Positions 1-37,027 of a stretch of DNA of 37,027 nt are shown here, piece after piece. The DNA comes from a virus. The stretch is from positions 1 through 37,027 of IMG/VR virus record IMGVR_UViG_3300044858_003524; one strand, written 5' to 3'. A program made the translations under genes and the position numbers. The notes below the pieces were generated by a model. It had not been told where the DNA came from, made no database searches, and saw only the letters and a list, made by a program, of their open reading frames with translations. Numbering within the stretch: position 1 is the stretch's first letter; each line of letters starts with the position of its first letter.

Positions 1-95
1 GAACCCGCCACCGGACACCCCATATGTCAACCTCGGTCGCGATGGTTGCGACGAGGACGCGTTGTCATACTTGCGCGATGCGGCGATCGCGGGCG
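1..95. repeat. Terminal direct repeat, left copy (identical to 36648-36742)
   Basis: Bases 1-95 are identical to 36648-36742 inside the last tail gene, and bases 86-116 are identical to 36997-37027. The two matches meet at a shared 10-base word, ATCGCGGGCG, which occurs at 86-95, 36733-36742 and 36997-37006. The left end therefore looks like the tail gene with the 264 bp between the two words removed, either a real deletion variant or an assembly join. Confidence 0.9.
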
Positions 96-558
96 GAACA
101 TCCTGATTACTGTTGACGTCTTCCCACGAGAGCCCATATTTGGGCCTAAATCCGAGTTCGAGCAGCTTGTAATACTCTACGATCACGAGCCCGTGATCAC
201 AGGTCCAAGCCACGAGCGACAGACCACCGATCGTGTGGTGCTCAAGCAGTGCTTCGTGTTGGTGCTTCTGAAAGTCGGTCCAGGTCAGCCGTTCGCCCTT
301 GCGCAGTTTACTCTCGACCAACACCGACCGCCCACCGGGCAAGATGGCACGGAAGTCACCAGCAACCTTCTTGATCGGGAAGGCTGCAGTGATCCGACCG
401 CCCGGTCCGCGCAGGACCTTCCATCCAGTCTCGACCCGCTCAACCATGAGCAGCCCCCGGGCGGTCAACGCTGCAGCGACGTCCTTTTCAGTCAGTTCGC
501 CATCCTTGGCCGACTTCTTGCCAATGGCCTGCCAATCGGGCTTAGTCGGGCTGGCCAT
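1..558 (-). CDS. RecU-like Holliday junction resolvase, cut by the window start
   Basis: I translated this minus-strand frame by hand; it stays open from ATG 558-556 to base 1. Residues 67-84 read G-D-F-R-A-I-L-P-G-G-R-S-V-L-V-E-S-K, a PD-(D/E)xK core with D68, E82 and K84. A following Q97-K98-H99 and a hydrophobic strand (about 111-117) match the RecU/penicillin-binding-protein-related factor A family, which resolves four-way junctions. The start overlaps the end of the DUF6378 gene by 17 bp. Bases 1-85 are probably a chimeric contig end. If the genome is closed at the 31-base overlap, the gene continues at 37027 and stops with TAG at 36926-36924, giving 181 residues. It probably acts with the SSB-like, ATPase and Cas4-like genes in replication-linked recombination. 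Fold assignment is fairly sure; exact substrate is inferred. Confidence 0.8.
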   Translation of the reverse strand, partial: MASPTKPDWQAIGKKSAKDGELTEKDVAAALTARGLLMVERVETGWKVLRGPGGRITAAFPIKKVAGDFRAILPGGRSVLVESKLRKGERLTWTDFQKHQHEALLEHHTIGGLSLVAWTCDHGLVIVEYYKLLELGFRPKYGLSWEDVNSNQDVPPAIAASRKYDNASSSQPSRPRLTYGVSGGGF

Positions 559-934
559 CGTCTTCTTGCCCGAGTACGATTGACTGTTGTTTGGGTTTGG
601 TCTGCTCTTCGAGCAGCCGAGCCGAAACCAGGGTGATGTATCCGGCGATGTCGCGCCAGGAATCTTCGTAGTCGGGGTCTCCGTTGATAATCCGCCCGAT
701 CTTGTGGGCGACCATTTCGAGGGCTTCCCTCTGGTCGTTGTCCATGCTGTCCCACTTGGCCCGGTCGTGGTTGCGCATGATCGCCTTGATTGCCTGAGCA
801 ACCCTGGCGTGTCCGGTGAAGGACCCATACCGGGACCCTCTTTCAGCTAGGGTCTGGTTGATCGTTGGGGCGGCAGTGGGTGAGGTGGGTGGTGGGGTGG
901 CCGGATGGGCGGCACTGGTTATGACTGTGATCAT
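542..934 (-). CDS. DUF6378-like phage protein
   Basis: This 130-residue protein has a low-complexity Ala/Pro/Thr start followed by a conserved core. The core contains R-Y-G-S-F, then E-A-L-E-M-V-A-H-K-I-G-R-I-I-N-G-D-P-D-Y, then W-R-D-I-A-G-Y. This pattern is typical of the DUF6378 family found in many phages, whose biochemical role is unknown to me. The ATG at 934 is preferred over upstream in-frame starts because GGAG precedes it by five bases. It sits between the SSB-like gene and the resolvase, whose start it overlaps, so it is probably co-expressed with recombination functions. The family match is from recalled motif pattern, not a search. Confidence 0.75.
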   Translation of the reverse strand: MITVITSAAHPATPPPTSPTAAPTINQTLAERGSRYGSFTGHARVAQAIKAIMRNHDRAKWDSMDNDQREALEMVAHKIGRIINGDPDYEDSWRDIAGYITLVSARLLEEQTKPKQQSIVLGQEDDGQPD

Positions 935-983
935 GGTATCTCCGTTGCACAGGAAGGTATTTCCCTGACCACAGAACGCAGAA

Positions 984-1009
984 GGGGCCACCGAAGTACC
1001 GGCGACCCC
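984..1009 (-). terminator. Stem-loop between the SSB-like and DUF6378 genes
   Basis: In minus-strand RNA, GGGGUCGCCG pairs with CGGUGGCCCC around a six-base loop. All ten positions pair, two of them as G-U wobbles. The wobbles form only in minus-strand RNA, which fits transcription in that direction. Only a short U run follows, so it may be an attenuator or processing site instead of a full terminator. Confidence 0.5.
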
Positions 1010-1040
1010 TCCTGTGTCTTCCGTGGGTCAGGACGGGGCG

Positions 1041-1643
1041 TCAGAAGGGGGGCTCGTCCCCTCCGTTGCGGGGTCCCTTGACCACAGTCCGCTTGGTGAT
1101 GCCACCCGTGCGGCTGTTGGCGGCGGGCGGTGGGATGGCAGCAGCCGGGGCGGCAGGCGGATCAACAGTCGCCTGGACTTCACGAGTAGGGGCCGGGGCC
1201 GGGGCCTGACGAGCAGGGGCGGCAGCGGGTTTGGCTCCCTTAGGCGGGTTGATATAGGTATTCTTGTTGTCGTAGGTCTTGCCGTTCACGACCGTCTGTC
1301 CCTTCGAGCGGACCGCGATCTGCAACTTCTGGTCGAGGAACGGCACGAGGTTGTTGGAGTCTTCGAGGGCGGACAGCTTGCCGGTGTAGCCGAACACCTT
1401 GAGGTCGGACTTGACGTACGAGAGTGTCTGTTCGGTGATCACACGGTTGAAGGTGTGGTGGCGACCAGCGAAATCGCCTTCATCGACGATCACTTCGAAC
1501 ACGAGCATGTCGTTGCCGTTCGATGACTGCGTCAGTTCGATCCGGTCGAGGTGCGCTTCGTAGTTGCCATCGGGCAGCGGTCCGCCCTTGCTAACGGCGG
1601 CTTCGGTCTTGTCGTAGAGGTCGTCGAGGTCTTGCAGTCCCAT
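1041..1643 (-). CDS. Single-stranded-DNA-binding-like protein
   Basis: The 200-residue product has a beta-rich domain (about residues 20-120) with P-D-G-N-Y-E-A-H-L-D-R-I-E near its start, like the DUF669/phage SSB-type family. A long Ala/Pro-rich linker follows, ending in the acidic tip G-G-D-E-P-P-F. That tip resembles the terminal D-D-x-P-F of bacterial SSB, which docks partner proteins. ATG 1643 is chosen over an upstream in-frame start because the longer N-terminus is Leu/Pro-rich and antisense-like, and this ATG lies just after the ATPase stop. Direct adjacency to a RecA-like ATPase is typical of phage annealase/SSB pairs. The SSB role is inferred from architecture and position. Confidence 0.7.
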   Translation of the reverse strand: MGLQDLDDLYDKTEAAVSKGGPLPDGNYEAHLDRIELTQSSNGNDMLVFEVIVDEGDFAGRHHTFNRVITEQTLSYVKSDLKVFGYTGKLSALEDSNNLVPFLDQKLQIAVRSKGQTVVNGKTYDNKNTYINPPKGAKPAAAPARQAPAPAPTREVQATVDPPAAPAAAIPPPAANSRTGGITKRTVVKGPRNGGDEPPF

Positions 1644-1647
1644 GGGG

Positions 1648-2415
1648 TCAGGCTTTCTTGCTGTTCGCGGTGTGGGTGGTGGAGGCAGGAGCAGAAGGCG
1701 CAGCAGGTGCATACGCCTTGGTCAGGGTATCAAAGGTGTGGGCGTCAGTGGCGAGCCCGGTCGGCAGTCGGCCCGAGCGGTCGCCAGCATCGAAGGTCCC
1801 ACCCGGCTTGGTGTGCAGGAGCGGAGCGGAGCCACCGGCTGGAACTTCGATGAACCAGACGTTATCAACCATGCCAACAATCGCGTTGTAGAGTTCACCA
1901 GCCTTGTTGTCACCGGGCAGGAAGGGCACGACCTTCTCGATGTTGCCGGTGCGCTTGGTCTCGGTCTTGGTGGTGCTGTGCGCGAGCATCCACACCCCGA
2001 GTCCCTGGGCCGACAGCTTGGTAAGGTAGCGCTTCAGTTCGTTGATGATGAGCGCGGTTCCCTTGCCGTAGCCCAGCTTGCCGTCGCCCTTGTAGTCCTC
2101 ACCGTTCTTGGCACAGATGTAGGCGTCGCAGAGGGCGCAGGCGTTGCCGATCGTGTCGATGATGATGGCCTCGTACTTCGACTCGACGGCTTCCTTGGTG
2201 GCGAGCAGCAGGTCGTCCCACGTGGTGATGACGTACTGCCCATCGGCGTTCTGCCAGCGGTCGGCGGGCAACTGGTCGAGACCACGCTCGGTTGCCAGGA
2301 AGAGGGCTTTGGGGATCTGGCTTGCCAGAGTGGACTTGCCGACCTTCGGCGGTCCGTAGATCAGGCCGGTCTGCTTATGCAGCGCTGGCCGGGTGGTGTT
2401 CTTCGATATGGGCAT
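1648..2415 (-). CDS. RecA-like ATPase, Sak4-like (AAA_24)
   Basis: The 255-residue protein has a Walker A motif G21-P-P-K-V-G-K27-S-T and a Walker B strand E-A-I-I-I-D in a compact RecA-like domain. An Ala/Ser/Thr-rich tail follows from about residue 235. This matches the AAA_24 phage nucleotide-binding family, which includes Sak4-type single-strand annealing proteins that work with an SSB encoded next door. The start is well supported by AAGGAGG five bases before ATG 2415, the strongest Shine-Dalgarno in the left arm. It follows the Cas4-like gene after about 85 bp. ATPase assignment is firm; the annealase role is inferred. Confidence 0.85.
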   Translation of the reverse strand: MPISKNTTRPALHKQTGLIYGPPKVGKSTLASQIPKALFLATERGLDQLPADRWQNADGQYVITTWDDLLLATKEAVESKYEAIIIDTIGNACALCDAYICAKNGEDYKGDGKLGYGKGTALIINELKRYLTKLSAQGLGVWMLAHSTTKTETKRTGNIEKVVPFLPGDNKAGELYNAIVGMVDNVWFIEVPAGGSAPLLHTKPGGTFDAGDRSGRLPTGLATDAHTFDTLTKAYAPAAPSAPASTTHTANSKKA

Positions 2416-2500
2416 TGCGCCCTCCTTGTTGTCCCTGTCAGAGGTCGGGACTCACCTGTATGGGTGGGATCGTAACGCACTGCCGCGAGCAATCAACCGG

Positions 2501-3490
2501 TCAGAAGGCCGGTTTAGTCGTTTGGGCAGTGCTATCGCGTTTGGTGAATCCCGACTCAATGACGAGCGGGTTGTCGTAGGACTGGCAGATCGGGAGGAAG
2601 ATGCAGGGCTTGTTCCACTGGAAGCAGAACGCGGTGTTGCGGTACCAACGATTCTTGGCCCTCGCGTCGATCCAGGCTTGGCCGATGTCCCACGCTTCCT
2701 TGAGCATGGTCATGATGTCCTCTTCCTTGAGTAGGACTTCCTCACGCACGAATGCGTCCGGCCTCGTGTAGAACTCGACGACGCGGGCCTCGAACTCGGC
2801 CTCAGTCTCGGGCATCTTGCGTTTGCCTGCCTTCGGATTCTTGAGCTTCGACCTCCGCTCTTCAAACTCTCCCTCAGTCTCGCCCTTGTCGGGCACGAGG
2901 TCAGCAGTGGCGGGCTTCATCAAGATGTCATATATCACGCCAGCGAGTGGCTTGCCGAGGAACCGCTGCGCGGCATCGACGTACCACGCGATTTGGAAGT
3001 CGAGCCACAGCTTGCGCATGTAGGCGGCATCAACTCGGCCAGCGCTCTTGTGTTCGACCAACCAGAACGTCCCATCGACCTTCTTGCGGAAGATCGCATC
3101 GATCTTGCCCGTGCGGTAGAACGTCCGCGATGGACTGTTGGTGTCGGGGTTCAGCAGCGGAAGCTCGAACTCGTCCTCGACCGAGTAAACCTCGTACTCG
3201 CTGTCGGGCCAGCGCTTGTCGTACGCCTTCACAGCCTCGACTGCAACAAAGACGTGGTGCGGGTCCTTCGGCTTCTCGGTCTTCATCGCGTCAACGATCG
3301 CGTCAACGTTGATCTTCTTGCCGGTCTTGCGCGAGAGCAGCAGGACTTCGAGCCCCTTGTGGATGAGCTTGCCCAGCGACAAGACGGTGTCGTCTTCCGC
3401 CTTCGGGGCGAGGTTATGTTCGTAACGGAGGTATGCGAACTTGCGGCAATTGCGGAACGCGCAGGCTCCGCTCTGACTGAGGTGGTCCAT
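2501..3490 (-). CDS. Cas4/RecB-like PD-(D/E)xK nuclease with Fe-S-type cysteines
   Basis: The 329-residue protein carries the nuclease core G-K-I-D131-A-I followed by E146-H-K148. Cysteines at its two ends (C10 or C15 near the start, C289, C296 and C302 near the end) match the one-plus-three arrangement that holds a 4Fe-4S cluster in Cas4 and AddB-type nucleases. It probably resects DNA ends to give single strands for the neighbouring ATPase and SSB-like proteins. ATG 3490 is chosen because residue 1 then lies just before the first cysteine block and two bases past the datZ stop; AAGG precedes it. No CRISPR array or cas genes are nearby, so a recombination role is more likely than spacer acquisition. 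Confidence 0.85.
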   Translation of the reverse strand: MDHLSQSGACAFRNCRKFAYLRYEHNLAPKAEDDTVLSLGKLIHKGLEVLLLSRKTGKKINVDAIVDAMKTEKPKDPHHVFVAVEAVKAYDKRWPDSEYEVYSVEDEFELPLLNPDTNSPSRTFYRTGKIDAIFRKKVDGTFWLVEHKSAGRVDAAYMRKLWLDFQIAWYVDAAQRFLGKPLAGVIYDILMKPATADLVPDKGETEGEFEERRSKLKNPKAGKRKMPETEAEFEARVVEFYTRPDAFVREEVLLKEEDIMTMLKEAWDIGQAWIDARAKNRWYRNTAFCFQWNKPCIFLPICQSYDNPLVIESGFTKRDSTAQTTKPAF

Positions 3491-3492
3491 GG

Positions 3493-4062
3493 TTATGCCT
3501 TGTCTGGTGTGGTGGTTTCGATCGGCAGGCTTTGTTCGAGAGACTCGCACGCGATGATTTCGTCGATCAGCTTTTCGGTGTCAGGGTCGAGAGGCGGGTC
3601 GGACGGGTGCGACTCGCGAGCCTTGGTCAGCCTGATCATGCTCAGCACCAGTGCCGCCCGGGCCTCATGATTGCCAAGGCGGATTTCACCCTTGAGGTAA
3701 CATACCTCGTCGAGCAAATTGGCGATGACACACAACCGCTTGACGAACGGAGTCGGATCGGTCACTGCAAATCCGAGCCCGCGATTGACCAGCCCCGCAT
3801 CTTCATATGCGTTGAGCTTGACCCGGTCGCACGATGAACGCTTGACCGGACCGGGCATGTCGCCCGTGAAGGATTCGGCCACGTCGTGGAACAGGCAGTA
3901 TTCGAGAAGTCCCGCCCGGGTGGCATCGCTGAGATCCTCAGTCGTCGCCATGAGCGAGGCATAGACCGCGACATAGTACGAGTGATCGGCCACCGACTGC
4001 CGGTGGATGACGCGAAGCACGACCCAACGCGGGACGTGGCTGAGAGTGCGAAGGTCCTTCAT
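3493..4062 (-). CDS. datZ: DatZ-like HD-domain dATP triphosphohydrolase
   Basis: The 189-residue protein is a YfbR-type HD phosphohydrolase. H27 lies in S-V-A-D-H-S-Y-Y, H59-D60 in L-F-H-D-V-A-E-S-F-T-G-D-M-P, and a later acidic residue, probably D118, completes the metal site. In known Z-genome phages (S-2L, phiVC8) a homologue called DatZ removes dATP and so keeps adenine out of phage DNA. Here it lies in one operon with PurZ, MazZ and a DpoZ-like polymerase, which is the main reason to prefer DatZ over a generic 5'-nucleotidase. Its ATG overlaps the stop of the coiled-coil gene by four bases. Specificity for dATP is inferred. Confidence 0.85.
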   Translation of the reverse strand: MKDLRTLSHVPRWVVLRVIHRQSVADHSYYVAVYASLMATTEDLSDATRAGLLEYCLFHDVAESFTGDMPGPVKRSSCDRVKLNAYEDAGLVNRGLGFAVTDPTPFVKRLCVIANLLDEVCYLKGEIRLGNHEARAALVLSMIRLTKARESHPSDPPLDPDTEKLIDEIIACESLEQSLPIETTTPDKA

Positions 4063-4355
4063 ATTCTCTGCTCAAAGGATAGGAGTGGGAGTACCTCGAC
4101 GCCGATAGCGGTCCGCCCGACCGTGACTATGAAGCAGGACTGCGAATCCATCAGCATAGTCAGGCGCAAGGCATCAGAGGGTGCGGATTCACGTAGTGCT
4201 TTGTCCACCGTGGCCAGCCTCGCCTGTGCTGCTTCCAATTGGTCCTTCGCACGAGCCAGAGCTTTTGATGCATCAGCCAGTTCCTTTGTACGAGTCAGGA
4301 ACAAGCGGATTAGTTCCTTTCCTTCTGGTGACAACTCGTTTGATAGCTCGGTCAT
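4059..4355 (-). CDS. Small coiled-coil protein inside the Z cassette, unknown
   Basis: I do not recognise this 98-residue protein. Residues about 8-55 form a charged amphipathic helix (repeats of A-x-A/K-x-L/E, with A-R-A-K-D-Q-L-E-A-A-Q-A-R-L) likely to be a coiled coil. The last 35 residues look beta-like (C-F-I-V-T-V-G-R-T-A-I-G-V-E-V-L-P). It overlaps mazZ upstream and datZ downstream by four bases each, so it is translationally coupled to both. Such placement suggests a role in Z metabolism or in assembling these enzymes, but nothing in the sequence shows a catalytic site. Confidence 0.75.
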   Translation of the reverse strand: MTELSNELSPEGKELIRLFLTRTKELADASKALARAKDQLEAAQARLATVDKALRESAPSDALRLTMLMDSQSCFIVTVGRTAIGVEVLPLLSFEQRI

Positions 4356-4639
4356 GCGTCCCTCTTGATCGTCATCTTGGCAGCGCGGGCGAAGACGAAC
4401 AGCGCGAAGTTCGCCACGTCGGCAGCTTCGCTCTTCACCGCCTTCTCACCCTCGTACTTGGTGGCGACTTCGAGTTCGAGGACCTCAGCCTGCAGCCGAC
4501 GCAACAGGAGTTCGGTCGGCATCTTGGTCGCTTCGGTCTTGTGGTCGTTGTCACGGAGCTTGCGCTCCATTTCGACCGCGAACTCGCGCAGCGCGGGGCG
4601 GACGTCTTCGATCCCAATCCCGAGAGGGAACCCGCTCAC
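4352..4639 (-). CDS. mazZ: MazZ-like dGTP pyrophosphohydrolase (MazG family)
   Basis: The 95-residue all-alpha protein carries E23-M-E-R-K-L-R-D-N-D-H-K near its start and the MazG metal-binding pattern E52-x-x-E55 followed by E71-x-x-D74, with N77. This matches small MazG/DUF550-type enzymes. In Z-genome phages MazZ hydrolyses dGTP (and GTP) to dGMP, the substrate of PurZ. The start is GTG at 4639, overlapping the purZ stop as GTGA; a longer in-frame reading upstream is antisense-like and rich in Arg/His. The order purZ-mazZ with coupled translation strongly supports the role. Substrate choice is inferred from family and context. Confidence 0.88.
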   Translation of the reverse strand: MSGFPLGIGIEDVRPALREFAVEMERKLRDNDHKTEATKMPTELLLRRLQAEVLELEVATKYEGEKAVKSEAADVANFALFVFARAAKMTIKRDA

Positions 4640-5709
4640 TTGGCACCACCCTGCGCGAAGAGGCGCATGGCCATGTCGTCGATCGCGGAGGTCGTGTAAA
4701 CGTCCGCGACGTCCGGTCCGCAGGACAGCAGGGTCGGCACCTTGCCGGCCTGAGTCATGCGCCTGACCAGTTCCCACAGCTTGTCAGCCGAGGGCATGTA
4801 GTCGCAGAAGGTGAGTGCGACGTAGTCGGGGCGCAGCATCGACAGCGAATGCTGATACTGCTGATCCGACCACGAGAAGATACGCCTGATCCGCTTGGTC
4901 ACGGTGGTCAGTTCGGGTTCGCGACCGAGTTCCTCCCAAGTGTGTTCCTTCTGGTCGTTGTACACCGGGCCAGAGTAGCCGATCTCCTTGCCGGTCTCCT
5001 TGTCGATCAGGTTGCCAACGCGGATCGGGTGGGTGCGGGCGGTCATCATCGTGTAGCCGAGGAATGACGGGTGGATCGCGGCATCAGCAAGGGCTTGCGA
5101 CACCGAGACCTCACGGCAGGTCGTGTAGGGCCAGAAGCCGGAATTGACCGACAAGCCGAAGCCCTGCGGCACCTCGACCACGACGCGAGCGCCAAGTCCC
5201 ATCTGCTTGTTGAGGTCCATCGTGCCGATCCACCGGCTGATCGAACTGATGTCCTTGGCCACCGGTCCCTTGCGGCTGATCTTGGCCATTTGTGCCGCAC
5301 CAACGCCCTTCTGCGTCGAAGCGATCTTGGCTGCTCCGCTGGTCTTGTCCTTCTCGAACTCGCGGCAGGCGTCAGTGATGATCGCGGCGTGAGGATGGAT
5401 GACGAGCCGGTGAGCGAGGCCGAACTCTTCGACCTCTTTGAGCAGGACGTCGGGATCGATGATCGCGCCAGCATTGAGATAAACCTTGGCGCTGTGATTG
5501 ATCGCGGCGAAGGTCGGGGTGTGGAAGCAGACAAACTTTCTCTTGCCGATGACGGTCGTGTGACCGGCGTTGGCCGAGGCGTTTGTGGTCGCGATGTCGC
5601 AGTCGTTCAACTGCGCGAGGTAGGCGGCGATGAGACCCTTTCCGGTGGAACCGAACTGACCGTCGATCAGGACGGAGGCGTGGCAGGGCTTGGTGAAGGG
5701 AGCGATCAT
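4636..5709 (-). CDS. purZ: PurZ, N6-succino-2-amino-2'-deoxyadenylate synthase
   Basis: This 357-residue adenylosuccinate synthetase homologue carries G17-Q-F-G-S21-T-G-K24-G where bacterial PurA has Q-W-G-D-E-G-K-G-K. The catalytic Asp of PurA is thus replaced by Ser, the diagnostic change in PurZ. H50 lies in N-A-G-H-T as in PurA. V-P-Q-G-F-G-L-S-V and Y-T-T match the substrate loop, and T-T-V-T-K-R-I-R-R-I-F-S-W matches the aspartate-binding loop. PurZ joins aspartate to dGMP, and host PurB then releases fumarate to give dZMP. ATG 5709 is chosen because GAGGA precedes it by four bases. The protein is shorter than E. coli PurA (about 430 residues), as in other phage PurZ. Confidence 0.93.
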   Translation of the reverse strand: MIAPFTKPCHASVLIDGQFGSTGKGLIAAYLAQLNDCDIATTNASANAGHTTVIGKRKFVCFHTPTFAAINHSAKVYLNAGAIIDPDVLLKEVEEFGLAHRLVIHPHAAIITDACREFEKDKTSGAAKIASTQKGVGAAQMAKISRKGPVAKDISSISRWIGTMDLNKQMGLGARVVVEVPQGFGLSVNSGFWPYTTCREVSVSQALADAAIHPSFLGYTMMTARTHPIRVGNLIDKETGKEIGYSGPVYNDQKEHTWEELGREPELTTVTKRIRRIFSWSDQQYQHSLSMLRPDYVALTFCDYMPSADKLWELVRRMTQAGKVPTLLSCGPDVADVYTTSAIDDMAMRLFAQGGAK

Positions 5710-5728
5710 AAGTTCCTCGTGGTGTAGG

Positions 5729-5760
5729 CCCGACAGTATCGTCGGGTGTGGGTGTTGCAA
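5729..5760 (-). promoter_or_regulatory. purZ promoter candidate overlapping a perfect inverted repeat
   Basis: Read on the minus strand, TTGCAA (5760-5755) and TACTGT (5738-5733) are separated by 16 bp, the spacing used by other promoters here. An exact inverted repeat, CCCGAC-six bases-GTCGGG (5729-5746), covers the -10 box and the likely start site. Transcription from here would leave a short leader with GAGGA before ATG 5709. The repeat could be an operator or an RNA stem-loop. The -35 and next five bases (TTGCAACACCC) recur at 8850. Confidence 0.5.
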
Positions 5761-5772
5761 CGGGTGACGCGA

Positions 5773-7776
5773 CTACTTCATGAATCGATCGGCAATGCCG
5801 ATATCGACCTTGATCGGGAAGCCTGCTGCCCAATCAGGCGCGGCGGTCATGCATTCGGACAGGACACGCTTGGCCTCGTCCTTCCGATCGATGGTGCAGC
5901 AGCCCATGACCGAATCGTGCACGTGGGCGACGATGGTCGGCGCACCGGGCGTCTTGTCCATCAACAGCACAGCGTGGCGGAGCAGATCGCTGGCAGTTGC
6001 CTGCGTGAAAATGTCAGTCAGTGATCCGCCATACAAACCTTCGCGGGTGTACTGGCGGATCTTGGTGTTCCAGTTCGCGTAGGTGACCTCTTCACCGTAC
6101 TGACCCTCGACGATCTGGGTGTCGCGGAAGAAGAGGCAGCGACCAGATCGCAGTCGAGCCTGGACGTGGCCAGCGCTGGTGAAAGTCATACGAATTCCAG
6201 CCACGGTCGTTTCCTCGTGGTCACGGGCGACGCGCAGGATCGCTGCCTGCAACTTGGCCCAGAGCCCGGTCTTGTAGGCGGCGAGGGCTGGGAACTCATC
6301 ACGAAACGCCTTGACCACCTTGTCCCCTGTCAGGCCGAATACAGACAGATCGAGCCCGTATTTCTCCTTGCAATCTTCCTCGAAGCGTGGCCCGCCAATT
6401 TGCATGCAGCACGAGAGGACGGCACGCTTGCCAACGTCACGTTCCTTCTCATCTGCTTTGGTGATCGCTCGACCGAACAGTTTGCTGGCCATCACGCAAT
6501 ACATGTCCGTATTGAGTCGCCACATGGCGAGGTGCTTCTCATCACCAGCGAGCCACATGGCCCCACGTGCTTCGATCTGGCCGTAGTCGGCCATGATGAA
6601 CACCTCACCGTCGGGGGCCTTGATGATCGGGCGCATGCAAGCCACGACGCCATCGGCTGGGCGACCGTCGGTGATCTTGGTAAGCAGTGGCATGTCTTCT
6701 TCAAGCACGGCAGTGATGCAGTCGCGGACGTTCAGCCCGTAGCGAGGCTTCGCGATGTTCTGCACCTGGACGCCACCGGATGAAAACCGACCAGTGTGAC
6801 CACCGTAGTAACGATGACCACCAAGGATCCGATCGTTAACGCGGGCGGCATCGATGGAGTCGAGCTTGTCGAAGCTGGCTTTGCTGATCGCGAGCCTGGA
6901 CATCAGCACAGCGCGGACCTCGTTGGTCAGTTTGCCACCGAGCAACTTCTCGACCGTCTCTTTTCGTAAATCGTTGGCGGTGATCTTTCGCTCGGCCAAC
7001 CATGCGCGGATAAACGGCACGCTGGTGAGCTTCGACTTGTCGAATGACGCAGGCAGGCGGACGCCGGAGTCGAGACGTGCGACCACAGTTTGGCTTTTGT
7101 GCAGCAGTTCGACATCGATCGGGATTCCGCGACGGTTCACGCCGAGGTGCCACTGAAACACCTCAAGCTCGGACTCTGGGAAAACCTGCTGCATACGCAT
7201 GAACACCGCCATGCATAGTTCGGCGTCGTGCATGCAGTATTCGAGCATCGAGTCCATCATCCAAGGCGGGCAGGTATTCATCAAGCCGGTCTGTGCATCA
7301 GGGATCGAAAACTTGTCGATCAGGTGCTTGCCCTCTTCAAGTTTGCTGCCTAGGCCGAGCTTCTTGGCGCAGCCGTCGAGATTAGGCGGCAGGCGGAAGT
7401 ACGACGCCATTGCGGACGTGCAGATGCAACGGTTGCTCGGCACGTCGATCCCAAGCAGTCCGTTGATCCCGACCTCGAACTCGACGTTGTGGGCGATCAG
7501 GTATGCACCTTCGACGTGGGCAAGGCGTGCAAGCGGTTCGGGCAGGGCCGACCATTCGTGCAGCGTGGCGTTGGGCAGACCGACGGAGCAGGCGTCACGC
7601 TCGGGCATCCAGTAGCCACGCTTCTTCTCGCCCGTCTTGATGTTGATTTCGATCCAGCAAGCGCACAGGACTTTGGTGGTCGGGTGCTTGCCGTAGGCCA
7701 GAGCCCCGATCGCAGGCAAATCCGCGTAGCTGCTGGTTTCGAAGTCGAGGAACAGGATTGATGACATCGGGGTCAT
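5773..7776 (-). CDS. dpoZ: Family-A DNA polymerase with 3'-5' exonuclease domain, DpoZ-like
   Basis: The 667-residue protein begins with a 3'-5' exonuclease domain: D11-F-E13 (Exo I), A-H-N-V-E-F (Exo II, near residue 100) and Y-C-M-H-D-A-E (Exo III, near 185). The polymerase domain shows motif A as M-A-D397-Y-G-Q-I-E-A-R, motif B as E-R-D-V-G-K-R-A-V-L-S-C-C-M-Q-I-G-G, and motif C as V-H620-D621-S622. Motif C normally reads H-D-E. In aminoadenine siphoviruses the polymerase next to PurZ is of this family (DpoZ) and favours dZTP over dATP. ATG 7776 is preferred over GTG 7788 because it makes a 4-bp ATGA overlap with the upstream gene and GGAAG precedes it. Polymerase identity is firm; Z preference is inferred. 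Confidence 0.9.
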   Translation of the reverse strand: MTPMSSILFLDFETSSYADLPAIGALAYGKHPTTKVLCACWIEINIKTGEKKRGYWMPERDACSVGLPNATLHEWSALPEPLARLAHVEGAYLIAHNVEFEVGINGLLGIDVPSNRCICTSAMASYFRLPPNLDGCAKKLGLGSKLEEGKHLIDKFSIPDAQTGLMNTCPPWMMDSMLEYCMHDAELCMAVFMRMQQVFPESELEVFQWHLGVNRRGIPIDVELLHKSQTVVARLDSGVRLPASFDKSKLTSVPFIRAWLAERKITANDLRKETVEKLLGGKLTNEVRAVLMSRLAISKASFDKLDSIDAARVNDRILGGHRYYGGHTGRFSSGGVQVQNIAKPRYGLNVRDCITAVLEEDMPLLTKITDGRPADGVVACMRPIIKAPDGEVFIMADYGQIEARGAMWLAGDEKHLAMWRLNTDMYCVMASKLFGRAITKADEKERDVGKRAVLSCCMQIGGPRFEEDCKEKYGLDLSVFGLTGDKVVKAFRDEFPALAAYKTGLWAKLQAAILRVARDHEETTVAGIRMTFTSAGHVQARLRSGRCLFFRDTQIVEGQYGEEVTYANWNTKIRQYTREGLYGGSLTDIFTQATASDLLRHAVLLMDKTPGAPTIVAHVHDSVMGCCTIDRKDEAKRVLSECMTAAPDWAAGFPIKVDIGIADRFMK

Positions 7777-7976
7777 TTGCTCTTCCACTTGGCGCGGATG
7801 CGCTGCTTGATGGTGGGTTCGGTCATCATCAGGACCAGCGACGCGACAGATGCCAGCGCTCTGATATCGGAGGATCGCAGGACCAACGAATCTTCAGGGT
7901 GGGACAGGTTCACTCGCTCGATGAACCGCTCAACCGTCTTCAATTCCTCGACAGTGAACCGCACTCGACTGCTCAC
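7773..7976 (-). CDS. Small hypothetical protein upstream of dpoZ
   Basis: I do not recognise this 67-residue, mostly helical basic protein (V-E-E-L-K-T-V-E-R-F-I-E-R-V near the start, I-K-Q-R-I-R-A-K-W-K-S-K at the end). It starts with GTG in a GTGA overlap with the gene before and ends in an ATGA overlap with dpoZ, so it is coupled to both. Its position suggests a replication accessory role, without direct evidence. Confidence 0.7.
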   Translation of the reverse strand: MSSRVRFTVEELKTVERFIERVNLSHPEDSLVLRSSDIRALASVASLVLMMTEPTIKQRIRAKWKSK

Positions 7977-8215
7977 CGCTTGATCGCCTTGCGCAGCGTG
8001 ATCGGAGCCATCTTCCTCGCGTAGGCCAGAGCCTTCATGTGGCAGCCAACACCGCAGAACGGGACGCCAGCCCCGTACCAGAAGACGAAGGTCTTGGCCC
8101 CGATCGTGTGTTCGACCCGTCGGGTCAGGGTGATTGTTTGTTCGTGCGCGTCACGATCGGCGGACGGCATCGACGGGCGGGCGATTTTGGTGCGGATGGG
8201 GAGTCGGGCGGTCAT
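7973..8215 (-). CDS. Small hypothetical protein with C-G-V-G-C-H motif
   Basis: This 80-residue protein has a Thr/Arg-rich N-terminus, then the segment F-V-F-W-Y-G-A-G-V-P-F-C-G-V-G-C-H, which could form half of a metal site, and a basic helical C-terminus. I do not recognise the family. Four-base overlaps with both neighbours (ATGA upstream, GTGA downstream) place it in the same translationally coupled series that leads into dpoZ. Confidence 0.7.
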   Translation of the reverse strand: MTARLPIRTKIARPSMPSADRDAHEQTITLTRRVEHTIGAKTFVFWYGAGVPFCGVGCHMKALAYARKMAPITLRKAIKR

Positions 8216-8433
8216 GCGTGCCTCAGTAGGGCTGTGATGGTGGCGATCAGGAGGAAAGCAAGGAAGACAAAGCAGACGCGACGGGCGGTCGCCTCGCGGG
8301 TGGCAGTGGCAGCGACGTGTGCCATCTGCTGTTCGATCGCAGCACGGCGGACCGCCCGATGCAAAACCTCCGCCCTGCTGACCGGGCGGAGGGTGTCAGG
8401 ACAGAACTCGGCCAGAGCGTGGCGGGCGGTCAT
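8212..8433 (-). CDS. Small C-terminal-anchored membrane protein
   Basis: The 73-residue protein has an Arg/Ala-rich cytoplasmic-type helix followed by one hydrophobic stretch near the C-terminus (V-C-F-V-F-L-A-F-L-L-I-A-T-I-T-A-L-L), predicting a single tail anchor. ATG 8433 is chosen because AGAGGA precedes it by six bases and it overlaps the stop of the Cys-rich microgene. A membrane protein inside a replication operon could tether replication or act as an early host-modifying factor; this is speculation. Confidence 0.7.
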   Translation of the reverse strand: MTARHALAEFCPDTLRPVSRAEVLHRAVRRAAIEQQMAHVAATATREATARRVCFVFLAFLLIATITALLRHA

Positions 8434-8582
8434 TCGTCGTCCTCTTTGATACCATGGGCTTCGAGGCAGGACGGGCAACCACCACAACAGCCATCCTCAC
8501 AGGAGTCGAGGCGGTTGCGCTTGCCACGACGGACGGAGCGGGCTTCCTCGTCACTGAGGTCGTCGATCGTGATGTCGCTCAT
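8430..8582 (-). CDS. 50-residue Cys-rich acidic microprotein
   Basis: I found this by hand translation. It reads from ATG 8582 (M-S-D-I-T-I-D-D-L-S-D-E-E) to a TGA at 8432-8430. Five cysteines lie in the pattern C-x3-G-C-C-G-G-C-x2-C, suggesting a small zinc knuckle between acidic ends. It overlaps the upstream gene by four bases (ATGA) and the downstream membrane-protein gene likewise, so the overlap chain is continuous and supports a real gene. Function unknown. Confidence 0.75.
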   Translation of the reverse strand: MSDITIDDLSDEEARSVRRGKRNRLDSCEDGCCGGCPSCLEAHGIKEDDE

Positions 8583-8815
8583 GACTTGGGTCCAATCCAG
8601 GTCAGCAGGTGGCTCTCATCGCGGCGGACGAGCTTGGCCCCGATCAGCGCGTCGATGACCTTCTGGTAGCTGTTGATGTCGAGGTGTCCGCAGAGCCTCG
8701 CGTACAGGTGGCCGGACGGGACGGACCCGAGTTCGCGGATCGCGTCACCGACGGCGCGAATCATGCTGATCAGCGCGTCGATCTGTTGTTTGGTGGGGGC
8801 GGCGTGGGCGACCAT
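8579..8815 (-). CDS. Small winged-helix-like protein
   Basis: This 78-residue protein has helical segments and a region G-H-L-Y-A-R-L-C-G-H-L-D-I followed by Y-Q-K-V-I-D-A-L-I-G-A-K-L-V-R-R and a short beta wing. This resembles a winged helix, so DNA or protein binding is possible. It is the first gene of the coupled series ending in dpoZ. AGGA lies eight bases before ATG 8815, and a promoter-like element ends seven bases upstream of the ATG. The fold is only a guess from pattern. Confidence 0.7.
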   Translation of the reverse strand: MVAHAAPTKQQIDALISMIRAVGDAIRELGSVPSGHLYARLCGHLDINSYQKVIDALIGAKLVRRDESHLLTWIGPKS

Positions 8816-8822
8816 GGTAGTG

Positions 8823-8850
8823 ATCCTAGTGTGTTGTGCGGGTGTTGCAA
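8823..8850 (-). promoter_or_regulatory. Promoter candidate TTGCAA-16-TAGGAT
   Basis: On the minus strand TTGCAA (8850-8845), a 16-bp spacer and TAGGAT (8828-8823) precede ATG 8815 by seven bases. The transcript would begin at or very near the start codon. TTGCAACACCC is shared with the element before purZ. Confidence 0.5.
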
Positions 8851-8867
8851 GATGGGCAGTGTCGGCC

Positions 8868-9140
8868 TCAGCCGATGCCCTCCTCGCGAGCGAGGTAGGG
8901 CCACACGCCCCAGATGTATTCCTGGATCTTGAGCGCGGTCATCGCGTCGTGGCCCTGCATGCGCAGGAACATCTGCATGCCGAACAGCATGCCAGAGGCC
9001 CAGGTGCCGTACTCAGGCACCGGGCTTTCCGCCTGGAAGAAAACCGAACCCAACTGCTTGAACCAGTTGGCGACGTTCTGCTCGGCAGCGGTGCCGTGGG
9101 CGGAGCGGATGTTGGCGAGGATGGTCTTGTTGATGTTCAC
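8868..9140 (-). CDS. Hypothetical early protein
   Basis: The 90-residue protein starts at GTG 9140, supported by AGGAA six bases upstream; longer in-frame readings are Arg/His-rich and antisense-like. It is a helical, Trp/Phe/Met-rich protein (F-G-M-Q-M-F-L-R-M-Q-G, Y-I-W-G-V-W-P-Y-L). I do not recognise it. Its leader resembles those of other early genes in this phage (CAGGAAC followed by C-rich bases), and it lies downstream of the 9182-9454 gene, probably on the same transcript. Confidence 0.65.
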   Translation of the reverse strand: MNINKTILANIRSAHGTAAEQNVANWFKQLGSVFFQAESPVPEYGTWASGMLFGMQMFLRMQGHDAMTALKIQEYIWGVWPYLAREEGIG

Positions 9141-9181
9141 GGGATGTTCCTGTATGTGGGTGTGTTGATGGGTGTCGGGGA

Positions 9182-9454
9182 TCAGCGGGCGAGCGGTGCC
9201 ATCACCGAGGTGTCGCGGGCGTATCGGCTGTGCTTGTAAGTGACCGTGAAGGTGTCGCTGTTCCAACCAACCTTGACATAGTCGCGACCGGCGAAGCGGA
9301 CGGCAGCGGGCATCGCTTTGTACTCGGCAAAGGTGCCACCGTTGCGAAACTGCAACCACCACTGGCCTTCGATCAGGTACTCGCACTCGGGAATCAGAGC
9401 CCCTTTGATGGGCTGGGCGGCGATGCGGTCGGCGTTGATGATCGTGGTGGTCAT
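9182..9454 (-). CDS. Hypothetical early protein, small beta domain
   Basis: This 90-residue protein is beta-rich and aromatic (Y-L-I-E-G-Q-W-W-L-Q-F, F-A-G-R-D-Y-V-K-V-G-W). I do not recognise it. ATG 9454 is chosen because a strong sigma70-type promoter (9484-9511) and a short conserved leader with GGAAC lie directly upstream; the longer reading would run back into the promoter. It is the first gene behind that promoter. Confidence 0.7.
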   Translation of the reverse strand: MTTTIINADRIAAQPIKGALIPECEYLIEGQWWLQFRNGGTFAEYKAMPAAVRFAGRDYVKVGWNSDTFTVTYKHSRYARDTSVMAPLAR

Positions 9455-9483
9455 GGCTGGTGTTCCGTGGGTGTTGTGAAAAT

Positions 9484-9511
9484 ATCTTATCAGGTCGGGC
9501 TTAGCTGTCAA
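9484..9511 (-). promoter_or_regulatory. Early promoter copy 1: TTGACA-16-TAAGAT
   Basis: Minus strand: TTGACA (9511-9506), 16-bp spacer, extended -10 TGA-TAAGAT (9489-9484). The leader ATATTTTCACAACACCCACG follows, then GGAAC and ATG 9454. It is one of four near-identical copies (others at 10161, 15321 and 29071), all on the minus strand. Confidence 0.85.
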
Positions 9512-9534
9512 GTAGTCAGCACAACAGGCCGGGC

Positions 9535-10131
9535 TCAGGCCCCGGCAAATCCCTTGCCGATCTTGGCCAGCACCTTCTGCATGAACTGTTCGATACGCTC
9601 GAACTGGGCGTCGATCTCTTCGTCGGTCTTGCCTTCCTCGTCCTGACGCAGGACCTCAGCGCAGACCTCGAACAGGCCTTCGTGCAAGCGACCGACCAAA
9701 CGGTCAACCATCGGGTGGTTGTGCATCTGCTCGACCAGTTCGGTGTCTTCGATTTCCTGCGCACGGGTGGCACGGGCGGCAGCGTCCGCATCCTGGGCGG
9801 GAATCGTGATCGCGATCAGTTCGGGCTTGGCTTCGACTGGGGCGGCAGTGGTCGGGGCGAGGACGCCGAACTGCTTGTGCAGGTGGTTGCAGATCTGTTC
9901 GGCCCAGACCTGGACATCTTCAGACTTGCTGTTGTCCTGGGCAGACTCAGCGATCGCGAGCAGGCGGTTGCAGTCACCGACGGTCAGTTCGCGACCGGTG
10001 ACGCGGGCGTAGTCATTGGTGAGCAGGGTGCCGGTCAGGCGGCAGATGAAGCTCTTGCGGGTCGAGGGGGCGAGGGCCTCGAACTGGTCGGCGGTGATGG
10101 TGGCGAGGCTGATGTTGCGGGCGGCGGTCAT
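9535..10131 (-). CDS. Hypothetical early protein, 198 residues, acidic C-terminus
   Basis: I do not recognise this 198-residue protein. It is helical, with an Ala/Pro hinge (about residues 90-100) and a long acidic C-terminal helix rich in Glu and Gln (E-D-T-E-L-V-E-Q-M, then Q-D-E-E-G-K-T-D-E-E-I-D-A-Q-F-E). ATG 10131 is chosen because promoter copy 2 and its leader lie just upstream. Having its own strong promoter suggests high early expression. Confidence 0.7.
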   Translation of the reverse strand: MTAARNISLATITADQFEALAPSTRKSFICRLTGTLLTNDYARVTGRELTVGDCNRLLAIAESAQDNSKSEDVQVWAEQICNHLHKQFGVLAPTTAAPVEAKPELIAITIPAQDADAAARATRAQEIEDTELVEQMHNHPMVDRLVGRLHEGLFEVCAEVLRQDEEGKTDEEIDAQFERIEQFMQKVLAKIGKGFAGA

Positions 10132-10160
10132 GGCTGGTGGTCCTTGGGTGTTGTGAAGAT

Positions 10161-10188
10161 ATCTTAGCAAGCGGGGCAAGCTTGTCAA
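10161..10188 (-). promoter_or_regulatory. Early promoter copy 2: TTGACA-16-TAAGAT
   Basis: Minus strand: TTGACA (10188-10183), 16-bp spacer starting AGCTTGCCCCG, extended -10 TGC-TAAGAT (10166-10161), then ATCTTCACAACACCC and ATG 10131. The spacer shares GCTTGCCCCG with copy 4 at 29071, so similarity goes beyond the two boxes. Confidence 0.85.
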
Positions 10189-10219
10189 GTACCCAGCACA
10201 ACACCCAGCCAGCAGCAGG

Positions 10220-10441
10220 TCAGACTGCGAAGCGGATGATCGTCGTCTCACCTCCGCAGCGCGGGCAACGCGCACCATCTGCGGAGGGCTGACCACCATC
10301 AACAAACTGGTGCCAACGGCAGGGTGGGCATTCAGTCAACGTGGTCGGGTATGGCACACCGTCACCATGCGAGGCCGGATCAGCAAGCCAGTCGGCGTAC
10401 GGAGCGCAGACGAAGTACGACTCGGGTGTGAGGTCAGGCAT
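10220..10441 (-). CDS. Small zinc-ribbon protein
   Basis: The 73-residue protein carries C-P-P-C-R-W-H and, later, C-P-R-C-G-G, the paired Cys knuckles of a zinc ribbon. ATG 10441 is chosen because AAAGGGAT precedes it and it overlaps the stop of the preceding zinc-finger gene by eight bases. It ends about 30 bp before promoter copy 2, so it probably closes the primase-helicase transcript. Nucleic-acid or protein binding is likely; the role is unknown. Confidence 0.7.
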   Translation of the reverse strand: MPDLTPESYFVCAPYADWLADPASHGDGVPYPTTLTECPPCRWHQFVDGGQPSADGARCPRCGGETTIIRFAV

Positions 10442-10784
10442 TTGATCCCTTTCGCGGACGGGTGTTGTCATAGCAGGTGCGGTGGTAAACCTTGCCGCCC
10501 GGTGGGACTTCGATCGACGCGTCATCAGCAATCTTGCCGTAGCACACCGGGCAAATGGTCGGGTCCTCATCGGCCATACGTTTGACAATTCCAGGTGACA
10601 GGCGTTCGGCTGCAATCTCGCACAGTTCACCGATCCTGCCGATCGGGCTGGTCGCCTTGAGCAGGGTGCGGGCCAGTTCGTCATTAGTCATCGCCTCTGC
10701 TTTGGTGCGCCAGCGCAGATAGGCGATGACGTGCAGCGGACTGACGCCGGGAGCGGGCGTGGGGGTGGCGGGTTGGTCACTCAT
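10434..10784 (-). CDS. Small zinc-finger protein next to primase-helicase
   Basis: This 116-residue protein has a Pro/Thr-rich start, a helical middle (residues about 20-70) and a C-terminal knuckle C-P-V-C-Y-G-K with H-R-T-C about 20 residues later, a C-C-H-C-type zinc site. Its ATG overlaps the primase-helicase stop by four bases (ATGA), so translation is coupled. A replication accessory role is inferred from that coupling. Confidence 0.7.
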   Translation of the reverse strand: MSDQPATPTPAPGVSPLHVIAYLRWRTKAEAMTNDELARTLLKATSPIGRIGELCEIAAERLSPGIVKRMADEDPTICPVCYGKIADDASIEVPPGGKVYHRTCYDNTRPRKGSNA

Positions 10785-13411
10785 GGCACACCGTCCGTGT
10801 TGACAAGCTTGATACCGTAGAAGATCGGACGCATGAGGTGGTCCTTTCCGCTCACAGCTTTGAGCCCTTGGATCGAGACGATCTTGTGGATGAACGCTGC
10901 TTTCGCCATCGGGGCTCGGTACCCGTTGTCACCAGACCAAGATTGGAAGGCTGCGTACAAGTCGTTGAGATAAACGAAGTCGACCGGATCAGCAGACAGC
11001 ACGTGTTCTTTCACGAAGGCAGCGATCGGGGTGCTGGTGACAAGCAGATCATCGATCCGCTTCTCGGTCGTCGGCGTCGCGCTGAACTTGTTATTGACAA
11101 GCAGCCGTCGCAGGCCAACGATCGACCACGCGAGGATGCCTTCGATTTCAGCAGTCAACGAGTCGAGCAGCCCGATGTCCTCCTTGCCGGTGTTGTCATT
11201 GTCGTACAAGATCGCGACGAACCGCGACTTGAGAGCACCAGAATCATCGGGCATGCGTGGCATGCTGTTGGTCGTGAACGTGAACCGGCACGCGATGTCG
11301 AACTGCGCGTACTCCTTGTTCTTGCGATTGGTCTGGATCGTGTCACTGCCAGTGATCGACTTGAGCATGTCAATCGCAGAAGCCAGTGCGTTCTTGCTCC
11401 CGCCCTCGTTGACGTCGTCAATCACGACCGCGAGTTTGCCGATGAACGATTGCAGGATGAAGTCGGACGACAGGCTATCCGAGAGGATCTGCGTCGCCAG
11501 ATCGGAGCCGAGCATACGTTGTAAAATCGTCGCGGTCGTGCCTTTGCCAGAGCGTCGAGGTCCGACTAGGAGGCACATTTTCTGCAGGTGGTTGGTCGGC
11601 ATGCAGCAGTAGCCGAACCACTCCTGCAGGAGGGCGACCCGTTCCTGGTCTCCGTTGAAGACGTTGTCGAGGAACTTGAGCCACTGTGGGCAGGTGTTTT
11701 TGCTGTTGTATGGGTGTGGGATTGAGAACGGGCTGAAGAAGTGCGGGCTGCAAACCTCACTGTATTCGGGTGAGCCCTTGAAGCTGACGAACTCAAGACG
11801 GTTGGTGAACGAGAGGATCTGGCTCATGCGGTGATCGGGGCGATCCATGCGGCACGGTGGGCGTGGGTGCCCATAGTGTGAGCCGTCATACAACAACTTC
11901 ATCTTGATGCACTTGGCTACTCCTTCCATGATCCGGTTCGGGTAGCCGTACGGACCCAACACTTCCATGACTTCGGCCAGCACGCCATCCGAGCCGTGGA
12001 TTCTGATCCACTGCGTGTTGATGAAGCGATAGGTCACTTCGCCATAGGTCAGGAGCAGCTTGGTCTCACCTCCCTTGTACGAAAAGTGACTGGCCATCAA
12101 GGCGTCGGCAATCTCTCTCTCACTGAAAGGTGTCTTGCCATCAACAAATGACGAAAGGATCGTGATGGGATCGTTGTTCTCAGGCTTGTGGCTCTCACGC
12201 CGTGCGTCATCCAGCAAACCCTTGCCCTTCGGCGGTCGCATGGAGATTCGAGGATTGGCCGGGGTGGCACCGGGGGTGATGATTGCAGGCGTCGCTGCGC
12301 GGGCCTTGTTCTTCGCGATGCGCTTGTGCTTGGCCACCTCTTCGGCTTCGTACTCGTCGCCAGCAACCGACAGGATGCAGTCGGTGACGAACGCCTCGAC
12401 CGCCGGGCCAGCGATGTCCGCGTCGTAACGTTCGCCTACGTGGTGAGCAAAGCGTGACACGAGGTGGTCGCGGGCTCCCGGTCCGATCAGCTTCTTCGGC
12501 GGGCCATGTGGTGGGTTGTGATCGCGCAGGCAGTCGGTGGAGTTGGTGGACAGCCAGCCTTGGCAGACGATCTCGGCGTGAATGGGCAGTCCTGGCAGCA
12601 CGGCTTCGAGATTCGGGCAGCTATTTGCGTCCCAACCGAGATTGACGACGGGGCGGACCTCGTCCAGTTCGGCAAGCGACCTGGGCTGAGACGACTTCTT
12701 CTTCGACTTGCCCGGTTGCGGAGCGGGCTCGGTCGGGGCAATGTCGTTGTTCGGATCGGCAGGGTCAAGCTCGACAGCGGGCAGGAACGCGACCGGGACG
12801 AAGTCGGCGGGCTTGACGAGCAGATCTTCGTCGAAGGACAAATAGGACAGGCGGGTCCAGTCGGCGGCAGCAGGGTCGGCAACGAGGCTGTCCCTCTGGT
12901 TGAAGTAGTCAGCAGCGGAGCGGAAGCACAGTTTGTGGACTTCATCCTGGTCCTCACCTTCGCCACAAGAGGTGAACTCAACCAGGAGCTTGATGCCGGT
13001 GCCTGATGGGCTGACCCAGGCAGCAAGCACGTGTTCGTCCTCGAAGGCCATGCGCTTGCGGGTCTCGACTGCGCCAGACACCTTGTCGAAGTCGAGCAGC
13101 ACCAGACCGCTGCGGACCTTGACGCCCTCACGGTTGCGATATGTGAACGTGCCACCAAATGTCGCTCCAGGGAGAGCAGCTTTGAGGTTGTTGATGGTCT
13201 TGGCCGGTTGTCCTGCTGCCACAGCTTGCCTAATGGTGAGCACCTGCTCGCGCAGTCTGTCATTGGTGCGAATCCATTCGAGAACACGGTCGAGACCGTT
13301 TTCCTGAACAGGTGTTGGCGAGACACCACGGAACACGCTGATCTGTGTGTTGGTCCAGTTGATTGGCTGGCTTGGTGGTGTGGGAGTTGTGGGAAGAGGT
13401 GCGATGCTCAT
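10781..13411 (-). CDS. Primase-helicase (AEP-like primase plus D5-type SF3 helicase)
   Basis: The 876-residue protein has an N-terminal primase-like domain related to the BT4734/VirE type. Strand L-V-L-L-D107-F-D109-K supplies a metal-binding D-x-D, and V-S-P-S-G-T-G-I-K follows. The C-terminal half is a D5/P4-type superfamily 3 helicase with Walker A G617-P-R-R-S-G-K-G-T, Walker B-like L-A-V-V-I-D-D-V-N-E and sensor T-F-T-T-N-S-M-P. It would prime and unwind the phage chromosome for the DpoZ-like polymerase. ATG 13411 is chosen because a promoter (TTGAAC-16-TACTAT) ends seven bases upstream. No ribosome site is visible, so a leaderless mRNA is likely. Domains are clear; the exact primase activity is inferred. 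Confidence 0.88.
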   Translation of the reverse strand: MSIAPLPTTPTPPSQPINWTNTQISVFRGVSPTPVQENGLDRVLEWIRTNDRLREQVLTIRQAVAAGQPAKTINNLKAALPGATFGGTFTYRNREGVKVRSGLVLLDFDKVSGAVETRKRMAFEDEHVLAAWVSPSGTGIKLLVEFTSCGEGEDQDEVHKLCFRSAADYFNQRDSLVADPAAADWTRLSYLSFDEDLLVKPADFVPVAFLPAVELDPADPNNDIAPTEPAPQPGKSKKKSSQPRSLAELDEVRPVVNLGWDANSCPNLEAVLPGLPIHAEIVCQGWLSTNSTDCLRDHNPPHGPPKKLIGPGARDHLVSRFAHHVGERYDADIAGPAVEAFVTDCILSVAGDEYEAEEVAKHKRIAKNKARAATPAIITPGATPANPRISMRPPKGKGLLDDARRESHKPENNDPITILSSFVDGKTPFSEREIADALMASHFSYKGGETKLLLTYGEVTYRFINTQWIRIHGSDGVLAEVMEVLGPYGYPNRIMEGVAKCIKMKLLYDGSHYGHPRPPCRMDRPDHRMSQILSFTNRLEFVSFKGSPEYSEVCSPHFFSPFSIPHPYNSKNTCPQWLKFLDNVFNGDQERVALLQEWFGYCCMPTNHLQKMCLLVGPRRSGKGTTATILQRMLGSDLATQILSDSLSSDFILQSFIGKLAVVIDDVNEGGSKNALASAIDMLKSITGSDTIQTNRKNKEYAQFDIACRFTFTTNSMPRMPDDSGALKSRFVAILYDNDNTGKEDIGLLDSLTAEIEGILAWSIVGLRRLLVNNKFSATPTTEKRIDDLLVTSTPIAAFVKEHVLSADPVDFVYLNDLYAAFQSWSGDNGYRAPMAKAAFIHKIVSIQGLKAVSGKDHLMRPIFYGIKLVNTDGVP

Positions 13412-13418
13412 GGCTTCG

Positions 13419-13446
13419 ATAGTACCGTATGGCATAGATTGTTCAA
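13419..13446 (-). promoter_or_regulatory. Leaderless-type promoter of the primase-helicase gene
   Basis: Minus strand: TTGAAC (13446-13441), 16-bp spacer, TACTAT (13424-13419), then seven bases to ATG 13411. No Shine-Dalgarno is present in that gap, so the mRNA probably starts at or next to the AUG. Confidence 0.65.
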
Positions 13447-13477
13447 GACCTTCCGCAGACACTTCGACCTTCAACCT

Positions 13478-13630
13478 AGATATATCTCTCCCCTAATATA
13501 TATATAAATAAAACGTTTTCCACACGCATACGCCGCGCACCTGTTACCGTCGAAAAGTGACATATATCTGGTAGGGTTATTTGCTTGTCAACCTTGAGTC
13601 AAGCTGATCAATGACAGTGGAGCAGACCAC
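13478..13630. other. AT-rich intergenic region, candidate replication origin
   Basis: The divergent gap between the primase-helicase and the helix-turn-helix gene contains a run of alternating A/T (about 13478-13513), the most AT-rich tract in the window. It is followed by TTTTCCACA (13516-13524), one mismatch from the DnaA box TTATCCACA, and by further TATATCT and TCAA/TTGA words. Placement next to primase and at the strand switch fits an origin. No experiment-level evidence is visible. Confidence 0.4.
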
Positions 13631-13657
13631 AAATATCAAAAGTGTACGGACCGGACC

Positions 13658-13686
13658 TTGATGATCGGGCATGATGGCGCTAGAGT
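13658..13686 (+). promoter_or_regulatory. Leaderless-type promoter of the HTH gene
   Basis: TTGATG (13658-13663), 17-bp spacer, TAGAGT (13681-13686), then exactly six bases to ATG 13693, with no ribosome-binding site in between. Confidence 0.6.
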
Positions 13687-13692
13687 GTGCAT

Positions 13693-14163
13693 ATGGCCAA
13701 CATCAAGAGACTGCCGCAGCCGCCCAACACTCCGCCCGCATCGGCCAGGGCTTCGGACTTCGTCACAATCAACGACCTCGCGAAGAGGACGAGCAGCAGT
13801 GGGTTCACCATCCGCAAGCTCGTCGGGATCGGGAGGCTGATTGCGCGTCGCAACACGCTCGGCTGCCTGGAGATCTACCGCACGTCGGCCAAGGAGTTCG
13901 AGGAAGCGAGCAAGGCACGGCTGGTCTGGGAATCCAAGCGAGTCAGCACAGGCAAGCCCGATGAGGTCAAGTACGCCGATGTCCTATCGGCGGTTGAGGT
14001 GGCCAAGCTGTTTGACGTCGCAGAAGAGACTGTGCGTAGGCACTATCGGCTGAAGCGACTGCCGGGACTGCGGGTCAAGGGTCGTCTGGTCTTCCGCAAG
14101 TCGGAGGTCAAGGCGTACAAGGGCTTCGAGCAACTGCCTGCTCCGGTCGTTGCTGCTGACTGA
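13693..14163 (+). CDS. Helix-turn-helix DNA-binding protein (excisionase/MerR-like fold)
   Basis: The 156-residue protein has two similar DNA-binding segments. The first (about residues 22-60) reads F-V-T-I-N-D-L-A-K-R-T-S-S-S-G-F-T-I-R-K-L. The second (about 100-145) reads S-A-V-E-V-A-K-L-F-D-V-A-E-E-T-V-R-R-H-Y, then a wing and F-R-K-S-E-V-K-A-Y, the usual HTH_17/excisionase pattern. It is the only plus-strand gene before the terminase and is divergent from the replication operon, so it may switch early and late transcription. ATG 13693 lies six bases after a -10 box; a GTG at 13687 is possible. With no integrase present, a regulator is more likely than an excisionase. Confidence 0.75.
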   Translation: MANIKRLPQPPNTPPASARASDFVTINDLAKRTSSSGFTIRKLVGIGRLIARRNTLGCLEIYRTSAKEFEEASKARLVWESKRVSTGKPDEVKYADVLSAVEVAKLFDVAEETVRRHYRLKRLPGLRVKGRLVFRKSEVKAYKGFEQLPAPVVAAD

Positions 14164-14373
14164 TTTTGGAACGCCGGTTGTTCCACCGGCTGACACTTGG
14201 CAAAGACCAGCGTGGTCCAGTACTGATCAGGCAACCGCACGTCACAGGTCCGCGCCAGATCACTCTTTGGAGGGGGCCACGGCTACGGTCCGAAGACGGA
14301 AAATAACGCCCCCCGATCGCTGCCATGCCGTGTGTCGTGGTGGTCCCCCCTCCAGCGGGGCCAAATCCTGAGG

Positions 14374-14401
14374 TTGACCAAGGATAGCGCTGGATAGTCA
14401 A
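14374..14401. repeat. Inverted repeat TTGAC/GTCAA enclosing two GGATAG copies
   Basis: TTGAC (14374-14378) is mirrored by GTCAA (14397-14401). Between them GGATAG occurs twice (14382-14387 and 14392-14397) around GCGC. Such symmetry could serve as a protein-binding or packaging site. Confidence 0.4.
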
Positions 14402-14408
14402 CACGTGA

Positions 14409-14442
14409 GAGCCCTGGCCTAACGCCGGGGCTCAATCGTTTT
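14409..14442 (+). terminator. Rho-independent terminator, plus strand
   Basis: GAGCCCTGGC pairs with GCCGGGGCTC (one G-T pair) around a five-base loop, 14409-14433. AATCGTTTT follows. It would stop transcripts of the helix-turn-helix gene. Confidence 0.7.
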
Positions 14443-14543
14443 GCAGGAAGGCCCATCCGTGACAGTCGAGTCCCCGGGTGGCACGTCGGCATAGGGTCGG
14501 GGCTTCGAGTGTTTCCCTGTGACAGGACGAGGCCACGAACGAC

Positions 14544-14566
14544 AAAACCCGAGCAATTGCCCGGGT
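14544..14566 (-). terminator. Rho-independent terminator, minus strand
   Basis: On the minus strand ACCCGGGC, AATT and GCTCGGGT form a hairpin with one mismatch, followed by TTTG. It lies about 30 bp beyond the stop of the 14599-15267 gene and would end its transcript. Confidence 0.65.
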
Positions 14567-14598
14567 CGTCGTGGTGGACTGCGTAGGCAGTCAGGCCG

Positions 14599-15267
14599 TC
14601 ACTTGGTCAGACCGGCTGCGCGGATCTTGTGAGCGTAGCGGCGATCGGCCTTCCGCTTCTCGTGGTGGTCGGCCTCAGTGCCGAAGACCTGGAACAGGTC
14701 GCTGGTGGCGATGCGGCGGGTCTCACCGTTGAAGTCGTCGCCCCAATCGTAGCCCGAGCCGTCCTCTTCGGCCACAAGCAACTGGTAACAGCGGATCTCG
14801 ACTGTGCGCTTGCCCTCGTACTTGCCGTCGGTCTCGAAGCGGACCGAACCCTCGACGATGCGCTCACCATACTTGGCAATGAGTCCCTGTTCGGTGCTGG
14901 CATCACGCTCGATGCCCGAGGCTTCGGGCTTCTTGGCACGGGGCTTCTTCTCAGTCTTGGCAGCTTTGACCTTGGCGGGCTTCTTCTCGGACTTGGTGGG
15001 TTTGGCGGGCTTGTCGATGGCAGCGACTTCGTCAGCAGTCATGACCACGATCGATTCGACCTGAGCGTTGCCAGTGTCCTTGATCAGCTTTTGCACGACC
15101 AGGATGGGGCGGTCTGACAGCCACTTGGTGAGAGCGGTGAATCCCAGGATTTCGCTCTGGTCATCAAGGACCTTGGCCATCACGAGGTCAGTGCCAGCGA
15201 TGAGGGCGAGGGTGGTCTCTTCATTTTCGATGACCAGGGTGGCGGACTTGGGGGCGGACTTGGCCAT
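14599..15267 (-). CDS. Early protein with histone-H1-like Lys/Ala/Pro segment
   Basis: The 222-residue protein has an N-terminal domain (about 1-85), a basic low-complexity stretch (about 88-120) dominated by Lys, Ala, Pro and Thr in the style of histone H1 tails, and a C-terminal domain (about 130-222). The last contains R-Y-A-H-K-I-R-A-A-G. I do not recognise either domain. ATG 15267 is chosen because AAGGAG lies six bases upstream. It is a single-gene unit between promoter copy 3 and its own terminator, which suggests strong early expression. The Lys-rich stretch suggests DNA binding or compaction; this is inference. Confidence 0.75.
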   Translation of the reverse strand: MAKSAPKSATLVIENEETTLALIAGTDLVMAKVLDDQSEILGFTALTKWLSDRPILVVQKLIKDTGNAQVESIVVMTADEVAAIDKPAKPTKSEKKPAKVKAAKTEKKPRAKKPEASGIERDASTEQGLIAKYGERIVEGSVRFETDGKYEGKRTVEIRCYQLLVAEEDGSGYDWGDDFNGETRRIATSDLFQVFGTEADHHEKRKADRRYAHKIRAAGLTK

Positions 15268-15320
15268 GGGAGGCTCCTTGATCGTGTTGTGGGTGATCAG
15301 CCCATCTTGGTTGTGAAGGC

Positions 15321-15348
15321 ATCTTATCAACCAGGGCCAAGGTGTCAA
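15321..15348 (-). promoter_or_regulatory. Early promoter copy 3: TTGACA-16-TAAGAT
   Basis: Minus strand: TTGACA (15348-15343), 16-bp spacer, extended -10 TGA-TAAGAT (15326-15321), leading to the 222-residue protein gene. It diverges from the terminase promoter. Confidence 0.85.
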
Positions 15349-15400
15349 GTATTCGGCTTGGCAAGGGGTCTCGGAGAGGTCAAGGTAGAGCGACGATGTG

Positions 15401-15428
15401 TTGCATGTCTCAAGCGTCATTGTATAAA
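15401..15428 (+). promoter_or_regulatory. Late promoter candidate before small terminase
   Basis: TTGCAT (15401-15406), 16-bp spacer, TATAAA (15423-15428), then six bases to ATG 15435. This would give a leaderless message, although AAGGA lies immediately before the ATG, too close for normal use. Confidence 0.55.
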
Positions 15429-15434
15429 AAGGAC

Positions 15435-15845
15435 ATGCCAATAGGAGTACCCTACAAACCAACCCCGGCAATACGCAAGCTGGTCGGCAAGCTGGCGGGT
15501 TACGGGCTCACGTGGCCACAGATCGGGGCCACACTCGGGATCAGTGGTGAGGTCGCACAGCGACACCATCAAGCCGACTACACCAAAGGTATCAGCGACA
15601 TCAACGGCAAGGTCATCGCGTCATTGGCGCAACTTGCGGTCGGTTGGTGCGAGAAGGACAAGAAAGGCAACATCACCAAGCGTCTGCCACCTAATGTCGT
15701 GGCATGTATCTACTGGACCAAGACGCGCTGCCGCTGGCATGAATCAGTTGAAGCCGACCCAGACAACGTGCCAACTCGGCCACTGCTGATCATCCCGGGG
15801 CTCAAAGTCCCTGGCACCAACCACACAGGCGAACCCAGCCCGTGA
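15435..15845 (+). CDS. terS: Terminase small subunit (probable)
   Basis: The 136-residue protein has a helix-turn-helix, L-T-W-P-Q-I-G-A-T-L-G-I-S-G-E-V-A-Q-R-H-H (about residues 24-44), as in DNA-recognition domains of small terminases. It directly precedes and overlaps the large subunit gene by four bases (GTGA). It would select the packaging site and hand DNA to the large subunit. ATG 15435 is chosen because a promoter with six-base spacing precedes it; in-frame ATGs at 15396 and 15405 lie within that promoter. The identity rests on position and fold. Confidence 0.75.
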   Translation: MPIGVPYKPTPAIRKLVGKLAGYGLTWPQIGATLGISGEVAQRHHQADYTKGISDINGKVIASLAQLAVGWCEKDKKGNITKRLPPNVVACIYWTKTRCRWHESVEADPDNVPTRPLLIIPGLKVPGTNHTGEPSP

Positions 15846-17188
15846 GCAGTGGTGACAAGACGCATGTTTGGGCAGGCAACCAGATCGTGCAGCATGACTT
15901 CCTCACCGACTGCATGCCGGGGTGGTCACTCTATCAAGGTGGCATGGGTTCGGGCAAAACCTGGGCTGGAGCGAGGAAGCTGATCATCTTGCACCTGTTC
16001 AACACCGACAGTCCCGGGGCTGTGGTGGCACCGACTTATGGTGATCTGTGGCGGGTATGCGTGCCAGAACTGATCGCGGCTGCCGAAGAAGCAGGCATCA
16101 AGGTCAAGTCGTACCCGAATGGGGGTGGCACCATCCGGTATCCGCATCTGCTGATTGATGGGAGGCCGATCATGCTTGTATCGTGCGAAGAGCCCGACCG
16201 CATCGCAGGTTGGGAGGTTGGGCATCTGTGGTGTGACGAGGCAGCACGCATCCAGTCCTCGCCTGACAACCCGCGTCGTGACGCACCAACGCAGATCCGT
16301 GGTCGCCTGCGACACAAGAAGGCCAAGAGTCTGCATGCGCTGATCACGACCACGCCCGAGGGTGTCGAGACCTGGGTGCAACGCGACTGGTGGGACGAGC
16401 CGAAGAGCAACCACCGGTACTACATCGGGCGGACGCGGGACAACCCGGCACTGGACCCCGATTATGCGAAGGATCTGGCTCGGGCCATTGGTTCTGATCT
16501 GGCTGAACAGTACCTCGACGGTCGGGCAGTCTCGTACACGAGGGATCGTGCACACCCAACGTTCAAGGAGGACAAGCACGTCCGCGAGGTTGAATGGCAG
16601 AATCAGGAGACCACGCACGTTGGTGCCGACTTCAACGTCTCGCCTCTGTGCTGGATCGTCGGGCAGGAGCAGGCCGACGGCAGCTTTGCCATTCTCGACG
16701 AACTGGTGGTTGAGGACTTCGCTCTTGTCGATACAGCCGTGCGACTGTGCGATGAGAAGCAGTGGGGCCATTACCGGGACCAACGCGGAATGCGGCTGTC
16801 TCGCCCGAAGATCGAAGTACACGCTGACCGTAGCAGCAAGAACCGGACAGCCGTGGGTGATCCACAGTGGGAAGTGCTCAACCAGACAGCACGGGCCTGT
16901 CAGTGGGCAATCACGGGCAACGTGTTTGGTGCGAATCCGCCGATCAATGCCCGTATCAACAACGTGAGCAGGTTGCTGCTTGATGGATCAGGCAAAATCC
17001 GGCTGAAGATCCATCCTCGCTGCAAACGTCTGATCGAAGAACTAAACCGGACGGGGCGGAAGTCGAGTGGGTATGACGCTGGATCAGACGGCAAACGGGG
17101 CCACATACTCGACGCTCTGGGTTACCTGCTGTGGGACCTTTATGGTGAGCCCGGCGTGAAACTCAAGGCCAGCGGTATACGTCTCTGA
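15842..17188 (+). CDS. terL: Terminase large subunit
   Basis: The 448-residue packaging motor begins with GTG. Its ATPase domain has Walker A G33-G-M-G-S-G-K39-T and Walker B H-L-W-C-D132-E133-A. The RNase H-like nuclease domain has V-G-A-D263-F-N-V-S-P and a late D-A-L-G-Y-L-L-W. Length is normal for the family. It pumps DNA into proheads through the portal encoded next and cuts it at packaging start or end. A gap of about 40 bp containing a -10-like box separates it from the portal gene. Confidence 0.93.
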   Translation: MSSGDKTHVWAGNQIVQHDFLTDCMPGWSLYQGGMGSGKTWAGARKLIILHLFNTDSPGAVVAPTYGDLWRVCVPELIAAAEEAGIKVKSYPNGGGTIRYPHLLIDGRPIMLVSCEEPDRIAGWEVGHLWCDEAARIQSSPDNPRRDAPTQIRGRLRHKKAKSLHALITTTPEGVETWVQRDWWDEPKSNHRYYIGRTRDNPALDPDYAKDLARAIGSDLAEQYLDGRAVSYTRDRAHPTFKEDKHVREVEWQNQETTHVGADFNVSPLCWIVGQEQADGSFAILDELVVEDFALVDTAVRLCDEKQWGHYRDQRGMRLSRPKIEVHADRSSKNRTAVGDPQWEVLNQTARACQWAITGNVFGANPPINARINNVSRLLLDGSGKIRLKIHPRCKRLIEELNRTGRKSSGYDAGSDGKRGHILDALGYLLWDLYGEPGVKLKASGIRL

Positions 17189-17217
17189 TCGCGGCTTCCC
17201 TCAAGAGTCAAGGTCGA

Positions 17218-17223
17218 TACACT
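17218..17223 (+). promoter_or_regulatory. -10 box TACACT before the portal gene
   Basis: TACACT is followed by TCCGCT and then ATG 17230. The spacing of six bases and the TCCGCY gap match the element at 29125. No clear -35 box is visible, and no ribosome site lies in the gap. Confidence 0.4.
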
Positions 17224-17229
17224 TCCGCT

Positions 17230-19005
17230 ATGAGCACCTCCATCCGGCCCACCCAGGTAGGCGAAGTCAAGCCCAACACCTCATATGGTCCGGACGAAGT
17301 CGCCCGACAGTTCTGGCGACTGAGCTTCCGCACCGGGCGCGACTACATCCGTGGTCGTGATGCCAGCGGACTGCCAGTGATGATCCAGCACGAACGCGAG
17401 GAGGCGGTTTCATACCAGCGGCGTTTGCGCACGACCAAACCCCGCAACTTCGTCGGGACGATCCTGCGTCGATACAACGACCTCGTCTTCCGCAAGACAC
17501 CACAGCGCGATGAGCAGGCTGACGAGTTGTTCCTCGAACTGGTGGCCGACGCCGATGGCAAGGGGACCTCGCTCGACCAGTTCATGAAGGACGCCCTACT
17601 GCTGGCTCAGATTGAACGCGAGACCTACATCGTCCCAGATGTTCTGCGTGCGGTCAGTGACAGTGGGCGCTCTACCGCTGCTGCAATCAAGGAAGCGGGC
17701 ACGCGTCCGATCCTGGTCCGCATCGGGGCCTCGTCTGTCGTGAACTGGACGACTTGTGGTCAATCACTGAGCGAGATCCTCACTCTGTGGGATGGTGAGG
17801 GTGGAAAGGTTCTGCGCTGGTGGGGCGAGACTGAGCGTCAAGACTTCGCCATCGACCAGGGATCAATCGAGACCGGGGTGATCAAGATCACCGGAATCGA
17901 AGCCCCGGTGAAGCACGGATACGAACGCATGCCGGTGGTGCGACTCAAGCCAAACTTCGACCCGATGGGCCAAATCAACGCCAGCGATGGTGACTCGCAG
18001 GCCGGACCGCTGGCCGAGTCGCAGCAGGCCATCGTCAATCTGTTGTCGCTGCTCAATGAAGAAATCACCAACGTCACCTTCAGCCAGATGATTGCGATGG
18101 GTGTGAGTGAAGAGCAGGTCAGCGACGTACAGGTTGGCAACACCCGTGTTCTGTGCCTGCCTAACCCCGCAGCCAAGATGGAAATGATCGGCGCAGACCC
18201 GGCCCAGGCGGACAGCATCAGAGCATCAGTGACGGACGAGAAGGACAACCTGCTTGCTCAGGCGGGAATTGTCAATAACGGAGCACAGGCGGCAGAGTCG
18301 GGCCTCGCTCTTGCATTCCGACACAACGATTTGGTGACGATCGTTTCAGCGCTGGCCATATCGTGCGAACAAGCTGAGAACCAACTCGCTGTTGAATTGG
18401 CCGAGGCGTGGGGTGTCGATGACCCGGGTAAGGCGGTTTATTCGGGCAAGGACGCGGACCTGCCTGACTTCGCGGCTGAAGCCAAGTCGATGATCGACTT
18501 CGTCAGCAACGCAGCGCTGCCACCTGTACTCCGCCGCAAGGTGGCCGAGCGCTTCGCGACTCGGAATCTTCCTCTTGATGATGACGAGAAGGAAGAACTG
18601 CGCCAATCCTTCGGTCAGCAGGCCACTCGCACTGCTGGTCTCGAATCGGGCAACCCGTTCCCGAATCTCGACCCTGCCGATGTTGGCGCAGTCGAGCGAG
18701 CCACCACGGAAGCTCCGGTCGAGAAGGTGCAGGACACCGCACTCAACGGGGCACAGATCGCGAGCTTGGTCGAACTGCTGTCGGCTGTGTCTGCCGGGAC
18801 GCTCGCCCCTGAGGCTGCGATCCTTGCGATCACCAACGCATTCCCGACGATCGACGAGACCGAAGCACGCAAGATGGTTGCAGCCCAGGCGGCGATCGAA
18901 GCCGAAGACAAAGACGACCCCGGAGAAGTTGAAACCAACCCCAAGCCCGGTGTCAAACCCGACGCCGAGGCGCTGTCTGCGAAAGCAGAAGAGGCACAGG
19001 AGTAG
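17230..19005 (+). CDS. Portal protein (DUF4055-like)
   Basis: The 591-residue protein lies directly after the large terminase and before the scaffold and coat genes, the standard portal position. The N-terminal third (Y-G-P-D-E-V-A-R-Q-F-W-R-L, L-V-F-R-K-T-P) and central region (E-A-P-V-K-H-G-Y-E-R-M-P-V-V-R-L) resemble the DUF4055/portal group. A long acidic Ala/Glu-rich C-terminal tail (after about residue 520) is typical of portals with disordered tails. It would form the twelve-subunit ring for DNA entry and tail joining. Identity relies on position and overall pattern. Confidence 0.8.
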   Translation: MSTSIRPTQVGEVKPNTSYGPDEVARQFWRLSFRTGRDYIRGRDASGLPVMIQHEREEAVSYQRRLRTTKPRNFVGTILRRYNDLVFRKTPQRDEQADELFLELVADADGKGTSLDQFMKDALLLAQIERETYIVPDVLRAVSDSGRSTAAAIKEAGTRPILVRIGASSVVNWTTCGQSLSEILTLWDGEGGKVLRWWGETERQDFAIDQGSIETGVIKITGIEAPVKHGYERMPVVRLKPNFDPMGQINASDGDSQAGPLAESQQAIVNLLSLLNEEITNVTFSQMIAMGVSEEQVSDVQVGNTRVLCLPNPAAKMEMIGADPAQADSIRASVTDEKDNLLAQAGIVNNGAQAAESGLALAFRHNDLVTIVSALAISCEQAENQLAVELAEAWGVDDPGKAVYSGKDADLPDFAAEAKSMIDFVSNAALPPVLRRKVAERFATRNLPLDDDEKEELRQSFGQQATRTAGLESGNPFPNLDPADVGAVERATTEAPVEKVQDTALNGAQIASLVELLSAVSAGTLAPEAAILAITNAFPTIDETEARKMVAAQAAIEAEDKDDPGEVETNPKPGVKPDAEALSAKAEEAQE

Positions 19006-19008
19006 CAT

Positions 19009-19749
19009 ATGCTGCGTTCACTCGTTCCCTCACTTCACACTGTCCTGATGGACCCCGATCCCAACACGGGTGGCGGGACTGGTGGAGCACCCGAGACTGC
19101 CAAGGTCACGCTGCCCGGTGGTGTCACCATCGAACTCCCCAAGGCTGACGCTGAAAAGATCCTCGCTGCTCGCCAGAAGGAGAATGAGGAACGGACCAGC
19201 CTCGCGCAGAAGGCCGGGGCGGCGGAGGCCGAGCGCAAGGCGGCGGAGGAACGTGCTGCTGCTGAATCTCGCGACAAGGAAGCGATGAAGTTGGCCAAGG
19301 ACGGTGAAATCGTCAAGGCCAAGGAGATCCTCACTGCTGAGGCCAACGGCAAGCTGTCCACTCTGACCAAGCGGATCGCTCGCGGCGAAATGGAGACCAC
19401 TTTGAGGCGGTTGGCCCCCAATCTTGACGACAAGGCGGTCGGTGATATTTTGTCACTAACCGCAGCCCGTGCCACGTACAACGTGGAGAGCGGGCGGGTG
19501 GTTGTCCTGGACGAGACCGGCAAGCCGGTTGTTGGACAGGACGGGCAGCCGGTGGGTGCGGATAGCTACCTGACTGACTGGCTCAAGGATCGACCGCATT
19601 TCCAGGCCGTCAAGGTTCCGAACAGTAACGGTGGCAGACCGGCTGGCGGAACAGCCCCGCTCGGGTCCATTCGAGTCGCTGATCTGGCGACTGCTGACAA
19701 GGACACGATCGCAGGCGTGGTGGCTGGAAAGATCAAGGTCGTTGACTGA
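19009..19749 (+). CDS. Capsid scaffolding protein (probable)
   Basis: The 246-residue protein has a Gly-rich start, then a long charged coiled coil (about residues 45-115) made of A, E, K and R, and a C-terminal small domain. It lies between portal and coat protein genes, the usual scaffold position, and would direct coat assembly and then leave the head. GGAG lies six bases before ATG 19009; ATG 19048 is an alternative start that drops a hydrophobic leader. No protease motif is visible. Confidence 0.75.
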   Translation: MLRSLVPSLHTVLMDPDPNTGGGTGGAPETAKVTLPGGVTIELPKADAEKILAARQKENEERTSLAQKAGAAEAERKAAEERAAAESRDKEAMKLAKDGEIVKAKEILTAEANGKLSTLTKRIARGEMETTLRRLAPNLDDKAVGDILSLTAARATYNVESGRVVVLDETGKPVVGQDGQPVGADSYLTDWLKDRPHFQAVKVPNSNGGRPAGGTAPLGSIRVADLATADKDTIAGVVAGKIKVVD

Positions 19750-19805
19750 TCCAGGCTTGCTGCTCTTCCTGACCAACCAAACCAACCTCCTACCGGAGAA
19801 CTCCC

Positions 19806-20933
19806 ATGGCCGTCACTCCCAATACCCTCGCCGTCCTGATCCCCACGATCATCGCGGCCCTGCAGCGCGTCCTGCGCAATCAGGGCGCTCTGGCCAACCT
19901 CGCGGTCCGCGACCCGTCGAGCGACGCCGCTGGCCTCAACCAGTCGATCGACCTCCCGGCCTCCTCCGTCCAGGCTGCCTATGATGTCGAGCCCGGCGCG
20001 ACCCCGCCCGCCCTCGTCGGCACCCAGCCCACCAAGAAGACCCTCACCATCGAGAAGTATCGCGGTTCGCGCTTCTCGCTGACTGGCGAGGATTGGAAGG
20101 CGATCGCTGCTCGCGGCCCCGACTTCCGCCTGATGCAGGTCGATGAGTGCATCAGCACCCTGGTCGATGAGGTCTGTGCCTATATCTGGGGCAAGTACAA
20201 CCTGCAGGCTGGCTACGGTGTCGGTGCGGCTGGGACCAACCCCTTCGCCTCGAACCCCGACATCCTGGCCGACGGCTGGCAGACCCTGAGCGAAGCCAAA
20301 TGCCCGAACATCGGTCGCATCGGCTGCATCGGCCCGAAGGAATGGGCTGCCGCGATCAAGCTGGACCAGTTCCAGAAGACCCTCGAAGCTCCCCCCGGCA
20401 CCAGCTTCGCGACCGCTGCCTTCGGCATGTTGTCGAACTTCCAGATGACCTGGGATCAGCAGATCAGCACGCACACCCCGGTCGGCACCGCTGCCAACTA
20501 CGTGCTCGACGGTGCGCAGGTCAAGGGTGCCAAGGCCATCCTGCTCAAGACCGGCACCGGCACCCTGCTCGCGGGTGACGTGGTCACCATCGGCAACTTC
20601 AAGTACACGGTCACCAGCCTGACGGGCTTCAACCTCGTGTTGAACGCGGGCCTGCTGGAGAACGTGGCTGATGCTGCCACGGTGACCATCAACGCCGCTC
20701 ACCGGAGCAACCTGCTGGTGCACCCCGACGCGATGGTCCTCGCCATCCGTCCGCCCGCTGAGGCCCCCGAAGGCGACGCCGCGAACAGCGTGGCGATCGT
20801 GCGCGATCCGGTCACGGGCATCGCTCTGCGGCTGGCTCACTACAAGGGCTACCACGCTGGCCAGTGGGAACTGTCCCTGGTTTACGGTGCGGTCGTCCGC
20901 CGTCCGGAACTGGCCGTCAAGCTGCTTGGCTAG
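19806..20933 (+). CDS. Major capsid protein, P22 coat-like
   Basis: The 375-residue protein fits the P22-type coat family (HK97 fold). An N-terminal helix is followed by L-T-G-E-D-W-K, and a mid region carries A-S-N-P-D and T-W-D-Q-Q-I-S-T. The characteristic beta segment K-T-G-T-G-T-L-L-A-G-D-V-V-T-I-G (about 240-255) precedes a C-terminal H-P-D-A-M-V-L-A-I-R-P and R-R-P-E-L-A-V-K-L-L-G. GGAG lies upstream of ATG 19806. Codons are strongly biased to C/G-ending forms compared with neighbours, as expected for the most abundant structural protein. Confidence 0.88.
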   Translation: MAVTPNTLAVLIPTIIAALQRVLRNQGALANLAVRDPSSDAAGLNQSIDLPASSVQAAYDVEPGATPPALVGTQPTKKTLTIEKYRGSRFSLTGEDWKAIAARGPDFRLMQVDECISTLVDEVCAYIWGKYNLQAGYGVGAAGTNPFASNPDILADGWQTLSEAKCPNIGRIGCIGPKEWAAAIKLDQFQKTLEAPPGTSFATAAFGMLSNFQMTWDQQISTHTPVGTAANYVLDGAQVKGAKAILLKTGTGTLLAGDVVTIGNFKYTVTSLTGFNLVLNAGLLENVADAATVTINAAHRSNLLVHPDAMVLAIRPPAEAPEGDAANSVAIVRDPVTGIALRLAHYKGYHAGQWELSLVYGAVVRRPELAVKLLG

Positions 20934-20945
20934 TCGGTAGGCCAA

Positions 20946-20959
20946 GCCCCTGCCGGGGC
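20946..20959 (+). terminator. Hairpin after the coat gene
   Basis: GCCCC-TGCC-GGGGC forms a compact five-pair stem about a dozen bases beyond the coat stop. No U run follows, so it may protect the coat mRNA 3' end or reduce read-through more than terminate. Confidence 0.4.
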
Positions 20960-20996
20960 GTGAACACTCACGACCCCGGTTAGGGGGAGACCTACA

Positions 20997-23435
20997 ATGT
21001 CAATCACCACACCACATGACCTCCAGCGGGATACCCTGCTGGGGGCTTGTCGTTTAGCAGCAGTGGCAGGTGCGGCAAGTGTGAGTAGTGGTGTGTGGGG
21101 TTCGACTTCTTCACCCCGCGTTGTCAGTTCCAACATTCAGGGTTATGTCGGTGGTCTGCACCGTGGCCGACTCCCGATGATTGAAATCTGGCAGCTTGGT
21201 GACCAGACTTGGGATCGTCAGTCTGCTGATGGGTGTGGCACGATGACAAGCAACTGGAATGTGCGTATCCACGTCAACGGACCAAGCTGGTCAGCAGCGG
21301 ACAGTCTCGCCCGAGCCATCGCGTTGACTGCCTTGATTGGCATCCGCGCCTCCGACTACATGACTGTTGGTAATGAGTCGTTCGGTGAACTGACCCCGAC
21401 CCCGCTTGGTTTTGCTCTTGACATCAGCCTTTCGCTCGAACACACGTTCAGCAGGACCGACTACGAAACGGTCAGTTCCATCGATTACACACCGTTGATC
21501 TTCACGGTCGATACAACCAAGACGTCAGCGGGAAGCACTGCTGCGGACCACTTCAAGCTTCCGCTCCTGACGGGTGGGGCGTACGACTTCCAAGTGGATT
21601 GGGGCGACGGCAACACGGACGCGATCACGGTATGGAACGACGCCGCGACGGATCACGCCTATGCAGCGCCCGGCGTCTATACCGTGTCGATCCTTGGCGT
21701 TTGCTGGGGCTGGCAGTTCGCGGGTACCGGGGACACGCTCAAGCCGCATACACTCAGTCAGTGGGGCAATGGGTGGCGGTTCACTATCGGGAACGCGGGC
21801 GGCGAGCAGCATTGGGAAGGTTGCGCGAACCTCGTCGTTACCGCGACCGATACGCCGGACATGACGGATGCAACCTCGTTGCGCCGGTCGTTCCTGGCGT
21901 GTGCATTGTTGACCGGACTCGGGAACCAAGCATGGGACCTCAGTGGGGTCGATTCTATTAGTTCCATGTTCGAGGGCGCGACCGCGTTCAACCAAGACCT
22001 CGGAGCGTGGGACGTCGGCAACATCACGAACATGTTCACCTTGTTCAACACGGCGACAAACTTCAACAATGGCGGGAGTGATTCCATCAAGGATTGGGAC
22101 ACGTCGAAAGTTTATTGGATGTATGCCATGTTCAAGGATACCGCGTTCAACCAGCCGATAGGGGGCTGGGACGTTAGTGGGGTTTACTCCATGGCGTACA
22201 TGTTCAGCGGGTCCCCGTTCAACCAAGACATCGCCGGTTGGGATACGAGCTTTTGCGCGGACATGTCATACATGCTCCGCAATACACCAATCAACCGGGA
22301 CTTAAGTGGGTGGAACGTCGAGAATGTCGCAAACTTCCAGAACATGCTAAACGGTGCGACCGCGTTCAAACAGAACCTGGGCGCATGGTGGATGCGTTCG
22401 GGGTCGAGCGGGTTCGCGAATATGTTCAACGCGGGAGACATGAACCTCGGCGGAAGCCCGGCAAACATCGTAACGAACGCGCAGGAGTTCAACAACGCTG
22501 CATGGACCAAGACGAACCTGACCGTCGCGACGAACACGACCGCCGCGCCGGACGGTTCGACGACCGCCGATAGCCTTCGGCCCTCCGCGACCAATAGCAC
22601 CGACCACAGCGTCAAGCAGACGAAAACAGTCGTCAACGGAACTGCGTACACGGTTCGTGTTGCGCTCCGGGCGTTGCAACTCACCTGGGGGCAACTCATC
22701 TGCACCGGCGCGATCACTGCTGATGTTTATGTCAACCTCTCGACCGGGGCCATTGAAAGCAGCAATGGCGCGGTGAGCGTGACTGACGTCGGCGGCGGGT
22801 GGTATGTTCTGGAAATCACAGGTGTGGCTTCCACCACCAGTCTCGTCATGCAGATCAAAGCATGGAACAACGCCAGCGGGACGAGCTTCGCGGGCAACGC
22901 CAGCGACGCGATAGCCGCATGGCAGGCGTCCATGTTCGACGGTGGGAGCCTGGACAACTACAGCAACTTCTTGAGTGATATTGTGGGATGGACTGGGGGC
23001 GGTGATGGTTCCGCGACCCGTACCGGGGTCACTGCTGTCACTGTTGCTGTTGGTGGTGTTGGCTACACCGTGGGGGATGTTCTCACTGTGGTTGGTGGTA
23101 CGCTCGGAGTCGGGAGCAAGTCGGCAGAAATCAAAGTCGCCACCATCGACGGAGCCGGGGCGGTCCTCACCACCACTCTGCATCGTGGTTCCGGTAACTA
23201 TGACACGCAGCCAGCCAACGCGGCAGCGACGACGGGTGGCACCGGGAGCGGTTGCACGCTGACCCTGACCTGGGGTACGAAGTTCGCTGGTCTGCCAGTC
23301 AGCAAGTCATTCAGTGGTGGCAGTGCCAAGTACAGCATAAAAGACCGTCTCGCTACGAACGCACGCAAGAACCTCATCCTTGCCACTGGTAGTGGGGGCA
23401 AGGGATGGACTATCACGGATGGGGGACCACTCTAA
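20997..23435 (+). CDS. Large capsid/neck surface protein with BspA-type (DUF285) repeats
   Basis: The 812-residue protein is modular. Residues 1-160 form a compact domain with W-N-V-R-I-H-V-N-G-P and F-A-L-D-I-S-L-S, like a virion-attachment or tail-terminator-type domain (uncertain). Residues about 175-300 include V-D-W-G-D-G-N-T-D and H-A-Y-A-A-P-G-V-Y-T-V, a PKD-like signature. Residues 320-478 hold DUF285/BspA repeats, then a lectin-like beta domain (about 490-650) and a G-V-G-Y segment (about 680-690). It lies right after the coat gene, so it may be a head or neck fibre that binds host or surface glycans. GGGGGAG precedes ATG 20997. Not recognised as a whole. Confidence 0.7.
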   Translation: MSITTPHDLQRDTLLGACRLAAVAGAASVSSGVWGSTSSPRVVSSNIQGYVGGLHRGRLPMIEIWQLGDQTWDRQSADGCGTMTSNWNVRIHVNGPSWSAADSLARAIALTALIGIRASDYMTVGNESFGELTPTPLGFALDISLSLEHTFSRTDYETVSSIDYTPLIFTVDTTKTSAGSTAADHFKLPLLTGGAYDFQVDWGDGNTDAITVWNDAATDHAYAAPGVYTVSILGVCWGWQFAGTGDTLKPHTLSQWGNGWRFTIGNAGGEQHWEGCANLVVTATDTPDMTDATSLRRSFLACALLTGLGNQAWDLSGVDSISSMFEGATAFNQDLGAWDVGNITNMFTLFNTATNFNNGGSDSIKDWDTSKVYWMYAMFKDTAFNQPIGGWDVSGVYSMAYMFSGSPFNQDIAGWDTSFCADMSYMLRNTPINRDLSGWNVENVANFQNMLNGATAFKQNLGAWWMRSGSSGFANMFNAGDMNLGGSPANIVTNAQEFNNAAWTKTNLTVATNTTAAPDGSTTADSLRPSATNSTDHSVKQTKTVVNGTAYTVRVALRALQLTWGQLICTGAITADVYVNLSTGAIESSNGAVSVTDVGGGWYVLEITGVASTTSLVMQIKAWNNASGTSFAGNASDAIAAWQASMFDGGSLDNYSNFLSDIVGWTGGGDGSATRTGVTAVTVAVGGVGYTVGDVLTVVGGTLGVGSKSAEIKVATIDGAGAVLTTTLHRGSGNYDTQPANAAATTGGTGSGCTLTLTWGTKFAGLPVSKSFSGGSAKYSIKDRLATNARKNLILATGSGGKGWTITDGGPL
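21960..22425 (+). repeat. Tandem BspA/DUF285 repeats (protein level)
   Basis: About six units of 24-27 residues follow the pattern M-F-x-x-a-x-x-F-N-Q-x-l-x-x-W-D-V-x-x-V-x-x-M. This repeat family is common in bacterial, Mycoplasma and protist surface proteins and is involved in binding. The units differ at DNA level, so they are not a recent expansion. Confidence 0.8.
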
Positions 23436-23605
23436 TGCCGACTATCGATCACCCCGAGTCCGTCGTTTGGTTCATTGTTCACGAAGGCCCGATCGTGCAT
23501 AGCGGGTATGTTTGCCCAAATACACGCATGGACACCTCGTTGGCGAACCTCGAAACCTTCAACAGCGAGGAAGCCATGCGGGCTCGCCTCCTGGAACTAG
23601 TTTGA
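23435..23605 (+). CDS. Small hypothetical protein after the surface protein
   Basis: The 56-residue protein starts at ATG 23435, sharing its A with the stop of the preceding gene (TAATG), so translation is coupled. It is a small mixed protein (V-V-W-F-I-V-H-E-G-P-I-V-H-S-G, then N-S-E-E-A-M-R-A-R-L-L-E). Coupling to the surface protein suggests a chaperone or accessory role; I do not recognise the family. Confidence 0.6.
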   Translation: MPTIDHPESVVWFIVHEGPIVHSGYVCPNTRMDTSLANLETFNSEEAMRARLLELV

Positions 23606-23607
23606 CT

Positions 23608-24066
23608 ATGGCAGACCCAGCTATCATACCGACGGATTTTCCTGCAATCATCGAAAAGGTTGGGCTGGCAATCGCCACCATCCTTGGGCTGATATATGTC
23701 TTGAGGTGGCTGTCACAAATGCATCTGCTCGCGCTCAACTCTCGGATCACCACGCTCGAAGCTGTGGTTGCTAAACGAGACAGCCAGATCGAAGCAGCAC
23801 AACTGCTCATCAACACACAAGCCAACCAACATGCGCACGAGATAAAGGATATCGCAATCCGCCTCGTGACTGAAATCAGAGAAAATCGATCGTTCAACCG
23901 TGAGCAGCATGCCGTCTTGGCGCGACTGCTCGATAAGCTGGACGCTCGACCCTGCATGGCCGTTGATTATCAACCGCACCATCACGCCAAGGGTGATCCC
24001 CGTTCTCCCAGTAGTTCTGAATTACCACAGGTCCCGACCGATCGGGTGTCGCCTCGTGGCGGGTGA
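23608..24066 (+). CDS. Single-span membrane protein with coiled coil, possible lysis factor
   Basis: The 152-residue protein has one hydrophobic span (residues 17-35), then a helical coiled-coil region (about 40-115: N-S-R-I-T-T-L-E-A-V-V-A-K-R-D-S-Q-I-E-A-A-Q) and a Pro/Ser-rich basic tail. The layout resembles phage i-spanins or some holins, and the next gene encodes a lipoprotein, so the pair could be a lysis or envelope module. The ATG at 23608 is chosen because the hydrophobic span follows it directly; the upstream reading overlaps the preceding gene in another frame. Confidence 0.6.
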   Translation: MADPAIIPTDFPAIIEKVGLAIATILGLIYVLRWLSQMHLLALNSRITTLEAVVAKRDSQIEAAQLLINTQANQHAHEIKDIAIRLVTEIRENRSFNREQHAVLARLLDKLDARPCMAVDYQPHHHAKGDPRSPSSSELPQVPTDRVSPRGG

Positions 24067-24097
24067 TCTTTTCCAATACGCGGTCGGTGGGTGCGCA

Positions 24098-24850
24098 TTG
24101 AACGTACCCATTCGGCTATTCGGTATTTACCTAGTACTTGTACTGCTTGCAGGTTGCAACACTGAGATACGCACTAACGCAGCCACCGATGGTCGCAGTG
24201 ACACCGCGACGGATAACGCCACCGTCGCTGCTGTTGCTGCTGCCGAAGCCCGGGCCAGAGCAGCAGAAGGCGGGATGAGCAAAGCCGATGCTGCCGCTGC
24301 CCAAGCACGAGCGGATGCTCTGGCCAAGGCAGCAGAGGCGGAAGACGCGAGGCAGGCCAAGCTTCGTGCTGAAGACGAATCGCGGACAGAGCGTGGGCGG
24401 GCAGCAGCGATCGCGGAGGATCGTGCCCGTCTCGGCTGGTGGGCGACTGCGGCTGGTATCACCCTGCTGGTCCTCGCTGCTGGGGCTTCGGTCCTGGGTT
24501 GGTGGTATGGCTTGGGCAAGCTGACGCAGGGTATTGGTGCAGCCTGCGCTGCTGCTGGTGGGGCGGCACTGCTCCTTGGTCTGTCGTGGGGCTGGCTGCC
24601 GATTTTGGCGGGTGTGGTCATCGTAGGTGGCTCGCTGGTCCTGCTCTTGCGCAAGGCCGCGCAGTCGATCAGCAACCACGCAGAACGTATGCACAGGGCT
24701 GATCCTCTTGCTGGTGGTACTGAAGTCAAAGCCATCAGTGCTGTCGAACAGGTTGAAGGCGGAGTGTGGACAGCGGTTCAGAGACTTCGCGGCAAGCCGG
24801 TCAACCTTGACAAGCTACAGCGCTTGCTATCCACTACCGGAAGGGGATAA
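24098..24850 (+). CDS. Lipoprotein with Ala-rich coiled coil and three membrane spans
   Basis: From TTG 24098 the protein (250 residues) starts with an ideal lipoprotein signal: a short basic n-region, a hydrophobic core and the lipobox V-L-L-A-G-C at Cys20. An Ala/Glu/Arg coiled coil (about 40-110) is followed by three hydrophobic spans (about 113-136, 140-160 and 164-185) and a soluble tail. GTG 24056, overlapping the previous gene by 11 bp, is another possible start and would lengthen the n-region. It might be an outer-membrane-linked lysis protein or a superinfection-exclusion factor. Combining a lipobox with later membrane spans is unusual. Confidence 0.55.
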   Translation: MNVPIRLFGIYLVLVLLAGCNTEIRTNAATDGRSDTATDNATVAAVAAAEARARAAEGGMSKADAAAAQARADALAKAAEAEDARQAKLRAEDESRTERGRAAAIAEDRARLGWWATAAGITLLVLAAGASVLGWWYGLGKLTQGIGAACAAAGGAALLLGLSWGWLPILAGVVIVGGSLVLLLRKAAQSISNHAERMHRADPLAGGTEVKAISAVEQVEGGVWTAVQRLRGKPVNLDKLQRLLSTTGRG

Positions 24851-24853
24851 CCC

Positions 24854-25630
24854 ATGTTCAACAACTTTGGTGCCGACAACGCCGACATCCTGCTCAAGTT
24901 CGCTCTGGCCGGGTACGTCCCGACCGATGACGAATTTGGTGGGGCAGCAGCGCTGACCGAGGCCCTCGAAGATGCCGTGCGCGAAATCGTCCAGGCGATG
25001 CCTGCCACCTTGCGCGACGCAATCCAGCGTCCCGACCTCATGCTCGTCGAATCACGGGCGACGGCAAACCAGACGCAGGTCTTTGCCAAGCTGCTGCCGC
25101 TGGTGCTGGGCAGGACGCACGTGTGGGCGGGCAATCCGCAGCAGTTCGTCTCAAAACCAGTCCTGCTCAACTTCCCATGGGAGCGGTCTGGTTATCTGGC
25201 AGCGGTAAACCTGCGTGGTGGTCTGTCGATGCCAACTCCACCCGGTGCAGCGGTCGAAATGGCCGAGGACAAGTTCACCGTCAACAGCTTGACCACCGGG
25301 CAGATCACGCTGGTTGATCCGCTCAACCGCAACGATCAGGTGTTTATCTCGTACGAGGTGGACATCGAGAACGTCGCGTTCGCCATGCCCTCACTGGCCG
25401 ACCTCGCGGTCACTGGTGCGGCATCGGTCCTGGGGGCGAAGCTTTATCCACAAGCGTCGAGCCAGTGGCCCTACGTCCAGTCGCTCTCCGAATCCTGGAC
25501 CAACGGGCTCGAGGGTTTGGCCACGGGTGAATGGGTCCCGGCTGAACTGCGCGTGATCCAGTGGTGGAAGGCCCCCGAACCCAACAAGGCCGAAGGCCGG
25601 GTCGGGTCAGTCCGTCGCTACCGGGCGTGA
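24854..25630 (+). CDS. Head or connector structural protein, unknown
   Basis: The 258-residue protein follows a strong ribosome site (AAGGGGAT) before ATG 24854. It has a helical N-terminal half and a beta-rich C-terminal half (V-F-I-S-Y-E-V-D-I-E-N-V-A-F-A-M). I do not recognise the family. It lies between membrane proteins and the MuF-type head genes in the late operon, so a head-completion or neck role is likely. Confidence 0.55.
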   Translation: MFNNFGADNADILLKFALAGYVPTDDEFGGAAALTEALEDAVREIVQAMPATLRDAIQRPDLMLVESRATANQTQVFAKLLPLVLGRTHVWAGNPQQFVSKPVLLNFPWERSGYLAAVNLRGGLSMPTPPGAAVEMAEDKFTVNSLTTGQITLVDPLNRNDQVFISYEVDIENVAFAMPSLADLAVTGAASVLGAKLYPQASSQWPYVQSLSESWTNGLEGLATGEWVPAELRVIQWWKAPEPNKAEGRVGSVRRYRA

Positions 25631-25631
25631 C

Positions 25632-26249
25632 ATGACCAACGACGAAGCCGAAAAGCTGGTCGAGCGTGCCGACCAAGCTGGCATCATGGCGGCATCGCGG
25701 ACGATCAACCTCCTCGCCACGGCATCAACCGACGCGATGATCGCGGCGATCCGTTCTGTCTCGGGCGATTCTGGTGCTGGTCTCGACGAGCAGAGGAAGG
25801 ACCTCCTTGCCGTCCGGACCAAGCTGTCGTCTGCATTCGCCTCGACCGAATCCGCACTGGCTGTGTTGGTGGTGACACAGATGGGTGTCGCTGTCGTGTC
25901 CGGATTCATGGCCGAGGTTGATGCACAGAACGAAGCCCTGCCTGAGAAGACCGTGATCAAGCCTGACAAGAAGGAAGCCCTGCTGCTGGCCGAGCTTCCG
26001 ATCCTGGGCAACACAAGGCAAGAGACTGCAGCGCATATTGCCGGATCATGGCGATTTGCAGTCGAGGGCGACGTTGGCAAGGCTGCCGCGATTGGTGACG
26101 CGAGCACTCTGCCACCTGCGATCCTGGACACCAACCGCAAGACTGCGAACCAAGTAGCGAATGCCGTGGCCGAATCGTGGGTCGCTGGGCAGGGAGCGGC
26201 ACGGAGGGCCATCGGCATTGCTCTGACAAGGATGGTGCAGAATGCCTGA
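25632..26249 (+). CDS. Helical head protein, possible N-terminal half of a split MuF
   Basis: This 205-residue, almost wholly helical protein ends with R-K-T-A-N-Q-V-A-N-A-V-A-E-S-W, similar to the helical region that precedes the conserved C-terminal block in MuF/SPP1 gp7-type minor head proteins. The next gene starts inside its end (8-bp overlap) and begins almost at that conserved block. I therefore suspect the ordinary single MuF gene is split in two here. Minor head proteins sit inside the capsid near the portal and may be ejected with DNA. Confidence 0.55.
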   Translation: MTNDEAEKLVERADQAGIMAASRTINLLATASTDAMIAAIRSVSGDSGAGLDEQRKDLLAVRTKLSSAFASTESALAVLVVTQMGVAVVSGFMAEVDAQNEALPEKTVIKPDKKEALLLAELPILGNTRQETAAHIAGSWRFAVEGDVGKAAAIGDASTLPPAILDTNRKTANQVANAVAESWVAGQGAARRAIGIALTRMVQNA

Positions 26250-27768
26250 GGTCACTGTCACCACGACCGATCTGCAGGCAGCGCTCTCAATTGAGAACGC
26301 CGAGGGCATCGATCAAGGCCACCTCGACAGCAACGTCGTGTGGTACGAGTTCCTGACTCAGAATGACGACCGCGTCCGCCCAAGTCATCGCGCCCTGCAT
26401 GGGACGGTTTGGCGGGTGGGTGACGTGTCGGCACCAGTTCCGCCCCTGGATTACGGCTGCCGGTGCTTCATCCGGTACGTGGCCAAACCGGGCAGCGAGG
26501 CTGAGAAGATCCTGCCTCCTGCACCGTCGCAGCCGACCACCCAAGCCAAGGCGTGGGGCAAGTGGCTCGACGACAAGGTCCCGACCTGGGATGACTTGGT
26601 CAAGGCGGCAATGGCCGCCCCTGTCGAGGATCGCTTGCCGACCTTGGCCCTGTCGATCCAGAAGGCGACCGGCAAGGGGCTGCCCGAGTCCCGGGATCTG
26701 GCTCGCATGGCCCTAGCAACCGAGCAGCAGGGGGCTAAGTCGCCAGCCAGTCTGAAAGTCCAGAAGCCAGTGACACCCGCCGCCCCAGCCCCTCCTGCTC
26801 CTTTGCCCGTCGTGGCACCGTCCGTGCCCACGGAGACAGTTCCGGCCCCGACCCCTGTCCCAGTGGCACCTGCCGTCCCTGTGCCTCCCGTGGCCCCTCC
26901 CGTGGTCGTCCCGAGGACAGCCCCAACCACCCTGCCAGTCCCGGTCCTGGGCAGTACCACCAAGCCACCCGGCAAGGCGTACCAGAAAGCAGGGTACCTA
27001 GAACCCGGAGACCTCAAACCGCTGCCTGGGGTTGGTCCGGAATGGAAGGGAGCCAAAACCATCGACGAACTGAGGAAGCTGACCAAGCAGGACGCTACCG
27101 TCTTCGGCATGCGGTCAGACAACGCGCAAGAAGTCAGGCGCAACCGGAACTACAGCGGCGAACTGGCGCAACAGATGACGGACGACCAGAAGATCGGGGT
27201 GAAGAGATTCACCAAGGGTTACGATCGCTATATCCGCATGCTCGATCGTGGGGCGACACTCGAAGAGGTGGCCAAGGACATGATCGACGGAGCGAAACGC
27301 GACGTCGGTCCGCTCAAGAACGAGAGACTGAGCGAGCGGGAAGCCCTCGCGATGTCGTACGCCAAGATGGCCGACGAACACCGGAAGGACCTGCTGTCTG
27401 GTTTGGCCGCGCAGGAGCGAGTGCCACGCTGGAAGGTCCTGTACCGAGGCATGTCTAACCTCACCGACGAACAAACCCTCGCCTTCCTCCAGTCGGACGA
27501 AGTCGGTATGGGTGCGGTATCGTCAACTAGCAACACTTTCGGCGTAGCGGTCGGGTTTGCCACCAGGAGCCAGAATAAACACGCTGTGATCCTCCGCATG
27601 AAGGACACGCTTGGTGCTCCGATCAAGAGCATGAGCGAGTACGACTCGGAAGATGAGGTACTCGTGACCAAGGACCAGAAATGGAAAATCACGGGCGTCA
27701 ACAAGACCGCTAATAGCGAAGTGACGGGCGACCTCTGGTTCGTTGACCTCGAACCGATCGAACGCTAA
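26242..27768 (+). CDS. MuF minor head protein fused to an ADP-ribosyltransferase
   Basis: The 508-residue protein opens with the MuF core: V-W34-Y-E-F-L, D43-R-V-R-P-S-H49, L-H-G and P-P-L-D-Y-G-C73-R-C75-F. A Pro/Val-rich linker (about 170-235) leads to a helical region and then an R-S-E class mono-ADP-ribosyltransferase: V-L-Y-R402-G-M, S428-T-S430 in V-S-S-T-S-N, and E470-D-E472-V-L. All three NAD-binding and catalytic motifs are intact. Such MuF-toxin fusions are carried in the virion and are likely injected to modify host proteins, as T4 Alt does. AAGGA precedes ATG 26242. The target is unknown. Confidence 0.88.
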   Translation: MPEVTVTTTDLQAALSIENAEGIDQGHLDSNVVWYEFLTQNDDRVRPSHRALHGTVWRVGDVSAPVPPLDYGCRCFIRYVAKPGSEAEKILPPAPSQPTTQAKAWGKWLDDKVPTWDDLVKAAMAAPVEDRLPTLALSIQKATGKGLPESRDLARMALATEQQGAKSPASLKVQKPVTPAAPAPPAPLPVVAPSVPTETVPAPTPVPVAPAVPVPPVAPPVVVPRTAPTTLPVPVLGSTTKPPGKAYQKAGYLEPGDLKPLPGVGPEWKGAKTIDELRKLTKQDATVFGMRSDNAQEVRRNRNYSGELAQQMTDDQKIGVKRFTKGYDRYIRMLDRGATLEEVAKDMIDGAKRDVGPLKNERLSEREALAMSYAKMADEHRKDLLSGLAAQERVPRWKVLYRGMSNLTDEQTLAFLQSDEVGMGAVSSTSNTFGVAVGFATRSQNKHAVILRMKDTLGAPIKSMSEYDSEDEVLVTKDQKWKITGVNKTANSEVTGDLWFVDLEPIER

Positions 27769-27968
27769 CCGAGGATCGCGACCTTCTTGCCGTCGGGTGT
27801 GGTCACGACTTCGACCGCTTGACCGACGGGAGCGGAACGCAGGGCGTCGCGTTCCTCCTTGGTCGGTTCATACGGCTTCGGTTCGATCTTGTCGGTGGGT
27901 GTGGTGTCCATGCCACCAGTAAACAGCGGGGCCAGCAACTTGCCAGTCCTGCGGCGTAGGTGTTTCAT
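27765..27968 (-). CDS. Small protein, last gene of the minus-strand island
   Basis: The 67-residue protein has a basic N-terminus, a Pro/Lys/Glu middle (P-K-P-Y-E-P-T-K-E-E-R) and a beta end (V-E-V-V-T-T-P-D-G-K-K-V-A-I-L-G). Its ATG overlaps the previous stop by four bases. Its stop overlaps the stop of the convergent MuF gene by four bases. Function unknown. Confidence 0.6.
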   Translation of the reverse strand: MKHLRRRTGKLLAPLFTGGMDTTPTDKIEPKPYEPTKEERDALRSAPVGQAVEVVTTPDGKKVAILG

Positions 27969-28180
27969 TTGTGTTTCCAGACGGTCAGTCCGTCGTCACG
28001 TTTCGGTAACTGGTCGGGTTTGCACCAGCAACCGCCGTTGCACCAGTGCGGGACCTTCGATTTGTCGATTGGGATCAGGTGTTTGCGTCGCCCCCTGCTC
28101 CGCACGACGTAGTCGGGCAGAAGCAGGAGATCCGCTGGAATGTGCGGGCTCGGACCCCGTGGGCGGTTAGTTTCCGACAC
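27965..28180 (-). CDS. Small Cys-containing protein of the island
   Basis: The 71-residue basic protein contains W-C-N-G-G-C-W-C-K near its C-terminus, possibly a metal knuckle, and R-S-R-G-R-R-K-H in the middle. It overlaps both neighbours (14 bp upstream, ATGA downstream). Not recognised; nucleic-acid binding is possible. Confidence 0.65.
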   Translation of the reverse strand: MSETNRPRGPSPHIPADLLLLPDYVVRSRGRRKHLIPIDKSKVPHWCNGGCWCKPDQLPKRDDGLTVWKHK

Positions 28181-28382
28181 GGTCGCAGGCCCCGCCAGCC
28201 TGCAGGACTGATCCCACGTGGTTCAGTTCGAGAATGAGCGAACGCAGCAGTGGCTCGGAATCAACCGCCCCATCGCGGCGCATCTTGGCAATCGCGTTAG
28301 TCAGCTTTTGCGCGTTCCTCTCGCTGTAGCGTTCAGCGCGATCGACCGGGACGAAGCTGATGGCGAATTGGCTGGCGGGCAT
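28167..28382 (-). CDS. Small helical protein of the island
   Basis: The 71-residue protein starts at ATG 28382, with AGGAA and the conserved CACACC leader upstream. Its middle is helical and charged (R-N-A-Q-K-L-T-N-A-I-A-K-M-R-R-D-G). I do not recognise it. Confidence 0.65.
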   Translation of the reverse strand: MPASQFAISFVPVDRAERYSERNAQKLTNAIAKMRRDGAVDSEPLLRSLILELNHVGSVLQAGGACDRVGN

Positions 28383-28420
28383 GGTGTGTTCCTGTATCGG
28401 GGGTTGGTGTGCGGTTGGGA

Positions 28421-28717
28421 TCACAGAGCCCATTCCGGGGCTCCGAAGTCACGCTCGAAGGCGTAGCGGTCTGCGATCAGTTCGGGAGCGGAAAGCATCG
28501 GGCGCTTGATCTCGGTCTCGCCCTCTCGGAACGGGCGGAGTTCGACCTTGTAGCTGCATTCCTCGCCGTCGGCGTTCATGCGCTGGGCGTAGGCGTCAGC
28601 CTCACGCTTGGTGGCGAAGCGGCAATCGACGCTGGTGGCCGAGCCGAGGATGGCATCGGTGCTGGGGCAAACCAGCGGATAGGTGATCAGGACGGCGAAG
28701 GCGGGGTGGCTGGTCAT
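28421..28717 (-). CDS. Hypothetical protein of the island
   Basis: The 98-residue protein has alternating beta and helix (F-A-V-L-I-T-Y-P-L-V, then K-R-E-A-D-A-Y-A-Q-R-M-N-A-D-G). A ribosome site, CAGGAACACACC, directly precedes ATG 28717 and is nearly the same as that before the 28382 gene. Function unknown. Confidence 0.65.
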   Translation of the reverse strand: MTSHPAFAVLITYPLVCPSTDAILGSATSVDCRFATKREADAYAQRMNADGEECSYKVELRPFREGETEIKRPMLSAPELIADRYAFERDFGAPEWAL

Positions 28718-28753
28718 GGTGTGTTCCTGTGTTGGCGTGGTGGGTGGGGTGGT

Positions 28754-29044
28754 TCAGATCTTCGGGTAACGGGTCGAGTACGACCAGATGATCGATTCGG
28801 TGCGGGGGTCCCAGGTCGTCCGTTCGACCTTGCCATTGCGGCGGATCAGGTAGCTGATCGCGATCCAGCCATAGCGGGCGGCGAGGTCCTTCTCAAGATT
28901 GGTGCTGGGCGTCTTCTCGACGGTCAGCCAGTAGGTCCCGCAGTCGTCCAGGGTGCGGGTGCAGTGCAGGCCCGAGCCAAAGGTCGGGGCAAGGTTATAA
29001 ACTGCCTTCTGCTGGCTCTTGCTGGGCTTGATCGTCTTGGTCAT
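28754..29044 (-). CDS. Hypothetical protein, first gene of the island
   Basis: The 96-residue protein has a Lys/Ser N-terminus followed by a beta-rich domain (T-Y-W-L-T-V-E-K-T, W-I-A-I-S-Y-L-I-R-R-N-G-K-V-E). ATG 29044 is chosen because promoter copy 4 and AAGGGAACACACG lie directly upstream. It leads the five-gene minus-strand unit. Not recognised. Confidence 0.68.
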   Translation of the reverse strand: MTKTIKPSKSQQKAVYNLAPTFGSGLHCTRTLDDCGTYWLTVEKTPSTNLEKDLAARYGWIAISYLIRRNGKVERTTWDPRTESIIWSYSTRYPKI

Positions 29045-29070
29045 CGTGTGTTCCCTTGTGTTGTGACAGC

Positions 29071-29098
29071 ATCTTAGCACTCGGGGCAAGCCTGTCAA
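29071..29098 (-). promoter_or_regulatory. Early promoter copy 4: TTGACA-16-TAAGAT
   Basis: Minus strand: TTGACA (29098-29093), 16-bp spacer GGCTTGCCCCGAGTGC, TAAGAT (29076-29071). It is almost identical to copy 2, and drives the minus-strand island inside the late region. Confidence 0.85.
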
Positions 29099-29124
29099 GT
29101 ATGGCGTCACAACACCCCGACGGG

Positions 29125-29130
29125 TATACT
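29125..29130 (+). promoter_or_regulatory. -10 box TATACT before the tail completion gene
   Basis: TATACT is followed by TCCGCC and ATG 29137, the same six-base spacing and gap sequence as before the portal gene. It restarts plus-strand transcription after the minus-strand island. The -35 region is weak. Confidence 0.5.
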
Positions 29131-29136
29131 TCCGCC

Positions 29137-29691
29137 ATGGGCCTCGACCTCTCAGGGCTGAAGCGGATCAAGCAGGTCAAGGACGATCTTGCCCGTGCCG
29201 TCTTCTTCGCGTGCCAGGAATACGGCAACGGTGGGTTCCGAGCCGAGCCCATCGTCAGGCAGCACTTCACCGACGGGAACCAGGGTCGCTACAAGTGGGC
29301 TCCGCTTTCGGCTAAGTACGCAGGCTGGAAGAAGGGCAACACCAAGGACCTCAAGAAGGGCATCAAGTCAGCGGGTCGCGTCGTGCCGAAGGGCAAGGGC
29401 TTGCCAATGTTGGTGTTGACCGGCAAGCTGCGTGACTCGATCAGCGGCAAGGGCGCACGAGTGACCCGCACCGGACCCGAGACCTTCGTGATCACTTGGC
29501 TTAACCGCCCGTTCTACGCGATCTATCACCACACCGGGACGGCGAAGATGCCGAAGCGCAGCCCGATCGAACCGAACGAGCAGGACCAGAAGCAGTTCCT
29601 CGACGCAGCCAACCGCTACCTGTCGGCCTTCCTTGGCAAAGCCGGGACGGTGGCCCCGGGTGGCGCACCTGGGCCACGGGCAAGGGCGTAG
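29137..29691 (+). CDS. Tail completion / virion morphogenesis protein
   Basis: The 184-residue basic protein has W-A-P-L-S-A-K-Y and K-G, then L-V-L-T-G-K-L-R-D-S-I (about residues 87-98), then Y-A-I-Y-H-H-T-G-T and a final helix. This is the pattern of the HK97 gp10/Mu gpG group that seals the tail or neck. ATG 29137 lies six bases after a -10 box without a ribosome site. It is the first tail gene in the right half and precedes the probable tube protein. Confidence 0.75.
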   Translation: MGLDLSGLKRIKQVKDDLARAVFFACQEYGNGGFRAEPIVRQHFTDGNQGRYKWAPLSAKYAGWKKGNTKDLKKGIKSAGRVVPKGKGLPMLVLTGKLRDSISGKGARVTRTGPETFVITWLNRPFYAIYHHTGTAKMPKRSPIEPNEQDQKQFLDAANRYLSAFLGKAGTVAPGGAPGPRARA

Positions 29692-29746
29692 ACGCGAAGC
29701 TTCCTTTGTCGGGCTCGACCGATAAACTGCGCACAGGAGAACCCCC

Positions 29747-30139
29747 ATGGCCTGTGTCGTCCATCTTCTGTCGTCCGCGACTCATGGCGTCACAGCCATT
29801 GCGGACGTGCAGTCAGCCTCCATCGACGAGGGTGGAAGCGCTCAAGAATACATCACTGCAGACGATCCGGACGTGCAGCTTGTCGCTGTCGATCGCATCG
29901 CTGCCACCGTCACGATCACGAAGCTCGGATACGAAGCCGCCCCCGCGATTGGCGACGTTGCCGCCTCGCCCGGTCTCACCCTCGTGCTGAAGCCTCGTGC
30001 TGAAGGCAAGGGCGTCACCGCCAGCCCGGTCAACATCGTCTTTGCCAAGGCGGTCTGTGTTAGCAAGGGCAGCGGACCAACAATCGAAGGCAGCCCGTCC
30101 TATACGGTCACCTTCCGCTGCTACGCAGCCCCGGCCTAA
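29747..30139 (+). CDS. Probable major tail protein
   Basis: The 130-residue, mainly beta protein (A-A-T-V-T-I-T-K-L-G-Y-E, Y-T-V-T-F-R-C-Y-A-A) has AGGAG before ATG 29747. Its codon choice is C/G-ending like that of the coat gene, which suggests high expression. Its place between the completion protein and the tape-measure-like gene suggests the tail tube. No family was firmly recognised. Confidence 0.55.
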   Translation: MACVVHLLSSATHGVTAIADVQSASIDEGGSAQEYITADDPDVQLVAVDRIAATVTITKLGYEAAPAIGDVAASPGLTLVLKPRAEGKGVTASPVNIVFAKAVCVSKGSGPTIEGSPSYTVTFRCYAAPA

Positions 30140-30142
30140 GCC

Positions 30143-30643
30143 GTGATCGACCCAGCCTCGCGTCTCAAACCGGGAGTGGACATCCGGCGAGGCGAAACCG
30201 TGGTCACCAAGGCTGGTGCCTCATTGGTGATCTTGCCTGTCCTCATCCGCCCGATCGATGTCTTGCTTGGCAAGTGTCAGTCATGGCACCTCGACCTGCT
30301 CGAACTCCGCAACCAGTGGGCGGCAGCATCGCGCAGGAACCTGCGCCCTGAGATTCCCGGTGAAATCGTCGCGACGGTGGCGAGGGAGGCGGTCGCCAGT
30401 TCGTACGTGACCACAGGCGGCGTGATCGACGAGTGGTTCACCGATGATGACGGCGAATCGCTGATCAAGATCTGCACTGCTGCCATGGGTGCAAACAGCG
30501 GGAACGTAGCACAGGCCGACGTCCGCAGGCGTGCACTGTGCATCGCTCTTGCTGGATGCGGCGAGGTTCCGCTCACTGCAATCGAGACCGCGATTGCCTG
30601 TGACTTCGTGATCAACAGCGGTCGTGCGCCCGAAGGAGTCTGA
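30143..30643 (+). CDS. Tail protein, possible assembly chaperone
   Basis: The 166-residue protein starts with GTG 30143, three bases after the previous stop. It is helical after a short beta start (A-S-L-V-I-L-P-V-L-I-R-P-I-D-V-L-L). Directly before a tape-measure-like gene, this slot normally holds a tail assembly chaperone. I saw no obvious slippery frameshift site. Function inferred from position only. Confidence 0.5.
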   Translation: MIDPASRLKPGVDIRRGETVVTKAGASLVILPVLIRPIDVLLGKCQSWHLDLLELRNQWAAASRRNLRPEIPGEIVATVAREAVASSYVTTGGVIDEWFTDDDGESLIKICTAAMGANSGNVAQADVRRRALCIALAGCGEVPLTAIETAIACDFVINSGRAPEGV

Positions 30644-30645
30644 CC

Positions 30646-31857
30646 ATGTCGGGTCTCACCGTACCAGTCAACGCCCCAGGTCTGAACCAGACCTCAGCCG
30701 ATTTTGACAAGCTGGATGCAAGCGCCACCAAGGGTGCACGCGCCATGGTTGGCGCGAGTACCAGCGCTGACAAGGTCAGCAAGAGTATGGAGGTGTTGCA
30801 AAAGCGGATGATGAGCGGTGAGGTCATCCGCAACGCTTCGGCCACGTTTGCCCTCATGGCGACGCAGGGAACCAATCTCAACGACAAGATCACCGCCCTG
30901 ACCGCGAGCCTCGCTTCGGTCCCAGGTCCGGTCGGTCTGGTGGCGGCTGGTGTTGCTGCCGCATCGACGATCTTTGGCATCTTCTCCAAGGAAGCCAAGG
31001 CTGCAGCCGACGAAGTCGATGCGCTGGGCAAGCAACTTGTCGATCTTGGGAAGGCGCGGGTCGCTGGGCTCGACGCAGTGGCCGACCGCATCAGTGGGGC
31101 GGCAATGAAGATCGGGATGGCACTGCGCGGAGCGACCGCCTCCGGCGCGACCAGCGCAGGAATCGACCGCGTGGCAGAGATTGCGGGCGGTGACCCGACC
31201 AAGCAGCTTGGCTTCGCCAGTCAGCTTGCCGAGAGTGATCTTTCCGCCCCAAATCAAGAGCAGGTGGTCGGAATCCTCGAGGCTGCGCGGAATGCTGGTG
31301 TTGAAATCACCAAGGACGTCGTTGCCAAGGCGATTGCCCAGGCGAAAGATCGGTTGTCAGCCGATACCGGAACTCAGGCCGACATTGATGCGGTCCGAGC
31401 TTCTACAGAAGAGGCTGGCATGCGTGGGGGTGGTGAGTTTGTCGGTGGTTACAACTTCGCAGGCCCGCGAGAGAAGATGAGTCGGGCGGACGCGATCGTT
31501 GACCTCATGGACCCGACCAGTGGTGACCGGTCGAAGGCAGTTGACCGTCTCAATCGCTCGTTCACACAGTCAGCCTGGGCAGAGCAGGCAGCACTGCGGG
31601 CGGCGGAACGTCCGGTCCTAGCTGAGGGCGCACGCACGATCGGTGACGCGACGCGCAGCTTCGGCACGGTCGAGCAGGAAGCTCTGATCAAGGCGACGAT
31701 CACCAACGCACAGAGTACCGACACTCTGACCAAGTCGATTGTTGACCTCGACAAGACAATCAAGGAAACCACCGGCAAGCAGGGCGAGGCCAAGACCAAG
31801 GCTTATTCTGGTTGGCGCTCCTGGTTCAACGGTGACGAACCGAGCACCAGCCCATGA
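30646..31857 (+). CDS. Probable tape measure protein (short)
   Basis: The 403-residue protein is helical and Ala-rich, with a hydrophobic membrane-like stretch (about residues 90-110: V-P-G-P-V-G-L-V-A-A-G-V-A-A-A-S-T-I-F-G), as in tape measure proteins. AAGGAG precedes ATG 30646. At 403 residues it would set an unusually short siphovirus tail if each residue adds about 0.15 nm (a general rule). No lytic transglycosylase or peptidase motif is visible. Confidence 0.6.
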   Translation: MSGLTVPVNAPGLNQTSADFDKLDASATKGARAMVGASTSADKVSKSMEVLQKRMMSGEVIRNASATFALMATQGTNLNDKITALTASLASVPGPVGLVAAGVAAASTIFGIFSKEAKAAADEVDALGKQLVDLGKARVAGLDAVADRISGAAMKIGMALRGATASGATSAGIDRVAEIAGGDPTKQLGFASQLAESDLSAPNQEQVVGILEAARNAGVEITKDVVAKAIAQAKDRLSADTGTQADIDAVRASTEEAGMRGGGEFVGGYNFAGPREKMSRADAIVDLMDPTSGDRSKAVDRLNRSFTQSAWAEQAALRAAERPVLAEGARTIGDATRSFGTVEQEALIKATITNAQSTDTLTKSIVDLDKTIKETTGKQGEAKTKAYSGWRSWFNGDEPSTSP

Positions 31858-32207
31858 GCGAGACCATTGGAAGCTGGACAGTCGATACGGCTGAGGGAAT
31901 CCTCAAGCCAGCGCTTGGTGTGGTCAAGATCAGCATCGACCCAGCACCACCCGTGTACGATACCTCGCTCGCGACTGGTCAGGTCTCAGTGATTCAGACT
32001 TCGCGCAGCTTTGCAACTGTGGCTCTAGCACTGGCCGAGGCGGAAGACTACCGTTCGGCCTTCGGTGCAGCCGTGCTGTTTCGTGGCGTCGTGTGCTTCG
32101 TGGCCGACGTCGTGCCTGATCACCGGGCAGCACGGACTGGCAACGCGGGCGAAGGCATCGCGGTCTGTGAGTGGCACCTTGTCGCCCCCTACACCTGGGT
32201 CCCATAA
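31854..32207 (+). CDS. Small tail protein
   Basis: The 117-residue mixed protein (S-V-I-Q-T-S-R-S-F-A-T-V-A-L-A-L-A) overlaps the tape-measure-like gene by four bases (ATGA), and its stop shares an A with the next start (TAATG). It is therefore coupled on both sides. It may be a distal tail or baseplate piece; not recognised. Confidence 0.6.
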   Translation: MSETIGSWTVDTAEGILKPALGVVKISIDPAPPVYDTSLATGQVSVIQTSRSFATVALALAEAEDYRSAFGAAVLFRGVVCFVADVVPDHRAARTGNAGEGIAVCEWHLVAPYTWVP

Positions 32208-34612
32208 TGAGCGTCACGATCGGTGGTCTGTCCTACAACGGAGCAACCGGGACCCCGTACCCTGTCGTTCCCGAAGGAAACCTCAAAGCCTGGGCCACCG
32301 CAGCCGAAGCATACCGCTATCGCGGTTCGCCACGGAAAGACGGTGGTGAGATCGTTGCGTGGCTTGATTGCACACAGGTCAACGCGCAGCGCAGACTGGC
32401 CGAGGCTGGTGGACATATCGGGAAGATCGTGTCGGTCGTGTACCCACACGGCACAATCAACAACCTGATCGTCGCGAGTGTCAGCGGTGAATGGCAAGCC
32501 AAGGCAGGCACCACCAATGGTGGCGTCCTGGTTCTGCGCATAACCTTCGACTACACAAACAAAAAAGACAGCGGCGACGTTGAGAAGTCGCTCGTCTGGT
32601 GTGAGACCTCCTCCGCCCTTGCTGGTCCGTGGACACAGCAGCCGACCTGGGCCTGTCTCGGCAGCCAGGACGGAATCGGGACCTACGCTGGTGACGCAGA
32701 AGCCAGTGTTGTCAACGAACTGCCCGACTTGTCACTCGTTGGTAAGTATGTGCGGTTGGTGTTGAAAGACAACTATCCAACAACCAAGTCGGTTCAATGG
32801 GTTGGAGCAATCGCGACAGTCGGGGCACATGGGCGGCGGGACCCTTCCACCGGGACGAAGTGGGGCAGCAAGACCACCTACCAGTTTGCCGGGATTGCGT
32901 CTGTCCTCGCTGCTCTCTACCCGACTGATTGGCTTGGGACGCAGCAGGGTGGCGAGGATTTTGGTGGTCCTTCACCGGCTGGGGGCAGTACCACCCAGGC
33001 AACCTGTGGCTTCATGGACTTCAATGCAGGTGGTGGCAAAGATCGTGGCAGTAGCCTCGTAACTGTGACGCCCGAGACCGTCAACCAAGTATACCTGCAT
33101 GGGACCGGTGTCGGTCCGCTCGGTGACAAGTGGAATGCGGGCCAAGCACTGCGCACGTTCCTCAACATCACGCGCAACCGACTCAACAATTTCCCGATCA
33201 AGCTCGACACCAGCTTCGACGCACTGCTCACCTATGAGGAAACGTGGTCAGTTGAAGGACAGTCAGTCCTCGACTTCATCGCGCAGGTCCTCTCGCCATC
33301 TGTCAAGCGGACTTTCCGCCTCGACACCACCACAGGTGAATCAGGCGTCGCTGGCTCGGGCTTCGTGTCAATCGTGCCGATCGACCTCGAAGCAGCCGGT
33401 AGCGAGGTTGATGTCTCGACGAACAGCAGCACAGACTGGCAGGCCAGCCTTGACGGGACGCAGACCAACGATCGCTGGTTCCTCGACCTTGGGCCGCGTG
33501 AGTTTATCGCAACCGTCACCTTTGATGCCGCGTCGTTCGAAGATGGCACGAAGGGATGGACTGGTGCTGATCGCCTGACCTGGGACGGGAGGACCGGCGA
33601 AGGTCTCGTCGATAGCAAAATCCTCGCTGTCTTCCGTCGATTCGTGATGCGTCGTGATTGGGGTCTGTTTACTAGTGGTGGCAGCATCGACCGAATCCCG
33701 AACACCCGCGCACTGGACACCGGCAAGGAAACTGGCGAACTGTCTGGCAACCAAACCGCACCAGATGGCACGTATGGCGGACTCCGCATCCTGCGCACTC
33801 TTCCATTTGGCCCCGGTGCAGACTTCTCTGGTGCGAGTGACAAGCCAATCTCTCCACAAACCCCGACTACTGGTCCGCTGGTGTGGTGGTTCAAGGGGGG
33901 AACATACACTCTCGCACACGAGGATTACCAAGTCCAGGTCGAACAGGAAATGGCTGGGATCACGCTTGGGCGAGGTGGTGCTGATTCAGTCGCAATCAAA
34001 GCGAAGATCGATGACAGCAACACCATCCGTGCGACGCTGTCCTTCGTGCATTATCTCAACTGGCGTGCTTCGCGGTTGACCGCTGGGACGGAACCGAGGA
34101 CCGATGCACCACGTGTTGGGATTTCGCGCCTTCGCCCTGCGATGCGACGGACTGACATCATCCAGGACACCATCGTCGGGTTGACCAACGCCACCACCAC
34201 AGTCCTCGCTGCAGCCGGTAGGAAGGACAATGGACCCGACATCGCTGATCTTGCAGATGGCTTCAAGCGCTGGTTCCTCACGGACTCGGGCACGCTGCAG
34301 TGGACGAATCCGAGCGTTGACGTATTGACGCCTCTGCCCGGTACCATAATCAGTCAGGTTAAAGTCGTCCGCACGGCTGGACCGCCTCCAGTCGTTGGAA
34401 CGTTGGTGCTTGGCGGCATACCAGTGGCACAGCGTCGGGTCTCGTGGGATTTGTTCGCCCCAGGCGTCACCTGGACCGCGAGTCGGGTCATGCCAACGCT
34501 CAGCATCGGTGGCAAGGGTGCGGTTGTGGCACAGAACGGCAACATCCCAAGGCAGGCGTCACCCGGGGCGAAGACCGGAACCACGCAACCCAAGCCAACC
34601 AGAGGGCTCTGA
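32207..34612 (+). CDS. Large tail hub / baseplate-like protein
   Basis: The 801-residue protein follows the small tail gene in a TAATG overlap. It is beta-rich, with features of tail hubs: E-T-W-S-V-E-G-Q-S-V-L-D-F-I-A-Q-V-L (about 345-365), which resembles hub domains that read minor-tail contacts, and a late K-V-V-R-T-A-G-P. Size and position before the receptor-binding genes suggest a hub (gp27/gpJ-like). No peptidoglycan hydrolase motif was recognised. Identity is inferred. Confidence 0.6.
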   Translation: MSVTIGGLSYNGATGTPYPVVPEGNLKAWATAAEAYRYRGSPRKDGGEIVAWLDCTQVNAQRRLAEAGGHIGKIVSVVYPHGTINNLIVASVSGEWQAKAGTTNGGVLVLRITFDYTNKKDSGDVEKSLVWCETSSALAGPWTQQPTWACLGSQDGIGTYAGDAEASVVNELPDLSLVGKYVRLVLKDNYPTTKSVQWVGAIATVGAHGRRDPSTGTKWGSKTTYQFAGIASVLAALYPTDWLGTQQGGEDFGGPSPAGGSTTQATCGFMDFNAGGGKDRGSSLVTVTPETVNQVYLHGTGVGPLGDKWNAGQALRTFLNITRNRLNNFPIKLDTSFDALLTYEETWSVEGQSVLDFIAQVLSPSVKRTFRLDTTTGESGVAGSGFVSIVPIDLEAAGSEVDVSTNSSTDWQASLDGTQTNDRWFLDLGPREFIATVTFDAASFEDGTKGWTGADRLTWDGRTGEGLVDSKILAVFRRFVMRRDWGLFTSGGSIDRIPNTRALDTGKETGELSGNQTAPDGTYGGLRILRTLPFGPGADFSGASDKPISPQTPTTGPLVWWFKGGTYTLAHEDYQVQVEQEMAGITLGRGGADSVAIKAKIDDSNTIRATLSFVHYLNWRASRLTAGTEPRTDAPRVGISRLRPAMRRTDIIQDTIVGLTNATTTVLAAAGRKDNGPDIADLADGFKRWFLTDSGTLQWTNPSVDVLTPLPGTIISQVKVVRTAGPPPVVGTLVLGGIPVAQRRVSWDLFAPGVTWTASRVMPTLSIGGKGAVVAQNGNIPRQASPGAKTGTTQPKPTRGL

Positions 34613-34613
34613 C

Positions 34614-35633
34614 ATGGACATGGAAGCCGAGATCCGCGAACTGCAGCGGCAGATGAAGGGCATACCGTCCCGATTTGCCGGTGGCGGTTCGGTCGCTCCG
34701 ACCCCGTCGTATCCGTGGGTGCAGCTTCTCGCGGTCGGCGGGCAGACGCTCATCACGTCCGCCCCGAAGTCCTATGGTATCAAGCGCAAGGTCGGTGAAG
34801 CGAAGCCGACGCACTGGATATATTCACCAATTCGGGCGACGGCGACGTGTTCGCTGTCGCTAGGTGCAGTCTCGACCGTCAGCATGACGAACATCGGGCA
34901 GGGGTACACAACCGCCCCTGTCGTCACCGTGAGTGCGCCACCCGGAGGCGGTACGCAGGCGGTTCTGACGCCGACGGTGGCCGACGGCGGAAGCGTGGCC
35001 GGGGTTTATATCACAGCATGCGGCACCTTGTACGGTGCGGTCACCGGGACGCCTCCGCTCGTTACCTTCTCCGCCCCTCCGTCCGGGGTGACCGCGACGG
35101 GCTCCGCGTTTATCCGCGATGGCAAGGTCGTTGGCGTCACGGTCACGAACGCTGGCAGTGGATACGTCACCGCACCGACGGTCACCATCGACGCGAGTGA
35201 TGGTGGCGGAACGTTGGCGACGGCGACAGCGGTCGTCCGCAAGGGCAAGATTTCTCTCGCCATAACTACTGCGGGCAGTGGTTATGTTGCAACACCGACA
35301 ATCACAATCGCTGCACCACCCGACGCACCAAGCCCAGCACCGCCTAACATAGCTGACGATTCGCCAGCACAATGGGCCGACGGGATCGGGTGGGGGCGCA
35401 TCCAAGGCGGAAGCCTGTCTGGTGGGCTGGCAACCACCCAGCCTGTCTTGATTTGTCACGATGACCGGAGCCTCGTTCCTTATGGCATCATGGGTGAAGG
35501 TGGGAATGCTCCACTCAGCCGACCTGCAGACTCCATATTGACGTGGTACCGAACACTGGTGAAGCTAACGATCGCAGACGCCGACGCCGACGGTGTGCTG
35601 GAAGCTTGGGTTCCCATGGCGGGCGGGGCCTAG
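34614..35633 (+). CDS. Tail fibre / receptor-binding protein with G-x-G-Y repeats
   Basis: The 339-residue protein begins with a short helix (M-D-M-E-A-E-I-R-E-L-Q-R-Q-M-K) that could form a trimeric coiled-coil anchor. Beta repeats centred on G-Q-G-Y-T-T-A-P, G-S-G-Y-V-T-A-P and G-S-G-Y-V-A-T-P follow, common in phage fibres. The C-terminal 90 residues form a separate domain. AGAGGG precedes ATG 34614. Longer upstream readings overlap the hub gene. A receptor or attachment role is inferred from repeats and position. Confidence 0.65.
   Translation: MDMEAEIRELQRQMKGIPSRFAGGGSVAPTPSYPWVQLLAVGGQTLITSAPKSYGIKRKVGEAKPTHWIYSPIRATATCSLSLGAVSTVSMTNIGQGYTTAPVVTVSAPPGGGTQAVLTPTVADGGSVAGVYITACGTLYGAVTGTPPLVTFSAPPSGVTATGSAFIRDGKVVGVTVTNAGSGYVTAPTVTIDASDGGGTLATATAVVRKGKISLAITTAGSGYVATPTITIAAPPDAPSPAPPNIADDSPAQWADGIGWGRIQGGSLSGGLATTQPVLICHDDRSLVPYGIMGEGGNAPLSRPADSILTWYRTLVKLTIADADADGVLEAWVPMAGGA
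34890..35315 (+). repeat. G-x-G-Y beta repeats (protein level)
   Basis: Units with G-x-G-Y-x-x-x-P-x-V/I-T-V/I lie at about 34897, 35152 and 35274. A related G-V-G-Y-T-V-G-D segment lies at about 23054 in the surface protein. Confidence 0.7.
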
Positions 35634-35634
35634 C

Positions 35635-37017
35635 GTGGGGCTCCTACGGGTCACACTCGGGGCCGCGTTCCCGTATGAATCGTGGATACGCCAGTCGGAA
35701 CCCGGGTGGACAAAATGGCCGAAGTGGAATCCGATCGTCTACGGGGCGACCGCGATTCCGGGGCAATGTGACCCCGCCCGGCACGGGTTTTGTATTCCAT
35801 ACGACGCCCCGGGAGTGACGGAGCTATATAGCGACAGGGATTGGAACGGCATATTCTACGAGGACACCTATTACGATTACCGCATCGTTGAAACTCCCTC
35901 GCTTGTCATTCCCGAGGATGCGTATTGGTTGGTCGAAAACCCGGTGGGATCGTCCAGCCCGTACTACGAGCTGACCGGTTTGCCGGGCGCATATGTTCCC
36001 GGGGCGGTCCTCGCGCAGCGGTTCGTGCTCGGGTTCAGCAATGCCTATATACATCTGCGCTCGCTCCGTCCGACGGGGCACGGTTTGGCGCGGGTTGGAT
36101 ATACGAACCCGATAACCTCGTCAGGCTTCGACTATCACTCGGTCCAACCGTGTTTGGTCAAGGCGGCGACTTCCGGCATGACGAGCGCACGACTGTCCGC
36201 GCAGATCGCATACCTCCAACGCGCGTCGTTTATCGGCGGGCAGGGTGACCGCGATTCGAGCCTCGCGGTTTACACTTGGGATGGTTCGGCCTGGACCCGC
36301 GTTCCTAACGTGTGGCCTACGGGTACGGATTATTACACCGTCTGGAATGTTCGCGGGGCGATTGACTACGGGGTCACCGTCGATGAGGCGACAAGCGTCG
36401 TCACCGGGGCGCAAGTCATTCCGCCCGGTTGGTGCATGCCCTTGGGCGGCGAGGACTATGATTATGGATACGTAGATGGTTTGGCTTGGCCGCTATCGGT
36501 GCGCGGCTTCCGGTGCGCCGTGAGGGAAAGGTATGTGGCAGCATCCGACTTCTGGACGTACACGAAGATCGTCGTCCTCTGGCGACCGATGGGCAACTAC
36601 GTTGCCATTGCCAGCAGTCCCGAACCTGACCCGCCACCGGCGGACCAGAACCCGCCACCGGACACCCCATATGTCAACCTCGGTCGCGATGGTTGCGACG
36701 AGGACGCGTTGTCATACTTGCGCGATGCGGCGATCGCGGGCGTTGGGGCGGCAGGCTGGACCGTTCTCGGCATTGCATCCGGTGCGCCCTCCTCGACGGA
36801 GGGGGAATTCCAATACCCGCGAGACATCACAATAGCAACCCCACCGGCACCCGGGCAAGAAGTATGGTTGGCGGTTGTCTGTATTGAGGTGCCCAAAGCG
36901 GGTGGAGCCACTATGCGGCTGGACTATTCGAGCGCGTTCCTCGTCCCAGGTCCGACCGTGCTGCCGTTCTGCTTGTCGGTGGCGGGTGGTGGAGCAATCG
37001 CGGGCGGAACATCCTGA
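35635..37017 (+). CDS. Distal tail / receptor-binding protein
   Basis: The 460-residue protein starts at GTG 35635, two bases past the preceding stop. It is rich in Trp, Tyr and Gly (F-P-Y-E-S-W, P-G-W-T-K-W-P-K-W-N-P) with long beta regions, then a Pro-rich hinge (about residues 330-342: P-P-P-A-D-Q-N-P-P-P-D-T-P) and a C-terminal small domain of about 115 residues. As the last late gene it is the likely receptor-binding tip. Two copies of ATCGCGGGCG 264 bp apart (88 codons, in frame) flank most of the C-terminal domain. The last 94 bp overlap the convergent resolvase gene. No known family recognised. Confidence 0.65.
   Translation: MGLLRVTLGAAFPYESWIRQSEPGWTKWPKWNPIVYGATAIPGQCDPARHGFCIPYDAPGVTELYSDRDWNGIFYEDTYYDYRIVETPSLVIPEDAYWLVENPVGSSSPYYELTGLPGAYVPGAVLAQRFVLGFSNAYIHLRSLRPTGHGLARVGYTNPITSSGFDYHSVQPCLVKAATSGMTSARLSAQIAYLQRASFIGGQGDRDSSLAVYTWDGSAWTRVPNVWPTGTDYYTVWNVRGAIDYGVTVDEATSVVTGAQVIPPGWCMPLGGEDYDYGYVDGLAWPLSVRGFRCAVRERYVAASDFWTYTKIVVLWRPMGNYVAIASSPEPDPPPADQNPPPDTPYVNLGRDGCDEDALSYLRDAAIAGVGAAGWTVLGIASGAPSSTEGEFQYPRDITIATPPAPGQEVWLAVVCIEVPKAGGATMRLDYSSAFLVPGPTVLPFCLSVAGGGAIAGGTS
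36648..36742. repeat. Terminal direct repeat, right copy (identical to 1-95)
   Basis: This 95-base stretch within the last tail gene is repeated exactly at the left end of the window. Identity stops at 36743/96, just after the shared ATCGCGGGCG word. Confidence 0.9.
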
Positions 37018-37027
37018 TTACTGTTGA
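36924..37027 (-). CDS. True C-terminal end of the RecU-like resolvase (across junction)
   Basis: If the genome is closed at the 31-base overlap, the minus-strand resolvase frame enters at 37027 (V-N-S-N-Q-D-V-P-P-A-I-A-P-P) and ends with TAG at 36926-36924. This gives a Pro/Gly/Asn-rich tail and a total of 181 residues. It overlaps the 3' end of the last tail gene in the opposite sense, so the two genes are convergent and overlapping. Confidence 0.7.
   Translation of the reverse strand, partial: NSNQDVPPAIAPPPATDKQNGSTVGPGTRNALE
36997..37027. repeat. 31-base end overlap (identical to 86-116)
   Basis: The final 31 bases recur at 86-116 and then run on into the resolvase gene. This supports a circular or circularly permuted genome. 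Confidence 0.9.

Follow-up and report, generated by a model that had tools for sequence, protein, structure and literature searches.

A predicted 2-aminoadenine cassette in variant form, with a polymerase outside both DpoZ lineages

The stretch of DNA analysed here, an IMG/VR virus record of 37,027 bases (the window), carries on its minus strand, at 3493-7776, a cassette whose best reading is a 2-aminoadenine (Z) pathway, because its PurZ groups with dGMP-using PurZ proteins and is adjoined by MazZ-2 and HD/DatZ-like genes. Judged from its sequences, it is the known Z system in variant form, with a polymerase of another lineage and two Z enzymes altered at active-site residues. The initial annotation had described a complete hallmark set of the S-2L/phiVC8 type. 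The PurZ clade, the MazZ-2 type and the adjacent HD/DatZ-like gene bear this out, but the PolA is not a DpoZ, and the likeness does not extend to the active sites, where Asp119 of DatZ has become Asn and the donor pocket of PurZ resembles that of PurA and PurZ0.

Read on the minus strand from 7776 to 3493, the gene order is PolA, PurZ, MazG-type protein, 98-aa ORF and HD protein (Table 1). The open reading frame coordinates place the four annotated genes at the position and on the strand claimed for them; the earlier list was correct for these four, but left out the 98-aa ORF between the MazG-type and HD genes. Neighbouring genes overlap by 4 bases at each junction from PurZ through the HD gene: the start of the MazG-type gene overlaps the purZ stop in GTGA, and ATGA joins the MazG-type gene to the 98-aa ORF and again the 98-aa ORF to the HD gene. 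A D5-like primase-helicase lies upstream, and terminase, portal and head genes are found on the plus strand. The gene order is similar to that of the proven Z phages phiVC8, S-2L and SH-Ab 15497. A near-DNA search of the phage collection with the window returned 0 matches, and single-protein scans for more members of the lineage led to one second genome, L010, and, for PurZ, also to one 41%-identical contig. Identity between L010 and the window is 94% for PurZ, 98% for the polymerase and 95% for the DatZ-like protein. The 98-aa ORF, which gave no family match in family searches, is absent from L010. Between the two genomes, dN/dS is 0.036 for the polymerase, 0.074 for DatZ, 0.09 for PurZ and 0.10 for MazZ, indicating purifying selection.

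Table 1. Minus-strand genes of the cassette and of the series that continues from it.
Feature	Coordinates	Strand	Basis or remark
Family-A DNA polymerase with 3'-5' exonuclease domain	5773..7776	-	PF00476, tree, AU test, residue table
PurZ, 2-amino-2'-deoxyadenylosuccinate synthetase (predicted)	4636..5709	-	GSTGKG loop, donor motif ALTFCDY, SCGPD
MazZ-2-type MazG-like (d)GTP pyrophosphohydrolase (predicted), 95 aa, GTG start	4352..4639	-	AEVLELE...SEAADVANF, profile matches
98-aa ORF	4059..4355	-	4-base overlap with both neighbours; no family match
HD-domain DatZ-like hydrolase (predicted)	3493..4062	-	Asn115 at S-2L Asp119 position, Val at Lys116
PD-(D/E)XK exonuclease, Sak4-like annealing protein, SSB-like DUF669	1041..3490	-	Recombination genes, series continues
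DUF6378 protein	542..934	-	PF19905; end of same gene series

The window PurZ matches phrog_1211 (5e-60) and NF038379 (2e-67; 227 bits, under the curated cut-off of 300) and, among PDB sequences, the PurZ of phiVC8 (1e-46) and of S-2L (2.5e-42). Ser occupies the position of the PurA catalytic Asp13, in the loop DGQFGSTGKG. A tree of 86 sequences, with two PurA sequences and no archaeal PurA as outgroup, places the protein deep inside the dGMP-using PurZ clade, and starred branches separate it from PurA and PurZ0; grouping with the Arthrobacter/Gordonia PurZ0 was not seen. The initial annotation had named grouping with true IMP-using PurA as the test of its PurZ claim, and the protein groups with PurZ, not PurA. 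The PurZ tree falls into two clades: one takes in almost every cultured phage, and the other, largely uncultured, includes the window and has phage OH as its sole cultured member in this sequence set. The dGMP-pocket residues S23, N49, H52, T132, R146, Q190, Y203, R240, V241, T273 and R280 (S-2L numbering) are kept; the roles of S-2L PurZ residues in dGMP binding have been described (PMC8342488). The protein thus sits firmly inside the PurZ clade and is predicted to turn dGMP and aspartate into dSMP.

The phosphate-donor pocket is of another kind. Whereas the PurZ consensus is NFxN or NFxQ, the window protein has TFCD (ALTFCDY): the donor-pocket Asn/Gln (S-2L Q308, phiVC8 N297) is not present, and Asp stands at 308 and Thr at 305. 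This Asp aligns with the Asp of TKLD in PurA and with the Asp of PurZ0. The second donor loop reads SCGPD, compared with STGPD in PurA and GxGP in most PurZ, and Ser or Ala in the SxGP loop was found in 11 of 13 Asp-type PurZ rows vs 4 of 63 Asn/Gln-type rows (Fisher 1.7e-8, with kinship ignored). Nine other PurZ rows, all uncultured, have GFCD and so share the donor Asp with the window. The AU test gave p 0.47 for one origin of this Asp in the window and the nine-row clade, where either one or two origins are possible; over all rows, the tree gives a count of four changes. Because the Asp is as in PurA, and because Q308/N297 has been remarked to clash with a 2-amino group (PMC8342488), GTP or dGTP is more likely than (d)ATP to donate the phosphate; the Asp by itself need not set the donor. 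For the donor preference of PurZ, we followed the introduction of PMC12884076 and not a conflicting sentence in the same paper, which has PurZ0 preferring ATP and PurZ preferring GTP.

For the 95-aa MazG-type protein, no Pfam or NCBIfam family scored above cut-off. It was matched by a profile made only from the MazZ-2 of phiVC8, OH and ZP6 (3.1e-8) and by a larger MazZ-2 profile (2.6e-20), both built without the window protein, and a MazZ-1 profile gave no match to it. The four acidic metal ligands are present, as E and E in AEVLELE and as E and D in SEAAD, corresponding to E35, E38, E50 and D53 of S-2L; an Arg near the C terminus may correspond to S-2L R83, in a part where the alignment is loose. 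With this profile match and the metal ligands kept, the annotation as a MazG-type MazZ is confirmed and can be narrowed to MazZ-2. Family, residues and synteny all give good support to the predicted synthesis of Z by PurZ and MazZ-2.

The HD-type DatZ of the initial annotation holds for fold and homology, but one metal ligand has been replaced. The protein matches the dATP triphosphohydrolase family phrog_7076 (5e-17), and its AlphaFold2 model, made with 25 sequences (pLDDT 81, pTM 0.77), resembles S-2L DatZ (6zpa; Z 17.6, 166 aligned, rmsd 3.2) and is as near to YfbR (Z 18.6). Residues R19, W20, Q29, A32, H34, H66, D67, E70, G74, P79 and K81 are kept. The catalytic-metal ligands H34, H66, D67 and D119 of DatZ are described as strictly conserved (PMC8065100). 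In both genomes of the lineage, S-2L Asp119 is replaced by Asn115 and the other ligands remain; I22 is changed conservatively to Val, and K116 is also Val, at a position that varies in other homologues too. Among the loci examined, only the window lineage (Asn) and L069/L070 (Gly) are without Asp119. Assembly error was ruled out as the source of the Asn, as L010 encodes the same residue by another codon (AAC, compared with AAT in the window). This synonymous codon change, together with the dN/dS of 0.074, indicates that the Asn has been retained and reflects neither decay nor error. Bd1817, an HD protein whose last Asp ligand is replaced by Asn, shows no activity towards c-di-GMP, whereas Ddi2 is active with Thr at the last HD ligand (PMC8177086); activity of an HD protein is therefore not predictable from this residue. 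With Asn as metal ligand, clearance of dATP by the window protein is probably weakened or altered.

The polymerase does not belong to the annotated hallmark set. It matches PF00476 (7e-18) and has the exonuclease motifs. The tree groups it, at full support, with PolA from Rhodoferax phage P26218, KPP23, Suzuki and other phages; the tool flagged long branches meeting at this point, so the exact sister is uncertain. The AU test rejects placement of the window PolA with DpoZ-2 (p 2.2e-6) and with the Wayne/Ghobes-like DpoZ-1 (p 3.7e-6). Its score against the DpoZ-2 profile is 25 bits, compared with about 290 or more for most full-length cassette polymerases and 41-101 bits for the polymerases of PurZ0-type loci, L011/L087/L088 and L107, and a search across the window found no DpoZ. 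It is a separate PolA lineage, neither DpoZ-1 nor DpoZ-2, whose neighbours are ordinary PolA of phages. Motif B reads GKRAVLSCCMQIGG, with Met at the position of Klenow Tyr766 (LSCCMQIGG vs LGCGYQLGG in the nearest PolA relatives). The Phe of DpoZ at this position (phiVC8 F459) is not present in the window, and OH-like DpoZ-2 have Thr or Ser there. At this position, 77 Z-linked PolA have Thr (35), Phe (28), Tyr (11), Ser (1), Asn (1) or Met (1), with two more unread, and 25 non-Z PolA have Tyr (19) or Phe (6). The residue is thus non-aromatic in 38 of 77 Z-linked PolA vs 0 of 25 non-Z PolA, in locus counts that ignore shared ancestry. The change to Met was seen in one lineage of two genomes, whose nearest non-Z polymerases are ~30% identical. 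Phe has been described as the single change common to both DpoZ clades, and no one residue is thought to explain selectivity (PMC8599892). If the polymerase prefers Z to A, the motif-B change of Tyr to Met is the most likely place for that preference to lie.

At the far end of the series, the DUF6378 gene belongs to a family that recurs beside PurZ in other loci. Many PurZ loci have DUF6378 or DUF5664, none in this set has both, and either can directly precede purZ. Since DUF5664 has proven dATP/dGTP pyrophosphohydrolase activity (PMC12884076), DUF6378 could by analogy be its counterpart, an accessory nucleotide enzyme. Comparison of small alignments with hhalign gave no support for homology of DUF6378 to DUF5664 or MazZ, and its AlphaFold model (pLDDT 82.6) had no significant fold match, nor the protein a PDB sequence match. 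A Z-specific role was ruled out: 80 IMG/VR loci fetched by DUF6378 contained 0 PurZ, and the majority of cultured phages with DUF6378 are not Z phages. It may be a backbone gene, as the window copy shares as much as 64% identity with copies from non-Z phages.

The cassette shares with Ochrobactrum phage vB_OspP_OH the broad PurZ clade (PurZ 42% identical), the MazZ-2 type, the HD protein and a small ORF between MazZ and DatZ, whose sequence is by eye dissimilar to that of the window ORF. OH differs in its DpoZ-2-related PolA (730 bits vs 25 for the window, against a DpoZ-2 profile that includes OH), in retaining DatZ Asp119 and in its PurZ donor motif, NFMNY. The phiVC8 type (PurZ, MazZ-2, DatZ, DpoZ-2) is alike in gene content, in PurZ-MazZ-DatZ order and in PurZ (36-38% identical), but not in polymerase lineage, DatZ metal ligand or PurZ donor residue (Asn vs Asp in the window). 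The S-2L cluster (PurZ, MazZ-1, DatZ, PrimPol) has homologous PurZ and DatZ and, like the window, no DpoZ; it has MazZ-1 and PrimPol where the window has MazZ-2 and PolA, and its DatZ has the Asp119 that the window has lost. PurZ0 systems (Arthrobacter phages, Ghobes) also have Asp in the donor motif (TMLD, SFAD), but form a separate clade with DpoZ-1 and the accessory genes DutZ/DmtZ/DUF5664 (PMC12884076). The closest named polymerase, the PolA of Rhodoferax phage P26218 (30-33% identical, same clade), keeps the motif-B Tyr, and no PurZ was found in that phage.

We lean towards a reading in which dZTP is made and used in DNA, with a GTP/dGTP-type PurZ, a non-DpoZ PolA that is possibly Z-selective and a DatZ that is probably weakened or altered. 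MazZ-2 would convert (d)GTP to (d)GMP, PurZ would join dGMP to aspartate with a pocket better suited to GTP or dGTP than to (d)ATP, dZTP would be completed by PurB and kinases of the host, and the family-A polymerase outside both DpoZ lineages would copy the genome. To account for exclusion of dA, we favour a gain of selectivity by the new polymerase, the HD protein being a DatZ homologue with probably impaired or changed dATP clearance. The bolder proposal, that a third, independently recruited PolA is Z-selective through loss of the motif-B Tyr, alongside a GTP/dGTP-using PurZ and adenine exclusion free of an intact DatZ, is tentative and may well not hold. The initial annotation had also expected resistance of the DNA to many restriction enzymes and to Cas nucleases. 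Z-DNA of S-2L resists adenine-targeting restriction enzymes (PMC8342488), and a limited literature search met no support for resistance of Z-DNA to Cas nucleases.

The main rival is partial substitution, which could arise because DatZ is without Asp119 and the window has no DpoZ and no proven dATP rejection: dZTP would be made but dATP poorly excluded, giving virion DNA with mixed A and Z. The D119N and K116V changes in DatZ, the inactivity of Bd1817 with its Asn ligand on c-di-GMP (PMC8177086) and the missing DpoZ point this way. Strong purifying selection on every cassette gene and an Asn kept across AAT and AAC argue otherwise, the change of Tyr to Met may restore selectivity in the polymerase, and we regard a mixed genome as unlikely. 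A standard complete cassette, its four proteins acting as in S-2L or phiVC8, A fully replaced and the departures neutral, would agree with the synteny, the family matches and the purifying selection on the four genes; Asn is able to bind metal, and S-2L copes although its polymerase shows no selection for Z (PMC8065100). However, adenine exclusion in S-2L depends on DatZ, which in the window is without Asp119, and the polymerase lies outside both DpoZ clades; the standard reading as a whole seems distinctly improbable. Only the PurA-like donor motif favours an ordinary IMP-using PurA in a cassette that does no more than raise adenine nucleotides; with Ser in place of the catalytic Asp, the dGMP pocket kept, the protein nested inside the PurZ clade and MazZ-2 and HD genes linked to it, this is hardly credible.

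Our preferred reading remains a Z pathway in which the new polymerase took on selectivity. Adenine exclusion differs among Z phages, relying on DatZ in S-2L and with DpoZ too in phiVC8. With no canonical DpoZ and an altered DatZ metal site, the cassette offers a natural test of the true requirements for adenine exclusion, and the Met of the polymerase, the Asp/Ser of PurZ and the Asn of DatZ provide single-residue hypotheses. The evolution of these enzymes is said to have run in one direction, from a PurZ0 that uses GTP to a PurZ that uses ATP; if true, use of GTP by a PurZ nested among ATP users would alter that picture.

Among the neighbours of cassettes for Z (2-aminoadenine), a DUF6378 gene recurred in the window and other loci (table below); in the loci of the set examined, DUF6378 and DUF5664 never occurred together. 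In S-2L, the DUF6378 gene is encoded on the opposite strand to the annotated S2L_16, which suggests a mis-annotated gene. The 98-aa ORF of the window overlaps both mazZ and datZ by four bases, had no family match and is absent from the sister genome, L010. A second DatZ-like lineage without Asp119, the metal ligand of S-2L DatZ, came from two different samples (L069 and L070) and has Gly instead.

Features in the window and comparison loci
Locus	Positions	Strand	Feature
Window	542-934		DUF6378
L021	10389-11075		DUF6378
L002	10461-10757		DUF6378
L003	19697-19993	minus	DUF6378
L006	10248-10610		DUF6378
L008	10243-10515		DUF6378
Window	4059-4355		98-aa ORF, inserted between mazZ and datZ
L069	1985-2866		DatZ-like, Gly at Asp119
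L070	4522-5403		DatZ-like, Gly at Asp119
L011	5341-6465		Candidate nucleotide kinase/MazG-like fusion
L109	4407-6032		PurA-like, GSEGKG
L110	4440-6029		PurA-like, GSEGKG
L105	4974-6011		PurZ-type, GSTGKG
L106	4962-6005		PurZ-type, GSTGKG

The donor motif H-x-G-F-C-D-Y is common to one uncultured PurZ clade (L028, L030, L032, L035, L038, L039, L044, L046 and L050), for which a GTP-type phosphate donor is predicted. Polymerases at these loci were related to DpoZ-2, the phiVC8-like Z-linked group, with Thr at the motif-B Tyr position where readable. In L011, PurZ adjoins a protein that by eye resembles a fusion between a nucleotide kinase and a MazG-like region, and the contig had no DatZ or MazZ matches.

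Microvirga and Sphingomonas contigs (L109/L110) encode a PurA-like protein in which Ser replaces the catalytic Asp and the donor residue is Asp. In two bacterial MAG contigs (L105/L106), one of 994 kb, no DatZ, MazZ or DpoZ was found around the PurZ-type gene within the stretch examined. This gene, flanked by cytidylate-kinase-like and RdgB-like genes (named by eye), is possibly a chromosomal PurZ.
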